NCBI RefSeq assembly: GCF_035975855.1
Contig: NZ_CP109055.1
Coordinates: 10,106,001 to 10,170,000, forward strand
Origin: Streptomyces sp. NBC_01304
GTDB taxonomy: Bacteria; Actinomycetota; Actinomycetes; Streptomycetales; Streptomycetaceae
Direction of reading: 5' to 3'
DNA length: 64,000 bases
A program made the position numbers and the translations under genes. Below, piece after piece: positions 1 through 64,000 of the stretch (positions are counted from its first letter, which is position 1; every line of letters begins with the position of its first letter). The notes under the pieces were generated by a model that did not search any database, was not told where the DNA came from, and was given only the letters and a program-made list of their open reading frames with translations.

Positions 1-8
1 CGCGGAAA

Positions 9-401
9 CTACGCCTGCCGGGCAGTGTCGAAGCGGCCGCGAGACGCCTCGATATGGCCCAGATGGCGGTGCGTCCAGGCGCACAGCCCGTCGATCGTCA
101 CCCGCAGTGCCTGGCCCGCCTCGGTGAGGTGGTACTCGACCCGCGGCGGCACGACCGGGTGCACCGTCCGCTCGACCAGGCCGTTGCGCTCCAGCATGCG
201 CAGGTTCTGGGTGAGCATCTTGTGGCTGACGCCCTCGACCTCTCCGCGCAACTCGGTGAAGCGCAGGGTCTGTTCACCGAGCGCTTCGATGATCAGGAGC
301 GCCCACTTGTTGGCGACGTCCGAGAAGATCTCCCGCGCCAGCGAGTCCGCACGCCGCAGGTCCGCATCCTCGGGGGAGCCGCTGAACTGCTCGGTCACCA
401 T
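9..401 (-). CDS. HxlR-family winged-helix transcriptional regulator
   Basis: A 130-residue protein with a HxlR-type winged helix (about residues 25-110): the segment KWALLIIEAL, then RFTELRGEVEGVSHKMLTQNLR as the recognition-helix region, then the wing PRVEYHLTEAG. HxlR proteins act as dimers on DNA and often respond to reactive electrophiles, although no conserved redox cysteine is visible here. It is divergent from the RidA gene at 512, so it probably controls that gene and itself. The family call is firm; the ligand is unknown. Confidence 0.9.
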   Translation of the reverse strand: MVTEQFSGSPEDADLRRADSLAREIFSDVANKWALLIIEALGEQTLRFTELRGEVEGVSHKMLTQNLRMLERNGLVERTVHPVVPPRVEYHLTEAGQALRVTIDGLCAWTHRHLGHIEASRGRFDTARQA

Positions 402-464
402 CAGGTACCCCAGTCACTGAAAAGTGCGTTCTTCCACGTCGGCGGCCACTCTCCTACGGTTCCT

Positions 465-486
465 GAGTAACTACAAGAGAGCAACT
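465..486. promoter_or_regulatory. Candidate HxlR operator (direct repeat)
   Basis: The hxlR/ridA intergenic stretch holds two direct copies of GAG(T/C)AACT at 465-472 and 479-486, 14 bp apart. Position and spacing fit a site for the divergent HxlR protein. No family consensus was tested, so the assignment is inference. Confidence 0.35.
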
Positions 487-511
487 TTCCTATCGTTGGA
501 GGCAGTTCAGC

Positions 512-919
512 ATGCCCGTCACCTTGGTCAACCCCAGCGGACTGCCGGAAGTCGCCGCATACCGGCAGGTGTCCGTCGCGACCGGCTCCCGGCACCTCTA
601 CGTCGCCGGCCAGGTCGCCTGGGATGCCGACGGCAAGGCCGTAGGCGAAGGCGACCTGGCCGCACAGGTCGAGCAGTGTTATCTCAACGTCGCCACCGCT
701 CTGGCCGGAGTCGGCGCTTCCTTCGGCGACGTGGCGAAGCTGACCGTGCATGTCGTGGACTGGACTCCCGACAAGATGCCCTTGCTGCTCGACGGCATCG
801 AACGGGCGGCCGCGAAGCTGGGCGCCACCCCCGTGCCGCCCGCCACGCTCCTCGGCGTCGCGGCCCTGGACGTGCCGGAGCACCTGGTCGAGATCGAGGC
901 CGTCGCCGTCCTCGACTGA
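512..919 (+). CDS. RidA-family (YjgF/UK114) enamine/imine deaminase-like protein
   Basis: A 135-residue RidA-fold protein. The pattern LYVAGQVAWDADGKAVGEGDLAAQ, then LTVHVVDW, PPATLLGVAAL and a C-terminal EIEAVAV strand matches the family, which forms trimers and hydrolyses reactive enamines/imines such as 2-aminoacrylate. The canonical Arg before the C-terminal motif (RxxVEV) is not seen; PATLLGVAALDVPEHLVEIEAVAV belongs to the wider Rid group. TTGGAGGCAG precedes the ATG. It is divergent from the HxlR gene, its probable regulator. Substrate unknown. Confidence 0.85.
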   Translation: MPVTLVNPSGLPEVAAYRQVSVATGSRHLYVAGQVAWDADGKAVGEGDLAAQVEQCYLNVATALAGVGASFGDVAKLTVHVVDWTPDKMPLLLDGIERAAAKLGATPVPPATLLGVAALDVPEHLVEIEAVAVLD

Positions 920-1191
920 GGGCGCCGGCTTCGACGACTGGGGGGTCCCTGCGCCCCGGCGTCCTGAGTTTCCCGGGCGTCCTTGCCGATTGCGCCGGTG
1001 GGGGCGGGGTACTTCCCTGGGTAACAAGGAGCTTCCCTGGTCCCCGGTCGCACCATTACGAGGCGTGTGTCTCCGCGCGCTCGACGGGTTGCGCCCGCCC
1101 CCACCGGACACTGCTGTCCTGGCCCGGCAGGCGGGGCGGTCACCCGTGCGGAGCCTGCGCCGTGGTGCAAGCGGTGTGAGGGGACAAGCAC

Positions 1192-1575
1192 GTGGACACG
1201 CCTGCCTTCGGGCTGCACATCGAGCGAGTTGACGGGTGGATCGTGGCCGAGCTCTGGGGCGAAGTGGACCTCGTCGCCGTGGAGCGGCTCGCCGTGCCTC
1301 TCGCCATGGTGGCCCAGGAACCGTCCCTCGGCGTGATCGTCGACCTGCGCCGGGTGACCTTCATGGACTGCTGCGGCCTTTCGCTGCTTTGCCTCATGCG
1401 CAACGGCGCCCTGGAGCAGGGGCGGCGGCTGACACTGGTCATCGAATCCCCTTCGCTGCACCGGCTGTTGCGCCTTGCCGGACTCGCGGACGTCTTCGAG
1501 ATCGCCGGCAGTCTCCAGGCCGCGCTCGGCCGGTACGCCAACGGGGCGGAGGGCGGTCAGGGGCTCTCGGCCTGA
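1192..1575 (+). CDS. STAS-domain anti-sigma factor antagonist-like protein
   Basis: A 127-residue single STAS domain. Typical members bind an RsbW/SpoIIAB-type kinase and release a sigma factor when dephosphorylated. The phospho-site loop reads TFMDCCGLS (D59-C60-C61-G62), where canonical proteins have DSSGL or DCSGL, so the phosphorylatable serine is a cysteine here. The GTG start follows GAGGGGACAAGC. No anti-sigma kinase or sigma gene is adjacent. The 3' end overlaps the convergent nrdG by 19 bp. Switching by phosphorylation at this site should be impossible if the alignment holds. Confidence 0.85.
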   Translation: MDTPAFGLHIERVDGWIVAELWGEVDLVAVERLAVPLAMVAQEPSLGVIVDLRRVTFMDCCGLSLLCLMRNGALEQGRRLTLVIESPSLHRLLRLAGLADVFEIAGSLQAALGRYANGAEGGQGLSA

Positions 1576-2162
1576 GGGGGCCGCGCCCGCTGCCACACAT
1601 GCCCGCGCAGCCCCTGCTCCGCCAACCACCGCCGCAGCGCGGTGACTTGGTCCCCGTCGAGCAGGTCGGGTGCGACGGTCGTCCGCAGCTGATGCGGCAC
1701 CCCGGAATCGAGCAGGAGGCGCAAGCTGCGCAAGGCGGGCGCGGCGCTGTTGCGAGTGCCGGTCACCCGCTCGTACGCCGGTGGGGCCGCCTTGACGTCG
1801 AAGCCGACCCAGTCGACCAGGCCGTACTCCAGGATCTCCCCGAACCGGCGGGGGAAGGCCCCGCCGGTGTGCAGGCCGACACCGAACCCGAGGTCGCGCA
1901 CTTCCCGCATGGCCCGGGCCAGCCCCGGCTGCAGCAGTGGCTCGCCGCCGGAGAAGACCACGCCGTCCAACAGGCCCTGGCGGCGGGCGAGATGCCCCCG
2001 CACCGTCGCCCATGCGATGCGGGCCGGGGCGCGCGGATCGAGCAGCGCGGGATTGTGGCAGTAGCCGCACCGCCAGGGACAGCCCTGACAGAACACGGTG
2101 GTGACCAGCCGCCCCGGCCAGTCACAGCTGGACAGCCGGGCCCAGCCGCCGACGCCGATCAC
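1557..2162 (-). CDS. nrdG: Anaerobic ribonucleotide reductase activating protein (radical SAM)
   Basis: A 201-residue radical SAM protein that should install the glycyl radical on NrdD. The cluster motif is CPWRCGYC (CX3CX2C) near residue 28, followed by FSGGEPLLQPG, typical of glycyl-radical activases. I chose the GTG at 2162 because its TGA neighbour is the nrdD stop (GTGA overlap), which implies translational coupling. [4Fe-4S] activases are oxygen-labile, so in an aerobic actinomycete this pair should work only under oxygen limitation. Confidence 0.88.
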   Translation of the reverse strand: MIGVGGWARLSSCDWPGRLVTTVFCQGCPWRCGYCHNPALLDPRAPARIAWATVRGHLARRQGLLDGVVFSGGEPLLQPGLARAMREVRDLGFGVGLHTGGAFPRRFGEILEYGLVDWVGFDVKAAPPAYERVTGTRNSAAPALRSLRLLLDSGVPHQLRTTVAPDLLDGDQVTALRRWLAEQGLRGHVWQRARPPQAESP

Positions 2163-3949
2163 GCCCCGGCCCCGGCCGCCGCTGTACGGAAGGGCAGGCG
2201 CTCGGCGTGCTCGCCCTTCTTGCCGATGTTGAAGGAGGCCACGGGCCGGTGATAGCCCATGACCCGCGTCCACACCTCGCAATCCCCGCCGCACTGGGGG
2301 CAGTTGGCGTGCTCGCCGCTCAGATAGCCGTGCTCGGGGCAGATCGAGAAGGTCGGGGTCACCGTCAGGTACGGCAGCGAGAAGCGCTCCAGGGACCGGC
2401 GCACCAGCTCGCGGCAGGCCGTGGCATCGGAGAGGCGCTCCGCCAGGTACAGGTGCAGCACCGTGCCGCCGGTGTACTTGCCCTGCAGCTCGTCCTGCAT
2501 CTCCAGCGCCTCGAACGGGTCTTCCGTCCAACCGACTGGCAGCTGCGAGGAGTTGGTGTAGTAGGGATTCTCGTCCGTGCCCGCCTGGAGGATGCCGGGG
2601 AAGCGGCGCCGGTCCTCCTTCGCGAAACGGTAGGTGGCGCCCTCGGCCGGAGTCGCCTCCAGGTTGTAGAGATGCCCGGTCGCCTCCTGGAACGCCACCA
2701 TGCGCGCCCGTACGTGATCGAGCAGGCGGACGGCGAGGGCATGGCCCTCGGGCGCGGTGATGTCGTACGCGTCGTGCGTGAAGTTGCGGATCATCTCGTT
2801 GATGCCGTTCACGCCGATGGTGGAGAAGTGATTGCGCAACGTCCCCAAGTAGCGCCTGGTGTACGGGTACAGGCCGCCGTCGATCAGCTCCTGGACGGTG
2901 ACCCGCTTGATCTCCAGGCTCTCGCGCGCAAGGTCGAGGAGACCGTCGAGAGCCGCGAACAGGCCGCGCTCGTCGCCGGCGTGCAGATGCCCAAGGCGCG
3001 CACAGTTGAGGGTGACCACCCCCAGGGAGCCGGTCTGCTCGGCGCTCCCGAAGAGCCCGTTGCCCCGCTTGAGCAGCTCGGTCAGATCCAGCTGGAGCCG
3101 GCAGCACATCGAGCGGATCATCCCGGGGCTCAGCTCGGAGTTGAGGAAGTTCTGGAAGTACGGCAGCCCGTACTTCGCGGTCATCGCGAACAGCCGCTCG
3201 GCGTTCTCGCTCTCCCAGGGAAAGTCCGCGGTGATGTTGTACGTCGGAATCGGGAAGGTGAAGACCCGCCCCGTGGCGTCCCCGGCCGTCATCACCTCGA
3301 TGTAGGCGCGGTTGATCAGGTCCATCTCCGCCTGCAGCTCCCCGTAGGCGAAGTCCGCCTCCTCGCCGCCGATCACCGGTATCTGCTCGCGCAGGTCCTC
3401 GGGGCAGGTCCAGTCGAAGGTGAGATTGGTGAACGGGGTCTGGGTGCCCCAGCGGGAGGGCACGTTGAGGTTGTGCACCATCTCCTGTACGCACTGCAGG
3501 ACTTGGTCGTACGTCATGGCGTCCTTGCGCACGTACGGCGCCATGTACGTGTCGAAGGAGCTGAACGCCTGGGCCCCGGCCCACTCGTTCTGCAGCGTGC
3601 CGAGGAAGTTGACGATCTGCCCGACCGCAGAGGAGAAGTGGCGCGGCGGCGCGGAGTCGATCTGGCCCGGCACGCCGCCCAGACCCTCGGCCAGCAGGGT
3701 GCGCAGGGACCAGCCCGCGCAGTAGCCCGCGAGCATGTCCAGGTCGTGGAGGTGGAGGTCGCCCTCGCGGTGTGCGCGGCCCACGGCCTGCGGATAGACC
3801 TGGTCCAGCCAGTAGTTGGCCACGACCTTCCCGGCGGTGTTGAGGACGAGGCCGCCGAGCGAATACCCCTGGTTGGCGTTCGCGTTGATCCGCCAGTCCC
3901 GGCGGTCCAGGTACTCGGTCACGGAATCCACGGCGTCGATCTGTGTCAC
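2159..3949 (-). CDS. nrdD: Class III (anaerobic) ribonucleoside-triphosphate reductase
   Basis: A 596-residue glycyl-radical enzyme reducing NTPs to dNTPs. Visible landmarks are SRWGTQTPFTNLTFDW, the thiyl-cysteine region VTLNCARLG, FSTIGVNGINEMIRNF, a C-terminal zinc ribbon (CPEHGYLSGEHANCPQCGG), and the glycyl-radical loop RVMGYHRP. It is shorter than E. coli-type enzymes (about 700 residues) because no ATP-cone is evident at the N terminus. The GTG at 3949 is preferred to more upstream codons: it follows GGGAGGG at 6 bp and leaves the riboswitch untranslated. nrdG overlaps its stop. Expression should fall when adenosylcobalamin is available. Confidence 0.92.
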   Translation of the reverse strand: MTQIDAVDSVTEYLDRRDWRINANANQGYSLGGLVLNTAGKVVANYWLDQVYPQAVGRAHREGDLHLHDLDMLAGYCAGWSLRTLLAEGLGGVPGQIDSAPPRHFSSAVGQIVNFLGTLQNEWAGAQAFSSFDTYMAPYVRKDAMTYDQVLQCVQEMVHNLNVPSRWGTQTPFTNLTFDWTCPEDLREQIPVIGGEEADFAYGELQAEMDLINRAYIEVMTAGDATGRVFTFPIPTYNITADFPWESENAERLFAMTAKYGLPYFQNFLNSELSPGMIRSMCCRLQLDLTELLKRGNGLFGSAEQTGSLGVVTLNCARLGHLHAGDERGLFAALDGLLDLARESLEIKRVTVQELIDGGLYPYTRRYLGTLRNHFSTIGVNGINEMIRNFTHDAYDITAPEGHALAVRLLDHVRARMVAFQEATGHLYNLEATPAEGATYRFAKEDRRRFPGILQAGTDENPYYTNSSQLPVGWTEDPFEALEMQDELQGKYTGGTVLHLYLAERLSDATACRELVRRSLERFSLPYLTVTPTFSICPEHGYLSGEHANCPQCGGDCEVWTRVMGYHRPVASFNIGKKGEHAERLPFRTAAAGAGA

Positions 3950-3986
3950 GTCGGCCCTCCCACGAGGCAGCACGGAGAATCGTCCG

Positions 3987-4008
3987 CACCGCGCGGGCAT
4001 GCGCGGTG
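3987..4008 (-). promoter_or_regulatory. Hairpin in riboswitch expression platform
   Basis: Directly 3' of the cobalamin aptamer the transcript has a perfect 8-bp stem, CACCGCGC/GCGCGGTG, around the 6-nt loop ATGCCC. No U tract follows, so it is more likely an antiterminator/sequestering partner or a factor-assisted terminator than a classic intrinsic terminator. It lies about 40 nt before the nrdD start. Confidence 0.5.
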
Positions 4009-4120
4009 GGTGGCCGGCAGGTATCGGGCTCGGGCCGCTGTGCGGTCCCACACCGTTGCGGGGCAGCCCCGGATTCCCACCGGGTTCCCTGTTGCCTCGG
4101 CGTGCGTACCCGGATGTACC
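4000..4120 (-). promoter_or_regulatory. Cobalamin (B12) riboswitch upstream of nrdDG
   Basis: The minus-strand leader contains the B12-aptamer hallmarks in order: GCAACAGGGAA, CCCGGTGGGAATCCGGGGC, CTGCCCCGCAACGGTG, and the B12-box-like GATACCTGCCGGCC (at 4016-4025 on the plus strand). These match the AdoCbl riboswitch consensus. The ends are approximate because the P1 stem was not folded. B12-controlled RNR leaders are known in Streptomyces, where cobalamin represses the class Ia genes while the B12-dependent class II enzyme works. Here the controlled genes are class III. Confidence 0.9.
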
Positions 4121-4148
4121 CGGACGTTCCGCCGAACCAGCTGCCGCA

Positions 4149-4196
4149 ACACTACATGTGGGGATCAGGGCGACATGCCGACACAAGATGGTGGGT
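4149..4196. promoter_or_regulatory. Possible tandem NrdR boxes upstream of nrdDG
   Basis: Two 16-bp matches to the NrdR-box pattern ACACwAtATwTtGTGT occur: ACACTACATGTGGGGA at 4149 and ACACAAGATGGTGGGT at 4181. Their starts are 32 bp apart, about three helical turns, as in known tandem NrdR sites. Both are imperfect in the right half. NrdR is the general RNR repressor in Streptomyces. The spacing supports the call; the base matches are only moderate. Confidence 0.45.
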
Positions 4197-4365
4197 GACG
4201 TTCGGCCCCGAGGGCGGGGCTTTGGTCCCGTCCGGGGGTGCCCGAGTGTTACGCGGAGGTGGCCTGCCGTGCGCGGGGCGGGCGCGGCCCGAGTGAGGCA
4301 GGGGCAACCGGGTCCTTACCGCACAGAAACCGTGCGGGGCAGGCCGGTTCGTAACGTCGTACGGT

Positions 4366-6417
4366 GTGATCCGCACGCAGCAGCCCCCCGCCAAGACGCC
4401 CCCCACCCGGACGCCCGGCTCGCAGGTGCCCGCCACGCAGGCGCTCGCCACACCACCCGCGCGCCCGGCCCGACGGCATCGGCCCCGCACGCGCTCGCTG
4501 CCCGCCCTGCCCGGCTGGGGCTCCATCCGCGGCCGGGTCGCGATCGTGCTCGCCGTGCCCACCTGCCTGCTCCTCGTCGTGACCGGCCTCGGCGTCGCCG
4601 ACCGGGCCGCCGACTGGTCCGCGGCGCGCGAGACCGCGGGCCGCGTCGACCTGGTCCTGAAGGCGCAGGGCCTCGTCCGTGAACTGCAGCGCGAACGCGG
4701 CCTGACCAACGGCCTGTTGGGCGGCGCCGGACAGTATCGCGACGACGTCTCGGCGCAGCGCAACCGCACCGACCGGGCCCGCCTAGCCTTCGAGGCCCTG
4801 CTCGCCGCGGGCGGCGCGGGTGCCGACACCGCCGGTGCCGCGGCGGATGCGCTCGCGCCGGTCACAGCTCTGGGGGCGGTACGCGCCCACGTCGACGACG
4901 GCAGCGCGGACAAGGCCCCGACCCGGACCGCGTACACCAAGGCGATCGAGGGGCTGATCGGCGCCGCCGCGGCCGAACCGGTCCGCGGCGACCGGGCGCT
5001 CGCCGACGCGATGGGCGCCCTGACCGCCCTCGCCAAGGCCACCGAGGCGGTCGCCCTCGAACGGGGCCTGCTGAATGGGGTGTTCGCGGCCGGCCGGTTC
5101 AAGGGGGAGGAGTTCCTCGACTTCACCGAGGTGCGCGCGGACCGCCTCGCCTTCCTGCGGCAGTACGCGGACCTTGCCACCCCCGACCGCACCGCGGCCC
5201 TCGACGCCGCCTTCGACGGCCGCGCCGCCCGCACCGCCACCGGCCAAGAACGGCAGGCCGAGCGCGGCGCCGACGGATCCCGCCTCACCGTGGACCCGGC
5301 AAGCTGGTGGGCCTCGATGACCACGCTCGTGGATCAACTCCACGACGTACAGCGGCAGATCGGCGGCGAGGCCCGGGCGCGCGCCGACCGGCTCGGCGAC
5401 GATGCCACCGCTCAGCTCGGCGGATTCATCGGGCTCGGCGTGCTGATCCTCGCGGTGGCGACCGCCCTCGCGCTGCTCTCCGCCCGCTCGATCACCCGGC
5501 CGCTCGGCGCACTCGCCGACGAGGCCGACACCGTGGCCCGCGCCGGGCTGCCCGCCGCGGTCGCCCGCATCCAGGACGCCGGTGCCGACGAGGACATCTC
5601 CGTACGTACGTCGTCCGAAGTGCCCGACAACGCCCGGGAGTTCACCCAGCTCGCGGCCGCCCTGCACAACGTGGAGCGCACCGCCCTGCAGCTCGCCACC
5701 GACCAGGCGGTGCTGCGCCGCAACAGCTCCGAGTCGCTGGCCGGCCTGGGCCGCCGCAACCAGGCACTGCTCTCCCGCCAACTCCGGCTGATCACCACCC
5801 TGGAGAGCCAGGAGGTCGACCCCGACGCGCTCGGTGAGCTCTTCGAGCTGGACCATCTGGCCACCCGGATGCGCCGCAACGCCGAGTCGCTGCTCGTGCT
5901 CGCGGGGGAGGAGTCGCCGCCGCGGACCTGGTCCGGCCCGGTGACGGCGACCGAGGTGGTGCAGTCGGCGATCGCCGAGGTCGAGCAGTACCAGCGGGTG
6001 CGCGTGGTCGAGGTGCAAGGCGGTCTGATCCGCGGCCGGGCGGTGGCGGAGCTCGCCCATCTGCTCGCCGAACTCATCGAGAACGCCCTGGTCTTCTCGC
6101 CGCCCTCGCACCCCGTCGAGATCCACGGCTGGCGTGACGCGGGCGAGTACTGCCTCGCCGTCGTCGACCGCGGCGCCGGGATGAGCGCCGACGAACTGGC
6201 CCGCTCCAACGCCCGGTTGACGGGCCGGGACACCTATCTCGTCGCCCCCACCCGCCATCTCGGCCACTTCGTGGTCGGCACCCTCGCGACCCGCCTCGGA
6301 GCCCAGGTCGAGCTGCGGACCACGGGCGGTGAGGGGGAGGGCGCCGGCGTCACGGCCTATGTGGCCCTGCCCGCCGCGCTGCTCCACGACCGCCGGGAAT
6401 CAGTCCGGCCCGGGTGA
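4366..6417 (+). CDS. NIT-domain (nitrate/nitrite-sensing) membrane sensor histidine kinase-like protein, CvnA type
   Basis: A 683-residue membrane sensor: Pro-rich cytoplasmic tail (1-50), TM1 (about 57-78), an extracellular NIT-like helical domain with the duplicated RERGLTNG / LERGLLNG motifs, TM2 (about 352-372), HAMP, a DHp-like segment with LFELDHLATRMRR, and a HATPase domain with N-box LAELIENALVF and DRGAGMS. This is the architecture of CvnA sensors in Streptomyces conservons. The usual partners (roadblock, DUF742 and small GTPase genes) do not follow; the next gene is an acyl-CoA dehydrogenase. The start is a GTG without a clear ribosome site. Signal unknown. Confidence 0.85.
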   Translation: MIRTQQPPAKTPPTRTPGSQVPATQALATPPARPARRHRPRTRSLPALPGWGSIRGRVAIVLAVPTCLLLVVTGLGVADRAADWSAARETAGRVDLVLKAQGLVRELQRERGLTNGLLGGAGQYRDDVSAQRNRTDRARLAFEALLAAGGAGADTAGAAADALAPVTALGAVRAHVDDGSADKAPTRTAYTKAIEGLIGAAAAEPVRGDRALADAMGALTALAKATEAVALERGLLNGVFAAGRFKGEEFLDFTEVRADRLAFLRQYADLATPDRTAALDAAFDGRAARTATGQERQAERGADGSRLTVDPASWWASMTTLVDQLHDVQRQIGGEARARADRLGDDATAQLGGFIGLGVLILAVATALALLSARSITRPLGALADEADTVARAGLPAAVARIQDAGADEDISVRTSSEVPDNAREFTQLAAALHNVERTALQLATDQAVLRRNSSESLAGLGRRNQALLSRQLRLITTLESQEVDPDALGELFELDHLATRMRRNAESLLVLAGEESPPRTWSGPVTATEVVQSAIAEVEQYQRVRVVEVQGGLIRGRAVAELAHLLAELIENALVFSPPSHPVEIHGWRDAGEYCLAVVDRGAGMSADELARSNARLTGRDTYLVAPTRHLGHFVVGTLATRLGAQVELRTTGGEGEGAGVTAYVALPAALLHDRRESVRPG

Positions 6418-6447
6418 AGGGACCACGCCATCGCCCTTCCGCATTAC

Positions 6448-6461
6448 TGGAACAAGTTCTA
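6448..6461. promoter_or_regulatory. KstR-type operator TnnAACnnGTTnnA
   Basis: TGGAACAAGTTCTA matches exactly the KstR consensus TnnAACnnGTTnnA known from mycobacterial and rhodococcal cholesterol genes. It lies 46 bp before a FadE26-like acyl-CoA dehydrogenase gene. A second exact match sits at 59155 in front of the FadD19/EchA19-like cluster. Binding by a KstR orthologue is inference; no kstR gene is in the window. Confidence 0.7.
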
Positions 6462-6506
6462 CTGTGTGCGCCGTCGTCCAAGGGTCAGCAACAGCCTGGA
6501 GGGGCC

Positions 6507-7685
6507 GTGCACCTCGAATACACGCCTGAGCAGCAGCAGTTGCGCGCCGAGCTGCGTGCCTACTTCGCCGAGCTGGTGCCGGACAACGCCTACACCCGGT
6601 ACGCCGACCCCGCGGCCCAGAAGCAGTTCTACCGCGACACGATCCGCAGGCTGGGTGCGGACGGCTGGCTCGGTGTCAGCTGGCCGAAGGAGTACGGGGG
6701 CCGCGGTCTGACCCCGATGGAACAGTTCATCTTCTTCGACGAGGCGGCGCAGGCCGGGGTCCCGCTGCCGATCATGGGGCTGAACACGGTCGGGCCCACG
6801 ATCATGCAGTTCGGCAGCGAGGAGCAGAAGTCGTACTTCCTGCCGAAGATCCTCTCCGGTGAGATCGACTTCGCGATCGGCTACAGCGAGCCCGACGCCG
6901 GCACCGACCTCGCCGCGCTCAAGACCCGCGCCGTGCGCGAGGACGACGAATATGTCGTCAACGGCCAGAAGATCTGGACCACCAACGGCGACACCGCCGA
7001 CTGGGTGTGGCTCGCGGTGCGCACCGACCCCGACGCCCCCTCGCACAAGGGCATCACCATGCTCCTCGTGCCGACGTCCGACCCCGGCTATTCCTGCACC
7101 ATCATCAACACCCTTGCCTCGCACGACACCACGGCCAGCTACTACGAGAACATCCGCGTCCCCGTCTCGCGCCGCGTCGGCGAGGAGAACAAGGGCTGGC
7201 GCCTGATCACCAACCAGCTCAACCACGAGCGCGTCACCCTCGCCGCCCACGGCACGATGGCCATCCGCGCCCTGCACAACGTGCAGCGCTGGGCCGCCGA
7301 GACCAAGCTCGCCGACGGCCGCCGCGTCATCGACCTGGGCTGGGTCCGCCAGCGCCTGGCCATGACGCACACCAAGCTGGACGCGATGAAGCTCCTCAAC
7401 TGGCAGATGGTCAACGCCGTCCAGAACGGCACCCTCACCCCTCAGGACGCCTCCGCCGTCAAGGTCTACGGCTCCGAGGCCCGCCGCGACGCGTACGCCT
7501 GGCTGATGGAGGTCGTCGGCTCGGCGGGACCCCTCAAGGAGGGCTCGGCCGGGGCGGTGCTGCACGGCGAGTTGGAGCGCGGCTACCGCTCCGCCGTCAT
7601 CTTCACCTTCGGCGGCGGCAACAACGAGATCCAGCGCGAGATCATTTCGTGGATCGGCCTTGGGATGCCGCGGGTCCGCCGCTGA
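6507..7685 (+). CDS. Acyl-CoA dehydrogenase, FadE26/ChsE4-like
   Basis: A 392-residue FAD-dependent acyl-CoA dehydrogenase. Family signatures are IGYSEPDAGTDLA (125-136), VNGQKIWTT, NQLNHERV, and the C-terminal FTFGGGNNEIQREII. From memory the sequence resembles mycobacterial FadE26 (ChsE4) closely, including YTPEQQQLRAELRAYF, GWPKEYGG-like and YYENIRVPVSRRVGEENKGW stretches. ChsE4 pairs with ChsE5 (FadE27) to dehydrogenate sterol side-chain CoA esters. No partner subunit gene is adjacent. I chose the GTG at 6507 because GGAGGGG precedes it and family members start there. The upstream KstR-type box supports a sterol role. Confidence 0.85.
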   Translation: MHLEYTPEQQQLRAELRAYFAELVPDNAYTRYADPAAQKQFYRDTIRRLGADGWLGVSWPKEYGGRGLTPMEQFIFFDEAAQAGVPLPIMGLNTVGPTIMQFGSEEQKSYFLPKILSGEIDFAIGYSEPDAGTDLAALKTRAVREDDEYVVNGQKIWTTNGDTADWVWLAVRTDPDAPSHKGITMLLVPTSDPGYSCTIINTLASHDTTASYYENIRVPVSRRVGEENKGWRLITNQLNHERVTLAAHGTMAIRALHNVQRWAAETKLADGRRVIDLGWVRQRLAMTHTKLDAMKLLNWQMVNAVQNGTLTPQDASAVKVYGSEARRDAYAWLMEVVGSAGPLKEGSAGAVLHGELERGYRSAVIFTFGGGNNEIQREIISWIGLGMPRVRR

Positions 7686-7786
7686 ACCTGTGCGCAGCGT
7701 CCACGATTCGCCCATTGTGTCCGCCGCTGCCCCCTATGCTTTTGCCTTCGGGTATCGAAGGCGAGACGACCGGGGGGTCATGCCTG

Positions 7787-8557
7787 ATGAGCGCAGCACG
7801 ACGGGGAAAGTCAGTCTTGAAGGCGGGGGTCAAGCGTGTCTTGGGTCGTGCCGGATTCGACATCGTGCGCAGCACCAACAACCGTGACGGAGCAGACGAC
7901 TTCATCCCGTTCGAACCAACCATGCGGGCCGCACAGGCGGCCGGTCTGTCGGTCGGTGACTACATCGACGAGGTCATGAACGGTACGCCCGGCGCCACCC
8001 AGTCCACCATCGACGAACTACGCACGCTCGGCGTCTTCGCGGCCGACCCGGACACGGTGCTCGAGATCGGCCCCGGGTCCGGGCGGTACCTGGAGAAGAC
8101 GCTGAACGAGTGCGCACCGGACCGCTACGAGATCTACGAGACGGCAGCGCCCTGGGCCGACTACCTCGTGGACACCTTCAGCGTGGTCGCCCAACCGACC
8201 GAAGGGTGCAGCCTCGCCGCGACACCGGACGCCAGCATCGACCTCGTTCAGGCCCACAAGGTCTTCAACACCGTGACGTTCCTCTGTGCCTCCCGCTACT
8301 TCTTCGAGATGGCACGTGTCACGCGACCCGGTGGCCGGATCGTCTTCGACGTCATGACGGAGACCTGCCTGGACCCGGCCACCGTGCGCGCCTGGGCGAC
8401 GCAGGGCGGTGAGGGGCACGACTCCTATCCGGCCGCCATGCCCCGCCGGACCTGCGTGGACCACTTCGCGACCCTCGACTGCGACCTGGAGGCCAGCTTT
8501 CTGACTCCCATGGGGGTCGCCTCGACCGAGGTGCTCGTCTTCAAGAAGGCGGCCTGA
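7787..8557 (+). CDS. Class I SAM-dependent methyltransferase
   Basis: A 256-residue Rossmann methyltransferase. SAM motif I is TVLEIGPGSGRYLEK (about 90-104); a later VTRPGGRIVFDVMT strand-loop matches the post-motif III region. The N-terminal 45 residues are basic (RRGKSVLKAGVKRVLGRAGF) and resemble those of sugar/glycan-associated methyltransferases, but the substrate cannot be told. The ATG at 7787 follows GGGGGGTC. It stands alone, with a strong terminator directly after it. Confidence 0.8.
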   Translation: MSAARRGKSVLKAGVKRVLGRAGFDIVRSTNNRDGADDFIPFEPTMRAAQAAGLSVGDYIDEVMNGTPGATQSTIDELRTLGVFAADPDTVLEIGPGSGRYLEKTLNECAPDRYEIYETAAPWADYLVDTFSVVAQPTEGCSLAATPDASIDLVQAHKVFNTVTFLCASRYFFEMARVTRPGGRIVFDVMTETCLDPATVRAWATQGGEGHDSYPAAMPRRTCVDHFATLDCDLEASFLTPMGVASTEVLVFKKAA

Positions 8558-8572
8558 CCTTGGCACGAGGGC

Positions 8573-8614
8573 GGGCCGGTGTGCAGGGCGACAGTTCGCC
8601 CTGCACACCGGCCC
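8573..8614. terminator. Strong bidirectional intrinsic hairpin
   Basis: A perfect 19-bp stem (GGGCCGGTGTGCAGGGCGA and its complement) closes a 4-nt CAGT loop, between the convergent methyltransferase and CU044_5270-type genes. There is no T tract, as is usual for Streptomyces terminators. Confidence 0.8.
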
Positions 8615-8663
8615 ACCTCGGGTCTCAGCTCACCGGTGCACCCTGCTCAGCAGTCGACCCTGC

Positions 8664-9689
8664 TCACCAGTCCACCTTGTCCGCCGGGCCGACCTCCAGA
8701 TAGGTCGACCGCTCCGTGGGGTCGCCCTTGGCCCGCCACTGCTCCTCCAGGAGGGTGCCGGTCTTGGGGTCGATGACCAGCCGGTACGTGACTGACCTGT
8801 CAGGGTGCTCGCTCTCGCCCGCGACAGCCGCCAGGCGCTGCTTGACGGTGTACTCCACCGCCGTGCCGGTACGTCCCTGACTGTCCTTGACCGTGCCGAC
8901 GAGCTTCACGCCCTTCTGATCGGCCATGACCTGGAACAGGGCGCCGCGCACCTTGGGATGGGCCGGCGAGTTGAGCAGGTTGGCCGACTGCTCGAAGGCG
9001 TGCATGCCCATCCGGGCGGCCAGCGCGTCGGGATCGGCGGGCAGGGACTCCACCTGGGGCCAGTTCAGCTTCTTGTCGCCCATCGGCCACACCTTGCGCT
9101 TGTCGACCGGGGCGGGCCGATGCGGCGAGCCGTTGATGTCGATGCTCCAGATGTTGCCCTTGCGGTCGAACCACTCGGTGGTGGAGGCGTGACCGTCGTC
9201 CTCGTTGATCACCTCCGTACGGATCTTCCAGAACGGGGCGCTTTCCGGCGCGGTCTCGGCCGCCGCGACCTCGGCCATCCCGTCGAGGAACTCCGCCGCC
9301 GTCGCGCTGGCGGCCGGCTTGCTGTCGCCCATGCCCACGACCGGATAGACCACGGCACCGGCGGCGATCGCGGCCACCGCGGCGGCGGCCACCAGCAGGC
9401 GCCGCCCACGCGGGAGGTGCAAGGCCCGCCTCCGGCCGTGCGCGGCTTCGCCGCCCTGCCGTCCGCCGAGGCCCCGCACGCCGTCCTGGCGGTCGACGCC
9501 GCCCAGCGCCGTGAGGTCCTTCAGATCCGCGCGGTCCGCGAGAGCGGCCTGGGCCAGCGCCATCCGCGCCGCCCGCACCGTCTCCTCGCTGGGCGCCTGC
9601 ACCTGGCCGGCCGCGACCAGTTCACGCGCGCCGGGGAAGTCGAGCAGGTCGTCGATCGTGTAGTCGTGGCGGTCTTCGAAGCTGGTCAT
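8664..9689 (-). CDS. CU044_5270-family membrane protein, partner of ECF sigma factor
   Basis: A 341-residue protein: cytoplasmic N-terminal part (1-97, with short acidic helices such as YTIDDLLDFPGARELVAAG), one TM segment (about 98-118), and an extracytoplasmic domain with repeated strands (FWKIRTEVI, TTEWFDRKGNIWS, YRLVIDPKTGTLLEEQW). This is the CU044_5270 family, usually co-transcribed with an ECF sigma factor and so a likely anti-sigma or envelope sensor. The start ATG overlaps the sigma stop (ATGA), supporting coupling. There is no classical zinc anti-sigma HXXXCXXC motif. Confidence 0.85.
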   Translation of the reverse strand: MTSFEDRHDYTIDDLLDFPGARELVAAGQVQAPSEETVRAARMALAQAALADRADLKDLTALGGVDRQDGVRGLGGRQGGEAAHGRRRALHLPRGRRLLVAAAAVAAIAAGAVVYPVVGMGDSKPAASATAAEFLDGMAEVAAAETAPESAPFWKIRTEVINEDDGHASTTEWFDRKGNIWSIDINGSPHRPAPVDKRKVWPMGDKKLNWPQVESLPADPDALAARMGMHAFEQSANLLNSPAHPKVRGALFQVMADQKGVKLVGTVKDSQGRTGTAVEYTVKQRLAAVAGESEHPDRSVTYRLVIDPKTGTLLEEQWRAKGDPTERSTYLEVGPADKVDW

Positions 9690-10255
9690 TCCTGGTCTCC
9701 TGTCAGTCCGGTGGAGCTGAGTGCCGCGCACTCGCGCAGCTTGGTGCGGGCACGATGCAGCCGGGATCTGGCGGTGCCCGGAGGTATGCCGACCACGGCG
9801 GCCGCCTCGGTCGGGCTCAGCTGCTCCCAGGCGATCAGGAGCAGCAACTCCCGCTCGGCATCGGGCAGTTCACCGAGCACCGCGCGCAGGGCGGGCGCCA
9901 GGGCGGACGCGTCGAGCCGGGCGTCCACCGCCTCCCACGGGTCACCGGCCCCGCCCTCGCCGGGCGCCGACCGCCCCTCCTGCGCGGCCCGCCGCCAATG
10001 CGCGGACAGCACGTTCCTGGCCACCCCGAACAGCCAGGCCCTGGCCACCCCGCGCTCCGCGTCGAAGCCGTGCCGACCCGCGTACGCCTGCAGCCACAGC
10101 TCCGAGAGCAGATCGTCGGCGGCGCCGGGCGCACGGCGCGCGAAGTAGCCGTGCAACGCCGTCGAGTGCTGCTCCACCAGCGCCTCGAACTGCGCGGGTT
10201 CCCGCACCGCCCCGGCCGGTGGCCGGGCGGCGTCCTCTTCCCCGTCCCAAGTCAC
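9686..10255 (-). CDS. ECF-family RNA polymerase sigma factor
   Basis: A 189-residue sigma-70 family factor with region 2 (about 22-90, DDLLSELWLQAYAGRHGFD, ARAWLFGVARNVLSAHWRR) and region 4 (about 123-176, LPDAERELLLLIAWEQLSPTEAAAVVGIPPGTARSRLHRARTKL). The GTG at 10255 is preferred to an ATG 36 bp upstream because GAGGGAGA precedes it. It forms an operon with the CU044_5270-type gene, which probably regulates it. The target promoters are not evident. Confidence 0.9.
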   Translation of the reverse strand: MTWDGEEDAARPPAGAVREPAQFEALVEQHSTALHGYFARRAPGAADDLLSELWLQAYAGRHGFDAERGVARAWLFGVARNVLSAHWRRAAQEGRSAPGEGGAGDPWEAVDARLDASALAPALRAVLGELPDAERELLLLIAWEQLSPTEAAAVVGIPPGTARSRLHRARTKLRECAALSSTGLTGDQE

Positions 10256-10383
10256 GGAATCTCCCTCATGACTGCCGGGCGGCAGTCTCATCCCCTACTT
10301 GTCGCCGACGCCACAGAGCGTTCGCAGCGCGGCCGAGGACCGTCCCCGGTGGACCGAACCAACCACCGAGTAGCATCAACCGT

Positions 10384-11400
10384 ATGAGCGGGGAAGGAAC
10401 TTGCCCCGGCCGGTCGGACCGGACCGAGCCGCCGCACCACCCTCAGGGGCAGACCACGACACCCCTTGCCCTCGACTCCGGCCCCGACCCCGGACTCTTC
10501 GGCCCCACCTCCGTCACCTGGCAGATGCACGGCGACCCCATCATGTGGATCGCCGGGATCCGCGCCCTCTACCTGCAGGCCCTGCACCCCCGCGCGGTCC
10601 GCGGCGTCACCCAGAACTCCGACTTCAGGAAGGACGCCTGGGGCCGGCTGCTGCGCACCGCCCATTTCGTCGGCACCCTCAGCTACGGCACCACCGAGGC
10701 CGCCGAACTGGCCGGAGCCAAGGTACGTCGCATCCACCGCCACATCACCGCCACCGACCCCGACACCGGCGAGACCTACGGCGTCGACGAGCCCGAGCTG
10801 CTCCTGTGGGTGCACTGCGCCGAGATCGACTCCTACCTCACCGTGGCCCGCCGCTCCGGCATCCCACTGACCGACGCACTCGCCGACCGCTACATCGACG
10901 AACAGCGCGCCGCCGCCCGCCTCGTCGGCCTCGACCCCGTCGACGTACCGGCGAACAGGGCGGAAATGACGGCATATTTCGCGTCCGTACGTCCCCAACT
11001 GGCGGCCGGACCCGAGGCGCGCACCGTCGACGACTTCCTGCGGCAGCCACCCACGCACCCCCTCCTGGTCCCGGCCCGCGCCCTGCTGTGGCGGCAGGTC
11101 GCCGACCTCGCGTACGCCGCCCTGCCCCCGTACGCACACAAGTTGTACAACCGGAAGGCGCCACCCCGAGCCACGGTCGACCGTCGCCTGCGGATCGCGG
11201 GCCACATCCTGCGCACGATTCCCGCCCGCGTACGCTGGCAGCTACCTCCCAAGCACATTCTGCGGGCCATGGCACGACTCGGCCCCGGCAGCCGACCGGC
11301 ACCGTACAAACTGAAGGGCGGGGCCGCCATACTGGACGGGCCGGGGAGGGCGCAGCGAAATGACGGGGGCGACAGCACGAGATGGCGGACACCAGGCTGA
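10384..11400 (+). CDS. Oxygenase MpaB family (DUF2236) protein
   Basis: A 338-residue alpha-helical protein of the MpaB/latex-clearing-protein family. Characteristic segments are WQMHGDPIMWIAGIRALYLQALHPRAVRGVTQNSDF, RLLRTAHFVGTLSYGTTEAA, and LLLWVHCAEIDSYLTVARR, whose histidines match the haem/metal-binding histidines of the family. The substrate is unknown. The last 19 bp overlap the start of the Ser/Thr kinase gene, so the two are probably co-translated. Confidence 0.82.
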   Translation: MSGEGTCPGRSDRTEPPHHPQGQTTTPLALDSGPDPGLFGPTSVTWQMHGDPIMWIAGIRALYLQALHPRAVRGVTQNSDFRKDAWGRLLRTAHFVGTLSYGTTEAAELAGAKVRRIHRHITATDPDTGETYGVDEPELLLWVHCAEIDSYLTVARRSGIPLTDALADRYIDEQRAAARLVGLDPVDVPANRAEMTAYFASVRPQLAAGPEARTVDDFLRQPPTHPLLVPARALLWRQVADLAYAALPPYAHKLYNRKAPPRATVDRRLRIAGHILRTIPARVRWQLPPKHILRAMARLGPGSRPAPYKLKGGAAILDGPGRAQRNDGGDSTRWRTPG

Positions 11401-13640
11401 TTCAGGGCCGGTACCGGCTGCTCGATCTGATCGGGCGCGGCGGCATGGGCGAGGTGTGGCGTGCCCGGGACGAGTCGCTCGGGCGGCACGTCGCCGTCAA
11501 GTGCCTCAAGCCGATGGGGCCGAGCCACGACGCGTCGTTCACGCGCATCCTGCGTGAGCGGTTCCGCCGTGAGGCCCGGGTCGCCGCCGCCCTGCAGCAC
11601 CGCGGCGTCACCGTCGTGCACGACTTCGGGGAGTCCGACGGCGTCCTGTACCTGGTCATGGAGCTCCTGGAGGGCCGCAACCTCAGCCAGCTCCTGGAGG
11701 ACAACCGGCAGCACCCGCTGACCGTCCCGGACATCGTCGACATCACCGAACAGGTCGCCCACGCCCTCGCGTACACCCATGACCAGGGCATCGTGCACCG
11801 CGACCTGAAGCCCGCGAACATCATGAAGCTCACCGACGGCACGGTGAAGATCTGCGACTTCGGCATCGCCCGCCTCGGCCACGACATCGGCTTCACCGCC
11901 AAGCTCACCGGCACCAACATCGCCATGGGCACCCCGCACTACATGTCGCCCGAGCAGATCGGCGGCGACCCCGTCGACCACCGCAGCGACCTGTACTCGC
12001 TCGGCTGCGTCCTGTACGAGATCGCCACCGGCGCCCCGCCGTTCGACCTCGCCGACGCCTGGGCCGTCCTGGTCGGACACCGCGACACCGCGCCCCAGCC
12101 GCCCCGCAGCCACCGCTCCGATCTGCCCGAATACCTTGAGCGGATCATCCTCGACCTGCTCGCCAAGCGGCCGGACAGCCGCCCCGACGACGCCCGCGAA
12201 CTCGCCCGCCGCATCACCGCCGCCCGCACCGGAACCGCGGCCCCCGCCACACAGTCGGTGCACCACGCGCCCACCGTGGTCGCCCGCCCCGAGCAGCCGC
12301 CGACCAACGAGCCCCGGCTGCCGTCCTGGACCCGCGGCATGACCACCGGCCACAAGGCGACCGGAGCGGGCCTGCGCAGCACGCCCCCCGACACGTCGGC
12401 GGGCCTCACGGGGGAGTGGATCCCGCGCACCGAAGGCCGCCGGGTCCCCGTGACCGGGCAGTCCAAGCCGGAACGCCCCACGCCTTCGCCCGAGTTGCTG
12501 TCCGTCCTCGTCAGCCGGCACAACGCGGGCCTCAGCCTGGGCCGCCTCGGCCGCTGGACCGAGGCCGGCGAGGTGCACCGCGCGGTCGCCACGGAACGCG
12601 AGCACGCGCTCGGCCCCGACCACCCCGACACCCTCGCCAGCCGCTACGAGGTCGGCTTCACCCTCAGCCGCACCGGCCGTGCCGGCGACGCCCTGCGCGA
12701 GTACAGCCGCGTCGCCGAGGGCCGCGAGCGCACCCTCGGCGCCGAGCACGCCGACACCCTCGCCGCCCGCCAGGAAATGGCGTACGTCCTCGGCCAGTTG
12801 GGCCGACACTTCGAGGCCCACCAGGTGTACTCCTCGGTCCTCGCCGCCCGCGAACGCTCCCCGCGCCTGGGTCCCGACCACCCCGACACCCTGCGCTGCC
12901 GGCACAACCTCGCGTACAACCTGAGCCGCCTCGGCCGCCTAGAGGACTCCTACCGCATGGCCCGGGACGTGGCCGTCGCCCGCGCCCGGGTGCTCGGCCC
13001 GGACCACCCCGACACCCTCGTCACGCGCTACGAAGTGGCGTACGCACTCGGCCAGTTGGGCCGCTGGAGCGAGGCCCTGAGCACCTATCGCGAGGTCGCC
13101 GAGGCCCGCCGCCAGGTCCTCGGCGCCGACCACCTCGACACCCTCGCCGCCCGCTACGAGGTCGGCATCAGCCTCGGCCGCCTCGGCCGCAGCGCCGAAG
13201 CCCTCACCCTCTACCGAGACCTCATCGACGACCGCACGCGCGTGCACGGCCCGAACGACCCCGAGACCCTGCGCGCCCGGCACGGCCTCGGCGTCAACCT
13301 CGGCCGCCTCGGCCGCTGGGAGGAAGCCCTCGACGAGGCGCGCAACGTCTGCGCGATCCGCGAGCGGGTCCTGGGCGCCGACCACCCCGACACCCTCGTC
13401 AGCCGCCGCGAGGTGGCCGTCGGCCTCGGCTGGCTGGGCCGCTGGGCCGACGCCCTCACCGAGTACCGCAAGGTCGCCGCGGCCCGCGAACAGGTCCTGG
13501 GCGCCGACCACCCCGACGCCCTGGCCAGCCGCAACGACGAGGCACACTGCCTGGAACAGCTCGGCCGGAGCGCCGAGGCGGTCGACCTGTACCGCAGGGT
13601 TGCGGCGCTGCGGCAGCAGCGTGGCGCCCAGGGGCGCTGA
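11382..13640 (+). CDS. Soluble Ser/Thr protein kinase with C-terminal tetratricopeptide repeats
   Basis: A 752-residue protein with a Hanks-type kinase domain (about 10-270): GRGGMGEVW loop, VAVK lysine (K40), HRDLKPAN (about 139-146), DFG (about 158) and MGTPHYMSPEQ. After a Pro-rich linker, residues 380-745 hold about eight 42-residue repeats with the phrase LGxDHPDTLxxRxxxxxxLGxLGRxxEA, a Kinesin-light-chain/NB-ARC type TPR. There is no TM segment, unlike PknB-type receptors, so the TPR array likely recruits substrates in the cytoplasm. It overlaps the MpaB-family gene upstream. Confidence 0.92.
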   Translation: MADTRLIQGRYRLLDLIGRGGMGEVWRARDESLGRHVAVKCLKPMGPSHDASFTRILRERFRREARVAAALQHRGVTVVHDFGESDGVLYLVMELLEGRNLSQLLEDNRQHPLTVPDIVDITEQVAHALAYTHDQGIVHRDLKPANIMKLTDGTVKICDFGIARLGHDIGFTAKLTGTNIAMGTPHYMSPEQIGGDPVDHRSDLYSLGCVLYEIATGAPPFDLADAWAVLVGHRDTAPQPPRSHRSDLPEYLERIILDLLAKRPDSRPDDARELARRITAARTGTAAPATQSVHHAPTVVARPEQPPTNEPRLPSWTRGMTTGHKATGAGLRSTPPDTSAGLTGEWIPRTEGRRVPVTGQSKPERPTPSPELLSVLVSRHNAGLSLGRLGRWTEAGEVHRAVATEREHALGPDHPDTLASRYEVGFTLSRTGRAGDALREYSRVAEGRERTLGAEHADTLAARQEMAYVLGQLGRHFEAHQVYSSVLAARERSPRLGPDHPDTLRCRHNLAYNLSRLGRLEDSYRMARDVAVARARVLGPDHPDTLVTRYEVAYALGQLGRWSEALSTYREVAEARRQVLGADHLDTLAARYEVGISLGRLGRSAEALTLYRDLIDDRTRVHGPNDPETLRARHGLGVNLGRLGRWEEALDEARNVCAIRERVLGADHPDTLVSRREVAVGLGWLGRWADALTEYRKVAAAREQVLGADHPDALASRNDEAHCLEQLGRSAEAVDLYRRVAALRQQRGAQGR

Positions 13641-13692
13641 CCGCACGGCGAAGCGTGACGCTCGGGGCGCCGGGCCGGTGCGGGGCCCCGGT

Positions 13693-14502
13693 TCAGGCGG
13701 GGTCCACGTGGTCACCGGCGCTTGAGGTCCAACGCGGTGGGCGGCGCTCCCGCCAGGCCGCGGCGCCTTCCTTGGCGTCGTCGGTGCCGAGGAGCGCGAG
13801 ATGGGCGCGGGTCTCCTCCCGTTCCACGGCGTCGGCGTCCAGATCCGCCCACAACAGCCGTTTGCTCAGGGCGACCGAGGCGGGGTTGGCCTCGGTCGCC
13901 ACTTCGCGGGCGAGCGTCAGCGCGGCGGGCAGTACGTCGGAGGCGGGCAGGGCGCGGCTCGCGATGCCGCGGTCGGCGGCCTCCCGGCCGGTCAGCGTCC
14001 GTCCGGTCAGCAGCAGCTCGGCCGCGACCGCGAGGCCGACCGCACGCCGCAGCGTGAAGTGCGACTGGCAGTCACCGACCATGCCGCGCCGCACCTGCGG
14101 GACGGCCACCTTGGCGTCCTCGGCCACGAATCGGACATCGCACTGCAGCGCGACGGTGAGTCCGATGCCGATCGCATGACCGTTCACCGCGGCGATCACC
14201 AGCTTGCGCACACGCCAGGCAGGCGGCTGGACGGGAGACGCGGTGAAGTCGCCCTTCGGGGCGGCGAAGGCGGCAGCTCGTGGGGAGAGATCGGCACCGG
14301 CGCAGAAGGCCCGCCCGGCACCGGTGAGGACGACGGCGCGTACGGCGTCGTCGGCGTCACAGCGGCGATAGGCGGCGCCCAGCGCCCGCAGGGCTCCGCC
14401 GGACAGCGTGTTCAGGCGCTCCGGTCCGTCGAGCGTGATCACGGCGACGCCGGCCGCGTCGACGTCGACGCGGACCTCGGTCACGTCTGCCACCTCACTC
14501 AC
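13693..14502 (-). CDS. Enoyl-CoA hydratase/isomerase (crotonase) family protein
   Basis: A 269-residue crotonase. The oxyanion-hole segments GRAFCAGADLS and NGHAIGIGLTVALQCDVRFVAEDA are present. The C terminus RRPPRWTSS matches long-chain hydratases. The start is uncertain: the GTG at 14502 gives an 8-bp overlap with the LLM oxidoreductase gene, while the GTG at 14484 has a better-spaced GAGTGAGG. The overlap implies a two-gene operon handling a CoA-linked substrate that is not identifiable here. Confidence 0.85.
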   Translation of the reverse strand: MSEVADVTEVRVDVDAAGVAVITLDGPERLNTLSGGALRALGAAYRRCDADDAVRAVVLTGAGRAFCAGADLSPRAAAFAAPKGDFTASPVQPPAWRVRKLVIAAVNGHAIGIGLTVALQCDVRFVAEDAKVAVPQVRRGMVGDCQSHFTLRRAVGLAVAAELLLTGRTLTGREAADRGIASRALPASDVLPAALTLAREVATEANPASVALSKRLLWADLDADAVEREETRAHLALLGTDDAKEGAAAWRERRPPRWTSSAGDHVDPA

Positions 14503-15565
14503 CCCCGCCGGCCACGCCATGCGTGTCCTCGCCCGCCCGGATCGCCGCCAAGAGCTCTCCCGTGGTGTCGGGATGAGCGCTGTACGGCTGGTAGAACGCC
14601 AGCCGCGTGGCCACGCCCTGCCAACGTGCCTGGATCTCGGCGGCCACCTCCTTCGGCGAACCGACCGCGGCCAGGGTGTGGAGCATGGTGTCGTCGATCG
14701 CGTCGGGCAGCTCGGCCCACCGTCCGGCGCGTGTCAACGCCTGGAGATCCGGCTGGAGTTCGCTCCAGCCGTGGACATCGAGAACGGGCCGGTACGCGGG
14801 TGTCGAGGCGTAGAACGCGAGCAGTCGCCGCACCCCGGCCCGCGCCTGTGCCATCTCCCGCTCGTCGCGCCCGCACCCCACGATGACCTCGGCCACCACC
14901 TCGAACGTGTCGCCCGCGCCGCCGAGTTGAGGGCGTCCCGCCTTCGCGAGTCCCTCGGCGAGAGCGGGCAGGGTGCGCTCCCTCACGTGCCGGGCGCTGT
15001 TGAAGGGCATGACGAGCAGCCCGTCGGCCACCTCCCCGGCCGTCGCGGTCATCCGCGGGCCGAGCGCCGCGAGCAGCACCGGCGGGACGGGATGGGGCGA
15101 GGGCTCCGGCCGGAACGTCGGCGGCATGAGGGTGTGGCTGGTGAACTTGCCTTCGTAGGCGAGGGGTTCGCCGTCCGCCCAGGAGTTCAGTACGGCCTTC
15201 GTCGCGCCGATCCACTCCCGCATGCGCCCGACCGGCGGGTCGAACCGGGACCCGTGCCGACGGGTGACGTGCGCCTTCACCTGACTTCCGAGCCCCAGCC
15301 GGAATCGGCCGCCGGAGAGCTGCTGAAGGTCCCAGGCCGCATGCGCGAGATGGACCGGCGAACGGGGCAGCGCCACCGCGATGTTGGTCATCAGATCGAG
15401 CCCGACACCCTCCCGCGCGGCGGTTACGAGCGGAAAGAACACGTCGTGGCCGCCCTCGAAGGTGAAGGCGCCGTCGAAGCCCTGTTCCTTGAGCCGCCGG
15501 GCGGCGGTGCCTTCCTCGCCGAGCGCGGCCACCAACTGGGTGTCGACGGGCAGGTGGTGCGTCAT
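14495..15565 (-). CDS. LLM-class F420-dependent oxidoreductase (TIGR03617-like)
   Basis: A 356-residue luciferase-like TIM barrel (QLVAALGEEGTAARRLKEQGFDGAFTFEGGHDVFFPLVTAA, GRFRLGLGSQVKAHVTRR, AALGPRMTATAGEVADGLLV). Members reduce or oxidise substrates with coenzyme F420. I chose the ATG at 15565: the upstream ATG at 15634 overlaps the -10 box of a good promoter and so would not be transcribed. GGAGG lies only 2 nt before the chosen ATG, which is tight. It is co-transcribed with the crotonase gene. Confidence 0.85.
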   Translation of the reverse strand: MTHHLPVDTQLVAALGEEGTAARRLKEQGFDGAFTFEGGHDVFFPLVTAAREGVGLDLMTNIAVALPRSPVHLAHAAWDLQQLSGGRFRLGLGSQVKAHVTRRHGSRFDPPVGRMREWIGATKAVLNSWADGEPLAYEGKFTSHTLMPPTFRPEPSPHPVPPVLLAALGPRMTATAGEVADGLLVMPFNSARHVRERTLPALAEGLAKAGRPQLGGAGDTFEVVAEVIVGCGRDEREMAQARAGVRRLLAFYASTPAYRPVLDVHGWSELQPDLQALTRAGRWAELPDAIDDTMLHTLAAVGSPKEVAAEIQARWQGVATRLAFYQPYSAHPDTTGELLAAIRAGEDTHGVAGGGE

Positions 15566-15629
15566 GACCTCCGAATCCGTTCCGTGCGCCTCGGATGCTC
15601 CAACGTCCGTTGACCCGTGGGCTTTCTGA

Positions 15630-15658
15630 TGCATAGTCAGGACTTTACGGTGTCTCAA
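15630..15658 (-). promoter_or_regulatory. Housekeeping-type promoter for the LLM/crotonase operon
   Basis: On the minus strand, TTGAGA and TATGCA are separated by 17 bp, close to the HrdB consensus. The expected transcript start is about 50-60 nt before the ATG at 15565. Confidence 0.65.
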
Positions 15659-15761
15659 GTCGGCCGGAGAGGCGGAGCGACCTGCCCTGGGCGCCGAGCG
15701 CCACGAGGCATCCGCGTCTGCGCCGACAGGACGGTGGTCAATGTGATGGCCAGTGCAGCCA

Positions 15762-15975
15762 ATGACGACCTGCGCCACCTCCTCGCCCCACTACTCCCAT
15801 CTCGCCACGCTCACCTCGTGGGCCGCCGACCAGGGCAGGCATCACCCCCGGCGCCGAGCGCTACATCCGCAGCCTCTTCCAGGGCGTCGGTCGCTCCTTG
15901 GGCGACGAGACCCGCACGCTACGGCGACTCGCAGCCGACCACGAGACCCCGAAGGGCAACAACGAACGCAAATGA
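15762..15975 (+). pseudogene. Possible frameshifted small gene in the 15.6-16.1 kb gap
   Basis: Two protein-like stretches in different frames abut near 15840: HYSHLATLTSWAADQGR in the frame of an ATG at 15762, then ITPGAERYIRSLFQGVGRSL and on to NNERK-stop one base out of phase. Joined, they give about 70 residues with normal composition, which suggests a decayed or sequencing-shifted small gene. I recognise no family. Otherwise the stretch from 15659 to 16142 shows no gene. Confidence 0.3.
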
Positions 15976-16142
15976 CGGTGCAGTCCTCGGGCGATGTTCT
16001 TCGTAGGTGGCGACAGCCCAGGCATGTACGGTGATCGGCATGCGGCGGGCTCGTACCGCACAGCACCAACCCACCCGGACGGTCGGACAACCGTGGTAGG
16101 AATGCCCGGCCCGTGGGCCGGGGAGCGGAGGTCAAAAGAGCC

Positions 16143-17699
16143 ATGCGCACCTTCAACCGCACCGCATACGACGCCGTGATCATCGGCGGCGGCCACAACG
16201 GCCTCGTCGCCGCCGCCTACCTGGCCCGCGAGGGCCGCTCCGTGCTCCTCCTGGAACGCCTCGAGAAGACCGGGGGCGCCGCCGTGTCGACGTACGCCTT
16301 CAAGGGTGTGGACGCACGGCTGTCCCGTTACTCCTATCTCGTCAGCCTGCTGCCCAAGAAGGTGGTGCGGGACCTCGGGCTGACCTTCGCCGTCCGCAAG
16401 CGCAACGTCTCCTCCTACACCCCGGCCGTGCGCGACGGGCGGCCCGCCGGTCTGCTGGTGTCCCGCGGGACCGCACGCACCCGGGAGGCGTTTCGCAAAC
16501 TGACCGGTTCGGAGCGGGAGTTCGTGGCGTGGCAGCGGTTCTACGGCATGACGGGACAGGTCGCCGAACGGGTCTTTCCCACCCTCACCGAGCCGCTGCC
16601 GACCCGCGCGGAACTCAAGGAGCGGGTGGCGGACGACGAGGCGTGGCGGACGCTGTTCGAGGAGCCCATCGGGGTCGCGGTCGAGGAGCGGTTCGCCGAT
16701 GACCTGGTGCGTGGCGTCGTCCTCACGGACGGGCTCATCGGTACCTTCGCCGACGCCCACGACCCGGCGCTGCGGCAGAACAGGTGCTTCCTCTACCACG
16801 TCATCGGCGGTGGCACCGGCGACTGGGACGTGCCCGTCGGCGGCATGGGCGCCCTCACCGACGCGCTGGCCGGGGCCGCGCTGGACGCAGGGGCGGAGAT
16901 CGCCAAGGGGCACGAGGCGATCCGGATCGAGACCGACGGAAAGCGCGCGGAGGTCACGTACCGCACACAGGGCGGAGAAGGGAGTGTGGCCGCCGCACAT
17001 GTGCTGGTGAACGCCTCGCCCCAGGAGCTCGCCGCCCTCCTCGGCGAGGCGCCGCCCGAGCCCGCCGAAGGCGCCCAGCTCAAGGTGAACATGCTGCTCA
17101 AGCGGCTGCCGAAGCTGCGGGACCGGTCCGTCGACCCGCGCGAGGCCTTCGCCGGGACCTTCCATGTGGCCGAGGGATACGAGCAGTTGGCGACCGCCTA
17201 CGCGCAGGCCGCGGCCGGTGAACTGCCCGCCGCGCCGCCGTCCGAGATCTACTGCCACTCGCTGACCGACCCGTCGATCCTCGGGCCCCAACTGCAGGCC
17301 GAGGGCTGTCAGACCCTCACCCTGTTCGGACTGCACACGCCCGCCCGGCTGTTCGCCCGCGACCACGACGCCGTACGCGACGAGCTCCTCAAGGCGACCC
17401 TCGCGCAGCTCGACACCCACCTGGCCGAACCCCTCACCGACTGCCTGGCCACCGACGCCGACGGCCGCCCCTGCATCGAGGCCAAGACACCGCTCGACCT
17501 GGAACGCGACCTGCGCCTGCCCGGCGGCAACATCTTCCACCGCGACCTGGCCTTCCCCCACGCCCAGGACGGCACCGGCCGCTGGGGCGTGGAGACCGGC
17601 CACGCCAATGTGCTGCTGTGCGGGGCGGGCGCCGTACGCGGGGGAGGAGTCAGCGGGATCCCCGGGCACAACGCGGCGATGGCGGCGCTCGGCCGCTGA
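16143..17699 (+). CDS. FAD-dependent phytoene-desaturase-like oxidoreductase
   Basis: A 518-residue flavoprotein of the phytoene dehydrogenase/PYROXD2 superfamily: N-terminal Rossmann motif VIIGGGHNGLVAAAYLAREG (12-31), ERLEKTGGAAVS, a middle VGGMGALTDALAGAALDAGAEI cofactor-proximal segment, and the C-terminal VRGGGVSGIPGHNAAMAAL typical of the family. There are no carotenoid genes nearby, so it is probably not a carotenoid desaturase; the substrate is unknown. The ATG at 16143 follows GGAGG by 12 bp. It is convergent with the VOC gene. Confidence 0.83.
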   Translation: MRTFNRTAYDAVIIGGGHNGLVAAAYLAREGRSVLLLERLEKTGGAAVSTYAFKGVDARLSRYSYLVSLLPKKVVRDLGLTFAVRKRNVSSYTPAVRDGRPAGLLVSRGTARTREAFRKLTGSEREFVAWQRFYGMTGQVAERVFPTLTEPLPTRAELKERVADDEAWRTLFEEPIGVAVEERFADDLVRGVVLTDGLIGTFADAHDPALRQNRCFLYHVIGGGTGDWDVPVGGMGALTDALAGAALDAGAEIAKGHEAIRIETDGKRAEVTYRTQGGEGSVAAAHVLVNASPQELAALLGEAPPEPAEGAQLKVNMLLKRLPKLRDRSVDPREAFAGTFHVAEGYEQLATAYAQAAAGELPAAPPSEIYCHSLTDPSILGPQLQAEGCQTLTLFGLHTPARLFARDHDAVRDELLKATLAQLDTHLAEPLTDCLATDADGRPCIEAKTPLDLERDLRLPGGNIFHRDLAFPHAQDGTGRWGVETGHANVLLCGAGAVRGGGVSGIPGHNAAMAALGR

Positions 17700-17715
17700 C
17701 CGCTCGGCCGGCTGC

Positions 17716-18240
17716 TCAGTCGGCCGGCCGCTGCGGGGCGCTCGCCACGCCGGACTCCCGGCCGCTGAGCTCGGCGTCCAGGGTCTCCTGGGCCATGCGC
17801 ATCGCGTCCGCGTACTTCGGCTCGGACATGCGCTGCCAGGCCACGTCCGGTGCCACCTCCTCGACGCGGCTCGTCACCCACCAGATGTTGCCGAACGGGT
17901 CCCGCACCCGGCCGCCGCGGTCTCCCCACGCGTTGTCGACGGCCTCGGTCACCACCCGCGCCCCGTGGGCGACGGCCGCGGCCATCGCGGCGTCCGCGTC
18001 GGGAACGTAGATCCGCAGCAGCGACGGCATCACGGGCCAGTCGTCCTGCCGGTCGAAGGCCAGCACCACCGTGTCGCCGACCCGGATCTCACCGTGGCCG
18101 ATGCTGCCGTCCTCGACCTGGACGCGGGCGATTTCCTCGCCGTCGAACGCCGCGGTGACGAAGTCGAGCAGGGCGCCGGTGTCGTCGGTGACGACCCACG
18201 GCGCGACGCTGGTGTAGCCCTCGGGTGCGGTGCGGTTCAT
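17716..18240 (-). CDS. VOC-family (glyoxalase/PhnB-like) protein
   Basis: A 174-residue protein with the PhnB-like VOC pattern: VAPWVVTDDTGALLDFVTAAFDGEE, GEIRVGDTVVLAFD, YVPDADAAMAAAVAHGA, DNAWGDRGGRVRDPFGNIWWVTS. Such proteins bind small molecules as metalloenzymes or resistance/scavenging proteins. The ATG at 18240 is chosen because GAGGAAGG lies 10 bp upstream; a start at 18267 has no ribosome site. A palindromic repeat element starts 44 bp upstream. Confidence 0.85.
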   Translation of the reverse strand: MNRTAPEGYTSVAPWVVTDDTGALLDFVTAAFDGEEIARVQVEDGSIGHGEIRVGDTVVLAFDRQDDWPVMPSLLRIYVPDADAAMAAAVAHGARVVTEAVDNAWGDRGGRVRDPFGNIWWVTSRVEEVAPDVAWQRMSEPKYADAMRMAQETLDAELSGRESGVASAPQRPAD

Positions 18241-18283
18241 GGCTGGCCGGCCTTCCTCGTGGCTCATCGGGACAAGGAGACAC

Positions 18284-18462
18284 TAGGGCGTGTGTCGGAA
18301 GTCCCTCCTGCCCCGCGACGCCCGGCACGCACTCTCGCCGCACCGGGCGAAAGCCCAAGTACGTCCAGTACGAGGACTTCCGCCCGGCACGCCGAGAGCA
18401 CGCACCGGACGCCGCAGGGCCCGCCCTCCGGGCGGACGGAGGGACTTCCGACACACGCCCTA
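18284..18462. repeat. MITE-like palindromic element, copy 1
   Basis: 179 bp bounded by perfect 25-bp inverted repeats (18284-18308 and 18438-18462) that begin TAGGGCGTGTGTCGG. The interior carries CCCAAGTACGTCCAGTACG and CACGCCGAGAGCACGCACC, also found in copy 2 at 57161. There is no coding capacity. TA at each tip would fit a TA target duplication as in IS630/IS5-type derivatives. It lies in the divergent region upstream of the VOC and GTPase genes. Confidence 0.85.
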
Positions 18463-18527
18463 AGGCCGAACTAGGCCTGAACCTGTCCTAGACGGTGCGC
18501 GAAGCCGGAGGCGGCGCGGAAATTCGG

Positions 18528-18557
18528 TTGCCGGGGCCGGAAGCCGGTTGCTGTACT
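18528..18557 (+). promoter_or_regulatory. Candidate promoter for leader peptide and OtrA-like gene
   Basis: TTGCCG and TGTACT are spaced 18 bp apart, about 46 bp before the leader-peptide ATG. The match is moderate. Confidence 0.35.
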
Positions 18558-18602
18558 CGGCTCGACAGCACGGAGCCCAGGCGAACGCGAGGAGACGCGA
18601 GA

Positions 18603-18713
18603 ATGCGCGGATCGTTCATGTCCACCCAGCAGGTAATTTCCCCCTACCTAAAGGACATGACGCTTCGTGCGTACGCTCAACCTCGGAATTCTGGCCCATG
18701 TCGACGCCGGTAA
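18603..18713 (+). CDS. Candidate leader peptide (36 residues) overlapping the OtrA-like start
   Basis: A short frame with a strong ribosome site (GAGGAG, 8 nt before the ATG) encodes 36 residues starting MRGSFMSTQQVISPYLK and ending at a TAA inside the GTPase gene. It overlaps that gene by 47 nt in another frame. The GTPase start itself has only a weak AAGGA 11 nt upstream. Ribosomal-protection genes are often controlled through leader-peptide translation. Its coding status is inferred from the ribosome site and position. Confidence 0.45.
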   Translation: MRGSFMSTQQVISPYLKDMTLRAYAQPRNSGPCRRR

Positions 18714-20697
18714 GACCAGCCTGACCGAGCGGCTCCTGCACGCCGCCGGAGTCATCGACGAGATCGGCCGCGTCGACGACGGCAACACCCAGACCGACTC
18801 CCTCGCCCTGGAGCGGCAGCGCGGCATCACCATCAAGTCCGCCGTCGTGTCGTTCGCCGTCGACGACACCACCGTCAACCTCATCGACACCCCCGGCCAC
18901 CCGGACTTCATCGCCGAGGTGGAACGGGTCCTCAGCGTGCTCGACGGCGCCGTCCTCGTCATCTCCGCCGTCGAGGGCGTCCAGGCGCAGACCCGCGTGC
19001 TGATGCGCACGCTGCAGCGGCTGCGCATCCCCACCCTCCTGTTCATCAACAAGATCGACCGCCGTGGTGCGGACACCGCGCGCGTGCTGCGCGAGATCGG
19101 TGAGCGGCTCAGCCCGGCGATTGTCGCCATGGGGGCGGCCGATGGGCTCGGCACGCAGGATGCCTGGTTCCGGCCGTACGTCGCCGACCCTGCCGGTGAC
19201 CAGAAGTTCGCGGACACCCTCACCGAGCTCCTCGCCGAGCATGACGACGCACTGCTCGCCGCCTACCTCGACGACGAACGGGCTCTCACCGGGCGGCAGT
19301 TGACCGACGCGCTCGCCGGGCAGGTCGCGCGCGGGCAGGTTCATCCGGTGTACTTCGGCTCGGCGGTCACCGGCGCGGGCATCGTCGAACTCACCGACGC
19401 CGTACGCCGGTTGCTCCCCGCGGCCGACGGCGCGGCGGACGGCCCCGTCTCCGGCACCGTCTTCAAGGTCGAGCGGGGGCCGGCGGGCGAGAAGGTCGCG
19501 TACGCGCGGATGTTCTCCGGCACCCTCGCGGTCCGGGACAGGCTGCCCTTCGGCCGGGACCGGGACGGCAATGCCAAGGAAGGCAAGGTCACCGCCCTCG
19601 GCGTCTTCGAGCGCGGTGCGGCGGCCGCCCGCGGCGAGGTCAGGGCCGGGCAGATCGGCAAGCTCTACGGCCTCGCGGGCATCCAGATCGGCGACCGGAT
19701 CGGCGAACACGCCACCACGAGCGCCGACCACCACTTCGCCCCGCCCACCCTGGAAACCGTCGTCGCGCCCGCCCGGCCGCGCGAGCGGGGCGCCCTGCTC
19801 GCCGCGCTCACCCAGCTCGCCGAACAGGATCCGCTGATCAACCTCCGACAGGACGACATCCGTCAGGAAATCCACCTCTCGCTCTACGGAGAGGTCCAGA
19901 AGGAGGTGATCCAGGCGACCCTGGCCGACGAATTCGCGATCCCCGTCGAGTTCCGGCGCACCACGACCATTTGCGCCGAACGCCCGGTCGGCACCGGCGA
20001 GTCCATGGAAATCGGCGAAAGGGACGGAAATCCCTTCCTCGCCACCATCGGTCTGCGCATCGACCCCGCACCCGTCGACTCCGGCGTCACCTACCGGCTG
20101 GCCATCGAGCCCGGCGCACTGCCGATGGCCTTCAGGAAGGCCATCGAGGAGACGGTGCGGGAGACCCTGGCCCAGGGCCTGCACGGCTGGCGCGTCACCG
20201 ACTGCGCCGTCACCCTCACCCACTCCGGCTACTGGCCGCGCCAGAGCCACTCCCACGCGGTGTTCGACAAGAGCATGTCGAGCACGGCCGGCGACTTCCG
20301 CCACCTGACACCCCTGGTCCTCATGAGCGCCCTGCGGCAGGCCGGAACCCGCGTCCACGAACCCATGCACCGTTTCCGCCTCGAGATTCCCGCCGACACG
20401 TATCCGTCGGTGCTGCCCGTCCTCACCGGACTGCGCGCCTTCGCGCAGCGCACGGAACTGCGGGGCGCGGTCCATGTCCTGGAGGGCGAGATCCCGGCCG
20501 CCCACGTGCACGACCTGGAGCAGCGGCTGCCGCCCCTCACCCGCGGCGAGGGCCTGCTGGAATCCGCCTTCTCGCACTACGCGCCCGTCCGCGGCCGGGC
20601 CCCGAGCAGGCCCCGCACCGACCACGACCCGCTGCACCGCAAGGAATATCTGCTGCGGGTCCAGCGGAAAGTGGAGGGCATCCGGAGCTCCGTGTGA
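18667..20697 (+). CDS. OtrA/TetM-type ribosomal protection GTPase (EF-G-like)
   Basis: A 676-residue translational GTPase: G1 AHVDAGKTS (10-18), DTPGHPDF (about 74-81), NKID (about 128-131), then EF-G domains II-V, including ETVVAPARPRERGALLAALTQLAEQDPL and HSHAVFDKSMSSTAGDFRHLTPLV. Length and order fit tetracycline-resistance ribosomal protection proteins (OtrA, TetM, TetW) rather than EF-G (about 700 residues with an extra G' region). These proteins release tetracycline from the ribosome. No tetracycline biosynthetic genes are nearby, so it may be a resistance gene or a general ribosome-rescue paralogue. Confidence 0.88.
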   Translation: MRTLNLGILAHVDAGKTSLTERLLHAAGVIDEIGRVDDGNTQTDSLALERQRGITIKSAVVSFAVDDTTVNLIDTPGHPDFIAEVERVLSVLDGAVLVISAVEGVQAQTRVLMRTLQRLRIPTLLFINKIDRRGADTARVLREIGERLSPAIVAMGAADGLGTQDAWFRPYVADPAGDQKFADTLTELLAEHDDALLAAYLDDERALTGRQLTDALAGQVARGQVHPVYFGSAVTGAGIVELTDAVRRLLPAADGAADGPVSGTVFKVERGPAGEKVAYARMFSGTLAVRDRLPFGRDRDGNAKEGKVTALGVFERGAAAARGEVRAGQIGKLYGLAGIQIGDRIGEHATTSADHHFAPPTLETVVAPARPRERGALLAALTQLAEQDPLINLRQDDIRQEIHLSLYGEVQKEVIQATLADEFAIPVEFRRTTTICAERPVGTGESMEIGERDGNPFLATIGLRIDPAPVDSGVTYRLAIEPGALPMAFRKAIEETVRETLAQGLHGWRVTDCAVTLTHSGYWPRQSHSHAVFDKSMSSTAGDFRHLTPLVLMSALRQAGTRVHEPMHRFRLEIPADTYPSVLPVLTGLRAFAQRTELRGAVHVLEGEIPAAHVHDLEQRLPPLTRGEGLLESAFSHYAPVRGRAPSRPRTDHDPLHRKEYLLRVQRKVEGIRSSV

Positions 20698-20800
20698 CAA
20701 AGGGTGCAGTGGCGGCGGCCTGCGTCGGCGGTGTCAGCGGCGTGTGAAAGGGTGTCCGAATTCATCCGAGGCAGCAGCACCCCCCAGGGGAGGGACGGTC

Positions 20801-21712
20801 ATGAGCAAGCGTCAGATCAGCAAGATGTTCCAGCTCATGGCGAGCGGCGAGGCCGTCGAGCTCACCAGCCCGATGGCCTCGGTCAAGAAGCTCGCCAAGC
20901 TCGCGTTCATCGCGGAGCAGTTCGGCTATCAGTACGCGGACGCCACCCAGTCCGGCGGGCAGAACAACGCCCTGAAGATGCTGATCCTCCCCGACCAGAG
21001 CCCGGCGGCACAGCAGCGCGCGGCCCAGAACTGGGCGCAGTTCCCGCAGGCCGGCAGCGACGGCCCGCTGCCGCCCTTCCAGCCGGACGCGATGGAGTTG
21101 CTCAAGGCGCGGATCAACTTCGACCTGACCGGCAAGAGCGCCGAGAAGCGCATGATCTGGGGCGCCGTCGGCATCACCGCCGGCTCGGCGTACGGAGCGG
21201 TCAGCGCGGGTGACGGGGCGGTGTTCGTCATCGCCGCCTGGGCCGGGCTGATGGTGCTGCTCGGCGCCGGCTTCGTATGGACGCGCAAGCGCAACGCCAA
21301 GTTCGCGGCGCTGCTGCAGTCGGCGGGCTTCACCCCGGTCCCGGACGAGACCGGACGGGTACGTCTGGTGCCGCCGGGTGGCCAACTGCCGGGCCACGGA
21401 AACCCGTTCGGCGGCCCCGGACCGATTCCGCAGCAGGCGGCGCAGCCTCCGCAGCCCGCGTACCAGCAGCCCTACGGTGAGCCTCAGCAGCAGCCGTACG
21501 GGCAGGCGCAGCAGTCGTACGGTCAGCCTCAGTCACAGGGGTACGGTCCGCAGCAGGGGCAGCAGCCCCAGCAGCAGCCGTACGCCCAGCCCCAGCAGGG
21601 CCAACCGGGCCCCTACGCTCAGCCCCAACAGCCGTACGCCCAGCCTCAGCCGCCTTACCGGCAGCCCCCGTCCCAGGGGCAGCCGAATCCTTACCAGCCC
21701 CCGCAGTTCTGA
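20801..21712 (+). CDS. Membrane protein with Gln/Pro/Tyr-rich C-terminal repeats, unknown function
   Basis: A 303-residue protein that I do not recognise beyond actinomycete hypotheticals. Residues 1-115 are soluble and partly charged (MSKRQISKMFQLMASGEAVELTSPMASVKK), about 118-160 contain two hydrophobic segments, and 206-303 are low-complexity PYGQ/QPQQ repeats. The repeats could mediate assembly or protein contacts at the membrane. It has a good ribosome site (AGGGGAGGG). The neighbours give no functional hint. Confidence 0.75.
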   Translation: MSKRQISKMFQLMASGEAVELTSPMASVKKLAKLAFIAEQFGYQYADATQSGGQNNALKMLILPDQSPAAQQRAAQNWAQFPQAGSDGPLPPFQPDAMELLKARINFDLTGKSAEKRMIWGAVGITAGSAYGAVSAGDGAVFVIAAWAGLMVLLGAGFVWTRKRNAKFAALLQSAGFTPVPDETGRVRLVPPGGQLPGHGNPFGGPGPIPQQAAQPPQPAYQQPYGEPQQQPYGQAQQSYGQPQSQGYGPQQGQQPQQQPYAQPQQGQPGPYAQPQQPYAQPQPPYRQPPSQGQPNPYQPPQF

Positions 21713-21728
21713 CCCGGCCCGCGCCCGC

Positions 21729-23519
21729 TCAGTCCGCGGACGCCGCCCAGCCCGCAGCCTCGATGCGGGCGGCGTCCGCGGGCCGGGCCTCGTCGAAGAC
21801 GACCCCTGATCCGTCCTCGACCCGCAGCCCGTCGACGTACGCCCCGCGCCCCACGTACAACTGGTCCGTCGCATAACGCCAGCGCACCCGCACCCGTCTG
21901 CCGCGCCACGCGGCCAGGTCCGCGGTGAGCCGGTGCCACACCCGTCCCGCATAGCCGGTCGCCGATCCGGCCGGGTGCTCGACGGGGTCGTCGCCTGCGT
22001 GCACCGTCACGAAGGGCAGCGCCTGCCAGGTCGTGCCGTCGTCGCCCGACGCCTCCAGATACAGCAGGTCGGACGCGGGCTCCGTGTGCCACCACAACTG
22101 GCACCGCAGTCGGGTCGGTGCGCTGCCCGCCGCGAGTTCCAGCGCGGGCAGGGTCAGCGTGGCCGAGGTGGCGCCCGCCATGCCGGAGAACCAGGCGCGG
22201 CGCCCGCGCGCGGGACGTACCGGCACGGCCCGTGCGAGGTTGTTGGCGGCGGCCACGCGGGGCGCGGAGCCGGAGCGCCAACTGCGCACCGGGTGAACGG
22301 AGTTGCCGAGGATCACGAGGAACGAGTCGGTGGTCGGGTCGAGGACCAGCGAGGTGCCGGTGAAGCCGGTGTGGCCCGCGGTGCGCGGGGTGGCCATCGC
22401 GCCCATGTACCAGTGCTGGTAGAGCTCGAAGCCGAGGCCGTGCTCGTCGCCGGGGAAGTCCGTGTTGAAGTCGGTGAACATCAGCTCCACCGACTCCGGC
22501 TTCAGGATGCGGGCGCGTCCGTACGAGCCGCCGTTGAGCAGCGTCCGGCCGAGAACGGCCAGGTCCCAGGCGCAGGAGAAGACGCCCGCGTGCCCGGCGA
22601 CCCCGCCGAAACTGAACGCGTTCTCGTCGTGCACCTCGCCCCACACCAGCCCGCGCTCCAGGCCCGACCAGGGCAGCCGGGCGTCCTCGGTGGCGGCGAC
22701 CTTCGGCTTCCAGGAGGCGGGCGGGTTGTAGCGGGTGCGGCGCATCCCGAGCGGAGCGGTGATGTGGTCACGGAGCAGCGCGTCGAGCGGGTGTCCCGTG
22801 ACCTTCTCCAGGACCAGCTGGAGGGAGATCAGATTGAGGTCGGAGTAGAGGTACTTGCTGCCCGGCGCGTTGAGCGGCGCCTCGTTCCAGATGAGCCGGA
22901 GCTTGCCCTCGCGCGTCGGCTCCTTGTAGAGGGGGAGCCAGGCCCGGAAGCCGGAGGTGTGGGTGAGCAGTTGACGGATCGTGACGTCCTGCTTGCCGGC
23001 CCCGCCGAACTCCGGCAGATACGCCGCGACCTTCTCCTCCAGCTCCAGCGCGCCCCGCTCCAGCTGCTGCACGGCGAGGATCGAGGTGAACAGCTTGGAC
23101 ACCGAGGCCAGGTCGTACACCGTGTCCTCGGCCGCCGCGATCTGCTGCTGCGGCGGGAACTCCACGGCCGTGTCGGTCTTCTCGTCGTACGCCGAGTAGC
23201 GCACGGCGTGACCGATCGGCTGGTGCAGCGCCACCGTGCCGCCGCGCCCCGCGAGCAGCACCGCGCCCGCGTACCACGGGTGCTTGGGGGAGGGGGCGAG
23301 GTATTTCTCCGCGTCGACGACCAACTGCCGCAGCTGGCCCGGCAACAGCCCGGCCCGCTCGGCGGAGCCGCGCCGCAGTGTCGGCCCGCCGCCGCCCGCG
23401 CCCTGCGGAGTTTGCGGTGCGGCCGCGGCGGGACCCGCCGGGAAGGGGACGAGGGCCAGGGCGCCGCCCAGGGCCAGGGCGCGGCCGGCGAGTTGGCGGC
23501 GGGTGATGGGCTCGGTCAT
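21729..23519 (-). CDS. Secreted serine hydrolase, beta-lactamase/class C PBP family
   Basis: A 596-residue protein with a Tat-like signal (ITRRQLAGRALALGGALALV, ending AAAAPQ). The catalytic SVSK motif is at S139-K142, a YSD motif near 225 replaces the YxN tyrosine triad, and GHTGFTGT (about 373) acts as the third box. Residues beyond about 420 form an extra beta-rich domain (immunoglobulin/jelly-roll-like) that may bind substrate. Possible substrates are peptidoglycan-derived peptides or esters. A GAAAGAATCTTTC palindrome precedes the gene. Confidence 0.88.
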   Translation of the reverse strand: MTEPITRRQLAGRALALGGALALVPFPAGPAAAAPQTPQGAGGGGPTLRRGSAERAGLLPGQLRQLVVDAEKYLAPSPKHPWYAGAVLLAGRGGTVALHQPIGHAVRYSAYDEKTDTAVEFPPQQQIAAAEDTVYDLASVSKLFTSILAVQQLERGALELEEKVAAYLPEFGGAGKQDVTIRQLLTHTSGFRAWLPLYKEPTREGKLRLIWNEAPLNAPGSKYLYSDLNLISLQLVLEKVTGHPLDALLRDHITAPLGMRRTRYNPPASWKPKVAATEDARLPWSGLERGLVWGEVHDENAFSFGGVAGHAGVFSCAWDLAVLGRTLLNGGSYGRARILKPESVELMFTDFNTDFPGDEHGLGFELYQHWYMGAMATPRTAGHTGFTGTSLVLDPTTDSFLVILGNSVHPVRSWRSGSAPRVAAANNLARAVPVRPARGRRAWFSGMAGATSATLTLPALELAAGSAPTRLRCQLWWHTEPASDLLYLEASGDDGTTWQALPFVTVHAGDDPVEHPAGSATGYAGRVWHRLTADLAAWRGRRVRVRWRYATDQLYVGRGAYVDGLRVEDGSGVVFDEARPADAARIEAAGWAASAD

Positions 23520-23544
23520 GAAGGAGTCCTCCCCGGACGTCTCT

Positions 23545-23557
23545 GAAAGAATCTTTC
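23545..23557. promoter_or_regulatory. Palindrome GAAAGAATCTTTC before the serine hydrolase
   Basis: A perfect 13-bp palindrome lies 26 bp before the hydrolase start. GAAA/TTTC palindromes are recognised by RpiR/MurR- or ROK-type regulators of amino-sugar genes, and related esterases (AmlB/YbbE) sit in muropeptide-recycling operons of Bacillus. The link is inference. Confidence 0.4.
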
Positions 23558-23663
23558 GGGATCACGATCGGCAGATGAAACTTTCTTGCGGCGCCGAGGC
23601 CATGTCAACCCTCCCGGCCCGCGTGGCGCCCGCCCGCCCCCGAGTCCCGTACGCCCCAAAGAA

Positions 23664-23680
23664 TCTGACGCTCCATCAGA
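23664..23680. promoter_or_regulatory. Palindrome TCTGACGCTCCATCAGA before the nitronate monooxygenase
   Basis: Inverted TCTGA/TCAGA arms are separated by 7 bp, 43 bp before the start. A similar CTGAC/GTCAG palindrome lies at 59112 in front of another CoA-ligase/crotonase pair. It is probably the operator of a TetR-type regulator of acyl-CoA metabolism. Confidence 0.45.
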
Positions 23681-23722
23681 AAATCTCTTCCATCGCGAGC
23701 GCCGCTTTGGCATCCTGCGCGC

Positions 23723-24826
23723 ATGCAGACGGAGCTGAGCAAGAAACTGGGAGTCGAGCACGCCATCTTCGGCTTCACGCCGTTCCCCGCCGTGGCCGCG
23801 GCAATCACGCGGGCCGGCGGATTCGGTGTGCTCGGCGCGGTCCGCTACACGGCGCCCGACGACCTCAAACGCGACCTCGACTGGATGCAGGAGCACACGG
23901 ACGGCAAGCCTTACGGGCTCGACGTCGTGATGCCCGCGAAGAAGGTCGAGGGCGTCTCCGAGGCCGATGTCGAGGCGATGATCCCGGCCGGGCACCGGGA
24001 GTTCGTACGCGAGACCCTCGCCAAGCACAACGTCCCCGAACTTCCCGAAGGCGAAGCATCCGGCTGGCGCATCACCGGGTGGATGGAGCAGGTCGCCCGC
24101 AACCAGCTGGACGTCGCCTTCGACTACCCGATCAAACTGCTCGCCAACGCGCTCGGCTCACCGCCCGCCGACGTGATCGAACGCGCCCACGCGCAGAACG
24201 TGTTGGTCGCCGCGCTCGCGGGCAGTGCCCGGCACGCCCGCAAGCACGCGGAGGCCGGCATCGACATCGTGGTGGCCCAGGGTTACGAGGCGGGCGGCCA
24301 CACGGGGGAGATCGCCTCCATGGTGCTCACCCCCGAGGCCGTCGAGGCGGTCGCCCCGCTGCCGGTCCTCGCGGCGGGCGGCATCGGCAGCGGTGAACAG
24401 GTCGCGGCCGCAATGGCGTTGGGCGCCCAGGGGGTGTGGACCGGCTCCATCTGGCTGACCACCACAGAGGCCGACATGCACTCGCGCGCCCTCACCCAGA
24501 AGCTCCTCGCGGCGGGCTCCGGGGACACGGTGCGCTCCCGCGCCCTGACGGGCAAGCCCGCACGTCAGCTGCGTACGGAATGGACCGACGCCTGGGACGA
24601 CCCGAGCGGCCCCGGCACCCTGCCCATGCCGCTGCAGGGGCTCCTCGTCGCCGAGGCGGTCTCGCGGATCCAGAAGTACGAGGTCGACCCGCTGCTCGGC
24701 ACTCCGGTGGGCCAGATCGTCGGCAAGATGAACGAAGAGCTCAGCGTGCAGCAGGTGTTCGACAAGCTGACCAGCGGCTTCGAGCGTGCCATCGACCGCA
24801 TCAACCGCATCGCCGGACGCGCCTGA
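23723..24826 (+). CDS. Nitronate monooxygenase-family FMN enzyme
   Basis: A 367-residue FMN TIM-barrel protein. Family marks are AAITRAGGFGVLGAVRY, VVAQGYEAGGHTGEIASMVL (FMN/histidine loop) and PVLAAGGIGSGEQVAAAMALGAQGVWTGSIWLTT (phosphate-binding). Such proteins oxidise nitronates or act as flavin reductases/dehydrogenases on CoA substrates. It sits 66 bp upstream of an acyl-CoA ligase and was probably co-transcribed with it, so a CoA-linked substrate is likely. Confidence 0.88.
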   Translation: MQTELSKKLGVEHAIFGFTPFPAVAAAITRAGGFGVLGAVRYTAPDDLKRDLDWMQEHTDGKPYGLDVVMPAKKVEGVSEADVEAMIPAGHREFVRETLAKHNVPELPEGEASGWRITGWMEQVARNQLDVAFDYPIKLLANALGSPPADVIERAHAQNVLVAALAGSARHARKHAEAGIDIVVAQGYEAGGHTGEIASMVLTPEAVEAVAPLPVLAAGGIGSGEQVAAAMALGAQGVWTGSIWLTTTEADMHSRALTQKLLAAGSGDTVRSRALTGKPARQLRTEWTDAWDDPSGPGTLPMPLQGLLVAEAVSRIQKYEVDPLLGTPVGQIVGKMNEELSVQQVFDKLTSGFERAIDRINRIAGRA

Positions 24827-24892
24827 CCGCGCCGGACTTCCTACGAGCACCCCAATCGAGCCCTCATTCGAGCCTGAAGGAGCTGAGCCGAC

Positions 24893-26443
24893 ATGTCCCA
24901 AGCACCCAACGGTTTCTGGGCGCAGGCGACGGCAGACCCGGACCGTACGATCCTGATCGCCCCCGACGGCGAGGAGTGGACCGCCGGCCGGCTGCACGCC
25001 GCCGTCAACCAACTCGTGCACGGGCTGCGCGCCGCGGGCCTGGAGCGCGGTGACGCCTTCGCCGTGGTGCTGCCCAACGGCGTGGAGTTCTTCACCGCCT
25101 ATCTCGCCGCCTCGCAGGCCGGCTTCTATCTGGTGCCGGTCAACCACCACCTGGTCGGACCCGAGATCGCCTGGATCGTCTCCGACTCCGGCGCCAAGGT
25201 GCTCATCGCCCACGAACGGTTCGCCGACGCGGCGACCTCGGCCGCCGACGAGGCGAAGCTGCCCGCGACCCACCGCTATGCCGTCGGCACGGTCGACGGC
25301 TTCCGCGCGTACGCCGAACTCCTCGACGGACAGCCCGAGTCGGCGCCCTCGGACCGCACCCAGGGCTGGGTCATGAACTACACCTCGGGCACCACGGGCC
25401 GGCCGCGAGGCATCCGCCGCCCGCTGTCCGGGAAGCTGCCCGAGGAGACGTACCTCGGCGGATTCCTCGGCATCTTCGGCGTGAAGCCGTTCGACGACAA
25501 CGTCCACCTGGTGTGCTCACCGCTCTACCACACGGCCGTACTGCAATTCGCTGGTGCATCGCTGCACATCGGGCACCCCCTGGTCCTGATGGACAAGTGG
25601 ACCGGCGAGGAGATGCTGCGCCTCATCGACACCCACAAGTGCACCCACACGCACATGGTGCCGACCCAGTTCCACCGCCTGCTCGCGCTCCCCGAGCAGG
25701 TGCGCGAGGCGTACGACGTGTCGTCGATGCGGCACGCGATCCACGGGGCCGCGCCCTGCCCGGACCACGTCAAGCGCGCCATGATCGAGTGGTGGGGCCA
25801 GTGCGTGGAGGAGTACTACGCGGCCAGTGAGGGCGGCGGCGCCTTCGCCACGGCCGAGGACTGGCTGAAGAAGCCAGGAACGGTCGGAAAGGCCTGGCCC
25901 ATCAGCGAGTTGGCCGTCTTCGACGACGACGGCAACCGGCTGCCGCCGGGTGAGCTGGGCACCGTCTACATGAAGATGTCGACCGGCGGGTTCGCGTACC
26001 ACAAGGACGAGGCCAAGACGAAGAAGAACCGCATCGGCGACTTCTTCACCGTCGGTGACCTCGGCATCCTCGACGAGGACGGCTATCTCTTCCTGCGCGA
26101 CCGCAAGATCGACATGATCATCTCGGGTGGCGCCAACATCTACCCCGCCGAGATCGAGTCGGCCCTGCTCACCCACCCCGCCGTCGCCGACGCGGCCGCG
26201 TTCGGCATCCCGAACGACGACTGGGGCGAGGAGGTCAAGGCCGTCATCGAACCGGCCGAGGGGCAGGTGGCGGGCGATGCCCTGGCCGCCGAGATCCTCG
26301 CGCACTGCGAGAGCCAACTCGCCGGGTACAAGCGGCCCAAGACGGTCGACTTCATCGAGACGATGCCGCGCGACCCCAACGGCAAGCTGTACAAGCGGCG
26401 GTTGCGGGATCCGTACTGGGAAGGGCGCGAGCGGGCCGTCTGA
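24893..26443 (+). CDS. Acyl-CoA synthetase (AMP-forming, FadD type)
   Basis: A 516-residue ANL ligase. Visible motifs are the P-loop YTSGTTGRPRGIRR (about 162-175), YYAASEGGG, GDLGILDEDGYLFLRDR, and the C-terminal lysine region DPNGKLYKRRLR. It activates carboxylic acids to acyl-CoA. GAAGGAGCTG precedes the ATG. It is downstream of the nitronate-monooxygenase-like gene in an apparent operon, and the substrate is unknown. The stem-loop at 26457 ends the unit. Confidence 0.9.
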   Translation: MSQAPNGFWAQATADPDRTILIAPDGEEWTAGRLHAAVNQLVHGLRAAGLERGDAFAVVLPNGVEFFTAYLAASQAGFYLVPVNHHLVGPEIAWIVSDSGAKVLIAHERFADAATSAADEAKLPATHRYAVGTVDGFRAYAELLDGQPESAPSDRTQGWVMNYTSGTTGRPRGIRRPLSGKLPEETYLGGFLGIFGVKPFDDNVHLVCSPLYHTAVLQFAGASLHIGHPLVLMDKWTGEEMLRLIDTHKCTHTHMVPTQFHRLLALPEQVREAYDVSSMRHAIHGAAPCPDHVKRAMIEWWGQCVEEYYAASEGGGAFATAEDWLKKPGTVGKAWPISELAVFDDDGNRLPPGELGTVYMKMSTGGFAYHKDEAKTKKNRIGDFFTVGDLGILDEDGYLFLRDRKIDMIISGGANIYPAEIESALLTHPAVADAAAFGIPNDDWGEEVKAVIEPAEGQVAGDALAAEILAHCESQLAGYKRPKTVDFIETMPRDPNGKLYKRRLRDPYWEGRERAV

Positions 26444-26456
26444 GGCGCGGCTGTAC

Positions 26457-26501
26457 GCAGGTGCCCGAGGGCCGGGGGTGACCCGGACCTCGGGCACCTG
26501 C
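26457..26501 (+). terminator. Intrinsic hairpin after the acyl-CoA ligase
   Basis: A long stem, GCAGGTGCCCGAGG paired with CCTCGGGCACCTGC, contains an inner CCGGG/CCCGG helix. Confidence 0.75.
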
Positions 26502-26560
26502 ACGTCGTCCTGCGTCCACCGCTGCCAACAGGCAGTACGAGAGGGGCAGTTGGTCATACC

Positions 26561-26581
26561 TCGGTACTACATCGGTACCGA
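26561..26581. promoter_or_regulatory. Palindrome upstream of the secreted hydrolase
   Basis: Perfect 7-bp arms TCGGTAC and GTACCGA flank a 7-bp spacer, about 46 bp before the gene. Likely a repressor site; the regulator is not visible in the neighbourhood. Confidence 0.4.
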
Positions 26582-26627
26582 CCAGGGGCTGACGTGCGCA
26601 GATGGCGAGCGGCCTAGCGTTCTCGGC

Positions 26628-27827
26628 ATGATCCGAACCCGCAACACCGCCGCGGCCGCCGCACTGGTCGCCCTGTCCCTCTCTCTGCCGCTCGCGGCCG
26701 CACCGACCGCGTTCGCCGCGCCCTCGGCGGCCTCCGTGACCTCCGTGACCTCCTGGCCGAGCGCCGCCGCGCGGGCCCTTGGCGCGGACCCGCAGGGCAT
26801 GCAGCTCGAACTGCCCCGTCCGACCGGCCCTTACGCGACAGGCCGCGACACCCTGCACCTGACCGACACCGGGCGGCAGGACCCTTGGGTTCCGGCCGCC
26901 GGGGACCGGGAGTTGATGCTGTCGCTGTACTACCCGGCACGTCGGGGCGGCGGTTCCGGCGCTCCCTACATGACCAGCGAGGAAGCCCGCCTGCTCGCCG
27001 AGGCGCAGGGGCGCAACGTACCCGCGGAACTGGTCAGCGCCACCCGGACCCACGCAGTGCCCGGCGCGCGACCGGCACCGGGACGCCACCCCTTGATCGT
27101 CCTCTCGCCCGGCTTCTCCGTCGGCCGTGCCACCCTCACCTCCCTCGCCGAGGACCTGGCGAGCCGCGGTTACGTCGTCGCGACGGTCGACCACGCCTAC
27201 GAATCCGTGGGCACGCTCTTCCCCGGCGGCCGGATGCTGACCTGCGCCGCCTGCAAGCAGAAGTACGAGGACGTGGTGAAGGTGCGGGCGAAGGATCTCT
27301 CCTTCGTGCTCGACGAACTGACGGGGCACCGGTCGGCCTGGCGGCATGCCCGGATGATCGACCGCAAGCGGATCGGGATGGCCGGGCACTCCATCGGTGG
27401 CGCGGGCACGGCCGCGACGATGGCAGCCGATCGGCGGGTGCGGGCCGGGGTGAACTTGGACGGCACGTTCTTCGCCCCGGTCCCCGACTCCGGACTCGGC
27501 GGCCGGCCCTTCCTGATGCTGGGCACCGAGTCCTTCCACAGCCCGGGCTCCGTGGACGACTGGGACGGGGACTGGGCCCGCCTCGACGGCTGGAAGCGCT
27601 GGCTGACGGTCACCGGGTCCGGCCACTACACCTTCACCGATCTGCCGGTGCTGGCAGGGCAGTTGGGCATGACGGATCCGAAGGTACCGCTGCCGGGGGA
27701 CCGTTCGGGGCAGATCACCCGGGACTACGTCGGGGCCTTCTTCGACCAGCACCTGCGCGGCATCCCGCAGCCGCTGCTCGACGGGCCGACGCCGGGCAAC
27801 CCCGAGGTCGTGTTCCGGAATCCCTGA
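26628..27827 (+). CDS. Secreted alpha/beta hydrolase (PAF-acetylhydrolase/chlorophyllase-like)
   Basis: A 399-residue protein with a Sec signal (MIRTRNTAAAAALVALSLSL to AAPTAFAAPS). The hydrolase fold shows HPLIVLSPGFSVGRA, a nucleophile elbow GHSIGGAG (serine near 254), an acid candidate in VNLDGTFF, and the histidine in TGSGHYTFTD. This resembles bacterial PAF-acetylhydrolase-like lipases/esterases. There is a CAAC-type cysteine pair (TCAACKQKYED) near 206-209. It stands alone; a palindrome and a terminator flank it upstream. Confidence 0.82.
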   Translation: MIRTRNTAAAAALVALSLSLPLAAAPTAFAAPSAASVTSVTSWPSAAARALGADPQGMQLELPRPTGPYATGRDTLHLTDTGRQDPWVPAAGDRELMLSLYYPARRGGGSGAPYMTSEEARLLAEAQGRNVPAELVSATRTHAVPGARPAPGRHPLIVLSPGFSVGRATLTSLAEDLASRGYVVATVDHAYESVGTLFPGGRMLTCAACKQKYEDVVKVRAKDLSFVLDELTGHRSAWRHARMIDRKRIGMAGHSIGGAGTAATMAADRRVRAGVNLDGTFFAPVPDSGLGGRPFLMLGTESFHSPGSVDDWDGDWARLDGWKRWLTVTGSGHYTFTDLPVLAGQLGMTDPKVPLPGDRSGQITRDYVGAFFDQHLRGIPQPLLDGPTPGNPEVVFRNP

Positions 27828-27870
27828 ACGCGGCTCGGTCCTCTGGAGGGGCGGCAGGCCAGGCCTCCGC

Positions 27871-27985
27871 AGGTCAGGCCCGCGCAGCTGAGGCCCGCGC
27901 AGGTCAGGCCCGCGCAGGTCAGGTTCGCTCAGGCCAGGCCAGGTCAGGCCCGCCCAGGCCAGGCCAGGCCAGGTCAGGCCCGTCC
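27871..27985. repeat. 15-bp imperfect tandem repeats (AGGTCAGGCCCGCGC)
   Basis: About six 15-bp units interspersed with 5-bp AGGCC units fill the gap between the hydrolase and the antiporter. All lengths are multiples of 5 bp, pointing to slippage expansion. No real gene covers it; the minus-strand frame through it is a shadow. Confidence 0.8.
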
Positions 27986-28036
27986 CGGCCAGCCCCCGCC
28001 GGGTGAGGGCAGGGAGCCGTTGCGTAGGGTGCCCAT

Positions 28037-29137
28037 ATGGCAACAAAACCGGGCATCCTCACCACGGCCGGGACCACCGCGGTCCCCCTGCTCGCCCTCG
28101 TGGTGCTGGCGCTGACCTGGGGGCGTGACCTGCCGGGCGTCATGGTGGCGGTGGTCGCGCTGTGCCTGGCCGGGGCGGTGCTCGCCGCCGTGCACCACGC
28201 CGAGGTGGTGGCACACCGGGTGGGTGAGCCCTTCGGATCCCTGGTGCTCGCCCTCGCCGTCACCCTGATCGAGGTGGCGCTGATCGTCACTCTGATGGCG
28301 GACGGCGGCCCGAAATCGTCCTCGCTCGCCCGCGACACGGTCTTCGCCGCGGTGATGATCACCTGCAACGGCATCGTGGGGCTCTCGCTCCTGGTCGGGG
28401 CCTGGCGCAACGGCGTCGCGGCCTTCAATACCGAAGGCACCGTCGCCGCCCTGTCCACCGTGGCCACTCTCGCCACGCTCAGCCTGGTCCTGCCCACCTT
28501 CACCACCAGCAAGCCGGGGCCCGAGTTCTCCACGGCGCAGCTCGCCTTCGCCGCGGTGGTGTCGTTCGCGCTGTATCTGCTGTTCGTGGCGATGCAGACG
28601 ATCCGCCACCGCGACTACTTCCTGCCGGTCACCCGCGACGGCGAGGTCCTGGACGAGGACGACCACGCCCACCCGCCCAGCAACCGCGAGACCGGCATCA
28701 GCCTCGCCCTGCTCCTCGTCGCGCTGATCGCCGTGGTGGGCAACGCCAAGGGCATCTCGCCCACCATCGAGTCGGGCGTCGACGCGGCGGGGCTGCCGCA
28801 GTCCTTCGTCGGCGTGGTGATCGCCCTCCTGGTGCTGCTTCCGGAGACCCTCGCCGCCTACCGCTCGGCCCGCCGCGACCGGGTGCAGATCAGCCTCAAC
28901 CTGGCGCACGGCTCGGCGATCGCCAGCATCGGCCTGACGATTCCGGCCATCGCCATCGCCTCCATCTGGCTGGAGGGGCCGCTGCTCCTGGGCCTGGGCG
29001 CCACGCACATGGTGCTGCTCGCGCTGACGGTCGTGGTCAGCGCCCTTACGGTGCTGCCGGGCCGGGCGACGCTGCTGCAGGGCGGGGTGCATCTGGTGCT
29101 GTTCGCGGGGTTCGTGTTCCTCGCCATCAGTCCCTGA
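28037..29137 (+). CDS. CaCA-family calcium/cation:proton antiporter (ChaA-like)
   Basis: A 366-residue membrane protein with about 11 TM segments in two inverted halves. The conserved acidic alpha-repeat motifs are GEPFGSLVLALAVTLIEVALI (about 63-83) and QSFVGVVIALLVLLPETLAAYR (about 255-276); the glutamates bind cations. A cytoplasmic loop with an acidic DEDDHAHPP stretch lies between them. It exports Ca2+ or Na+ in exchange for protons. Monocistronic. Confidence 0.9.
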   Translation: MATKPGILTTAGTTAVPLLALVVLALTWGRDLPGVMVAVVALCLAGAVLAAVHHAEVVAHRVGEPFGSLVLALAVTLIEVALIVTLMADGGPKSSSLARDTVFAAVMITCNGIVGLSLLVGAWRNGVAAFNTEGTVAALSTVATLATLSLVLPTFTTSKPGPEFSTAQLAFAAVVSFALYLLFVAMQTIRHRDYFLPVTRDGEVLDEDDHAHPPSNRETGISLALLLVALIAVVGNAKGISPTIESGVDAAGLPQSFVGVVIALLVLLPETLAAYRSARRDRVQISLNLAHGSAIASIGLTIPAIAIASIWLEGPLLLGLGATHMVLLALTVVVSALTVLPGRATLLQGGVHLVLFAGFVFLAISP

Positions 29138-29163
29138 ACGCGTTCCTCGTCATCAGCCCCTGA
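29116..29163 (+). repeat. Duplicated tail of the antiporter gene past its stop
   Basis: The last 22 bp of the gene, GTTCCTCGCCATCAGTCCCT plus TGA at 29116-29137, recur at 29142-29163 with 20 of 22 identities, including a second TGA. This is a short tandem duplication with a 4-bp spacer. Confidence 0.7.
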
Positions 29164-29196
29164 GGGTGCCCTGCCGAACCTGCCTGGCGGGTGTGT

Positions 29197-29718
29197 TCAG
29201 TCGGCTTCCGGCTGTTCGAGGCGGCCCAGCCAGGTGGTCAGGAGAGCCTGCAACTGCGCGGCGTCCTCGGGGGTGACGGCGTCGAGCAGGCCGCGCTCGT
29301 TGCGCATGTGGTCGGTGAAGGCGCGGTCGATCAGCTTGCGTCCGGCCGGCGTGAGCGCGACCACGCGACCACGGCCGTCGACCGCCGAACGACGCCTGGT
29401 GACCAGCCCGCCTCGTTCCAGGCGATCCACGCGCTTGGTCATCGCGCCCGTGGTGACCATGGTGTGCGCCGCCAACTCGCCGGGTGCCCGCTCGTACGGA
29501 GCGCCCGCGCGCCGCAGTGCCGCCAGCACGTCGAACTCGCCCTCGCTGAGCCCGTACGTGTCGTAGACCAGGCAGAGTCGCTGCGTCAACAGCGCGGCCA
29601 GGCGGTGCAATCGGCCGATGACGGCCTGCGGGGACACGTCCACGTCCGGGCGCTCGCGGGCCCACTCCGCCTGGATGCGGGCGACATGGTCCAAGGGCTG
29701 TGCGCTTTCTTCCGTCAC
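29197..29718 (-). CDS. MarR-family transcriptional regulator
   Basis: A 173-residue winged-helix protein: YGLSEGEFDVLAALRRAG, PGELAAHTMVTTGAMTKRVDRLERGGLVTRR and the wing SAVDGRGRVVALTPAG. MarR dimers usually repress a divergent transporter and release on ligand binding. It is divergent from the EamA exporter, with two matching palindromes in between. The start is a GTG. Confidence 0.92.
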   Translation of the reverse strand: MTEESAQPLDHVARIQAEWARERPDVDVSPQAVIGRLHRLAALLTQRLCLVYDTYGLSEGEFDVLAALRRAGAPYERAPGELAAHTMVTTGAMTKRVDRLERGGLVTRRRSAVDGRGRVVALTPAGRKLIDRAFTDHMRNERGLLDAVTPEDAAQLQALLTTWLGRLEQPEAD

Positions 29719-29728
29719 GACAACCCAA

Positions 29729-29769
29729 TATACCTTCCATGGAAGATATAGTACCTTCCATGGAAGGTA
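29729..29769. promoter_or_regulatory. Two tandem MarR operators (CCTTCCATGGAAGG)
   Basis: Palindromes at 29729-29750 and 29752-29769 share the core CCTTCCATGGAAG; their centres are 21 bp apart, two helical turns. The second is a perfect 18-bp palindrome spanning the exporter ATG at 29760. This is a convincing site for the divergent MarR protein. Confidence 0.8.
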
Positions 29770-30725
29770 TCTGGCGGTGGCTACTGATCACGGCGATCGC
29801 GCCGGTGGCCTGGGGGACGACCTACTACGTCACCGGCGAGTTCCTGCCTCCCGACCGGCCCCTGTACGGGGCAGCATTCCGGGCGCTGCCCGCCGGACTG
29901 CTGCTGCTCGCCCTGAGCCGTACGCTGCCGAGCGGGTCCTGGTGGTGGAAGTCCCTGGTGCTCGGCGTGCTCAACATGGGCGGCTTCTTCGCGCTCGTCT
30001 ATCTGGCCGCGCAACGGCTGCCGACCAGCGTGGCCTCGACCGTGATGGCCACGGCGCCGCTGGCCATGATGCTCCTTGCGTGGCCGCTGGTCGGTGAGCG
30101 GCCACGGGTACGGCAGTTGGCCGCGGCGGTCGCCGGGGTCGCAGGGGTGTGCCTGATGCTCCTGACCGCGAGCGCCTCGATGGACCGCGTCGGCCTCCTC
30201 GCCTCCGCCTGCGCGATGGCCATGTCCTCGTGCGGCTACCTCCTCGCGAAGCGCTGGAGCGAGGGGATCGACACCCTGGCGTCCACATCCTGGCAACTCA
30301 CGGTCGGTGGACTGGTCCTACTCGTGGCCGCGGTGGCGATCGAGGGCGGTCCACCGGCGCTGGATGGTCCCGCCCTGGCCGGATTCGGCTACGTCACCGT
30401 CGTGGGGACGGCGTTGGCCTTCGTCGCCTGGTTCGCCGGCCTGCGCCGCCTGCCTGCGGCCACCGTGGGCCTGGTCGGTCTGCTCAATCCGGTCACAGGG
30501 GTCCTCCTGGGCACGGCGATCGCCCACGAGACGATGAACGGGCGGCAACTGTTCGGTCTGGCGCTCACCTTGGCGAGCGTGGCGCTTGCCCGACCTCCGA
30601 AGGGTCCGCCGCACCGCCGCGCCGCCGCAGCGGACCGACCTCGCCCCACTGAGGCGATGACGCCCGCGCCGTGCCCGGACCACCGGAAGCAAGTCCAGTG
30701 CCGGCGACCGGCCGGCGGTCCGTGA
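29760..30725 (+). CDS. EamA/DMT-family drug/metabolite exporter
   Basis: A 321-residue protein with ten TM segments in two EamA halves (PVAWGTTYYVTGEFLPPDRPLYGAAFRALPAGLLLL; YLAAQRLPTSVASTVMATAPLAMMLLAWPLVGERP; LLNPVTGVLLGTAIAHE). It probably exports a small metabolite or drug and is repressed by the divergent MarR protein. An alternative ATG at 29739 adds seven residues; both lie inside the operators. The C-terminal 35 residues are Pro/Arg-rich. No ribosome site is clear, so the transcript may be leaderless. Confidence 0.88.
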   Translation: MEGIWRWLLITAIAPVAWGTTYYVTGEFLPPDRPLYGAAFRALPAGLLLLALSRTLPSGSWWWKSLVLGVLNMGGFFALVYLAAQRLPTSVASTVMATAPLAMMLLAWPLVGERPRVRQLAAAVAGVAGVCLMLLTASASMDRVGLLASACAMAMSSCGYLLAKRWSEGIDTLASTSWQLTVGGLVLLVAAVAIEGGPPALDGPALAGFGYVTVVGTALAFVAWFAGLRRLPAATVGLVGLLNPVTGVLLGTAIAHETMNGRQLFGLALTLASVALARPPKGPPHRRAAAADRPRPTEAMTPAPCPDHRKQVQCRRPAGGP

Positions 30726-30742
30726 CCACGGCGACGTATCTG

Positions 30743-30847
30743 CTCATCCCGCCACGCGGCATCCCGTCACGGGGCATCCCGTCACGGGGCATCCCGTCAC
30801 GGGGCATCCCGTCATGGGGCAACCCGCCAGGGGTCATCCCGTCATGG
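30743..30847. repeat. 15-bp tandem repeats (GGCATCCCGTCACGG)
   Basis: Seven contiguous 15-bp units, the middle ones identical and the outer ones diverged, lie between the exporter stop and the convergent GST-like gene. No gene covers them. Confidence 0.9.
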
Positions 30848-30848
30848 T

Positions 30849-31793
30849 TCAGGCGCAGTTGGACGAACCGAGGCGAAGCGCTTGGTGCGGTTGCGCGGAG
30901 TTGCGGGACGGAGTTGCGGCCCCGTCCGTGATGTGGGACGCCCAGTCCAGGATCTGTACCGCTGCCCCGGCCGCCTCCAGCCCCCGGCAGCGTGCGTGGT
31001 GCCGGCGGGCGATGCCCGCCAGGTCGAGGTGGGCGCCGAAAGCGGGATGGGCGGCCAGCCGCCGCGCGTAGGACCACACATGGGGGTGGTCCGCGATGCG
31101 CTGGACCGCGGAGGCGTCCAGGTGCAGCCGGTGCACGGTGTCGAGCTGGACCAGGGTCACCCACAACTGCACGTCGGCGGCGGTCATTTCGTCACCGACG
31201 ACGAAGTCCTGGCGGGCGAGACGCCATTCCAGTGAGCCCAGGGCCCGCAGCAGCGAAACCAGGGCCGTGTAGCGCGCCGTGGCGTCGATGTCGGCCTGAC
31301 CGGCCCGCTGTGCGGCTTCGCCGATGAGGGACGTGCAGAGGTGGTCGACGGCGTCGAACTCGGCTTCCGCGCCCCGCGGATGGAGGACCGGCCGATCGGA
31401 GCAGACGCCGCCGAAGCGTCCTGCCAGGTCGCTGAGGATGTCCGGGGTGTGCGTACTGACGATCCGCCCCGTCCAGGAGTCGCTCAGCACCGGCGCGACG
31501 GCCGGTCCGGGATACCGGTGTGAACTGGCCTCGTACAAGGGGTGCAGTGCGGAGTGCCCGCCGTCGGACAGATCGGGAACGGCCGGCAACAGCACCACCG
31601 GCAGGGTCTCGTCCAGTGCGAGCAGGCTGTGGGTGATGGCGATCCGCAGACAGTGGGGGCAGGACAGGGACAGGTGGAGGCGGTAACGGCGCGGCGTGGC
31701 GTGGTAGCCGCTGTTGGGGTCACAGCTGATCCTGCCCCGGAACGACGGCGGGGAGGGGACGGGCGGCGTGGTGGTCGGGGCTGCGGCGGGCAT
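30849..31793 (-). CDS. Glutathione S-transferase-like protein (Xi/glutathionyl-hydroquinone reductase type)
   Basis: A 314-residue protein with a thioredoxin-like N domain (active motif SLSCPHCLR, C45 and C48) and an all-helical GST C domain (EFDAVDHLCTSLIGEAAQRAG, VVGDEMTAADVQLWVTLVQLDTV). Xi-class enzymes reduce glutathionyl-hydroquinones with a single catalytic cysteine. Streptomyces make mycothiol rather than glutathione, so the thiol partner may differ. The start is at 31793, with a long leader region upstream. Confidence 0.83.
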   Translation of the reverse strand: MPAAAPTTTPPVPSPPSFRGRISCDPNSGYHATPRRYRLHLSLSCPHCLRIAITHSLLALDETLPVVLLPAVPDLSDGGHSALHPLYEASSHRYPGPAVAPVLSDSWTGRIVSTHTPDILSDLAGRFGGVCSDRPVLHPRGAEAEFDAVDHLCTSLIGEAAQRAGQADIDATARYTALVSLLRALGSLEWRLARQDFVVGDEMTAADVQLWVTLVQLDTVHRLHLDASAVQRIADHPHVWSYARRLAAHPAFGAHLDLAGIARRHHARCRGLEAAGAAVQILDWASHITDGAATPSRNSAQPHQALRLGSSNCA

Positions 31794-32273
31794 GTGTCTC
31801 CCTGGGGCCGGGACCGGTCTTCTGGTCGCAGACGTGATGCGGACGTGCGGCGGTCGCGCATCCGGGGTGCGGGGCGCGCTGCGGCGAGGCGTTGCGGGGC
31901 GGGGAGTTGCGGGGTGAGGCGCTGCGGGGCGGGACGTTGTGAGGTGAGGCGACCGCGGACGCCTGCGGGCACCGTCCGGTTCAGCGCGGAGGCCGCGCCG
32001 CTCAGCGAGGAGGGCGCGCCGCGCTGCAGACGCGCAGCAGATCGATGTGGCGGCGGGACGTGAGCAGGAGCGGCGGCCGGCCCGCGCGCACGGCGCGGTC
32101 GGCGGGCGACTCCGAAGGCTCCATCTTTTCCTGCCACTTCACTGGGGAACTCTGCTTTGGAGTGTCCGGCGACCTTCAGGTCCCGTCAAGAGTGCCTGCC
32201 ATCGTCTCGCTCGACGTACCGCATGGTGAGACGCCTGGGAGTTGGTTTGCGGGCATCCGGCCACCCTTCCCTA
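31794..32273. other. 480-bp gene-free stretch with tandem 30-bp repeats
   Basis: No supported gene. Two tandem 30-bp G-rich units (GGCG(T/C)TGCGGGGCGGG...) lie at 31888-31947. On the minus strand a TTGACG box at about 32189-32194 could serve a long GST leader, but its -10 is poor. Confidence 0.5.
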
Positions 32274-32300
32274 TATTTCCCGTCGATTTACTAGGAAAAT
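32274..32300. promoter_or_regulatory. AT-rich candidate operator/promoter of the DszC-like gene
   Basis: ATTTCCCG and CTAGGAAAAT are inverted TTTCC/GGAAA arms around CGTCGATTTACTA, in the only AT-rich patch nearby, 66 bp before the gene. This is a candidate site for the Rrf2 protein encoded downstream. Confidence 0.45.
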
Positions 32301-32365
32301 GTTGACGGCCTTCCCGGCGGGTGCGCAGGATGAAGCATCCTGCCGACCTTGAGGAGACCCCTGCC

Positions 32366-33595
32366 ATGGGCCTTGCCCCTGCGCTGTCCGAGCCCGTCCC
32401 CGAGTGCGGGCGAACCGGGCCGGGCCGTGCGCACTGGCTGCGCGTGGCCCGCGAGTTGGCCGATGACCTGGCCACGGATGCGGTGGCCAGGGAGCAGGCG
32501 GGCAAGACCCCGTTCGGCGAGGTGTCCCGGATGCGCGAGGCGGGCCTCCTCACGCTCCTCGTGCCGGCGGAACTCGGGGGCGGCGGCGTGGACTGGCGCA
32601 CGGCCTACGCGGTGGTCCGGGAGATTGCCGGGGCCGACGCGGGCATCGGTCAACTCCTCGGCTCCCACTACTTCCTGTCCTGGAGCGCCCGGTTCCTCGC
32701 CGAGCCCGTGCGCGCCGCCGAGCTGGAGCGCAAGTCCGCCGGGCAGCAGTGGTGTTGGGGTGGCGGTCTCGCCCGCCGGGAAGCGCCCCTCGCGCTGACC
32801 AGGGCGGCGGCCGGGTTCGTGCTCGACGGCCGGCAGAGCTACGCCGGCGGGGTCCTGGTAGCCGACCGGCTTGCCGTGCGGGCCGTGCGCGGGGACACCG
32901 GTGAATCCTTCGCCGTCGTCGTCGACCGGGCCCGTCCCGGCGTGACGATCGACGGTGACGCCGGCACCTTCGGCCAGCGCCTCGCGGCCGGCGGGACCGT
33001 GGAATTCGACGGTGTCCCGGTCGCCGCCGACGAGGTGCTCGGCGCCCTGCCCGTGGACGAGGACGTCCTGTCGCCCCGTGCCGCCCTGGCTTCGCCGGTC
33101 GGCAGGCTCCTCGCGGTGCAGCTCTGGCTCGGCCTGGCCGAGGGAGTGCTGTCCGAGGCCCGCGAGTACAGCAGGGCCGGCCAGGCGGTCCGGTACTCGG
33201 ACTGGCCGGCCGGCTCGCCCCACGATCCGCAGACGCTGGCCACGTACGGCGAACTGACCGTCCTCACCCGGGCCGCGTCCGCGCTCGCCGACCAGGCGGT
33301 GGACGCCGTGCACCGCGGGCTTGCGGGGGGTGACGACCTCACCCACGACGAGTACGCGGACACCTCGGTCCTCGTCGCGATGGCCGAGGCCGCCGCCTCC
33401 AGGGCCGCCCAGGAGTCGACCGCCCGCGCCCTCGACGTCATCGGACCCCGCGCCACCTCCGCACGCCTCGGCTTCGACCGCTTCTGGCGCAACGCCCGGG
33501 CCCACACCCTCTGCGAGCCCGTCACCCACCGGCTCCGCGATGTCGGGGACTACTTCCTGCACGGTGCGCACCCGGCGTTCGTACTGCCCGCCTGA
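32366..33595 (+). CDS. DszC/SfnB-like flavin monooxygenase (acyl-CoA dehydrogenase fold)
   Basis: A 409-residue protein with the acyl-CoA dehydrogenase fold but no acyl-CoA signature; it matches the dibenzothiophene monooxygenase/SfnB group (REAGLLTLLVPAELGGGGVDWRTAYAVVREIAGADAGIGQLLGSHY, VLDGRQSYAGG, STARALDVIGPRATSARLGFDRFWRNARAHTLCEP). Such enzymes use reduced FMN to oxidise sulfur compounds during sulfur limitation. The ATG at 32366 follows GAGGAG. The Rrf2 gene downstream probably regulates it. Confidence 0.85.
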   Translation: MGLAPALSEPVPECGRTGPGRAHWLRVARELADDLATDAVAREQAGKTPFGEVSRMREAGLLTLLVPAELGGGGVDWRTAYAVVREIAGADAGIGQLLGSHYFLSWSARFLAEPVRAAELERKSAGQQWCWGGGLARREAPLALTRAAAGFVLDGRQSYAGGVLVADRLAVRAVRGDTGESFAVVVDRARPGVTIDGDAGTFGQRLAAGGTVEFDGVPVAADEVLGALPVDEDVLSPRAALASPVGRLLAVQLWLGLAEGVLSEAREYSRAGQAVRYSDWPAGSPHDPQTLATYGELTVLTRAASALADQAVDAVHRGLAGGDDLTHDEYADTSVLVAMAEAAASRAAQESTARALDVIGPRATSARLGFDRFWRNARAHTLCEPVTHRLRDVGDYFLHGAHPAFVLPA

Positions 33596-33693
33596 CGGCC
33601 GGATCCCGTCCCCCTCGCCCTTGCGGCCCCCGAGCGCGACTCGGCGAGGCCTCCCCCTCCACCCCGACCGAAGCCGAACGGGATAATGCACAC

Positions 33694-34152
33694 ATGCGGA
33701 TCTCAGCCAGGGCGGACTATGCGGTGCGTGCCGCGCTGCAACTCGTCGCGTCGCAGGACGACGGGCCACTGAAGGCCAAGGTCATCTCCGACGCCCAGGA
33801 CATCCCGTACAAGTTCCTCGAAAGCATCCTCAACGACATGCGCCGGAGCGGACTCGTGCTCAGCCGGCGCGGCGGCAACGGCGGCTACCGGCTGGCCCGA
33901 CCGCCCGAGTCCATCAGCATCGCCGACGTCATCCGCTCCGTGGACGGACCGCTCGTCTCGGTACGCGGGGTCCGCCCGCCGGATCTGTCCTACACGGGCC
34001 CGGCCGAGTCGCTGCTCCCGCTGTGGATCGCCCTGCGGTCCAACGTGCGCGAGATCCTCGAAGGCGTCTCGCTCGCGGACGTCGCCTCGGGACAACTGCC
34101 GCCCGCAGTCTCCGCGTTGACCGACTCCCCGGCGGCCTGGGTGAACCCCTGA
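33694..34152 (+). CDS. Rrf2-family transcriptional regulator (cluster-free, CymR-like)
   Basis: A 152-residue Rrf2 winged-helix protein (MRISARADYAVRAALQLVAS, ISDAQDIPYKFLESILNDMRRSGLVLSRRGGNGGYRLAR). The three cysteines that bind Fe-S clusters in IscR/NsrR are absent, as in CymR, which controls cysteine/sulfur genes. Its position after a DszC/SfnB-like gene suggests a sulfur-supply switch. Confidence 0.9.
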   Translation: MRISARADYAVRAALQLVASQDDGPLKAKVISDAQDIPYKFLESILNDMRRSGLVLSRRGGNGGYRLARPPESISIADVIRSVDGPLVSVRGVRPPDLSYTGPAESLLPLWIALRSNVREILEGVSLADVASGQLPPAVSALTDSPAAWVNP

Positions 34153-34201
34153 GAGGTCGGCCCGCGCCGCTGTCTCCGCGCCGGCAGCCGTGGCGTTCGG
34201 C

Positions 34202-35122
34202 CTATCCGGCCTGCTTGCGGTACTGCCCGGGCGCGATCCCGTACTCCCGCTTGAACGCCTTGGCGAATGCGAACTCCGAGGTGTAGCCCGCCTGTTCGGC
34301 CACCGTACGCAGCGGAGCGTCGGCCTCGCGCAGCAGGCGGCCCGCCGTCGTCATGCGCCACCAGGTCAGGTACGCCAGCGGGGGCTGCCCGACCAGGGCG
34401 GTGAAGCGGCGGGCGAACGCGGCCCGGGACAGGCCCGCCGCGCTGCCCAGTTCCTCGACCGTCCAAGGGTGGGCGGGCTCGCCGTGGATGGCCCGCAGGG
34501 CGGCGGTGACGGCGGGGTCGCGCAGCGCGCCGGCCCAACCGTGCGCCGCGTCCGGCCGCTCCTGCAGCCACCAGGTGCGCAGCAGGTATACGAGGAGCGT
34601 GTCCAGGAGCGCGGGCACGATCGCATGCGAGCCGGGCGCTGGATCGGCCATCTCGGCGCCGAGCAGATCGACGGCGCCCCGCAACCGGTGGTGCGCGCCC
34701 ACATGGGCCGGGACATGCACCACCGGCGGCAGCTCCGTGAGCAGCGGATGGGCCCGCGTCCGGCTCAACTGGTAGGCCCCGCACAGCAGCAGCGTCTGCG
34801 CGCCGGGGGCCGGGTCGGGTCCCGGCGGCATTCCCGCCCAGGTCCCGTCGGATTTCCACTCGGCGTCCTGCAACGGGGTGTCGGGATGATCGGCGAGCCC
34901 GTGCCCCGGCCCATGGGCGAGGAACGCCACATCACCGGGCCCGAGCCGCACCGGCTCCGCCACCCCGGGACGCATCAGCCACGCCGAGCCCTGGAGCACC
35001 ACATGGAATCCGGCGCCGTCCGACGCGGGGAACCACACGCCCCAGGGCGCGACGTTGACGGTGCGCGAGGAGTGCGGCCGACCTGTGCGCATGGCGGCGA
35101 CCGCGTCGCTGAGTACGTCCAT
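34202..35122 (-). CDS. AraC-family regulator with N-terminal cupin domain
   Basis: A 306-residue protein: N-terminal AraC-type cupin (VNVAPWGVWFPASDGAGFHVVLQGSAWL, LGPGDVAFLAHG) and C-terminal double helix-turn-helix (about 200-303; WTVEELGSAAGLSRAAFARRFTALVGQPPLAYLTWWRMTTAGRLL, VAEQAGYTSEFAFAKAFKREYGIAPGQYRK). The cupin probably binds a small effector. It is divergent from a quinone oxidoreductase, a common AraC_binding_2/Cupin_6 arrangement. Confidence 0.9.
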   Translation of the reverse strand: MDVLSDAVAAMRTGRPHSSRTVNVAPWGVWFPASDGAGFHVVLQGSAWLMRPGVAEPVRLGPGDVAFLAHGPGHGLADHPDTPLQDAEWKSDGTWAGMPPGPDPAPGAQTLLLCGAYQLSRTRAHPLLTELPPVVHVPAHVGAHHRLRGAVDLLGAEMADPAPGSHAIVPALLDTLLVYLLRTWWLQERPDAAHGWAGALRDPAVTAALRAIHGEPAHPWTVEELGSAAGLSRAAFARRFTALVGQPPLAYLTWWRMTTAGRLLREADAPLRTVAEQAGYTSEFAFAKAFKREYGIAPGQYRKQAG

Positions 35123-35185
35123 GGTCGAACCGTATCGCGACCACGAACGACCCATGCCCGCATCGGACAAGACGATCGGACATGA

Positions 35186-35201
35186 TCCCAAGGCTTTGGG
35201 A
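35186..35201. promoter_or_regulatory. Palindrome TCCCAAGGCTTTGGGA between AraC and oxidoreductase genes
   Basis: Perfect 6-bp arms with a 4-bp spacer sit in the divergent promoter region. A regulator dimer could bind here, although AraC proteins more often bind direct repeats. Confidence 0.4.
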
Positions 35202-35240
35202 CATGGCTCGTCTCGTACGCACCCGCATACGGTCATCGGC

Positions 35241-36239
35241 ATGACAACGACATCCCGTACCCACGCAGTTGTGTTCCACGAGCTCGGCGGCCCCGAGGTC
35301 CTGAAGGTCGAAGAGGTGCCGCTGGGCGAGCCCGGCCCCACCGAGGTCCTTGTCCGGGTCGAGGCGATCGGCCTCAACCGGGCCGAGGCGCTGTTCCGTT
35401 CGGGCGGCTACTACTACCGGCCGACGCTGCCCGGCTCCCGGATCGGCTATGAGGCGGCCGGGATCGTCGAGGCGGCCGGCGCGCAGGTCACCGAGTTCGC
35501 GCCGGGCGATGCGGTGATGGCCGCGGCCAACTTCGAGTTCGGCGTCCACGGGGTGCACGCCGAACGTGTCCTGCTCTCCGAGGAGATGCTGGTGCCCAGG
35601 CCGCGCGGCGCGGACGCGGTGGTGTCGGCCGCGTCCTGGCTGACGTACTCCACGGCCTACGGCGCCCTGGTCGAGACCGCGCACCTCGCCGCCGGCGAGC
35701 AGGTGCTGATCACCGGTGCGTCCAGCGGTGTGGGAACGGCCGCGATCCAGACGGCCCGGCGCCTGGGCGCCGTCCCGATCGCCACCACCCGGGGCGTGGA
35801 CAAGCGGCAGCAGCTCCTCGACCTGGGCGCCGAGCACGTGATCACGACGGACAGCGAGGACCTGGTCAAGGAGGTCAAGCGGCTCACCGGCGGCAAGGGC
35901 GCCGACCTCGCCTTCGACGCGATCGGCGGCCCCGGCTTCGCGGAGGTCGGCAATGCGCTGCGGCCCGGCGGCCGGACGGTGGTGTACGGCTGGCTCGACC
36001 CGCGCCCCATCGAGCTCGCCCTGAACTGGCCGCAGACCGTCCACATGTACGCCAACGGTGAACTCGTGGACAGTCCGGCCTTCCGCCGCCGCATGCTCGC
36101 CTTCCTCGAATCCGGCCTGCGCGACGGCACTCTGGCGCCGGTGATCGCCGAGGCCTTCGACGGCCTGGAGCGCATCTGCGACGCGCATCGCCTGATGGAG
36201 TCCAACACCCACATCGGCAAGATCGTGGTCAGCGTCTGA
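35241..36239 (+). CDS. Zinc-independent MDR quinone oxidoreductase family protein
   Basis: A 332-residue medium-chain reductase: GroES-like domain (GPTEVLVRVEAIGLNRAEALFRSGGYY) and Rossmann domain with VLITGASSGVGTAAIQTARRLGA (about 154-176). The cysteine/histidine zinc ligands are absent, as in NADPH:quinone reductases. It probably detoxifies quinones or enones. It is divergent from an AraC regulator, likely its controller, and followed by a strong terminator. Confidence 0.9.
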   Translation: MTTTSRTHAVVFHELGGPEVLKVEEVPLGEPGPTEVLVRVEAIGLNRAEALFRSGGYYYRPTLPGSRIGYEAAGIVEAAGAQVTEFAPGDAVMAAANFEFGVHGVHAERVLLSEEMLVPRPRGADAVVSAASWLTYSTAYGALVETAHLAAGEQVLITGASSGVGTAAIQTARRLGAVPIATTRGVDKRQQLLDLGAEHVITTDSEDLVKEVKRLTGGKGADLAFDAIGGPGFAEVGNALRPGGRTVVYGWLDPRPIELALNWPQTVHMYANGELVDSPAFRRRMLAFLESGLRDGTLAPVIAEAFDGLERICDAHRLMESNTHIGKIVVSV

Positions 36240-36245
36240 AACGGC

Positions 36246-36286
36246 CGCGGGCGGCCGGCCCTCCCGAGGAGAGCCGGCCGCCCGCG
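36246..36286. terminator. Bidirectional hairpin between convergent genes
   Basis: A perfect 14-bp stem (CGCGGGCGGCCGGC and complement) with a 13-nt loop serves the oxidoreductase and the acylase genes. Confidence 0.85.
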
Positions 36287-36304
36287 ACGCAGGTGTCGAC
36301 GGGC

Positions 36305-38740
36305 TCAGCGTTCGCGCACCCGCACCACCTTCAGCTTCGGCGAACGGTAGATGTCCTTCTCGCAGAACCTCGCCTTGACCATCCTTTCCTGCGAGAACAG
36401 CTCCGTCTGGTCGCCGTAGTAGGGCGACTTGGGGTTGGAGGACTGGGAGTACGTCAGGAGCGTACGGGCGACCGGGCAGCGGCTGCCGTCCCAGCCGACC
36501 GCCTGGATGTAGCTGGAGCCGTGCGCCACCGCGGTGTAGCCGGCCTTCGGGTCCCAGGTCGCCTCGATCTTGTTCCAGACGCCGAGGGCCTCGGTGCCGC
36601 CGCCGACGGGGATCTGCAGGCCCGCGCGGTCGACGTACTGGTACTTCGACAGCTCCGCGCCCGGGGCGATGCCCGCCACGGCCAGCTCGGTCACCGTGTC
36701 CGCGAGGGCGCGGGCGAAGCCGGGGTGCGCGGTGTTGAGGGTGTTGGGGGTGCGCACCGGGTCGGCGGCCGAGAACGGCACCTTCCACACCTCGGCCGAC
36801 GGCACGGAAGCCGTCAGCTTGCGCCAGAACCGGTCGAAGAGCAGGGCGCCGCTGCTGTCCAGGTTCATGGTGCGGTCCCAGTTCTTGATGGCCTCGCAGG
36901 CCTTGGAGACGTCAACCACCTTGCCGTCGCTGCCCGTTGCCGTCCCGCCCGGCAGTGCGGCGCAGGCGCCCGCCGTGTCCGCCGCGGTGAGGTCGCCGAT
37001 CGGGACGCGGTTGGCGAACTGCTGGCGCTGCAGGTCCTTGACGGTGAGCCGGCCCTTGGCGGCCATCGCCGCCACGTCCTCCACGGCGCCCCGGGTGCGC
37101 GGCGAGCGGGTGGTGCCGATGGTGCCGAAGACCCGCTCGTAGCCGGTCAGCGGCTGCTCGGCGTTGGCGAGCCAGGCGCTGTCGTTGGAGTTCTCCGCGT
37201 ACGCGGCGTCCTTCAGCGTCGGCATCCGGGCCGGCCCGAAGATCCCGGGCTGCAGCGCGTCCTTGTCCGCACCCAGCGTGCAGTCCCCGCGGGCGCCGTC
37301 CAGGATCGCCAGGCCCGCACTGGGATACGTGACCTTGCCGAGCGGTGTCGAACAGCGCTGAGCCAGCTCATCGGTGATGCGCGGCAGGACCTGCGACTGC
37401 GTGAACAGCGAATGCCCCTTGGAGTCCGCCGCGATGGTGTTCACCCACGGCAGGCCCTGCGTGCGGCGCAGTGAGGCAAGGATCTCCTTGGTGGAGCGGG
37501 CCTGGCCGAGCGCGAGGGCGGCGTCGCTGGCGCGCATGTTGACCGCGTTGGGGTCGTTCACCGCGTACGCCGTCGTGGCCGTCCAGGGCAGCGGCAGCTG
37601 GGCGCCCATCGAGTTCACGACGGGCCCGTAGCGCGTCCACCACTGGGTGCGGGTGACCGGAGCGCCGTCCTTGGTCTGCACGGTCACGGTCCGCTTGGTC
37701 ATCTTCTCGGGCTTGCCGTCGACGAGGTACGTCGTCGGATCCGCCGGATCCAGGGCGAGTTGGTGCAGGTTCATCGGGACGCCGGTGGCGACGGTGTGGC
37801 TCCACGCGGCCCCGGAGTTGTGCCCGATGGAGACGGACACCGCGCCGAGCAGCGAGCCGCCCGAGGCGTTGTACTCACCGGGAATCGTCTGCTGCGACTG
37901 CCAGAACCGCCGCCCGCCCTGCCACGGGTAGTGGGGGTTGCCGAGCAGGAGGCCCCGGCCGTTGGCGGTCGTCTTGCCCTGGAAGGCGACGGCGTTGGAG
38001 CCCATGTCCCCCTTGTCTGCGGACTGGGTGCTGAACAGTTCCCGGGCGGCCTCGGCCAAGGCCTTCTTGCCGGGCGTACGTTGCTGCCGGGTGCCCGCGC
38101 CGGGCGGCTGGGCGGCGGTGATCGCGTCGGCCGCGCGGCCCTGCCCGCCGAGCACGGCGAGCGCGAAGCCGCGCCGGGCCACGTCGAGGGAGGTCACCGG
38201 GCGCACCCAGTCGGCGCCCTTGCACGCCGGGTCGGTGACGCGGTTCTGCTTCAGCCAGGCGTTGTAGCCGGCGGCGAACCCCCGCATCAGATCCCGCACT
38301 TCACGGCTCGGACCGACCGGCGCCGGAACCTTCAGGAGCGCCTCGACGGTGCCCGCGTCGCGCACCCCGCGGAAGAACAGGTCGCTGGAGAGGTTCGTGG
38401 TCGCCGAGGAGAGCGAGCCGTCGGGGGCGGCGTCCTTGCCGAAGTACTTGGAGCGCTCCCCGCGCATCGTGACGAACCCGTCGGCGAGCGTGCACACCTG
38501 GTCGTTCGCCTGCGCCCAGCCGGTGCCGAACCCGAGGTTCGCGTAGTCCTTGGCCAGGATGTGCGGGATGCCGTGCTCGGTGTAGCGGATGGTGGCGGAG
38601 AGCTTGCCGCCGGACGGATGGTGCGCACGGCCGGCGTCGGCCGCCGGTGCGGGCGACGCGGTGGCGGCGGTGGCGAGCAGGGCGGTGCCGATCAGGGCGA
38701 GCTGTCTCAGACGGATACGGCGACGACGGCGGACACGCAT
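36305..38740 (-). CDS. Secreted Ntn-hydrolase acylase (penicillin/AHL/lipopeptide acylase family)
   Basis: An 811-residue precursor with a Sec signal (MRVRRRRRIRLRQLALIGTALLATAA to ASPAPA). The alpha chain starts with IRYTEHGIPHILAKDYANLGFGTGWAQANDQ. Autocatalytic cleavage is expected before S248 in KGDMGSNAVAF, leaving the serine as the beta-chain nucleophile. Later SIGHNSGAAWSHTV and LPWVNTIAADSKG match the substrate/oxyanion region. It resembles Streptomyces AhlM and Actinoplanes aculeacin acylase, which deacylate homoserine lactones and lipopeptides. GGGAGG precedes the ATG. Confidence 0.92.
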   Translation of the reverse strand: MRVRRRRRIRLRQLALIGTALLATAATASPAPAADAGRAHHPSGGKLSATIRYTEHGIPHILAKDYANLGFGTGWAQANDQVCTLADGFVTMRGERSKYFGKDAAPDGSLSSATTNLSSDLFFRGVRDAGTVEALLKVPAPVGPSREVRDLMRGFAAGYNAWLKQNRVTDPACKGADWVRPVTSLDVARRGFALAVLGGQGRAADAITAAQPPGAGTRQQRTPGKKALAEAARELFSTQSADKGDMGSNAVAFQGKTTANGRGLLLGNPHYPWQGGRRFWQSQQTIPGEYNASGGSLLGAVSVSIGHNSGAAWSHTVATGVPMNLHQLALDPADPTTYLVDGKPEKMTKRTVTVQTKDGAPVTRTQWWTRYGPVVNSMGAQLPLPWTATTAYAVNDPNAVNMRASDAALALGQARSTKEILASLRRTQGLPWVNTIAADSKGHSLFTQSQVLPRITDELAQRCSTPLGKVTYPSAGLAILDGARGDCTLGADKDALQPGIFGPARMPTLKDAAYAENSNDSAWLANAEQPLTGYERVFGTIGTTRSPRTRGAVEDVAAMAAKGRLTVKDLQRQQFANRVPIGDLTAADTAGACAALPGGTATGSDGKVVDVSKACEAIKNWDRTMNLDSSGALLFDRFWRKLTASVPSAEVWKVPFSAADPVRTPNTLNTAHPGFARALADTVTELAVAGIAPGAELSKYQYVDRAGLQIPVGGGTEALGVWNKIEATWDPKAGYTAVAHGSSYIQAVGWDGSRCPVARTLLTYSQSSNPKSPYYGDQTELFSQERMVKARFCEKDIYRSPKLKVVRVRER

Positions 38741-38907
38741 GGAGCCTCCCAACAGCTGTGCGGGCAAGGGCGGTTGAGCGTACCAAGCGGTATGTCAGCT
38801 GTCCGGGGACGGGGCGAGGTGGATTTCCGTGCCTGTCCATGGGCGCGGCGGGCGGCAGACCGCTCCTGCGGCAGGCGGCCGCTCGCCTGCCCTGTCCTGC
38901 CGGTAGT

Positions 38908-39795
38908 TCACCCCTTCCGGGCGGCCAGTTGCGCCAGAAGGCGTTGCTTGCCCGACCGGTCCAGCCAGGTGCCGAAGTCCATGACGCCGGGGAATGCCCT
39001 CCGGACGGGCGCGAGATCGATGTCGTAGAAGGTCCCGTTTGCCCAGGCCATCACCTTCGCCACCTCCGGGGCGTGCTCCCACAGCACTTCGAGCGGTATC
39101 CGCGTGTGTGGGACGGGGCGGCCGGCGGCCCTCCCCAGGGCGTCGGCGATCTGTGGAGCCGTCAGCCGGTCGCCGGCGATCTCCATGGTCCGGCCCGCGT
39201 AGGTGCCGGGGTCGGCGAAGGCCAACGCGGCGAAGGCGCCGACGTCGTCGATGGCGATGAGCTTCATCGCCATGTCGTCGTGCCAGGGCACGTTGAGCGC
39301 ACCGTCCTGGAAGAACCGTGCCGGGCTGGTGAAGTCCTCCATGAACCCGGCGGGACGCAGGATCGTCACGGGAATGTCCAGCGTGTTCAGGTGCTGCTCG
39401 ATCTGCCATTTGTCGATGGGGCCCCAGCCGTGCTCCACGTAGAAGCGGTTCTGCTCCTCCATGCCGCCGACCGAGGAGTACACCAGGTGCCGCAATTCGG
39501 CCGACTGGGCGGCGTCCGCGATGTTCTTCGCCTGGGAGATCTCGTCGGGGTTGTCGGACTGGACGCTGTAGGCGCCGTATGCGCCGCGCATCGCCGCGTC
39601 GACGGAGGTTCGGTCGTTCAGGTCACCGCGGACGAGCTCGACGCCGGCAGCCGCCAACTCGACGGCCGCCGGGGTGGCTTCGTCCCGGACCAGCGCACGA
39701 ACCCGCCAGCCGTCGGCGAGCAGATGACGGGCGGTGGCGCCGCCCTGGTTACCGGTCGCGCCGGTCACGAGGATGATCTTGCCGTTGGTGTCCAT
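38908..39795 (-). CDS. NmrA-family NAD(P)-binding protein
   Basis: A 295-residue atypical SDR: IILVTGATGNQGGATARHLLADG (about 5-27) for dinucleotide binding, VYSSVGGMEEQNRF, ILRPAGFMEDFTSP. NmrA-type proteins act as redox sensors or NADPH-dependent reductases; the YxxxK catalytic pair is not clear. It has a GGGAGAG ribosome site. It is divergent from a TetR gene with two palindromes between, so likely TetR-repressed. Confidence 0.88.
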   Translation of the reverse strand: MDTNGKIILVTGATGNQGGATARHLLADGWRVRALVRDEATPAAVELAAAGVELVRGDLNDRTSVDAAMRGAYGAYSVQSDNPDEISQAKNIADAAQSAELRHLVYSSVGGMEEQNRFYVEHGWGPIDKWQIEQHLNTLDIPVTILRPAGFMEDFTSPARFFQDGALNVPWHDDMAMKLIAIDDVGAFAALAFADPGTYAGRTMEIAGDRLTAPQIADALGRAAGRPVPHTRIPLEVLWEHAPEVAKVMAWANGTFYDIDLAPVRRAFPGVMDFGTWLDRSGKQRLLAQLAARKG

Positions 39796-39868
39796 GTCGC
39801 TCTCCCTGTTCGGACCGCTCAAGTCGGCCTGGATTCCGGGCAGTTCGCTGATGACCCGAGAACAATAA

Positions 39869-39915
39869 CTGCACTCGGTGCAGAAATGCAATGAGTGCGG
39901 AGTCGCACTGATTGC
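39869..39915. promoter_or_regulatory. Two palindromes in the NmrA/TetR intergenic region
   Basis: CTGCACTCGGTGCAG at 39869-39883 is a perfect 15-bp palindrome. A 28-bp one at 39888-39915 (arms GCAATGAGTGCG and CGCACTGATTGC, one mismatch) follows. TGCACT/AGTGCA half-sites recur in both, fitting the divergent TetR protein. Confidence 0.65.
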
Positions 39916-39929
39916 GATAGGATGCCCGC

Positions 39930-40568
39930 ATGGCCATACAGGACGAGGCAGGCTCCCTGCGCGAGCGCAAAAGGCGACGCACCCGCTCGGCGCTCATCGA
40001 CGCCGCGGCGGAGCTCTTCGCGCGCAAGGGATACGACGAGACGACGGTCGCGGAGATCGCCGCGGCGGCCGAGATCGGCACCCGCACCTTCTTCAGCTAC
40101 TTCGCCAGCAAAGAGGAGATCCTCTTCCCCGACAGTGCCGACCGGGTGCGCGCCACCCTCGAAGCGATCGAGGCCAGGGGCCCCGGGGAAGGCCCGGTCG
40201 AGGTGCTGCTGCGCGCCGTGCGGGAGATCTCGGAGGCCGACGCCGACATGGTGAGCCCGATGGCGGCCGTGCGGACCCGGCTGATGCGGACCGTTCCCGC
40301 CGTCCAGGGCCGCGCCCTGCTGATCCAGCAGGCCGCGCAGCGCGACATCGCCCGGCAGTTGCGGGACGCGTTCCCCGGCGAACTCGACGCCGTACGGGCC
40401 GGAGCCCTCGTCGGTGCCATGACCGGCGCGGTCGGCGGCGCGCTGCAGGCCCTGCTCGAAGACCCGGAAACGGCCGGGGAGTTGGCCGCCGACCCGCAAC
40501 GCCTGCGCGGCCGATTGCGCAGTGCGACCCGGGCGGCACTCGAGCCCTGGAGCGGGCGGCCCGGCTAG
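39930..40568 (+). CDS. TetR-family transcriptional regulator
   Basis: A 212-residue protein with a TetR N-terminal HTH (RRTRSALIDAAAELFARKGYDETTVAEIAAAAEIGTRTFFSYFASKEEIL, about 17-65) and an AcyR-like helical C domain. It is divergent from the NmrA-family gene, which it probably represses through the palindromes between them. Its TAG stop is the first three bases of a MITE-like remnant. Confidence 0.92.
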   Translation: MAIQDEAGSLRERKRRRTRSALIDAAAELFARKGYDETTVAEIAAAAEIGTRTFFSYFASKEEILFPDSADRVRATLEAIEARGPGEGPVEVLLRAVREISEADADMVSPMAAVRTRLMRTVPAVQGRALLIQQAAQRDIARQLRDAFPGELDAVRAGALVGAMTGAVGGALQALLEDPETAGELAADPQRLRGRLRSATRAALEPWSGRPG

Positions 40569-40600
40569 GGCGTGCGTCGCGACTCCCGGCACACGCCCCA
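40566..40600. repeat. Remnant of the MITE-like element (ends only)
   Basis: 35 bp that start TAGGGCGTGCGTCGCGAC and end GGCACACGCCCCA, resembling the two termini of the elements at 18284 and 57161 with the interior deleted. It can fold as a hairpin and supplies the TetR stop codon. Confidence 0.55.
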
Positions 40601-40707
40601 AGGCCCCGGGGCCCCTCCCGATCGGGCGCCCGAACTCGAAGCGTCCCGCCTGGCCGGACCCTCGTATGTCTTGACCCAGCGCCTGGCCGGACCACAGGAT
40701 CACGCCC

Positions 40708-42198
40708 ATGACCGGTGTACGCAGCAACACAGTCGACGCCATGCTCCGCCGCAGCGCACGGCGCACCCCGGAGCGGATCGCGCTCCGGTACGCCGACCGC
40801 TCCTGGACCTATGCCGAACTCGACGAGGCCGTCTCGCGCGCCGCGCGGGTCCTTCTCGACGCTGGCCTGGCGGCGGGCGACCGGGTGGGGGCGTACGGGC
40901 ACAACTCGGATGCGTATCTGATCGGCTTCCTCGGCAGCTCCCGGGCCGGACTCGTCCATGTGCCGGTCAACCACAACCTCACCGGCGACGACCTCGCCTA
41001 CATCGTCGGCCAGGCGGGCTGTGCCCTGGTGCTGGCCGATCCGGACATCGCGGGCCGACTGCCCGGCGACGTACGCACGTTGGCGCTGCGTGACGCGGAC
41101 GACTCGCTGCTCGCGCGACTGCCCGGGACGGCGCCGTACGACGGCCCGGAGCCGGACGGCGAAGCCCTCGTGCAGCTGCTCTACACCTCCGGCACCACCG
41201 CACTGCCCAAGGGCGCCATGATGACCCACCGGGCCCTGGTGCACGAATACGTCAGCGCCATCCACGCGTTGGACCTCAAGGAGACCGACCGGCCCGTCCA
41301 CTCGCTGCCGCTCTACCACTCGGCACAGATGCACGTGTTCCTGCTGCCGTACCTGGCGGTGGGTGCCGAGAACACGATCCTCGACGGGCCCGACGCCGGC
41401 CGGATCTTCGACCTGGTGGAGGCCGGGCACGACAGCCTGTTCGCGCCGCCGACCGTGTGGATCGGGCTCGCGGGCCACCCCGAGTTCGCCACCCGCGACC
41501 TCTCCGCGCTGCGCAAGGCGTACTACGGGGCCTCGATCATGCCCGTGCCGGTCCTGGAGCGGCTGCGCGGGCGGCTGCCCGGGCTCGGCTTCTACAACTG
41601 CTTCGGGCAGAGTGAGATCGGACCGCTGGCCACCGTGCTCGGACCGGACGAGCACGACGGGCGGATGGACTCGTGCGGCCGGCCCGTGCTGTTCGTCGAG
41701 GCGCGGGTCGTGGACGAGGCCGGCAAGGGCGTGCCGGACGGGACGCCCGGCGAAGTCGTCTACCGCTCACCGCAGTTGTGCGAGGGCTACTGGGACAAGC
41801 CGGAGGAGACCCGAGAGGCCTTCCGCGACGGCTGGTTCCGCTCCGGGGACCTCGCGGTGCGGGACGGCGAGGGCTATCTCACCGTCGTCGACCGGGTGAA
41901 GGACGTCATCAACTCCGGGGGAGTGCTTGTCGCTTCGCGGCAGGTCGAGGACGTGCTGTACGGGCACGAGGGCGTCGCCGAGGTCGCGGTGATCGGGGTG
42001 CCGGACGAGCGGTGGATCGAGGCGATCGCCGCCGTGGTCGTGGCGCGCGGCGAGGTCACCGAGGCCGAACTCATCGCCCACGCCAAGGAGAAGCTCGCAA
42101 GCTTCAAGGCGCCCAAGCGGGTGCTGTTCGTGGACGAGCTGCCGCGCAATGCGAGCGGGAAGATCCTGAAGCGGGAGTTGCGGGACAGGTTCGCCTAA
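40708..42198 (+). CDS. Acyl-CoA synthetase (FadD13-like ANL ligase)
   Basis: A 496-residue AMP-forming ligase: LLYTSGTTALPKGAMMTHR (about 157-175), FYNCFGQSEIGPLATV, FRSGDLAVRDGEGYLTVVDRVKDVINSGG, and the C-terminal ASGKILKREL lysine. Its length without an N-terminal extension fits the soluble/peripheral FadD13 type activating fatty or aromatic acids. There is no operon partner; the gene stands alone between the TetR gene and the secreted protein gene. Confidence 0.88.
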   Translation: MTGVRSNTVDAMLRRSARRTPERIALRYADRSWTYAELDEAVSRAARVLLDAGLAAGDRVGAYGHNSDAYLIGFLGSSRAGLVHVPVNHNLTGDDLAYIVGQAGCALVLADPDIAGRLPGDVRTLALRDADDSLLARLPGTAPYDGPEPDGEALVQLLYTSGTTALPKGAMMTHRALVHEYVSAIHALDLKETDRPVHSLPLYHSAQMHVFLLPYLAVGAENTILDGPDAGRIFDLVEAGHDSLFAPPTVWIGLAGHPEFATRDLSALRKAYYGASIMPVPVLERLRGRLPGLGFYNCFGQSEIGPLATVLGPDEHDGRMDSCGRPVLFVEARVVDEAGKGVPDGTPGEVVYRSPQLCEGYWDKPEETREAFRDGWFRSGDLAVRDGEGYLTVVDRVKDVINSGGVLVASRQVEDVLYGHEGVAEVAVIGVPDERWIEAIAAVVVARGEVTEAELIAHAKEKLASFKAPKRVLFVDELPRNASGKILKRELRDRFA

Positions 42199-42269
42199 GG
42201 CCTGTGGGGGAGGGGAGACCTCCTGCGGCGCGTTGCGCCCACCAGTTCTTCCTTTCTGTGGACAAAGCA

Positions 42270-42298
42270 TGGACGTCAAGGTGCATTGTTTCTACGCT
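42270..42298 (+). promoter_or_regulatory. Candidate promoter of the 1002-residue secreted protein
   Basis: TGGACG and TACGCT are 17 bp apart, in a locally AT-richer stretch, about 58 bp before the GTG start. Confidence 0.5.
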
Positions 42299-42355
42299 GA
42301 GCGTCGCTTTGCCACGGAAGTCTGCGTACTCACAGCCGAATCACGCGGAGGAAGA

Positions 42356-45300
42356 GTGAAGCCACGCCCCCAGTTACGAAGAGCCACCGGACTGCTCCTG
42401 ACCGCCCTGCTGGGCGGCAGTCTCCTCGCACCCGCGGTGTCCGCCGCCGCCGACCGTGATCCGCGGCCGTTCGCCGAGCTGCCACCGCAGGAACCCGGCG
42501 TCACCCAGCGGGTCTTCGACATCCAGGCTCCGCTGAAGAAGCTGTGCGACCTCAAGCCCGCGCAGACCCCGAACGTCGACAAGCTGATCCCCGTCATCGA
42601 CTGGACCTCCACCGACGGCTTCGGGTTCAGCGACAACTTCGTCTCGCAGATCCTCGGCAATCTCAACGTGCCCGAGGCCGGCACGTACGCCTTCCGGCTG
42701 ACCAGCGACGACGGCTCGCGCCTCTTCCTCGGCGGGGACAAGGTGATCGACCACGACGGTCTGCACGGCGCCGAGCCCAAGGACGGCGAGATCTCGCTGA
42801 ACGCGGGCTATCAGCCGCTGCGCATCGACCACTTCGACGCGGGCGGCGGCCAGCAGGTCACCCTGCAGTGGAAGCCGCCGGGGGCGAGCGACTTCACGGT
42901 CGTGCCGAACTCCGTGCTGAGCACGGACAAGGACGTCGTACGGGTCACCGCACCCGGCCGCAAGGAGTGCGAGGGCACCCTCGACACCCCGGGCGACGGC
43001 CTGCCGCTGACCGAGGTCAATCCGGGCTACACCCTGACCGATCTGCGGCCCAAGGGCTTCGAACCGCAGGTGTCCGCGATGGACTGGCTGCCCGACGACC
43101 GCCTCGCGATCACCACTTGGGGCGGCAGCACCGAGACCAAGGGCGAGGTGTACGTCCTCGACCACGTCACGGGTGACACCGGGCCCGAGAAGGTCACGTA
43201 CAAGAAGATCGCCGACGGGCTCAAGGAGCCGATGGGCGTCAAGTACGTGGACGGGAAGCTGTACGTCTCCGAGAAGCACCAGCTCACCGAGTTGACCGAC
43301 ACCAACGGCGACGACGTCGTCGACGAGAAGCGCAAGATCGCCGAGTGGCCGTTCGGCGGGAACTTCCACGAGTTCGCCTTCGGACTGCTCTACGACAAGG
43401 GTGACTTCTACCTGAACCTCTCCGTCGCCATCAACTACGGTGGCGCGACCACCGACCCGCAGCCCGCCCCCAACCGCGGCACGACCATCAAGGTCAACAA
43501 GGCTACGGGCAAGGTGAGTTATGTGGCCGGAGGGCTGCGTACTCCCAATGGCATCGGGCGGGGGCCGGACGGCGATCTGTTCGTCACCGACAACCAGGGC
43601 GGCTGGCTGCCCGCGTCCAAGCTGATGCACATCAAGCAGGACCGCTTCTTCAACCACTACATGAACCCCGACGGCCCCTACGACGACAAGCCCGTCACCA
43701 AGCCGGTGCTCTGGCTGCCGCAGAACGAGATAGCCAACTCGCCCAGTACGCCGATGCAGTTGGCCAAGGGCCCGTTCGCCGGACAGATGGTCTTCGGCGA
43801 CGTCACGTACGGCGGACTGCAGCGCGCCGACCTGGAGAAGGTCGACGGCGAGTACCAGGGCGCCGTGTTCCGGCACACCCAGGGCCTCGAGTCCGGCATC
43901 ACCCGGATCAGCACCGGTCCGGACGGCGCGATCTACACCGGCGGTCTGGGCGCGGACGGCAACTGGGGGCAGGCGGGCAAGCTCAAGTTCGGCCTGCAGA
44001 AGCTGACCCCGAACGGCAAGACCGCCTTCGACATCAAGACCATGCGCGCCACCCCCGAAGGCTTCGAACTCACCTACACCAAGCCCCTGTCGGACGAGAC
44101 CGCGACCAAGCTGACCAAGGGCGCGTACTCCGTCGAGCAGTGGCGCTACGCACCGACGCCCGCGTACGGCGGCCCGAAGGTCGACGAGGAGACGCTGCCC
44201 GTCACCTCCGCGCAGCTCTCGGACGACCGCCGCAAGGTGAGGCTCACCATCCCCGGCCTGAAGACCGACCGGGTCGTGCACGTCCGCTCGCCCCGCCCGT
44301 TCTCCTCGGCCGAGGGCGACCAGCTCTGGTCCACCGAGGCCTGGTACACGCTCAACGCCAGGCCCGGCCCCGAACAGCCGGTGACCAGCTATGACGCCGA
44401 ATCCGCCCGCCTGTCCGGCAGCGCGGGCACCGACACCGAGCATGCCGGGTACACCGGCGGTGGCTTCGTCGACGGCTTCGGCGAGCAGGGCGCGAAGGCG
44501 AGCTTCGACGTCTTCGCCGACGAGGCGGGCACGTACGACGTGGGCCTGCGCTACGCCAACGGCCCGCACCCCTTCAGCGGGACGAAGACCGTCTCCGTCA
44601 GCGTGAACGGCGCCGCGGCGAAACAGACGAGCCTGCCCTCCACGGCGGAGTGGAACCGCTGGTCGACCAGGACCGAACGGCTCACCCTGCGCAAGGGCCG
44701 CAACGAGATCACGTACGCCGTCGGCGCAGGCGACACCGGGCATGTGAACCTCGACGCCATCGAGGTCCGCAGGCCCGGGGCCCGCATCGACCTGTTCTCC
44801 GGCGGCAGCATCTCCACGGCCTGGCACCACCGCGACGGCCGCAGTGCCCAGTGGCCGCACACCGCCGAGAAGTCGATGGAGGTGTGCTGCGGCGACCTGC
44901 GCACGAAACAGCACTTCGGCGACTTCAAGCTGCACGTCGAATTCCGGGTCCCGCTGCTGCCCGACGACGTCACCGGACAGGACCGCGGGAACAGCGGGAT
45001 CTATCTCCAGGAGCGGTACGAGGTGCAGATCCTCGACTCGTACGGCGTGCAGAAGCTCGCCGACAACGAGGCGGCGGCGATCTACCAGAAGAAGGCCGCC
45101 GACCTCAACGCGTCCACCGCCCCCGAGACCTGGCAGACGTACGACATCACCTTCCGCGCGGCCCGCTTCGACGCGGACGGCAAGAAGACCGCCGACGCCA
45201 GGGTCACCGTCGTCTGGAACGGCAAGAAGGTCCACGACGACGTCGCCATCGACGGCCCCACCGGCGCGGGCGACCCGGAATCGGCCGCCACCGGGGCGAT

Positions 45301-45364
45301 CAGGCTGCAGGACCACGGGAACAAGGTGCGGTTCCGCAATGTGTGGGTGGAGCCGATGAGTTGA
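42356..45364 (+). CDS. Secreted multidomain protein: PA14, glucose/sorbosone dehydrogenase-like propeller, CBM, DUF1080
   Basis: A 1002-residue exported protein. Sec signal (about 1-33); PA14-like domain (about 62-195; FGFSDNFVSQILGNLNVPEAGTYAFRLTSDDGSRLFLGG); beta-propeller related to glucose/sorbosone dehydrogenases (about 220-550; LPDDRLAITTWGG, PNGIGRGPDGDLFVTDNQGG); carbohydrate-binding module (about 675-812; GTYDVGLRYANGPHPFSG); C-terminal DUF1080/3-keto-disaccharide hydrolase-like domain (GNSGIYLQERYEVQILDSYG). The set points to oxidation and cleavage of an external glycan. The GTG at 42356 follows GGAGGAA. Confidence 0.85.
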   Translation: MKPRPQLRRATGLLLTALLGGSLLAPAVSAAADRDPRPFAELPPQEPGVTQRVFDIQAPLKKLCDLKPAQTPNVDKLIPVIDWTSTDGFGFSDNFVSQILGNLNVPEAGTYAFRLTSDDGSRLFLGGDKVIDHDGLHGAEPKDGEISLNAGYQPLRIDHFDAGGGQQVTLQWKPPGASDFTVVPNSVLSTDKDVVRVTAPGRKECEGTLDTPGDGLPLTEVNPGYTLTDLRPKGFEPQVSAMDWLPDDRLAITTWGGSTETKGEVYVLDHVTGDTGPEKVTYKKIADGLKEPMGVKYVDGKLYVSEKHQLTELTDTNGDDVVDEKRKIAEWPFGGNFHEFAFGLLYDKGDFYLNLSVAINYGGATTDPQPAPNRGTTIKVNKATGKVSYVAGGLRTPNGIGRGPDGDLFVTDNQGGWLPASKLMHIKQDRFFNHYMNPDGPYDDKPVTKPVLWLPQNEIANSPSTPMQLAKGPFAGQMVFGDVTYGGLQRADLEKVDGEYQGAVFRHTQGLESGITRISTGPDGAIYTGGLGADGNWGQAGKLKFGLQKLTPNGKTAFDIKTMRATPEGFELTYTKPLSDETATKLTKGAYSVEQWRYAPTPAYGGPKVDEETLPVTSAQLSDDRRKVRLTIPGLKTDRVVHVRSPRPFSSAEGDQLWSTEAWYTLNARPGPEQPVTSYDAESARLSGSAGTDTEHAGYTGGGFVDGFGEQGAKASFDVFADEAGTYDVGLRYANGPHPFSGTKTVSVSVNGAAAKQTSLPSTAEWNRWSTRTERLTLRKGRNEITYAVGAGDTGHVNLDAIEVRRPGARIDLFSGGSISTAWHHRDGRSAQWPHTAEKSMEVCCGDLRTKQHFGDFKLHVEFRVPLLPDDVTGQDRGNSGIYLQERYEVQILDSYGVQKLADNEAAAIYQKKAADLNASTAPETWQTYDITFRAARFDADGKKTADARVTVVWNGKKVHDDVAIDGPTGAGDPESAATGAIRLQDHGNKVRFRNVWVEPMS

Positions 45365-45412
45365 GGCTCGACAGTGTCCGGGTGGAACCCGTGACCTGAG
45401 AGCGGCACCAGG

Positions 45413-45444
45413 CCCTGCCGACGGTTCACGAACCGTCGGCAGGG
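45413..45444. terminator. Bidirectional hairpin between convergent genes
   Basis: A perfect 14-bp stem CCCTGCCGACGGTT/AACCGTCGGCAGGG with a CACG loop. It contains the MFS stop codon. Confidence 0.88.
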
Positions 45445-46652
45445 ACGTACGCAGGCGTGACGGTGGAAGTCCGCGACGGCGCAGGGGAGTTGGGCCGCCC
45501 CGCGCGCAGGCGCGGCGCCAGCGCCGCCGTCACCGCGAGGGACAGCACGGCCGTCACGGCCAGCGCGGTCGTCACCGAGGTCAGCTGGGCGATGCCGCCC
45601 GCGAGTGCGGCGCCGACACCCTGCATGGTGAGCATGCCGGAGGTGTGCAGGCCCAGCGCGTGGCCGCTCAGCTCGTCCGGGGTGAGCGCCATCAGCTGCT
45701 CCTGCTGGACCAGGCTCGCCGCGAAGCCCACCGAGGCCAGGGCCGTCAGGGCCAGGGCGACGGGCAGGGGCGGGTGCAGGGCGAAGAGGAGGTACGGGGC
45801 GGCGAGGAGGGCAAGGAGGGGTATGCCGAGCCGGCCGCGCCGGTGCCGCGGCACGAAGCGGCCCACCACGATGTCCCCCAAGAGCATGCCGCAGGCGGCG
45901 CTCGCGAAGAGGAGTCCCGCCTGAGCGGGCGCGTACGGGACGAAGAGCGATTCGCAGCCGACGACCAGGCCGTTGGGCACCCACAGGGCGAGATACACGG
46001 CGCGGCGCGGCCTCGACGACCACAGGCGGGCGTTGTTGCGCCAGGTATGGGCGATCGACGGCCTGCCCTCGGCGCGCGGCGCCCGGCGGGAAAGGCCGCA
46101 GCGGGCGACGGCCGCGGCGCACAGATAGAGCCCTGCCCCGACGAGGAGCGTGCCGCGCGGGGAGAGGGTGGCGACCAGGACGCCGCCGAGGGCGAAGCCG
46201 CCGATCTGCATGCTGCCCGCGCACATGTTGAGCGCCGAACGGCCAAGCAGATAGCCGTCCTTGGCAAGGATCTCGTTGAGCAGCCCGTACCGCACACCGC
46301 CGCCGAGCGCCGCCACCATGCCGAGCCCGAGCAGCACCGCGAACGACGCCCACAGGGGCATGCCGGGCAGCACCTGGACGGCGGTGCCGAGACCGAACAG
46401 CAGGGCCAGGCCCGTCATCGCGGCGCGCGGCGACAGCCGGTCGGCCGCCGAGAGCAGCGTCGCCGCGCCGACGACCTGGGCGAGCGACGGGCCGAACAGG
46501 GCGAGGGCGGCGAGCAGCGGGGACCCGGTCGCCGTGAAGACGAGCGTGCCGAGGGCGAGGCCGCTCACCGTCTGTGCCGCGATCTGGGCGGCCGAGGTGA
46601 GGAAGAGCGGGGTGAACTCCGGGGTGCGGAAGAGCTCGCGGTAGGTGCGCAT
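45426..46652 (-). CDS. MFS transporter
   Basis: A 408-residue major facilitator protein with about 12 TM segments (PEFTPLFLTSAAQIAAQTVSGLALGTLVFTATGSPLLAALALFGPSLAQVVGAATLLSAADRLSPRAAM carries the TM1-TM3 pattern and motif-A-like loop). Probably a drug/metabolite exporter. It is divergent from an ArsR/DUF5937 regulator with a palindromic operator in between. The C-terminal tail is Pro/Ser-rich and ends inside the terminator hairpin. Confidence 0.88.
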   Translation of the reverse strand: MRTYRELFRTPEFTPLFLTSAAQIAAQTVSGLALGTLVFTATGSPLLAALALFGPSLAQVVGAATLLSAADRLSPRAAMTGLALLFGLGTAVQVLPGMPLWASFAVLLGLGMVAALGGGVRYGLLNEILAKDGYLLGRSALNMCAGSMQIGGFALGGVLVATLSPRGTLLVGAGLYLCAAAVARCGLSRRAPRAEGRPSIAHTWRNNARLWSSRPRRAVYLALWVPNGLVVGCESLFVPYAPAQAGLLFASAACGMLLGDIVVGRFVPRHRRGRLGIPLLALLAAPYLLFALHPPLPVALALTALASVGFAASLVQQEQLMALTPDELSGHALGLHTSGMLTMQGVGAALAGGIAQLTSVTTALAVTAVLSLAVTAALAPRLRAGRPNSPAPSRTSTVTPAYVPADGS

Positions 46653-46689
46653 GGGCCGAGTGTCGAAGGCATGGGCCCAGGGCGTTACT

Positions 46690-46709
46690 GTTTCGCGCAG
46701 GAGCGAAAC
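46690..46709. promoter_or_regulatory. Operator palindrome GTTTCGC-N6-GCGAAAC
   Basis: Perfect 7-bp arms with a 6-bp spacer lie 38 bp before the MFS start and 68 bp before the ArsR-type gene. The palindrome likely lets the ArsR-type protein repress both. Confidence 0.7.
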
Positions 46710-46776
46710 GTGGGGCGCAGTCCGGAGCGGGCCGACGGGGCGCCAGGTTCCGGACGGGGAGGGAGGCGGGACGGGC

Positions 46777-47748
46777 ATGGGCCTGTGGCAGATCAGCGCG
46801 GACACCCTCGCGGGGAGCCGCTTCGTCGTCTCGCCGCTCGCCGAGGCCACCGCCTGCCTGAAGGCCTTGGAGCGGGCCACCGCCGCGCACCCGGGCGAGC
46901 ACGCCTGGCTGGATGCCCATCTGCCCGCGTACCGGCGGCTGTTGGCCGCCGAGCCGGTGACCGCGCTGACCGTACGCGCCGCCCTTGGCCGCACCTGGAA
47001 CGCGGACTACCTCACCCCCACGCCCACCCCCGACGGCGACCTCCGCTTCGAGGACGAGCTGACGGAGATCCGCCGTACGCCCGCCGCGGACGTACGCGCC
47101 CATCTCACGCAGTCCCTGGACGGCCCGCTGCCGGCCGAGCTGCACCGCGACGACCTGGCGGAGCGCACCGCCGACCTGCTGCAGTGGATCTGGACGCACA
47201 CCGTCCTGCCGTACTGGCCGCGACGGCGCCGCATCATCGAGGCCGACATCGTGGCGCGCACGGCGCAGCTCGGCCAGGGCGGGTGGGCCGCGGCGCTCGA
47301 CGGGATGCGGCCGGGGATGCGCTGGCTCGGCGACGGCCGGCTGCAGATCAACACCCACGACTACCCGACGCGCCAACTCACCGCGACCCGGCTGATGTTC
47401 GTGCCCGTCACGATGCGGCAGACCTGGGTCAGCTGGGAGGACACCGCGCGGCACGCCGTGGTCTACCCGTGCTCGGGCACCCTCGCGGACGCGGACCGCA
47501 CAGTGGTGCCCGAGGCCCTCGGGGCGCTCCTCGGGCCGGCCCGCGCGACCGTCCTCGTCCTGCTCGACTCACCCAAGAGCACGACCCAACTGGTCGCGCT
47601 GACCGGGCAGGGGCTCGGTTCGGTGGGCCGCCATCTCAAGGTGCTGCTCGATGCGGGGCTCGCGGGGCGGCGCAGGGCGGGGCGGTCGGTGCTGTACTAC
47701 CGGACGGCCGTGGGGGAAGTGCTGGTGAACGCGGTACGGGGTGGGTGA
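46777..47748 (+). CDS. DUF5937 / ArsR-family winged-helix regulator
   Basis: A 323-residue protein: N-terminal DUF5937-type domain (about 1-235; FVVSPLAEATACLKALERATAAHPGEHAWLD, RQLTATRLMFVPVTM) and C-terminal ArsR winged helix (about 245-315; ARATVLVLLDSPKSTTQLVALTGQGLGSVGRHLKVLLDAGLAGRRRAGRSVLYYRT). No ArsR metal-binding cysteines. The N domain probably senses a small molecule, and the divergent MFS pump is the likely target. Confidence 0.88.
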   Translation: MGLWQISADTLAGSRFVVSPLAEATACLKALERATAAHPGEHAWLDAHLPAYRRLLAAEPVTALTVRAALGRTWNADYLTPTPTPDGDLRFEDELTEIRRTPAADVRAHLTQSLDGPLPAELHRDDLAERTADLLQWIWTHTVLPYWPRRRRIIEADIVARTAQLGQGGWAAALDGMRPGMRWLGDGRLQINTHDYPTRQLTATRLMFVPVTMRQTWVSWEDTARHAVVYPCSGTLADADRTVVPEALGALLGPARATVLVLLDSPKSTTQLVALTGQGLGSVGRHLKVLLDAGLAGRRRAGRSVLYYRTAVGEVLVNAVRGG

Positions 47749-47826
47749 GATCGCTCCGAGGGGTGGGTGAGGCGGAGGCTGCCGGAGCCCCCACCCCACC
47801 CGTCTTCGGCCGTCCGAGTGCGGCCG

Positions 47827-49482
47827 CTACTCGCCCCGCGCGAACACCCGCTCCCCGCCCACGAAGGTCTGCTCCACCCGCGTCGCCCCGATCTCCTCGA
47901 CCGGCCCCGCGAACGGATCGCGGTCGAGGACGGCCAGATCGGCGAGGTGGCCCGGAGCGATGGTGCCCGTCTCCGCGTCGAGGTGGTTCACGTACGCGCT
48001 GCCCGCCGTGTACGCGGCCAGGGCCGAGCCCAGGTCGATGCGCTGCCCGGGCAGGAACACCCCGGTGCCGGCCGGCGCCTCGGGCAGCACCCGGTTGACC
48101 GCGACATGGATGCCCTGCAGCGGGTCGGGGCTGCTGACCGGCCAGTCGCTGCCCGCGCACAAGGTCGCCCCGGAGCGAAGGAGAGCACCGAACGGGTACT
48201 GGTGGGCGCTGCGTTCGGGTCCCAGGAACGGAATGGTCAGCTCGTCCATCTGCGGCTCGTGCGCGGCCCACAGCGGCTGCAGGTTGGCGCTCGCGCCGAG
48301 CTCGCGGAAGCGGCCGATGTCGTCGGGGTGCACGACCTGGAGGTGGGCCAGGTGTGGGCGGGTGTCCGAGAAGCCGTTGGCCCGGCGGGCCGCGGCCACC
48401 GCGTCCAGGGCCTCGCGCACGGCCCGGTCGCCGAGCGCGTGGAAGTGCACCTGGAAGCCGTGCGCGTCGAGTGCGGTGACGTACTTCTGCAGGTCCTGCG
48501 GCGGTACGAAGCTGATGCCGGTGTTGTCCGAAGTGCAGCCGCAGCCGTCGAGATAGGGCCCGAGGAGGGCCGCGGTGCCGTTCTCGGCGACCCCGTCCTG
48601 CATGATCTTGACGCTGGTGCAGCGCAGCCGGCCGACCGAAGCGGCCTCGCGGCGCGCGATGAGCTCGTCGATCTGCTCGGTGCCGCGCGCCCGGTCCCAC
48701 CACAGGGCGCCGACGACCCGCGCGGTGAGGCGGCCGTCGGCCGCGGTGGCGAGATAGGCGTCGGTCGGGTCCGTCAGATTGGCGTGCTCGCCGAGCAGCG
48801 CGTCCTGCCAGGCCGTGATGCCGAGCGAGTGCAGCAGCTCCTGGGCCCGCAGCAGTCCGGCGATCCTTTGTTCCAGGGTGAGTTGGGGCAGCAGTACGCC
48901 CACCAGATTCGCGGCGCCCTCCTGGAGCATGCCGGTCGGGGTGCCGTCCGCCTCGCGCTCGATGCGGCCGTCGGCGGGGTCGGGGGTGCGGGCGTCGATG
49001 CCCGCGCGGTCCAGGGCACGGGAGTTGACCCAGGCGCCGTGGTGGTCGCGGTTGACCAGGTAGACCGGTCGGTCGGGGACGATCGCGTCCAGTTCGCCGG
49101 CCGTCGGCAGCCCACCGGGGAAAGCCTCCATCGCCCAGCCGCCGCCGATGATCCACTCGTCGTCGGGATGCGCCTGGGCGTACGCGGTGATCCTTTGCCG
49201 GTACTCCTCGCGGGTGGTCGCCCCGCTCAGGTCGCACTGCCCGAGCTCGATGCCGCCGCCGACCGGGTGGACGTGGGCGTCCTGGAACCCCGGTATCAGC
49301 AACTTCCCCGCCAGGTCGATGACTTCGGTGCCGGGCCCGATCAGCTCGCGCACCTCGTCGTGGCCGACGGCGACGATGCGCTCGCCGCGGACGGCCACCG
49401 AGGTGGCGCGGGCACGGGCGGGGGAGAGGGTGTGGACCGGGCCGCCGGTGAAGACCAGGTCGGCGGGGGCGCTGGACTGCAT
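47827..49482 (-). CDS. YtcJ-like metal-dependent amidohydrolase
   Basis: A 551-residue amidohydrolase of the NfdA/YtcJ group: the metal-binding DAHVHP (H70, H72), VHFHALGDRAVREAL, THLAHLQVVH-like RPHLAHLQVVHPDDI, and the catalytic aspartate in CAGSDWPVSSPDP. It hydrolyses N-formyl or amide/imine bonds; the substrate is unknown. AAGGAG precedes the ATG. It is 110 bp downstream of an amino-acid-type permease, so uptake and hydrolysis of the same compound is plausible. Confidence 0.9.
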   Translation of the reverse strand: MQSSAPADLVFTGGPVHTLSPARARATSVAVRGERIVAVGHDEVRELIGPGTEVIDLAGKLLIPGFQDAHVHPVGGGIELGQCDLSGATTREEYRQRITAYAQAHPDDEWIIGGGWAMEAFPGGLPTAGELDAIVPDRPVYLVNRDHHGAWVNSRALDRAGIDARTPDPADGRIEREADGTPTGMLQEGAANLVGVLLPQLTLEQRIAGLLRAQELLHSLGITAWQDALLGEHANLTDPTDAYLATAADGRLTARVVGALWWDRARGTEQIDELIARREAASVGRLRCTSVKIMQDGVAENGTAALLGPYLDGCGCTSDNTGISFVPPQDLQKYVTALDAHGFQVHFHALGDRAVREALDAVAAARRANGFSDTRPHLAHLQVVHPDDIGRFRELGASANLQPLWAAHEPQMDELTIPFLGPERSAHQYPFGALLRSGATLCAGSDWPVSSPDPLQGIHVAVNRVLPEAPAGTGVFLPGQRIDLGSALAAYTAGSAYVNHLDAETGTIAPGHLADLAVLDRDPFAGPVEEIGATRVEQTFVGGERVFARGE

Positions 49483-49504
49483 GCGGGTGTGCTCCTTGCG
49501 GTTG

Positions 49505-49552
49505 GTGCGAGTGCGAGTGCGAGTGCGAGTGCGAGTGCGGGTGCCGGTGCGT
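49505..49552. repeat. Hexanucleotide repeat (GTGCGA)n
   Basis: Five perfect GTGCGA units (49505-49534) then three diverged ones, in the permease/amidohydrolase spacer. The tract may vary in length between strains. Confidence 0.85.
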
Positions 49553-49592
49553 TTGCGGGTGCCGGTGGTGCGCTGGTGCGGTGGTTCGCGCT

Positions 49593-51089
49593 TCAGGAAG
49601 TCTGGTCGAGGAGGGCCGGGACCGGCTCGTTCGTGTTGCTGCCCCGCCGCGAGGTGAAGTAGGGCGAGCGCCGCCCGTACTTGGCCCACGCTGCCATCCC
49701 CAGACCGGAGACGACCACGGCGGTGGGCACGGCCAGCATGAACCAGCCGTTGTCCGGGCTGAGTTCGAAGTGATCGCTCATCGTGAAGTACGAGTGCCCG
49801 AGATAGCCGCCGATGCCGAGCAGGGCGAGCCCGGAGACGCCGGGCGCGATCACGGAGCGCAGCGCGAGCGGGAACGACGTACGCAGGTCCGAGCGGAAGC
49901 GGGCGGCGCAGGCCAGCGCGGTCAGGCCGTAGTAGAGCGCCACGATCAGGCCGATGGAGTTCACCGCGGCCAGGATCATCTCGTTGAGCTTGGGGATGGC
50001 CAGGGCGAGCAGCGCGACCACGGCGGCGATCGCAGTGACGAGGATCGTGCCGAGGGCCGGCGACCCGTAGCGCGGGCTGATCCGCGTCCACACCCGGCCC
50101 ATCGTGCGGTCCCGGCCCATGGCGAGCAGGCCGCGGGCCGTGGGAATCACGCTCGACTGCAGCGAGGCCACCGCCGAGCACATCAGGGCGAGCATCGGCA
50201 GGCTCGCCCACGGTTCGGCGGCGAGCTTCGCACCCAGGTACGTCAGGCCCTGCGGGCCCTGCGCGATGAGTTCGCCCAGGCTCATCTCGCGCTGGAAGGC
50301 GACGGATCCGTACAGGAAGAGCGCGAGCATCGTGAGCAGCGCGATGAAGCCGCCGCGCCCCACGTCACGGGTGTCCTTGGTCTCCTCGGTGACGCTGAAC
50401 GCGGCGTCCCAGCCCCAGAAGAAGAACACCGCGAGCACCAGGCCCTGCGCGAACGACGTGCCGTCCTTGATGTCGAACGGGTTGAACCACGACCAGTCGA
50501 AGGCGTGCCCGCCACTCACCAGGGCCCAGCCGCAGAAGACCAGGAGCACCGCGTACTCGAAGACGAGCAGCCAGGTCTGGAAGCGCGTCGCCCGGCGCAC
50601 CCCGGTGACCGCGGTGACCGTCACGGCGGCCAGCACCCCGAGGCCCACGACGGTGCTCAGGGCGGTCGAGTTGGGGTCGAGGCCCAGGCCGAGCAGGCTG
50701 TGCAGCCCGGCCTTGTTGGCGAACTGCAGCAGCACCGAGCCGGTCACGGCACTGGTGTACGCCATGAAGATCATGGTGCCGACGAAGGTGACCCAGCCGG
50801 TGAGGAAGCCGAACCAGGGGCCGAGCGACTTGCCGACCCACACATAGCCGCTGCCCATGTTCGGCTCGGAGCGGTTGAGCCGTGCGTACGCGGCCGCGAT
50901 GCCGATGATCGGCAGGAACGCGATCAGCAGGACCGCCGGAGCCTGCAGGCCCACGGTCGCGGCCAGCGCGCCCATGCCGATGCCGATGCTCGTGGTGGCG
51001 GCGGTGCTGGAGGCGGCGAGGGCGATCCCGTCCACGACACCGAGGGATCTGTGCAGGCGGGGTGGTTCTGGGCTGGTCGTTTCAGGCAT
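49593..51089 (-). CDS. APC-superfamily amino acid/amine permease
   Basis: A 498-residue transporter with about 12-14 TM segments. The start of TM1 has the APC signature (DGIALAASSTAATTSIGIGMGALAATVG); YARLNRSEPNMGSGYVWVGKSLGPWFGFLTGW matches TM2-TM3. It imports amino acids or amines by proton symport. GAGGAG precedes the ATG. Downstream of it lies the amidohydrolase; the divergent TetR gene probably regulates both. Confidence 0.9.
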   Translation of the reverse strand: MPETTSPEPPRLHRSLGVVDGIALAASSTAATTSIGIGMGALAATVGLQAPAVLLIAFLPIIGIAAAYARLNRSEPNMGSGYVWVGKSLGPWFGFLTGWVTFVGTMIFMAYTSAVTGSVLLQFANKAGLHSLLGLGLDPNSTALSTVVGLGVLAAVTVTAVTGVRRATRFQTWLLVFEYAVLLVFCGWALVSGGHAFDWSWFNPFDIKDGTSFAQGLVLAVFFFWGWDAAFSVTEETKDTRDVGRGGFIALLTMLALFLYGSVAFQREMSLGELIAQGPQGLTYLGAKLAAEPWASLPMLALMCSAVASLQSSVIPTARGLLAMGRDRTMGRVWTRISPRYGSPALGTILVTAIAAVVALLALAIPKLNEMILAAVNSIGLIVALYYGLTALACAARFRSDLRTSFPLALRSVIAPGVSGLALLGIGGYLGHSYFTMSDHFELSPDNGWFMLAVPTAVVVSGLGMAAWAKYGRRSPYFTSRRGSNTNEPVPALLDQTS

Positions 51090-51143
51090 ACGGAAGCTCC
51101 TCGAGCCGAAGGGGAGGGGTGCACGAGCCGAGCGGAGGACCTG

Positions 51144-51182
51144 AGCAAACAGCCTTGCCAACATTGCGTCAATGGTGTTGAC
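51144..51182. promoter_or_regulatory. Permease promoter overlapped by palindrome GTCAATGGTGTTGAC
   Basis: On the minus strand TTGACG (51167-51172) and TTTGCT (51144-51149) are 17 bp apart. The palindrome GTCAA-N5-TTGAC at 51168-51182 overlaps the -35 box, a classic repressor position for the divergent TetR protein. Confidence 0.55.
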
Positions 51183-51255
51183 ATAAGGGTCCGGCGCGGC
51201 GCCGCACGCCGGTGACGTGGGACGCCGCGAGGCAGCGACGGCAGGGGGAAGAGTC

Positions 51256-51990
51256 ATGACCCAAGGGCGGGTTCCCGAGGAGCGACGGCGCCGCAAGCCC
51301 ACCAAGTCCGGGGTCGTCCTGACCGAGGACCTCATCGTCGACTGTGCGCTGCGCCTGGTCGGCCAGCACGGCCCGGACGCCCTCAGCGTGCGTCGCCTCG
51401 GCACCGCGCTCGGCTGCGACCCGAGCGCCGTCTACCGGTACTTCCACAACACCGACGACCTGCTGCTCGCCGTCGGCGACCGGATCATCGGCGAGGCCAT
51501 GGCGGGTTTCGAGCCGGGCGACGACTGGCTCGCCGGGCTGCGCGAGATGGCGTATCGCGTCCATCGCGGCTACCGGCGCCATCCCCGGATCGCGGCCATG
51601 GCGGCCTACCGGGTGACCCGGCGCGCGCACGAGTTCCGGGCCGTGGACATCGGCATCGGGCTGATGCGACGGGCCGGCTTCGACAAGGCCACGGCGGTAC
51701 GGCACTACGCCGCGTTCATCGACACCGTGCTGGGCCACGCGGCCCTGGACGCCGCGCATCTGGCGCTCACCCCGGAGCGGCGGCTGGCGGACGACCAGGC
51801 GTGGAGCGACATCTATCCGGCGCTGCCCGCCGACACGCACCCCCAACTGGCGGCCGTGCGCGAGGAGTTGCCGCTCATGGCGGCGAGCTCGTTCGACGTC
51901 GCGCTGGAACTGCTCCTGTCGGCACTGGCCGCGGCGGCGCAGGTGCGGGCACCTGCACCGGCACCGGCACAGCCAGGGGCTGCGACGTAA
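51256..51990 (+). CDS. TetR-family transcriptional regulator
   Basis: A 244-residue protein with a TetR HTH (VLTEDLIVDCALRLVGQHGPDALSVRRLGTALGCDPSAVYRYFHNTDDLLLAVGD, about 20-72) and a TetR_C-type ligand domain. The C terminus is an APAPAPAQPG tail. The ATG at 51256 follows GGGGGAAGAG. It is divergent from the permease/amidohydrolase unit, whose promoter holds a suitable palindrome. Confidence 0.9.
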   Translation: MTQGRVPEERRRRKPTKSGVVLTEDLIVDCALRLVGQHGPDALSVRRLGTALGCDPSAVYRYFHNTDDLLLAVGDRIIGEAMAGFEPGDDWLAGLREMAYRVHRGYRRHPRIAAMAAYRVTRRAHEFRAVDIGIGLMRRAGFDKATAVRHYAAFIDTVLGHAALDAAHLALTPERRLADDQAWSDIYPALPADTHPQLAAVREELPLMAASSFDVALELLLSALAAAAQVRAPAPAPAQPGAAT

Positions 51991-52012
51991 GGACGTAGGA
52001 AGTCGCGCCGAT

Positions 52013-52095
52013 CCCGGGCCCTGCACGCCGCGATCGAGGCGGGCGAGGTCGTGGACGTGAACACCGATCCGCCGGACCTCGTGCGACCGGTCTGA
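52013..52095 (+). pseudogene. Possible coding remnant after the TetR gene
   Basis: In the same frame as the TetR gene, beyond its TAA, an open stretch encodes SRALHAAIEAGEVVDVNTDP and PDLVRPV-stop, with normal protein composition. It has no start or ribosome site. It could be a gene fragment or a former C-terminal extension. I recognise no family. Confidence 0.25.
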
Positions 52096-52152
52096 CGTCC
52101 GCGGGCAGGCCGGGCCCCTTGGACGCTCAAGTCCCGGACAACCGTGAGCAGG

Positions 52153-53454
52153 TCAGGCCCCGGAGCCCTTCGGCCGCTCGTCCACGATGCGCTTGATCTT
52201 CCCCACCGAGCGCTCCAGCGTCTCGGGTTCGACGATCTCGACGCCGACCGAGACGCCGATGCCGTCCTTCACGGCCGCGCCGATCGCACGTACCGCCTCC
52301 GCGCGCTGCTCGGGAGTCGCACCGGCCCGTGCCTCGGCCCGCACCGTCAGTGCGTCCAGGCGGCCCTCGCGGGTCAGGTGCAGCTGGAAGTGCGGGGCGA
52401 CGCCCGGCGTGCGCAGCACGATCTCCTCGATCTGGGTGGGGAAGAGGTTCACCCCGCGCAGGATCACCATGTCGTCGCTGCGCCCGGTGACCTTCTCCAT
52501 CCGCCGGAACGCGGGCCGCGCCGTCCCCGGCAGGAGCCGCGTCAAATCCCGTGTCCGGTAACGGATCACGGGCATGGCCTCCTTGGTGAGCGAGGTGAAG
52601 ACCAGCTCCCCGCGCTCCCCGTCCGGCAGCACCTCGCCGGTGAACGGGTCGACGACCTCCGGGTAGAAGTGGTCCTCCCAGATGTGCAGCCCGTCCTTGG
52701 TCTCCACGCACTCCTGCGCGACGCCCGGGCCGATCACCTCGGACAGGCCGTATATGTCGACGGCGTCGATCGCGAAGCGCTCCTCGATCTCGCGCCGCAT
52801 CTGCTCCGTCCACGGCTCCGCACCGAAGATCCCCACCTTGAGGGAGGTGGAGCGCGGATCGATGCCCTGGCGCTCGAATTCGTCGAGGAGCGTGAGCATG
52901 TAGGAGGGCGTCACCATGATGATCTCGGGCCGGAAGTCCTGGATGAGCTGGACCTGCCGCGCAGTCATCCCGCCGGACGCCGGCACGACCGTACAGCCGA
53001 GACGCTCGGCCCCGTAGTGGGCGCCGAGGCCGCCGGTGAACAACCCGTAGCCGTACGCCACATGAAGGATCTGCCCGGCCCGGCCGCCGGCCGCACGGAT
53101 CGAGCGGGCCACCACGTCGGCCCACATGTCCAGGTCGTGTTCGGTGTAGCCGACCACCGTGGGCCGTCCCGTCGTGCCGCTCGACGCATGGATGCGGCGC
53201 ACCTGGTCCCGCTCCACGGCGAACATCCCGAACGGATAGTTGTCCCGCAGGTCGGCCTTCGTCGTGAACGGGAAGCGCGCCAGGTCCGCGAGCGTGCGGC
53301 AGTCGTCCGGCCGCAGGCCCGCCTTGTCGAAGGAGTCCCGGTAGAACGGCACGTTGTCGTACGCGTGGCGCAAGGTCGCCCGCAGTCGCTCCAGCTGCAA
53401 CTCCGCGAGCTCCTCGCGGTCGAGGCGCTCCGCCGCGTCCAGCATGCGTTCCAT
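52153..53454 (-). CDS. paaK: Phenylacetate-CoA ligase
   Basis: A 433-residue PaaK: FTTKADLRDNYPFGMFAVERDQVRRIHASSGTTGRPTVVGYT (about 63-104, AMP-binding), LKVGIFGAEPWTEQMRREIEERF, DIYGLSEVIGPGVAQEC, VTGRSDDMVILRGVNLFPTQIEEIVL. It makes phenylacetyl-CoA, the first step of aerobic phenylacetate catabolism. The epoxidase genes paaABCDE are not adjacent, so the pathway, if present, lies elsewhere. A PaaR-type palindrome stands just upstream. Confidence 0.95.
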   Translation of the reverse strand: MERMLDAAERLDREELAELQLERLRATLRHAYDNVPFYRDSFDKAGLRPDDCRTLADLARFPFTTKADLRDNYPFGMFAVERDQVRRIHASSGTTGRPTVVGYTEHDLDMWADVVARSIRAAGGRAGQILHVAYGYGLFTGGLGAHYGAERLGCTVVPASGGMTARQVQLIQDFRPEIIMVTPSYMLTLLDEFERQGIDPRSTSLKVGIFGAEPWTEQMRREIEERFAIDAVDIYGLSEVIGPGVAQECVETKDGLHIWEDHFYPEVVDPFTGEVLPDGERGELVFTSLTKEAMPVIRYRTRDLTRLLPGTARPAFRRMEKVTGRSDDMVILRGVNLFPTQIEEIVLRTPGVAPHFQLHLTREGRLDALTVRAEARAGATPEQRAEAVRAIGAAVKDGIGVSVGVEIVEPETLERSVGKIKRIVDERPKGSGA

Positions 53455-53491
53455 GGGAAAGTCTCCGCCCGCCCGACGCCCAAAACGGGCG

Positions 53492-53505
53492 ACCGATCAT
53501 TCGGT
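53492..53505. promoter_or_regulatory. PaaR-type operator ACCGA-N4-TCGGT
   Basis: ACCGATCATTCGGT is a perfect palindrome just downstream of the expected paaK transcript start. TetR-type PaaR regulators are known to bind ACCG/CGGT palindromes before phenylacetate genes. No regulator gene is adjacent. Confidence 0.6.
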
Positions 53506-53521
53506 TGAGGTGTTGGGCATC

Positions 53522-53551
53522 AGTAATTCAGGGGGCATCGCCCGACGTCAA
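53522..53551 (-). promoter_or_regulatory. Candidate paaK promoter
   Basis: On the minus strand, TTGACG and ATTACT are separated by 18 bp, about 68 bp before the ATG and just upstream of the PaaR-type palindrome. Confidence 0.5.
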
Positions 53552-53639
53552 GGCATGTGCACCAATTGATCGGCCCGCCGCTTCCCGCTGTCGGCGAAAG
53601 CCGTTGCCCGGCCCGCCGTCCGCCTGTGAGGATCGACGC

Positions 53640-55205
53640 ATGCCTACCTTCCGTGCCCCCGACGGCACCGAGCTCGCCTACCACCTGCGGGGCACGGGCG
53701 AGCCGCTGATCTGCCTGCCCGGCGGGCCGATGGCCGCCTCCGCGTACCTGGGTGACCTGGGCGGGCTCTCCGCGCACCGGCAGCTGGTCCTGCTCGATCC
53801 GCGCGGCACCGGCGACTCCGCGGTGCCGGACGACCCGTCGACGTACCGCTGCGACCGTCAGACGGACGATGTGGAGGCGCTGCGCGCACACCTCGGCCTG
53901 GAACGGATCGATCTGCTCGGTCACTCCGCCGGAGGGAGCCTCGCCCTCCTGTACGCGGCGGCGCACCCGGAGCGACTGCGCTCGCTCGTCCTGCTCACGC
54001 CGGGCCTGCGGGCCGTCGGCATCAGGCCGGACGAGGAGGAGTGGGAGCGGACGGTGGGGCTGTTCGCGGACGAGCCCTGGTACGCGGAGACCCGCGCGGC
54101 CATCGCGGAGTTCGGCCCCGGTACGCCGCTCGAAAAGATCCTCCAGGTGGTCGCACCGCTGTCGTACTCCCGATGGGACGCGGCCGCCCGGGCGCACAAC
54201 GACGCCACGACGCGCAACTGGGAGGCGGCAGGCGGCTATTACGCGGGGGAACTCCCGGACCCGGCCGCGGTCCGCGCCGCGCTCGCGACGCTCGCCGCAC
54301 CCGTCCTGGTCGTCGCGGGCGACCACGACAGCGGTGTGACCCCGGGCAGCGCCGCCGCGCTGGCGGAGCTCTTCCCGCGCGCCGAGCTCGCCGTGCAGGC
54401 GGGCGCCGCCCACCACCCGTGGCTGGACGACCCGGGCGCGTTCACCCGCACGATCGCCGCGTTCCTCGCCCCCGACGTGGACACCGTGACGGTCGACGGC
54501 ACCCGCCTCGCGTACCGCACCTGGGGCGAGCCGGACGCGCCTCCCGTCGTCCTGCTGCACGGCCGCTGCGGTTCGAGCCTCGACTGGGCGGAGCTGGCCC
54601 CCGAACTCGCCGAGACCCGCCGCGTCTACGCGGTCGACCTCGCCGGACACGGACTGAGCGACTGGCACCCGCACAACGCGCACAACCTCCACGACCCGCA
54701 CAACGAGCCCAGCGCGCCCGGCCGTTACTCCCTGGCCGGCTACCGCGACCAGCTGGCCGGGTTCCTGCGCGCCCTCGGCCTCGAAGGCGCCACGGTCATC
54801 GGCCACTCCATGGGCGGCGCCGCGGCCTGGCTGCTCGCCGGCCAGGAACCGGACCTGATCGGCCGCCTGGTCCTGGAGGAGGCCCCGCCGCTGTTCCCGC
54901 TCGACCCGCCGCGCCCGCCCGCCGAACGCACCGACGAGGAGCTCGACTTCGACTGGCCGGTGATCGACGGCATCAACGCGGACCTGAACGCCCCGGACCC
55001 CGGCTGGCACGCACTGCTCCCGCAGATCGCCGCGCCCACGCTGCTCGTCGGGGGCGGACCCGGCGGCCCCTTCGACCAGGACCAGATCGCCTGGATGGCC
55101 ACACGCATCCCGAACGCCCGGCTCGCCACCATCGAGGCGGGGCACCTCGTGCACCAGAGCAGGCCCGTCGAATTCCTGGCCGCGGTGGAGGAGTTCGGCC
55201 TCTGA
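53640..55205 (+). CDS. Tandem alpha/beta-hydrolase fusion protein
   Basis: A 521-residue protein with two complete alpha/beta-hydrolase domains. The first (1-280) has LLDPRGTGDSAVPDD and nucleophile GHSAGGSLALLYA (serine near 96), with AGAAHHPWLDDP holding the histidine. The second (about 282-520) has VVLLHGRCGSS, nucleophile GHSMGGAAAW (serine near 390) and EAGHLVHQ. A loop rich in His/Asn (WHPHNAHNLHDPHNEP) lies in domain 2. No signal peptide. The substrate is unknown; each half resembles proline iminopeptidase/esterase hydrolases. Confidence 0.85.
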   Translation: MPTFRAPDGTELAYHLRGTGEPLICLPGGPMAASAYLGDLGGLSAHRQLVLLDPRGTGDSAVPDDPSTYRCDRQTDDVEALRAHLGLERIDLLGHSAGGSLALLYAAAHPERLRSLVLLTPGLRAVGIRPDEEEWERTVGLFADEPWYAETRAAIAEFGPGTPLEKILQVVAPLSYSRWDAAARAHNDATTRNWEAAGGYYAGELPDPAAVRAALATLAAPVLVVAGDHDSGVTPGSAAALAELFPRAELAVQAGAAHHPWLDDPGAFTRTIAAFLAPDVDTVTVDGTRLAYRTWGEPDAPPVVLLHGRCGSSLDWAELAPELAETRRVYAVDLAGHGLSDWHPHNAHNLHDPHNEPSAPGRYSLAGYRDQLAGFLRALGLEGATVIGHSMGGAAAWLLAGQEPDLIGRLVLEEAPPLFPLDPPRPPAERTDEELDFDWPVIDGINADLNAPDPGWHALLPQIAAPTLLVGGGPGGPFDQDQIAWMATRIPNARLATIEAGHLVHQSRPVEFLAAVEEFGL

Positions 55206-55314
55206 GGTCCCAGTGGTCCCGGCCGCCACAAGTTCGGCGGCGAGCGGGGTGAAGTGCCCCTCGTCTCCCTACAGTTGGTGTGCCGTACAGGGACGGGGAC
55301 GAGGGGGGCTCGCC

Positions 55315-55668
55315 ATGGACTCTGCGGAAGAACCGGAACAGCGCGCGCCGGGGGAGCCGACGCTTCCCTTCTGGGTGTCGTACGACGAAGCGAGCGAAAA
55401 GGAATCCGGCGACTCGATGGGCCTCTTCGGCGACAGCGGAGAAGCGGCGCTGCGACAGGTGCCGCTGGGCCCGCTGCGCAAGAACCTGACGGAGGCGGTG
55501 GACGCGCTGCAACAGCTGTTCGCCGATGTCGCGGCGCGCGACGGGGCCCTTCCGCTGCGGGAGGCCCAGCTGTCGTTCCAGGTGACCGCCGGCGGCGGGG
55601 TGCAGTTCATTGGCACCGCGGCGCAGATGGCGGGCAGCCGCGGCATCGTCCTCGTCTTCAGGCAGTGA
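55315..55668 (+). CDS. Pepco/Trypco-like peptidase-co-occurring small protein
   Basis: A 117-residue protein with the pattern LGPLRKNLTEAVDALQQLFADV, LPLREAQLSFQVTAGGGVQFIGTAA, GSRGIVLVFRQ. This matches my recollection of small effector-associated domains (Pepco) that accompany caspase- or trypsin-like peptidases in bacterial conflict systems. The caspase-like gene follows after 13 bp, so the two form an operon. Function is probably regulation of, or a switch for, the peptidase. Assignment is by pattern and context. Confidence 0.65.
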   Translation: MDSAEEPEQRAPGEPTLPFWVSYDEASEKESGDSMGLFGDSGEAALRQVPLGPLRKNLTEAVDALQQLFADVAARDGALPLREAQLSFQVTAGGGVQFIGTAAQMAGSRGIVLVFRQ

Positions 55669-55681
55669 CCGGGCGCCTGCC

Positions 55682-57163
55682 ATGGGGCTGTACCGGGCCC
55701 TGCTGATCGGGGCCAGCGACTACGAGATGAGAGGCGTCCAGCCTCTTGGGTTCATTCCCGGCGACCTGGCGCGCCTGGGCTCCATCCTGCGGACGCACGG
55801 CTTCCACGATGTGCAGGTGCTGGCCGCGCGAGAGGGCGGCAGGCAGGTCTCGGCCAACTACATCAACGGCGGCGTCATCGGATTCCTCCGCCGGGCCCGC
55901 CGCGGCGACACCCTGTTCATCCTCCTGAGCGGACACGGCGTGCACGCCAGGGGCCAGGACTACCTCGTGCCCGAGGACATCGACGAGGACGTCCACCCCT
56001 TCGAGTCGGGCTGCGTGCCGATCGACTGGCGGCGCCACCTCGACGAGACACCCGCCGAGCACGTCGTCTTCCTGATCGACGCCTGCCGGGAGGGAATCGA
56101 CCAGGACTCGATGGGCGTGAGCGGGGTCAGGGAGTGGGGCCGGCAGAAGATCGGCGCTGCGCTGCGCCGCAAAGTGGCCTATCTGTACGCCTGTTCACCG
56201 GCGCAGCTGTCGCTGTTCGTACGCGGCGAGGAGCAGGTGCGCGACGGCCTCGATCACGGCACGCTGCCCGGTGAGTCCTTCAGCCTCTTCTCTCGGTCGG
56301 TGTCGGATGTCGTCGCCTCCCGGACCGGGGGTGAGCCGCTGGCCCTGGACGAGTTCGTCGAGGCGGTGCAGAACCGGGTGACGGAACTGCACCGGGCGTA
56401 CCGCAAGAAGGGGCGGGCACAGCTGCTGCGGGTCGTCACGGACATTCCGGCTGACGGGTTCTTCTTCCTGCCCGGGGTGGAGGGGCCTGCCGTCGCGGCT
56501 CCGCGACCGCCCGAGGCTTCGCCGGTGGTGGCGCCGGACGACACGGACACCGTCGTACGTGACGGCGCGGCGATGAGTCTACTGGCGGAGCCCGGACCGT
56601 CACTGGCGGAGCCCGGCCCATCCCTGGAGGAAGCCGGCGCACCGCCATGGGGGCTCGGCCCGCCGCCGGCGATGGCGCAGACCGTTCGGTCGGCTCCACC
56701 GCCGCCGCGGGACGCATCTGCTCCCGATGAGGTGGCGCCCGGACAGCCGCCCAAAACCGGGCGCCGCCGGTGGGTCAGGCGTGCTCTCATCGCCGTGGCC
56801 GTCCTGTTGGTCGTGCTGCCCCCGGCCGGGTTGTTCACCGCCTATCAGGTGACCCGGGACCAGTACTTCGTGGGTTCCCACGACCGGCACATCGCCATCT
56901 ATCGAGGCGTGCATGAGAAGGTCCTCTGGATCAGCTACTGGAAGCTGGAGAGGGACCACCCGGAGATCGAGCTCAAGTACCTCAACTCATACCAGCGTGA
57001 GTATGTCGAGGAGGCGCACACCGTCGGCAGCGTCGCCCAGGCCCAGATCACCGTGGACAGCTATGCCGTGCAGGTGTCCACGTGCAAGAAGATCGAGGCC
57101 GCAGGGATCGAGAACGCCAACCTCTCGAAGGAGGAGAAGGAGTTGGCGTACGAGTGCCCCTAG
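55682..57163 (+). CDS. Membrane-anchored caspase-like peptidase with PstP-like extracellular domain
   Basis: A 493-residue protein: caspase/metacaspase p20-like domain (1-250) with catalytic His in LLSGHGVH (H85) and Cys in LIDACREG (C135); a Pro/Ala-rich linker (280-360); one TM segment (about 365-388); and a C-terminal exterior part (390-493; QYFVGSHDRHIAIYRGVHEKVLW, then VDSYAVQVSTCKKIE). That outer part resembles the extracellular domain of actinobacterial PP2C phosphatase PstP. The caspase domain would be cytoplasmic. The TAG stop comes from a MITE-like element. Confidence 0.85.
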   Translation: MGLYRALLIGASDYEMRGVQPLGFIPGDLARLGSILRTHGFHDVQVLAAREGGRQVSANYINGGVIGFLRRARRGDTLFILLSGHGVHARGQDYLVPEDIDEDVHPFESGCVPIDWRRHLDETPAEHVVFLIDACREGIDQDSMGVSGVREWGRQKIGAALRRKVAYLYACSPAQLSLFVRGEEQVRDGLDHGTLPGESFSLFSRSVSDVVASRTGGEPLALDEFVEAVQNRVTELHRAYRKKGRAQLLRVVTDIPADGFFFLPGVEGPAVAAPRPPEASPVVAPDDTDTVVRDGAAMSLLAEPGPSLAEPGPSLEEAGAPPWGLGPPPAMAQTVRSAPPPPRDASAPDEVAPGQPPKTGRRRWVRRALIAVAVLLVVLPPAGLFTAYQVTRDQYFVGSHDRHIAIYRGVHEKVLWISYWKLERDHPEIELKYLNSYQREYVEEAHTVGSVAQAQITVDSYAVQVSTCKKIEAAGIENANLSKEEKELAYECP

Positions 57164-57354
57164 GGCCTGTCCGGCGGATCTTCGCGGGCCCACGACGCCT
57201 GGCACGCGCCCCCAGCCTCCGGCCGGGGGTGCCCCCGCTCGCCGCACGCCCGAATCACCCAAGTACGTCCAGTACGAGGGCGATCCGGGCGCACGCCGAG
57301 AGCACGCACCAGACGCCGCGGGCTCTTCCGCGAAGATCCGCCGGACACGCCCTA
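57161..57354. repeat. MITE-like palindromic element, copy 2
   Basis: 194 bp with 27-bp inverted ends (57161-57187 and 57328-57354; 26 of 27 match) starting TAGGGCCTGTCCGGCGG. The interior shares CCCAAGTACGTCCAGTACG and CACGCCGAGAGCACGCACC with copy 1 at 18284. It lies between convergent genes, could act as a terminator, and its first three bases are the caspase stop. Confidence 0.85.
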
Positions 57355-57398
57355 GCGAAAACCGACCGACGTTGGCCTGCCCGCCACAGCGACCCGCC

Positions 57399-59024
57399 TC
57401 ACCCCACCGCATCCGCCTCCGCGGCGACCGCCTTCGCCCACCGATAGTCCGCCTTGCCGCTGGGCGACCGCTGGATCTCCTCCGCGATCACCAGCTGCCG
57501 GGGAATCTTGTACCCGGCGACATGCGTCCGGCAGTGCGCCTGAATGTCGTCGAGGGACAGCGGGTCGGACCCGGCCCGCAGCTGCACCACCGCCGCCACG
57601 TGGTTGCCCCACTTGGCGTCCGGCACCCCGGCCACCAGTGCGTCGTACACGTCCGGATGCGACTTGAGCGCCTGCTCGACCTCCTCCGGATAGACCTTCT
57701 CGCCCCCGGTGTTGATGCACTGCGAGCCCCGCCCGAGCACGGTGACGATGCCGGCCTCGTCCACTGTCGCCATGTCGCCGAGCAGCACCCAGCGTTCGGT
57801 GCCCTTCTGGAAGAAGGTCTCCGCGGTTTTCACCGGGTCGTTGTAGTAGCCGAGCGGCACGTGTCCGCGCTGGGCGAGCCGGCCCACCTCGCCGACCGGT
57901 ACCGGGTCGTTCGTCACCGGGTCGACGACCTGGGTGACGTCGTTGACCTCGAGCCGGAAGCCCTTCTCCGGGCCCGAGTCGTTCGTCGCCCGGCCGTTGG
58001 AACCGGACTCGGAGGAACCGAAGTTGTTGAGGAGGAGCACGTTCGGCACGAGTGACTGGAGTTCGGCGCGCACCGACTCCGACATGATCGCCCCGGACGA
58101 GGAGATGCTGAAGAGCGACGACATGTCGGCGCCCTTGCAGGGGCCGTTGAGGGCGTCGATGAGCGGCCGCAGCATCGCGTCGCCGACCAGCGAGACGCTG
58201 TTGACCTTCTCCTTGGCGATCGTACGAAGGACTTCCTCGGGCGCGTACTTGCGGTGGATGACGACCCGGGCGCCGTAGTCGAAGGCCACGAACGAGGTCA
58301 GCGTCGAGGTGCCGTGCATCAGCGGGGGAGTGGGGAAGAAGGTCAGCCCCGGCCCGCTCGCCGCGACCTTCTCGGCCAGCTCCTCGGGCCGCTTGACCGG
58401 ATCGCCGGCCGGATCGCCGCCGAACAGCCCCGCGAAGAACAGGTCCTCCGCGCGCCACATCACACCCTTGGGCATGCCGGTGGTGCCACCGGTGTAGATG
58501 ATGAACAGGTCGTCGGGCGAGCGCGGCGGGAAGCCCCGCCCGGGCGAACCGGCCGCCTCGGCATCGGTGAAGGCGACTACGTCGAGCGCGGGCGCGCCCT
58601 CGGGCGGAGTCCCCACCCGCACGAGGTGCCGCAGCTTCTCCGTCTGCGGCTGCGCGGCCGCGACCCGCTCGGTGAACTCCGCGTCGAAGACGAGGGCCGC
58701 GAGGTCCGCGTCCTTGTAGAGGTAGATCAACTCTTCCTCTACGTACCGGTAGTTGACGTTCACCGGCACGAGCCGGGCCTTCAGGCAGGCGAGCACCGTC
58801 TGCAGGTACTCGACGCCGTTGTAGAGGTGCAGGCCCAGGTGCTCACCGGGCTTCAGCCCGCTGTCGATCAGGTGATGGGCGATCCGGTTGGCCGCCGTGT
58901 CGAGCTCGGAGTAGGTCAGGCGGCGCTCCGCCCCTGTCCCGGGGTGGTCCACGTACACGAGCGCCTCGCGGTCCCCGACCACGTCGACGACCGACTCGAA
59001 CAGGTCGGCAAGGTTGTACTCCAC
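57399..59024 (-). CDS. fadD19: Steroid/long-chain acyl-CoA ligase, FadD19-like
   Basis: A 541-residue ANL ligase: FIIYTGGTTGMPKGVMWRAEDL, FTFFPTPPLMHGTSTL-like TFFPTPPLMHG, LLLNNFGSSESGSNG, WVLLGDMATVDEAGIVTVLGRGSQCINTGGEKVYPEEVE, SPSGKADYRWA. Motifs and length match mycobacterial FadD19, which activates the C24-branched sterol side chain. The GTG at 59024 follows GGAGGAG. It is divergent from an EchA19-like gene across a KstR-type box, in the same order as the M. tuberculosis Rv3515c-Rv3516 pair. The symbol is by homology and synteny. Confidence 0.8.
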   Translation of the reverse strand: MEYNLADLFESVVDVVGDREALVYVDHPGTGAERRLTYSELDTAANRIAHHLIDSGLKPGEHLGLHLYNGVEYLQTVLACLKARLVPVNVNYRYVEEELIYLYKDADLAALVFDAEFTERVAAAQPQTEKLRHLVRVGTPPEGAPALDVVAFTDAEAAGSPGRGFPPRSPDDLFIIYTGGTTGMPKGVMWRAEDLFFAGLFGGDPAGDPVKRPEELAEKVAASGPGLTFFPTPPLMHGTSTLTSFVAFDYGARVVIHRKYAPEEVLRTIAKEKVNSVSLVGDAMLRPLIDALNGPCKGADMSSLFSISSSGAIMSESVRAELQSLVPNVLLLNNFGSSESGSNGRATNDSGPEKGFRLEVNDVTQVVDPVTNDPVPVGEVGRLAQRGHVPLGYYNDPVKTAETFFQKGTERWVLLGDMATVDEAGIVTVLGRGSQCINTGGEKVYPEEVEQALKSHPDVYDALVAGVPDAKWGNHVAAVVQLRAGSDPLSLDDIQAHCRTHVAGYKIPRQLVIAEEIQRSPSGKADYRWAKAVAAEADAVG

Positions 59025-59111
59025 CGCTCCTCCAGACCGCGCGCAGCTATGGGCTCGGCGGTCATTAGAGCGTCGCCGGGCGGAATGCGGAAGAGGTCCC
59101 GGCCAAGAAAA

Positions 59112-59126
59112 CTGACTGAGTGTCAG
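59112..59126. promoter_or_regulatory. Palindrome CTGACTGAGTGTCAG in the FadD19/EchA19 divergon
   Basis: Perfect 5-5-5 palindrome near the fadD19-like start; related arms occur at 23664. Probably a second, TetR-type, operator. Confidence 0.5.
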
Positions 59127-59154
59127 AAAACTATTGAACTGGACCCCCACCTAC

Positions 59155-59168
59155 TGCAACCTGTTCTA
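59155..59168. promoter_or_regulatory. KstR-type operator TnnAACnnGTTnnA
   Basis: TGCAACCTGTTCTA exactly fits the KstR consensus, 24 bp before the EchA19-like start and in the promoter region shared with the FadD19-like gene. The same motif precedes the FadE26-like gene at 6507. Confidence 0.75.
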
Positions 59169-59191
59169 GGTCTTGAGACGGGAGGACGGCA

Positions 59192-59992
59192 ATGGGTGGG
59201 ACGGAACACCTTTCTGTGCAGCGCGAAGGCGCCACACTGATACTCACTTTGAACAGGCCGGAGGCGAAGAACGCGCTCTCGCTGCCGCTGCTGGTCGGGC
59301 TGTACGACGGGTGGCTGGAGGCCGACGAGGACGACACGATCCGATCGGTCGTGCTGACCGGTGCGGGCGGCGACTTCTGCGCGGGCATGGACCTCAAGGC
59401 CCTCGCGGGCAAGGGGATGGGCGGCGAGCAGTACCGGGACCGCATGAAGGCCGACCCCGATCTGCACTGGAAGGCGATGCTCCGCCACCACCGCCCCCGC
59501 AAACCGGTGATCGCCGCCGTCGAGGGCTACTGCGTGGCAGGCGGCACCGAGATCCTGCAGGGCACCGACATCCGGGTGGCTGGTGATACCGCGACGTTCG
59601 GCCTTTCCGAGGTCAAGCGCGCCCTGTTCCCGATCGGCGGCTCGACCGTTCGGCTGCAGCGGCAGATTCCGCGTACCCACGCCCTGGAGATGCTGCTCAC
59701 CGGCCGCCACTACTCCGCCGCCGAGGCCCTCGCCATCGGCCTGATCGGCAGCGTGGTACCGCAGGGCAAGGCCCTTGAGCGGGCCCTGGAGATCGCCGAA
59801 CAGGTCAACGCCTGCGGCCCGCTCGCCGTCGAGGCGGTCAAGGCCTCGGTGTACGAGACCGCAGAGATGACCGAGACCGACGGCCTCAAGTCCGAGCTGG
59901 AGCGCGGCTGGCCGATCTTCGCCACCGAGGACGCCAAGGAAGGCCCGAAGGCCTTCGCCGAGAAGCGCCCCGCCGTCTTCAAGCGGGCCTGA
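59192..59992 (+). CDS. Enoyl-CoA hydratase, EchA19-like
   Basis: A 266-residue crotonase: NRPEAKNALSLPLLVGLYDGW, GAGGDFCAGMDLKALAGKG (oxyanion hole), VEGYCVAGGTEILQGTDIRVAG, and the C-terminal KEGPKAFAEKRPAVFK. Mycobacterial EchA19 hydrates a steroid enoyl-CoA side chain. GGAGG precedes the ATG. It heads a run of four genes (to 63237) in the order echA19, OB-fold protein, ltp4-like, ltp3-like. Confidence 0.85.
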   Translation: MGGTEHLSVQREGATLILTLNRPEAKNALSLPLLVGLYDGWLEADEDDTIRSVVLTGAGGDFCAGMDLKALAGKGMGGEQYRDRMKADPDLHWKAMLRHHRPRKPVIAAVEGYCVAGGTEILQGTDIRVAGDTATFGLSEVKRALFPIGGSTVRLQRQIPRTHALEMLLTGRHYSAAEALAIGLIGSVVPQGKALERALEIAEQVNACGPLAVEAVKASVYETAEMTETDGLKSELERGWPIFATEDAKEGPKAFAEKRPAVFKRA

Positions 59993-60055
59993 CCCCAGGA
60001 CCGGATCCGGCCTCGCTCAGGTCGCCTGAACGCCTGAACCCCAAGGAGTCGCGAA

Positions 60056-61003
60056 GTGCCCGAAGTACTCAAAGCACCGCTCGTCGTCGAATTCCCCTTC
60101 ACCCGTTCCCTCGGCCCGGTGCAGAGCGCCTTCCTCACCGGCCTGCGCGAGCAGACCGTGCTCGGCGTGAAGACCAGCGAGGGCAAGATCCTCGTACCGC
60201 CCGTCGAGTACGACCCGGTCACCGCCGAGGAGATACGCGACCTCGTGCAGGTCGACGCCACCGGCACGGTCACCACCTGGGCCTGGAACCCGGAGCCCCG
60301 CCGCGGCCAGCCCCTGGACACCGCGTTCGCCTGGGTCCTGGTCAAGCTGGACGGCGCCGACACCGCCCTGCTGCACGCCCTGGACGCCCCCGGCCCCGAC
60401 GCCGTGCACAGCGGCATGCGGGTCCGCGTCCGCTGGGCCGCCGAGCGCACCGGCGCCATCACCGACATCGCCTGCTTCGAGCCGTACGAGGGTGACGCGT
60501 CCGGCACCGAACCCGCCGCCCACGACGGCCAGTTCGACGACGCGGTCAGCGGCATCGTCGCCCGGGCCCGGCTCGACTACACCTACTCGCCGGGCCGCGC
60601 CCAGACCGCGTACATCAACGCCCTCGCCGACCGCAAGGCCGTCGGCGAACGCTGCCCGAACTGCTCCAAGGTGTACGTTCCGCCCCGCGGCGCCTGCCCC
60701 ACCTGCGGCGTCGCCACCGCCGAGCGCGTCGAGGTCGGCCCGGCCGGCACCGTCACCACGTTCTGCATCGTGAACGTCAAGGCCAAGAACCTCGACATCG
60801 AACTTCCCTATGTCTACGGCCACATCGCGCTCGACGGCGCCGACCTCGCGCTGCACGGCCGCATCGCCGGCATCCCGTACGACCAGGTCCGCATGGGCCT
60901 GAGGGTCGAGCCGGTGTGGACCGAGGGCGGGCGCTACCCCGACCACTACCGGCCCACCGGCGAACCGGACGCCGACTACGACACGTACAAGGAGCTGGTG
61001 TAG
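60056..61003 (+). CDS. Double OB-fold (DUF35) acyl-CoA-associated protein, Rv3521-like
   Basis: A 315-residue protein with two DUF35 modules. The second (about 185-300) has a rubredoxin-like zinc ribbon C200-x2-C203 ... C214-x2-C217 (CPNCSKVYVPPRGACPTCG) followed by an OB fold. The first (about 10-150) keeps the layout (LREQTVLGVKTSEGKILVPP) but lacks the cysteines. DUF35 partners bind thiolase-like proteins (for example ChsH2 with Ltp2). It abuts the ltp4-like gene with no gap. GTG start with AAGGAG. Confidence 0.85.
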   Translation: MPEVLKAPLVVEFPFTRSLGPVQSAFLTGLREQTVLGVKTSEGKILVPPVEYDPVTAEEIRDLVQVDATGTVTTWAWNPEPRRGQPLDTAFAWVLVKLDGADTALLHALDAPGPDAVHSGMRVRVRWAAERTGAITDIACFEPYEGDASGTEPAAHDGQFDDAVSGIVARARLDYTYSPGRAQTAYINALADRKAVGERCPNCSKVYVPPRGACPTCGVATAERVEVGPAGTVTTFCIVNVKAKNLDIELPYVYGHIALDGADLALHGRIAGIPYDQVRMGLRVEPVWTEGGRYPDHYRPTGEPDADYDTYKELV

Positions 61004-62050
61004 ATGCGAGAGGTAGCGATCGTCGCCTTCGCGCAGAGCGACCACGTGCGCACCTCGGACGAGCAGTCCGAGGTCGAGATGGTCATGCCCGTCCTGCACC
61101 AGGTGCTCGAACAGACCGGCCTGAAGACCAGCGACATCGGTTTCACCTGCTCCGGCTCCTCCGACTACCTCGCGGGCCGCGCCTTCTCCTTCACCATGAC
61201 CCTCGACGGGGTGGGCGCCTGGCCGCCGATCTCCGAGTCGCACGTCGAGATGGACGGCGCCTGGGCGATGTACGAGGCCTGGGTGAAGCTCCTGACCGGC
61301 GAGGTGGACACCGCACTCGTCTACTCGTACGGCAAGTCCTCGCCCGGCTCGGTGCGCGACGTCCTCACCCGCCAGCTCGACCCCTACTACGTCGCCCCGC
61401 TGTGGCCGGACGCGGTCGCCCTGGCCGCGCTGCAGGCACAGGCCCTGATCGACGCGGGCGAGACCGACGAACCCGCGCTCGCCGGGATCGCGGCCCGCAG
61501 TCGCGAGTCGGCGAGCACCAACTCCCATGCCCAGCTGACGGGTTCGGTGCCGCAGGGCGACTACCTGGTGCAGCCGCTGCGCAAGGGCGACTGCCCGCCC
61601 GTCAGCGACGGCGCCGTCGCGGTGATCCTGGCCGCCGGGGACAAGGCGCGCGAACTGTGCGAGCGGCCCGCCTGGATCCGCGGCATGGACCACCGCATCG
61701 AGGCGCACAGCCTCGGCGTGCGCGACCTCACCGACTCGCCCTCCACCCGGCTCGCCGCCGAGCGTGCCGGAGTCTTCGAACGCCCGGTGGACACCGCCGA
61801 GTTGCACGCCCCGTTCACCTCCCAGGAGGTCGTCCTGCGCAAGGCGCTGGGGCTCGGCGACGACGTCACCCTGAACCCGTCGGGCGGGGCGCTCGCCGCC
61901 AACCCCGTCATGGCCGCGGGCCTGCTGCGCATCGGCGAGGCCGCCGCCCGTATCCACCGCGGCGAGTCGGACCGAGCCGTCGCCCACGCCACGTCCGGGC
62001 CCTGCCTGCAGCAGAACCTGGTGGCCGTCCTCGAAGGAGAGGCCCGATGA
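61004..62050 (+). CDS. Thiolase-fold lipid-transfer protein, Ltp4-like
   Basis: A 348-residue SCP2-thiolase-like protein: IGFTCSGSSDYLAGRAFSFTMTLDG holds the likely nucleophile region, VYSYGKSSPGSVRDVLTRQLDPYY, and the C-terminal LNPSGGALAANPVMAAGLLRIGEAA. The ATG directly follows the TAG of the OB-fold gene, and the end overlaps the next gene by ATGA. Ltp proteins cleave sterol side-chain CoA esters as retro-aldolases or thiolases, together with a DUF35 partner. Confidence 0.85.
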   Translation: MREVAIVAFAQSDHVRTSDEQSEVEMVMPVLHQVLEQTGLKTSDIGFTCSGSSDYLAGRAFSFTMTLDGVGAWPPISESHVEMDGAWAMYEAWVKLLTGEVDTALVYSYGKSSPGSVRDVLTRQLDPYYVAPLWPDAVALAALQAQALIDAGETDEPALAGIAARSRESASTNSHAQLTGSVPQGDYLVQPLRKGDCPPVSDGAVAVILAAGDKARELCERPAWIRGMDHRIEAHSLGVRDLTDSPSTRLAAERAGVFERPVDTAELHAPFTSQEVVLRKALGLGDDVTLNPSGGALAANPVMAAGLLRIGEAAARIHRGESDRAVAHATSGPCLQQNLVAVLEGEAR

Positions 62051-63237
62051 GCAGCACGGTGAGCGGCAAGGTCAACAAGGAGCCCGTGGCCGTCGTGGGC
62101 ATCGGGCAGACCAAACACGTCGCGGCCCGCAAGGATGTCTCCCTCGCCGGACTGGTCCGCGAGGCGGCCAAACGGGCCCTGGACGACGCCCAGTTGACCT
62201 GGGCCGACATCGACGCGGTGGTCATCGGCAAGGCGCCCGACTTCTTCGAGGGCGTCATGATGCCGGAGCTGTACCTGGCCGACGCCCTCGGCGCGGTCGG
62301 CAAGCCCATGCTCCGGGTGCACACCGCGGGCTCGGTCGGCGGCTCCACGACGCTCGTCGCCTCCAACCTGGTCGCCTCCCGCGTCCACAAGACGGTACTC
62401 ACCCTCGCCTTCGAGAAGCAGTCCGAGTCCAACGCCATGTGGGGCCTGTCCCTGCCCGTCCCCTTCCAGCAGCCGCTGCTCGCCGGCGCGGGCGGCTTCT
62501 TCGCCCCCCACGTACGCGCGTACATGCGGCGCACCGGCGCACCCGACCACATCGGCTCCCTCGTCGCGTACAAGGACCGCCGCAACGCGCTGAAGAACCC
62601 GTACGCGCATCTGCACGAGAAGGACATCACCCTGGAGAAGGTGCAGTCCTCGCCGATGCTGTGGGACCCGGTGCGCTATTCCGAGACCTGCCCGTCCTCC
62701 GACGGGGCCTGCGCGATGATCCTCACCGACCGTGCGGGCGCGGCCCGTTCACCGCACCCGCCGGCCTGGATGCACGGCGGCGCGATGCGCTCCGAGCCCA
62801 CCATGTTCGCGGGCAAGGACTCCGTGTCGCCGCAGGCCGGCAAGGACTGCGCGGCCGACGTCTACCGGCAGGCCGGCATCAAAGACCCGCGCCGCGAGAT
62901 CGACGCCGTCGAGATGTACGTCCCCTTCTCCTGGTACGAGCCGATGTGGCTGGAGAACCTCGGCTTCGCCGCCGAGGGCGAGGGCTGGAAACTCACCGAA
63001 TCGGGTGTCACCGAGCTCGACGGTGACCTTCCCGTCAACGCGTCGGGCGGCGTCCTCTCCACCAATCCCATCGGCGCCTCCGGCATGATCCGCTTCGCCG
63101 AGGCCGCACTCCAAGTGCGCGGCCAGGCCGGGGAGCACCAGGTCGAGGGCGCCCGCAAGGCGCTCGGCCACGCCTATGGCGGCGGTTCGCAGTTCTTCGC
63201 GATGTGGCTGGTCGGCTCCGAGCCGCCGACGAGCTGA
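62047..63237 (+). CDS. Thiolase-fold lipid-transfer protein, Ltp3-like
   Basis: A 396-residue thiolase-like protein: VAVVGIGQTKHVAARKDVSLAGLVREAAKRALDDA, VHTAGSVGGSTTLVASNLVAS at the site where thiolases carry the nucleophilic cysteine (none here), SDGACAMILTD, VNASGGVLSTNPIGASGMIRFAEAALQVRG, HAYGGGSQFFAMWLV. The cysteine loss fits a retro-aldolase like Ltp2 rather than a thiolase. It probably forms a complex with the Ltp4-like and OB-fold proteins; start overlaps ltp4 by 4 bp. Confidence 0.85.
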   Translation: MSSTVSGKVNKEPVAVVGIGQTKHVAARKDVSLAGLVREAAKRALDDAQLTWADIDAVVIGKAPDFFEGVMMPELYLADALGAVGKPMLRVHTAGSVGGSTTLVASNLVASRVHKTVLTLAFEKQSESNAMWGLSLPVPFQQPLLAGAGGFFAPHVRAYMRRTGAPDHIGSLVAYKDRRNALKNPYAHLHEKDITLEKVQSSPMLWDPVRYSETCPSSDGACAMILTDRAGAARSPHPPAWMHGGAMRSEPTMFAGKDSVSPQAGKDCAADVYRQAGIKDPRREIDAVEMYVPFSWYEPMWLENLGFAAEGEGWKLTESGVTELDGDLPVNASGGVLSTNPIGASGMIRFAEAALQVRGQAGEHQVEGARKALGHAYGGGSQFFAMWLVGSEPPTS

Positions 63238-63247
63238 CGCGGTACGT

Positions 63248-63289
63248 CGCCGGCGGGCCGCGGAGGGTGACTCCGCGGCCTGTCCGGCG
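63248..63289 (+). terminator. Hairpin after the Ltp3-like gene
   Basis: Inner 10-bp perfect stem GGCCGCGGAG/CTCCGCGGCC around GGTGA, with outer CGCCGG/CCGGCG. Confidence 0.75.
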
Positions 63290-63342
63290 TCGTCGGCGAT
63301 CGCTAGTCTGGCCACGGACGACGACCCGGGAGGAGCACGGAC

Positions 63343-63585
63343 GTGGCCGAGACCACCACCCAACAGCACCCGCTTGCAGGCTGGGACAAGCCGGAACTGG
63401 ATCTGAGCAGCGCGGACTGGCAGTCGGGGAGCCAGGGCCTCGGCGATGTGCAGATCGCCTTCGTAGAGGGCTTCATCGCCCTGCGCAACGGCGGCCGGCC
63501 GGAGAACCCGTCGCTCATCTTCACCCCGGCCGAGTGGCGCGCCTTCGTGCTCGGCGCGCGGGACGGGGAGTTCGACCTGACCTGA
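63343..63585 (+). CDS. DUF397-domain small protein
   Basis: An 80-residue protein with the DUF397 pattern: DLSSADWQSGSQGLGDVQIAFVEGFIALRNGGRPENPSLIFTPAEWRAFVLGARDGEFD. DUF397 genes usually sit beside an XRE-type regulator and act as its small partner; no XRE gene is present here. GTG start. A very strong palindrome follows. Confidence 0.85.
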   Translation: MAETTTQQHPLAGWDKPELDLSSADWQSGSQGLGDVQIAFVEGFIALRNGGRPENPSLIFTPAEWRAFVLGARDGEFDLT

Positions 63586-63664
63586 CGAGGTCGGTCCGAC
63601 GGGCTCGGTCTGTTGCGGTCGGCCCGACGAGGCCGGCCGGATGGACCTTCGTCCATGGCGATCC

Positions 63665-63734
63665 CATGACCTTCGACTCTGACCTCGGGCCCCGGCCTGC
63701 GCCAGGCTGAGGCCCGAGCACAGAGTCGATCATG
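63665..63734. terminator. Long palindrome/terminator after the DUF397 gene
   Basis: Nested arms CATGA/TCATG, TCGACTCTG/CAGAGTCGA, CTCGGGCC/GGCCCGAG and GCCTG/CAGGC give a near-continuous stem across 70 bp. Confidence 0.75.
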
Positions 63735-63783
63735 TCGTGCTTCGCCGCGACGGTGCGGGCGGGGCGCCGGAGACGAGGAAGCC

Positions 63784-64000
63784 ATGAGCACCCCGCAGGT
63801 CGTCGCAGCCGTGGACGGTTCGCCGGACAGCGCCCGGGCCCTGGAATGGGCCGTCGCCGAGGCGCGGCTACGGGGGACCGGCCTGCGCATCGTGCATGTC
63901 TGGCCGTACGCCGCCGCCGAACGCCCCGGCTTGTCCGGTCCCGGCGATGTTCCGCGCCCGCCCTCCGCCGTGGGCGATCCGGTCCTGGACCGCATCCGCT
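63784..64000 (+). CDS. Universal stress protein (UspA family), truncated by window end
   Basis: The first 72 residues are seen: STPQVVAAVDGSPDSARALEWAVAEARLRGTGLRIVHVWPY, the start of a Usp domain (beta1, DGS loop, alpha1, beta2). GAGGAAG precedes the ATG. The ATP-binding G-2x-G-9x-G(S/T) motif would lie beyond the window. Such proteins in Streptomyces often respond to hypoxia or stationary phase. Confidence 0.85.
   Translation, partial: MSTPQVVAAVDGSPDSARALEWAVAEARLRGTGLRIVHVWPYAAAERPGLSGPGDVPRPPSAVGDPVLDRIR

Follow-up and report, generated by a model that had tools for sequence, protein, structure and literature searches.

Positions 55315..57163 of the window, the whole 64,000-nucleotide stretch of Streptomyces DNA analysed here, carry a two-gene pair in which a small Pepco-domain protein is followed by a caspase that ends, beyond one membrane helix, in a PstP-type ectodomain. 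Comparison with related proteins revealed that this C-terminus is swapped within a single caspase family. Our best reading of the pair is a caspase that acts in conflict or suicide from a membrane tether, with a swappable tail that docks it at, or senses, a core machine of the cell. If right, this reading offers a concrete, sequence-level way into the question of how caspases in bacteria select what they protect, with tails that can be recognised as pieces of named host machines.

Overall organization of the gene pair

The pair lies as the preliminary description had placed it, which re-reading of the coordinates in the window genome confirmed; the window sits on a contig of 10,658,997 bases, some 0.49 Mb from one of its ends, in an 11 Mb genome. 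The first gene (55315..55668, + strand) encodes a protein of 117 aa that matches the Pfam family Pepco (PF24393) with 60.3 bits against a curated cut-off of 27, making it a Pepco member, and hydropathy analysis found no membrane helix in it. The second gene (55682..57163, + strand) begins 13 bases beyond the stop codon of the Pepco gene, at a start codon whose position matches those of its relatives in the alignment, and encodes a protein of 493 aa. Pfam, hydropathy and homology divide this protein into a caspase domain, a linker, a membrane helix and a PstP-type ectodomain, all features below being on the + strand. The nearest relatives of both proteins come from Streptomyces sp. T-3 (90% and 88% identity), whose caspase is partial.

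Peptidase_C14 is the sole Pfam domain detected in the second protein, where the caspase domain spans residues 1-265 (55682..56476). In a 91-row family alignment, the catalytic His85 (in the motif GHG, codon 55934..55936) is kept in 89/89 non-gap rows and the catalytic Cys135 (in DAC, codon 56084..56086) in 90/90. With the Pfam match, the His/Cys dyad and the caspase fold all present, the protein is by family a caspase-fold protease, and the caspase with this dyad that had been proposed earlier is upheld; its active site, named at the time as a point where the proposal could fail, is conserved in the relatives. The protein also matches the PADLOC model named caspase, with 32.8 bits, for which the model gives no cut-off. 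The caspase domain is followed by a Pro/Ala-rich linker (residues 266-360, 56477..56761), which is predicted to be disordered, with mean pLDDT values of 25-42 in ten-residue blocks over residues 271-360 of the structure prediction. Hydropathy analysis placed a single hydrophobic helix at residues 368-386 (56783..56839), in agreement with the membrane crossing suggested before. Because the motif RRRWVRR directly precedes this helix, the N-terminus is predicted to be inside, with the caspase in the cytoplasm and the C-terminus outside.

The C-terminal region is a PstP-type ectodomain

Residues 390-493 (56849..57160), which follow the membrane helix, are homologous to Streptomyces PstP ectodomains, so that the PstP-like ectodomain of the preliminary description stands and the absence of homology by which it might have fallen is not observed. 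This tail matches the PstP of its own genome with an E value of 1.3e-11; tail matches were found in 24/25 genomes, and a PP2C domain is present in 23 of those 24 loci, on which grounds a chance resemblance was rejected. Like PstP, the protein combines a transmembrane helix with an ectodomain containing a conserved Cys pair, whereas the inner PP2C phosphatase of PstP is replaced by the caspase; Pfam detected no PP2C catalytic domain in the second protein, which is therefore not a PstP phosphatase. Cys468 (codon 57083..57085) and Cys492 (codon 57155..57157) are both invariant in 18 aligned proteins, Cys492 being the probable disulfide partner. The sensing of the cell envelope that had been attributed to the outer domain of PstP is not established. 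The tail folds confidently in structure prediction. Foldseek alone matched it to no known fold, no solved structure matched by sequence under E 0.9, and a search with the tail alone returned only the query itself among 47 candidates.

The ectodomain bears some resemblance to the C-terminal domain of BofC (Pfam PF08955), whose link to actinobacterial phosphatases was already in print in 2007; in Bacillus, BofC acts as a regulator of the SpoIVB protease (PMC12502668). Unlike BofC, the tail falls below the Pfam cut-off, and no BofC N-terminal domain was found. At its cut-off of 21 bits, the PF08955 profile matched neither the window protein (P0002), nor its tail, nor the PstPs scanned, and it gave 0 matches in the window genome in a search that detected the Bacillus subtilis control; 2/19 members were hit below the cut-off (P0006 with 20.4 bits and P0013 with 16.3 bits).

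The PstP tail was likely captured from, or converted by, Streptomyces pstP. For comparison of the tails we used 18 PstPs, comprising that of the window genome, three from the family search (two of them from named Streptomyces) and 14 from other genomes; one further phosphatase (L036, of genome G026) was left out, the motif having missed its tail. The caspase tails are 43-80% identical to the best of the 18, and the window tail, which is 41-47% identical to the three PstPs from the family search, reaches 48%. Capture is suggested by P0011, a caspase identical in every residue to the one in genome G011, whose tail is closest to the PstP of the same genome (123/154, 80%, linker included). In most PstPs a low-complexity stretch separates the two Cys residues; P0011 keeps it, whereas 14/15 caspase tails lack it. 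The PstP of a different family (G033) reaches no more than 31% identity to those of Streptomyces. Against this origin stands the window tail itself, which is just 26% identical to its own genome's PstP (25/98 aligned; 35% over 88 by BLAST), a protein with an ectodomain that is itself divergent; a close mimic of the own PstP was rejected at this identity. The own PstP (L002, 400-1893) has an unusual ectodomain, with at best 39% identity to other Streptomyces PstPs, and lacks the second conserved Cys, the counterpart of Cys492, whereas its PP2C part and that of P0094 share 96% identity. The tail tree requires 5 label changes and is compatible with a single clade of caspase tails (p-AU 0.176). 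Of the 4 label changes in the caspase tree, one arises from P0003, which is incomplete and lacks the C-terminus. These trees do not show that the PstP tail was gained more than once.

The C-terminus is exchanged within one caspase family

The family consists of 91 caspase proteins, a few of them fragments (94 rows including the query, from which 3 phosphatases were removed), drawn from a search that scored the 7995 candidates sharing most words, in which distant relatives are under-represented. The PstP-type tail occurs in 15/91 of them. Among the others compared with Pfam, six proteins (P0076, P0079, P0080, P0081, P0084 and P0088) instead end in the DnaB-binding domain of DnaG, and P0087 (815 aa) joins the caspase to a DnaG core plus DnaB-binding domain, that is, to a nearly whole DnaG primase. 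These DnaG tail parts are 44-49% identical to the window genome's DnaG over 163-194 residues, and the DnaG part of P0087 is 45% identical over 525 residues. Other Pfam-assigned tails are iHD-CE (P0074, P0082), PQQ or WD40 propellers (P0048, P0072, P0064, P0046) and a Schlafen-type helicase (P0083); the tails of P0024 and P0039 gave a weak lectin-like match below the cut-off. Many other members carry a membrane helix and a tail without an assigned domain. Pepco is found upstream of both a P0080-type DnaG tail and the iHD-CE type (L046, L047). With DnaG-tailed and PstP-tailed versions both lying beside Pepco, tail swapping is directly testable.

Pepco and the caspase form a conserved but patchy module

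The caspase is immediately preceded by a full Pepco gene in 12/16 distinct family loci (the window, L004-L015, L016, L046 and L047; L045 was left out, its caspase being identical to that of L005). At L008 a profile search detected a partial Pepco-like frame just upstream of the caspase (E 4e-6), and at three distant family loci (L013, L014 and L015) Pepco is absent by both tblastn and profile. Two genome surveys are less biased than this count. Among 41 genomes, Pepco was found in 5, all of the same genus, and 5/5 of these genes adjoin a caspase-clan peptidase (4 family caspases and 1 CHAT); conversely, a search of 25 same-genus genomes gave 4 family caspases, each of them next to Pepco. Since the adjacency holds when counted both ways, the Pepco-caspase pair is a conserved but patchy module, and the pairing with a Pepco-like partner that had been noticed at this locus recurs across genomes. 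At L018, a Pepco gene and a CHAT peptidase gene adjoin each other (195-1457 and 1336-1794), with CHAT in place of the caspase. One Pepco-caspase pair is carried on a Streptomyces plasmid (L016), where a gene for a WD40-repeat Ser/Thr protein kinase (2954-6694) lies upstream of the pair and an IS256 transposase gene lies downstream.

Comparison with known systems

The closest known kin of the pair is the two-gene EACC1-caspase system, described as 'System 4' by Kaur et al. 2020 (PMC7159879), of which the main text is considered here. As in that system, a small constant 5' gene precedes a 3' gene with an N-terminal caspase and a highly variable, exchangeable C-terminus; in the EACC1 system, which is prevalent in actinobacteria, the C-terminus is sometimes a transmembrane helix plus ectodomain (PMC7159879). 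The two differ in the 5' gene, which here encodes Pepco without a transmembrane helix, whereas the EACC1 gene has a conserved one. The second protein scored 44 bits against the NCBIfam model caspase_w_EACC1 (NF047832), whose cut-off is 140, and the 5' gene holds only Pepco, with no transmembrane helix and no EACC1 detected; membership was therefore rejected. For EACC1-caspase systems, membrane-associated sensing and autoproteolytic activation of the caspase have been proposed, and a decoy use of inactive enzyme domains is raised for such systems in general (main text of PMC7159879).

Pepco resembles Trypco1 (trypsin-co-occurring domain 1, Pfam PF19493) in being a small partner of peptidases, with the difference that its partner here is a caspase; weak Trypco1 matches below the cut-off were seen in 2/6 Pepco proteins scanned (E 0.022 and 0.035). 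Craspase (type III-E CRISPR, caspase-like TPR-CHAT), as far as the sources covered describe it, is likewise a caspase-clan protease in bacterial immunity. Unlike Craspase, the window pair has no recognised CRISPR gene beside it, and CHAT adjoins one distant Pepco only (L018).

The preliminary description had regarded the arrangement as not described, which holds in part. Pepco is a Pfam family and the two-gene caspase plan with an exchangeable C-terminus is known from EACC1 systems, as are the caspase itself and the PstP-BofC link. Our searches, which covered mainly openly available journal papers on Pepco, EACC1, and BofC with PstP, found no paper on Pepco function or on a caspase-PstP ectodomain fusion, and none on a caspase-DnaG fusion in the Pepco and EACC1 literature; the words PstP, BofC, DnaG and primase are absent from the main text of PMC7159879.

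Proposed mechanism and alternatives

In the fuller model that we tentatively put forward, at somewhat short of an even chance, the two constant elements would be the caspase, held at the inner membrane face, and Pepco as its partner or regulator, and the exchangeable C-terminal module would set both the location of the caspase and what triggers the response. As the window module appears to be a copy of the PstP ectodomain, the caspase would probably dock, outside the membrane, where PstP works, namely at the PstP/PknB growth and division machinery. A disturbance at this site (phage, toxin or envelope antibiotic) is predicted to make the caspase cluster or leave Pepco, upon which it would cut itself, Pepco or other targets, and the hyphal compartment would be stopped or killed. 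Docking, trigger, substrates and cell death are all inferred. The domain assignments, the invariant dyad, the Pepco adjacency, the tail swapping, the PADLOC caspase match and the parallel with the EACC1-caspase system argue for this model, and the patchy occurrence (5/41 genomes) fits an accessory system. Against it are the fast-evolving window tail (48% at best to the 18 PstPs), the three of 16 loci without Pepco and the lack of a convincing defence gene among six flanking proteins compared with PADLOC. If the model holds, a PstP ectodomain reused on a protease may be a tool for finding what that ectodomain binds.

That two different tails derive from core machines makes attractive a reading in which this caspase family parallels, in bacteria, the plant immune receptors that carry integrated decoys. 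The tail would be the captured docking part of a host machine, serving as bait (the PstP ectodomain for the growth and division complex, and the DnaB-binding part or nearly all of DnaG), so that an attacker touching that machine would trip the caspase and the cell would die. We consider this rather unlikely; tethering for targeted cleavage accounts equally well for such tails. A targeted regulatory protease, neither suicide nor immune device, would use the tail only to deliver the caspase to the PstP site or the DnaB helicase and would cut a component there in development or stress. The family name marks the DnaG-type tails as docking domains, the PstP-type tails may be such domains too, and within the limited reach of the searches the named matches and loci belong to Streptomyces and near relatives; the patchy spread (5/41 genomes) and tail turnover are easier to reconcile with an accessory conflict system than with a conserved role in development, and we judge this role improbable.

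It is doubtful that the ectodomain is a mere membrane anchor, neither sensing nor docking, with the signal arriving via Pepco or the cytoplasmic side. The fast evolution of the tail, the long branches of P0002 (2.8 changes per column) and P0013 in the tail tree and the many relatives with other membrane-anchored tails would fit an anchor, but both the Cys pair and the pattern of the fold have been retained, the PstP-type tail recurs (15/91) and its fold is predicted confidently. Release of an effector has been proposed for the analogous variable C-termini of EACC1 systems (main text of PMC7159879). Here the caspase would cut loose its C-terminal module, which might act, for example, as a PstP ectodomain or DnaG fragment with a dominant-negative effect. 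A DnaB-binding piece released in this way might block replication. The PstP ectodomain, however, is already outside, nothing obvious is gained by cytoplasmic cleavage and Pfam detected no catalytic domain in it, which leaves release distinctly unlikely here. Decay of the window copy, its ectodomain having lost its partner and the gene being on the way out, would agree with the long tail branch of P0002 and is highly improbable, as the frame, catalytic residues, transmembrane helix and Cys pair are intact and the caspase domain is not long-branched (0.073).

Genomic neighbourhood

For the tail-addressed conflict caspase that we favour, an anti-phage function is a guess by kinship, because comparison of the six flanking proteins with PADLOC gave one weak match (an alpha/beta hydrolase to the TAP-like model, 19.6 bits) and no phage record in the collection searched holds the second protein. 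Carriage by phages or plasmids as a rule was rejected, given that absence and the one Streptomyces plasmid pair.

Directly upstream of the Pepco gene, on the same strand, a single protein contains two tandem alpha/beta-hydrolase domains (53637-55205). As hydrolases of this kind accompany caspases in another system, this gene was considered as a third component and rejected, the 13 loci L004-L016 yielding a single match, at the edge of L009 (34-38%). Downstream, a 196-base element (57160-57355) starts at the caspase stop codon, between convergent genes, and consists of 28-base inverted ends (96% complementary) with 140 bases between them; it resembles a MITE-type insert. Its end motif has 2 exact copies in the window and 2 more elsewhere with one mismatch.
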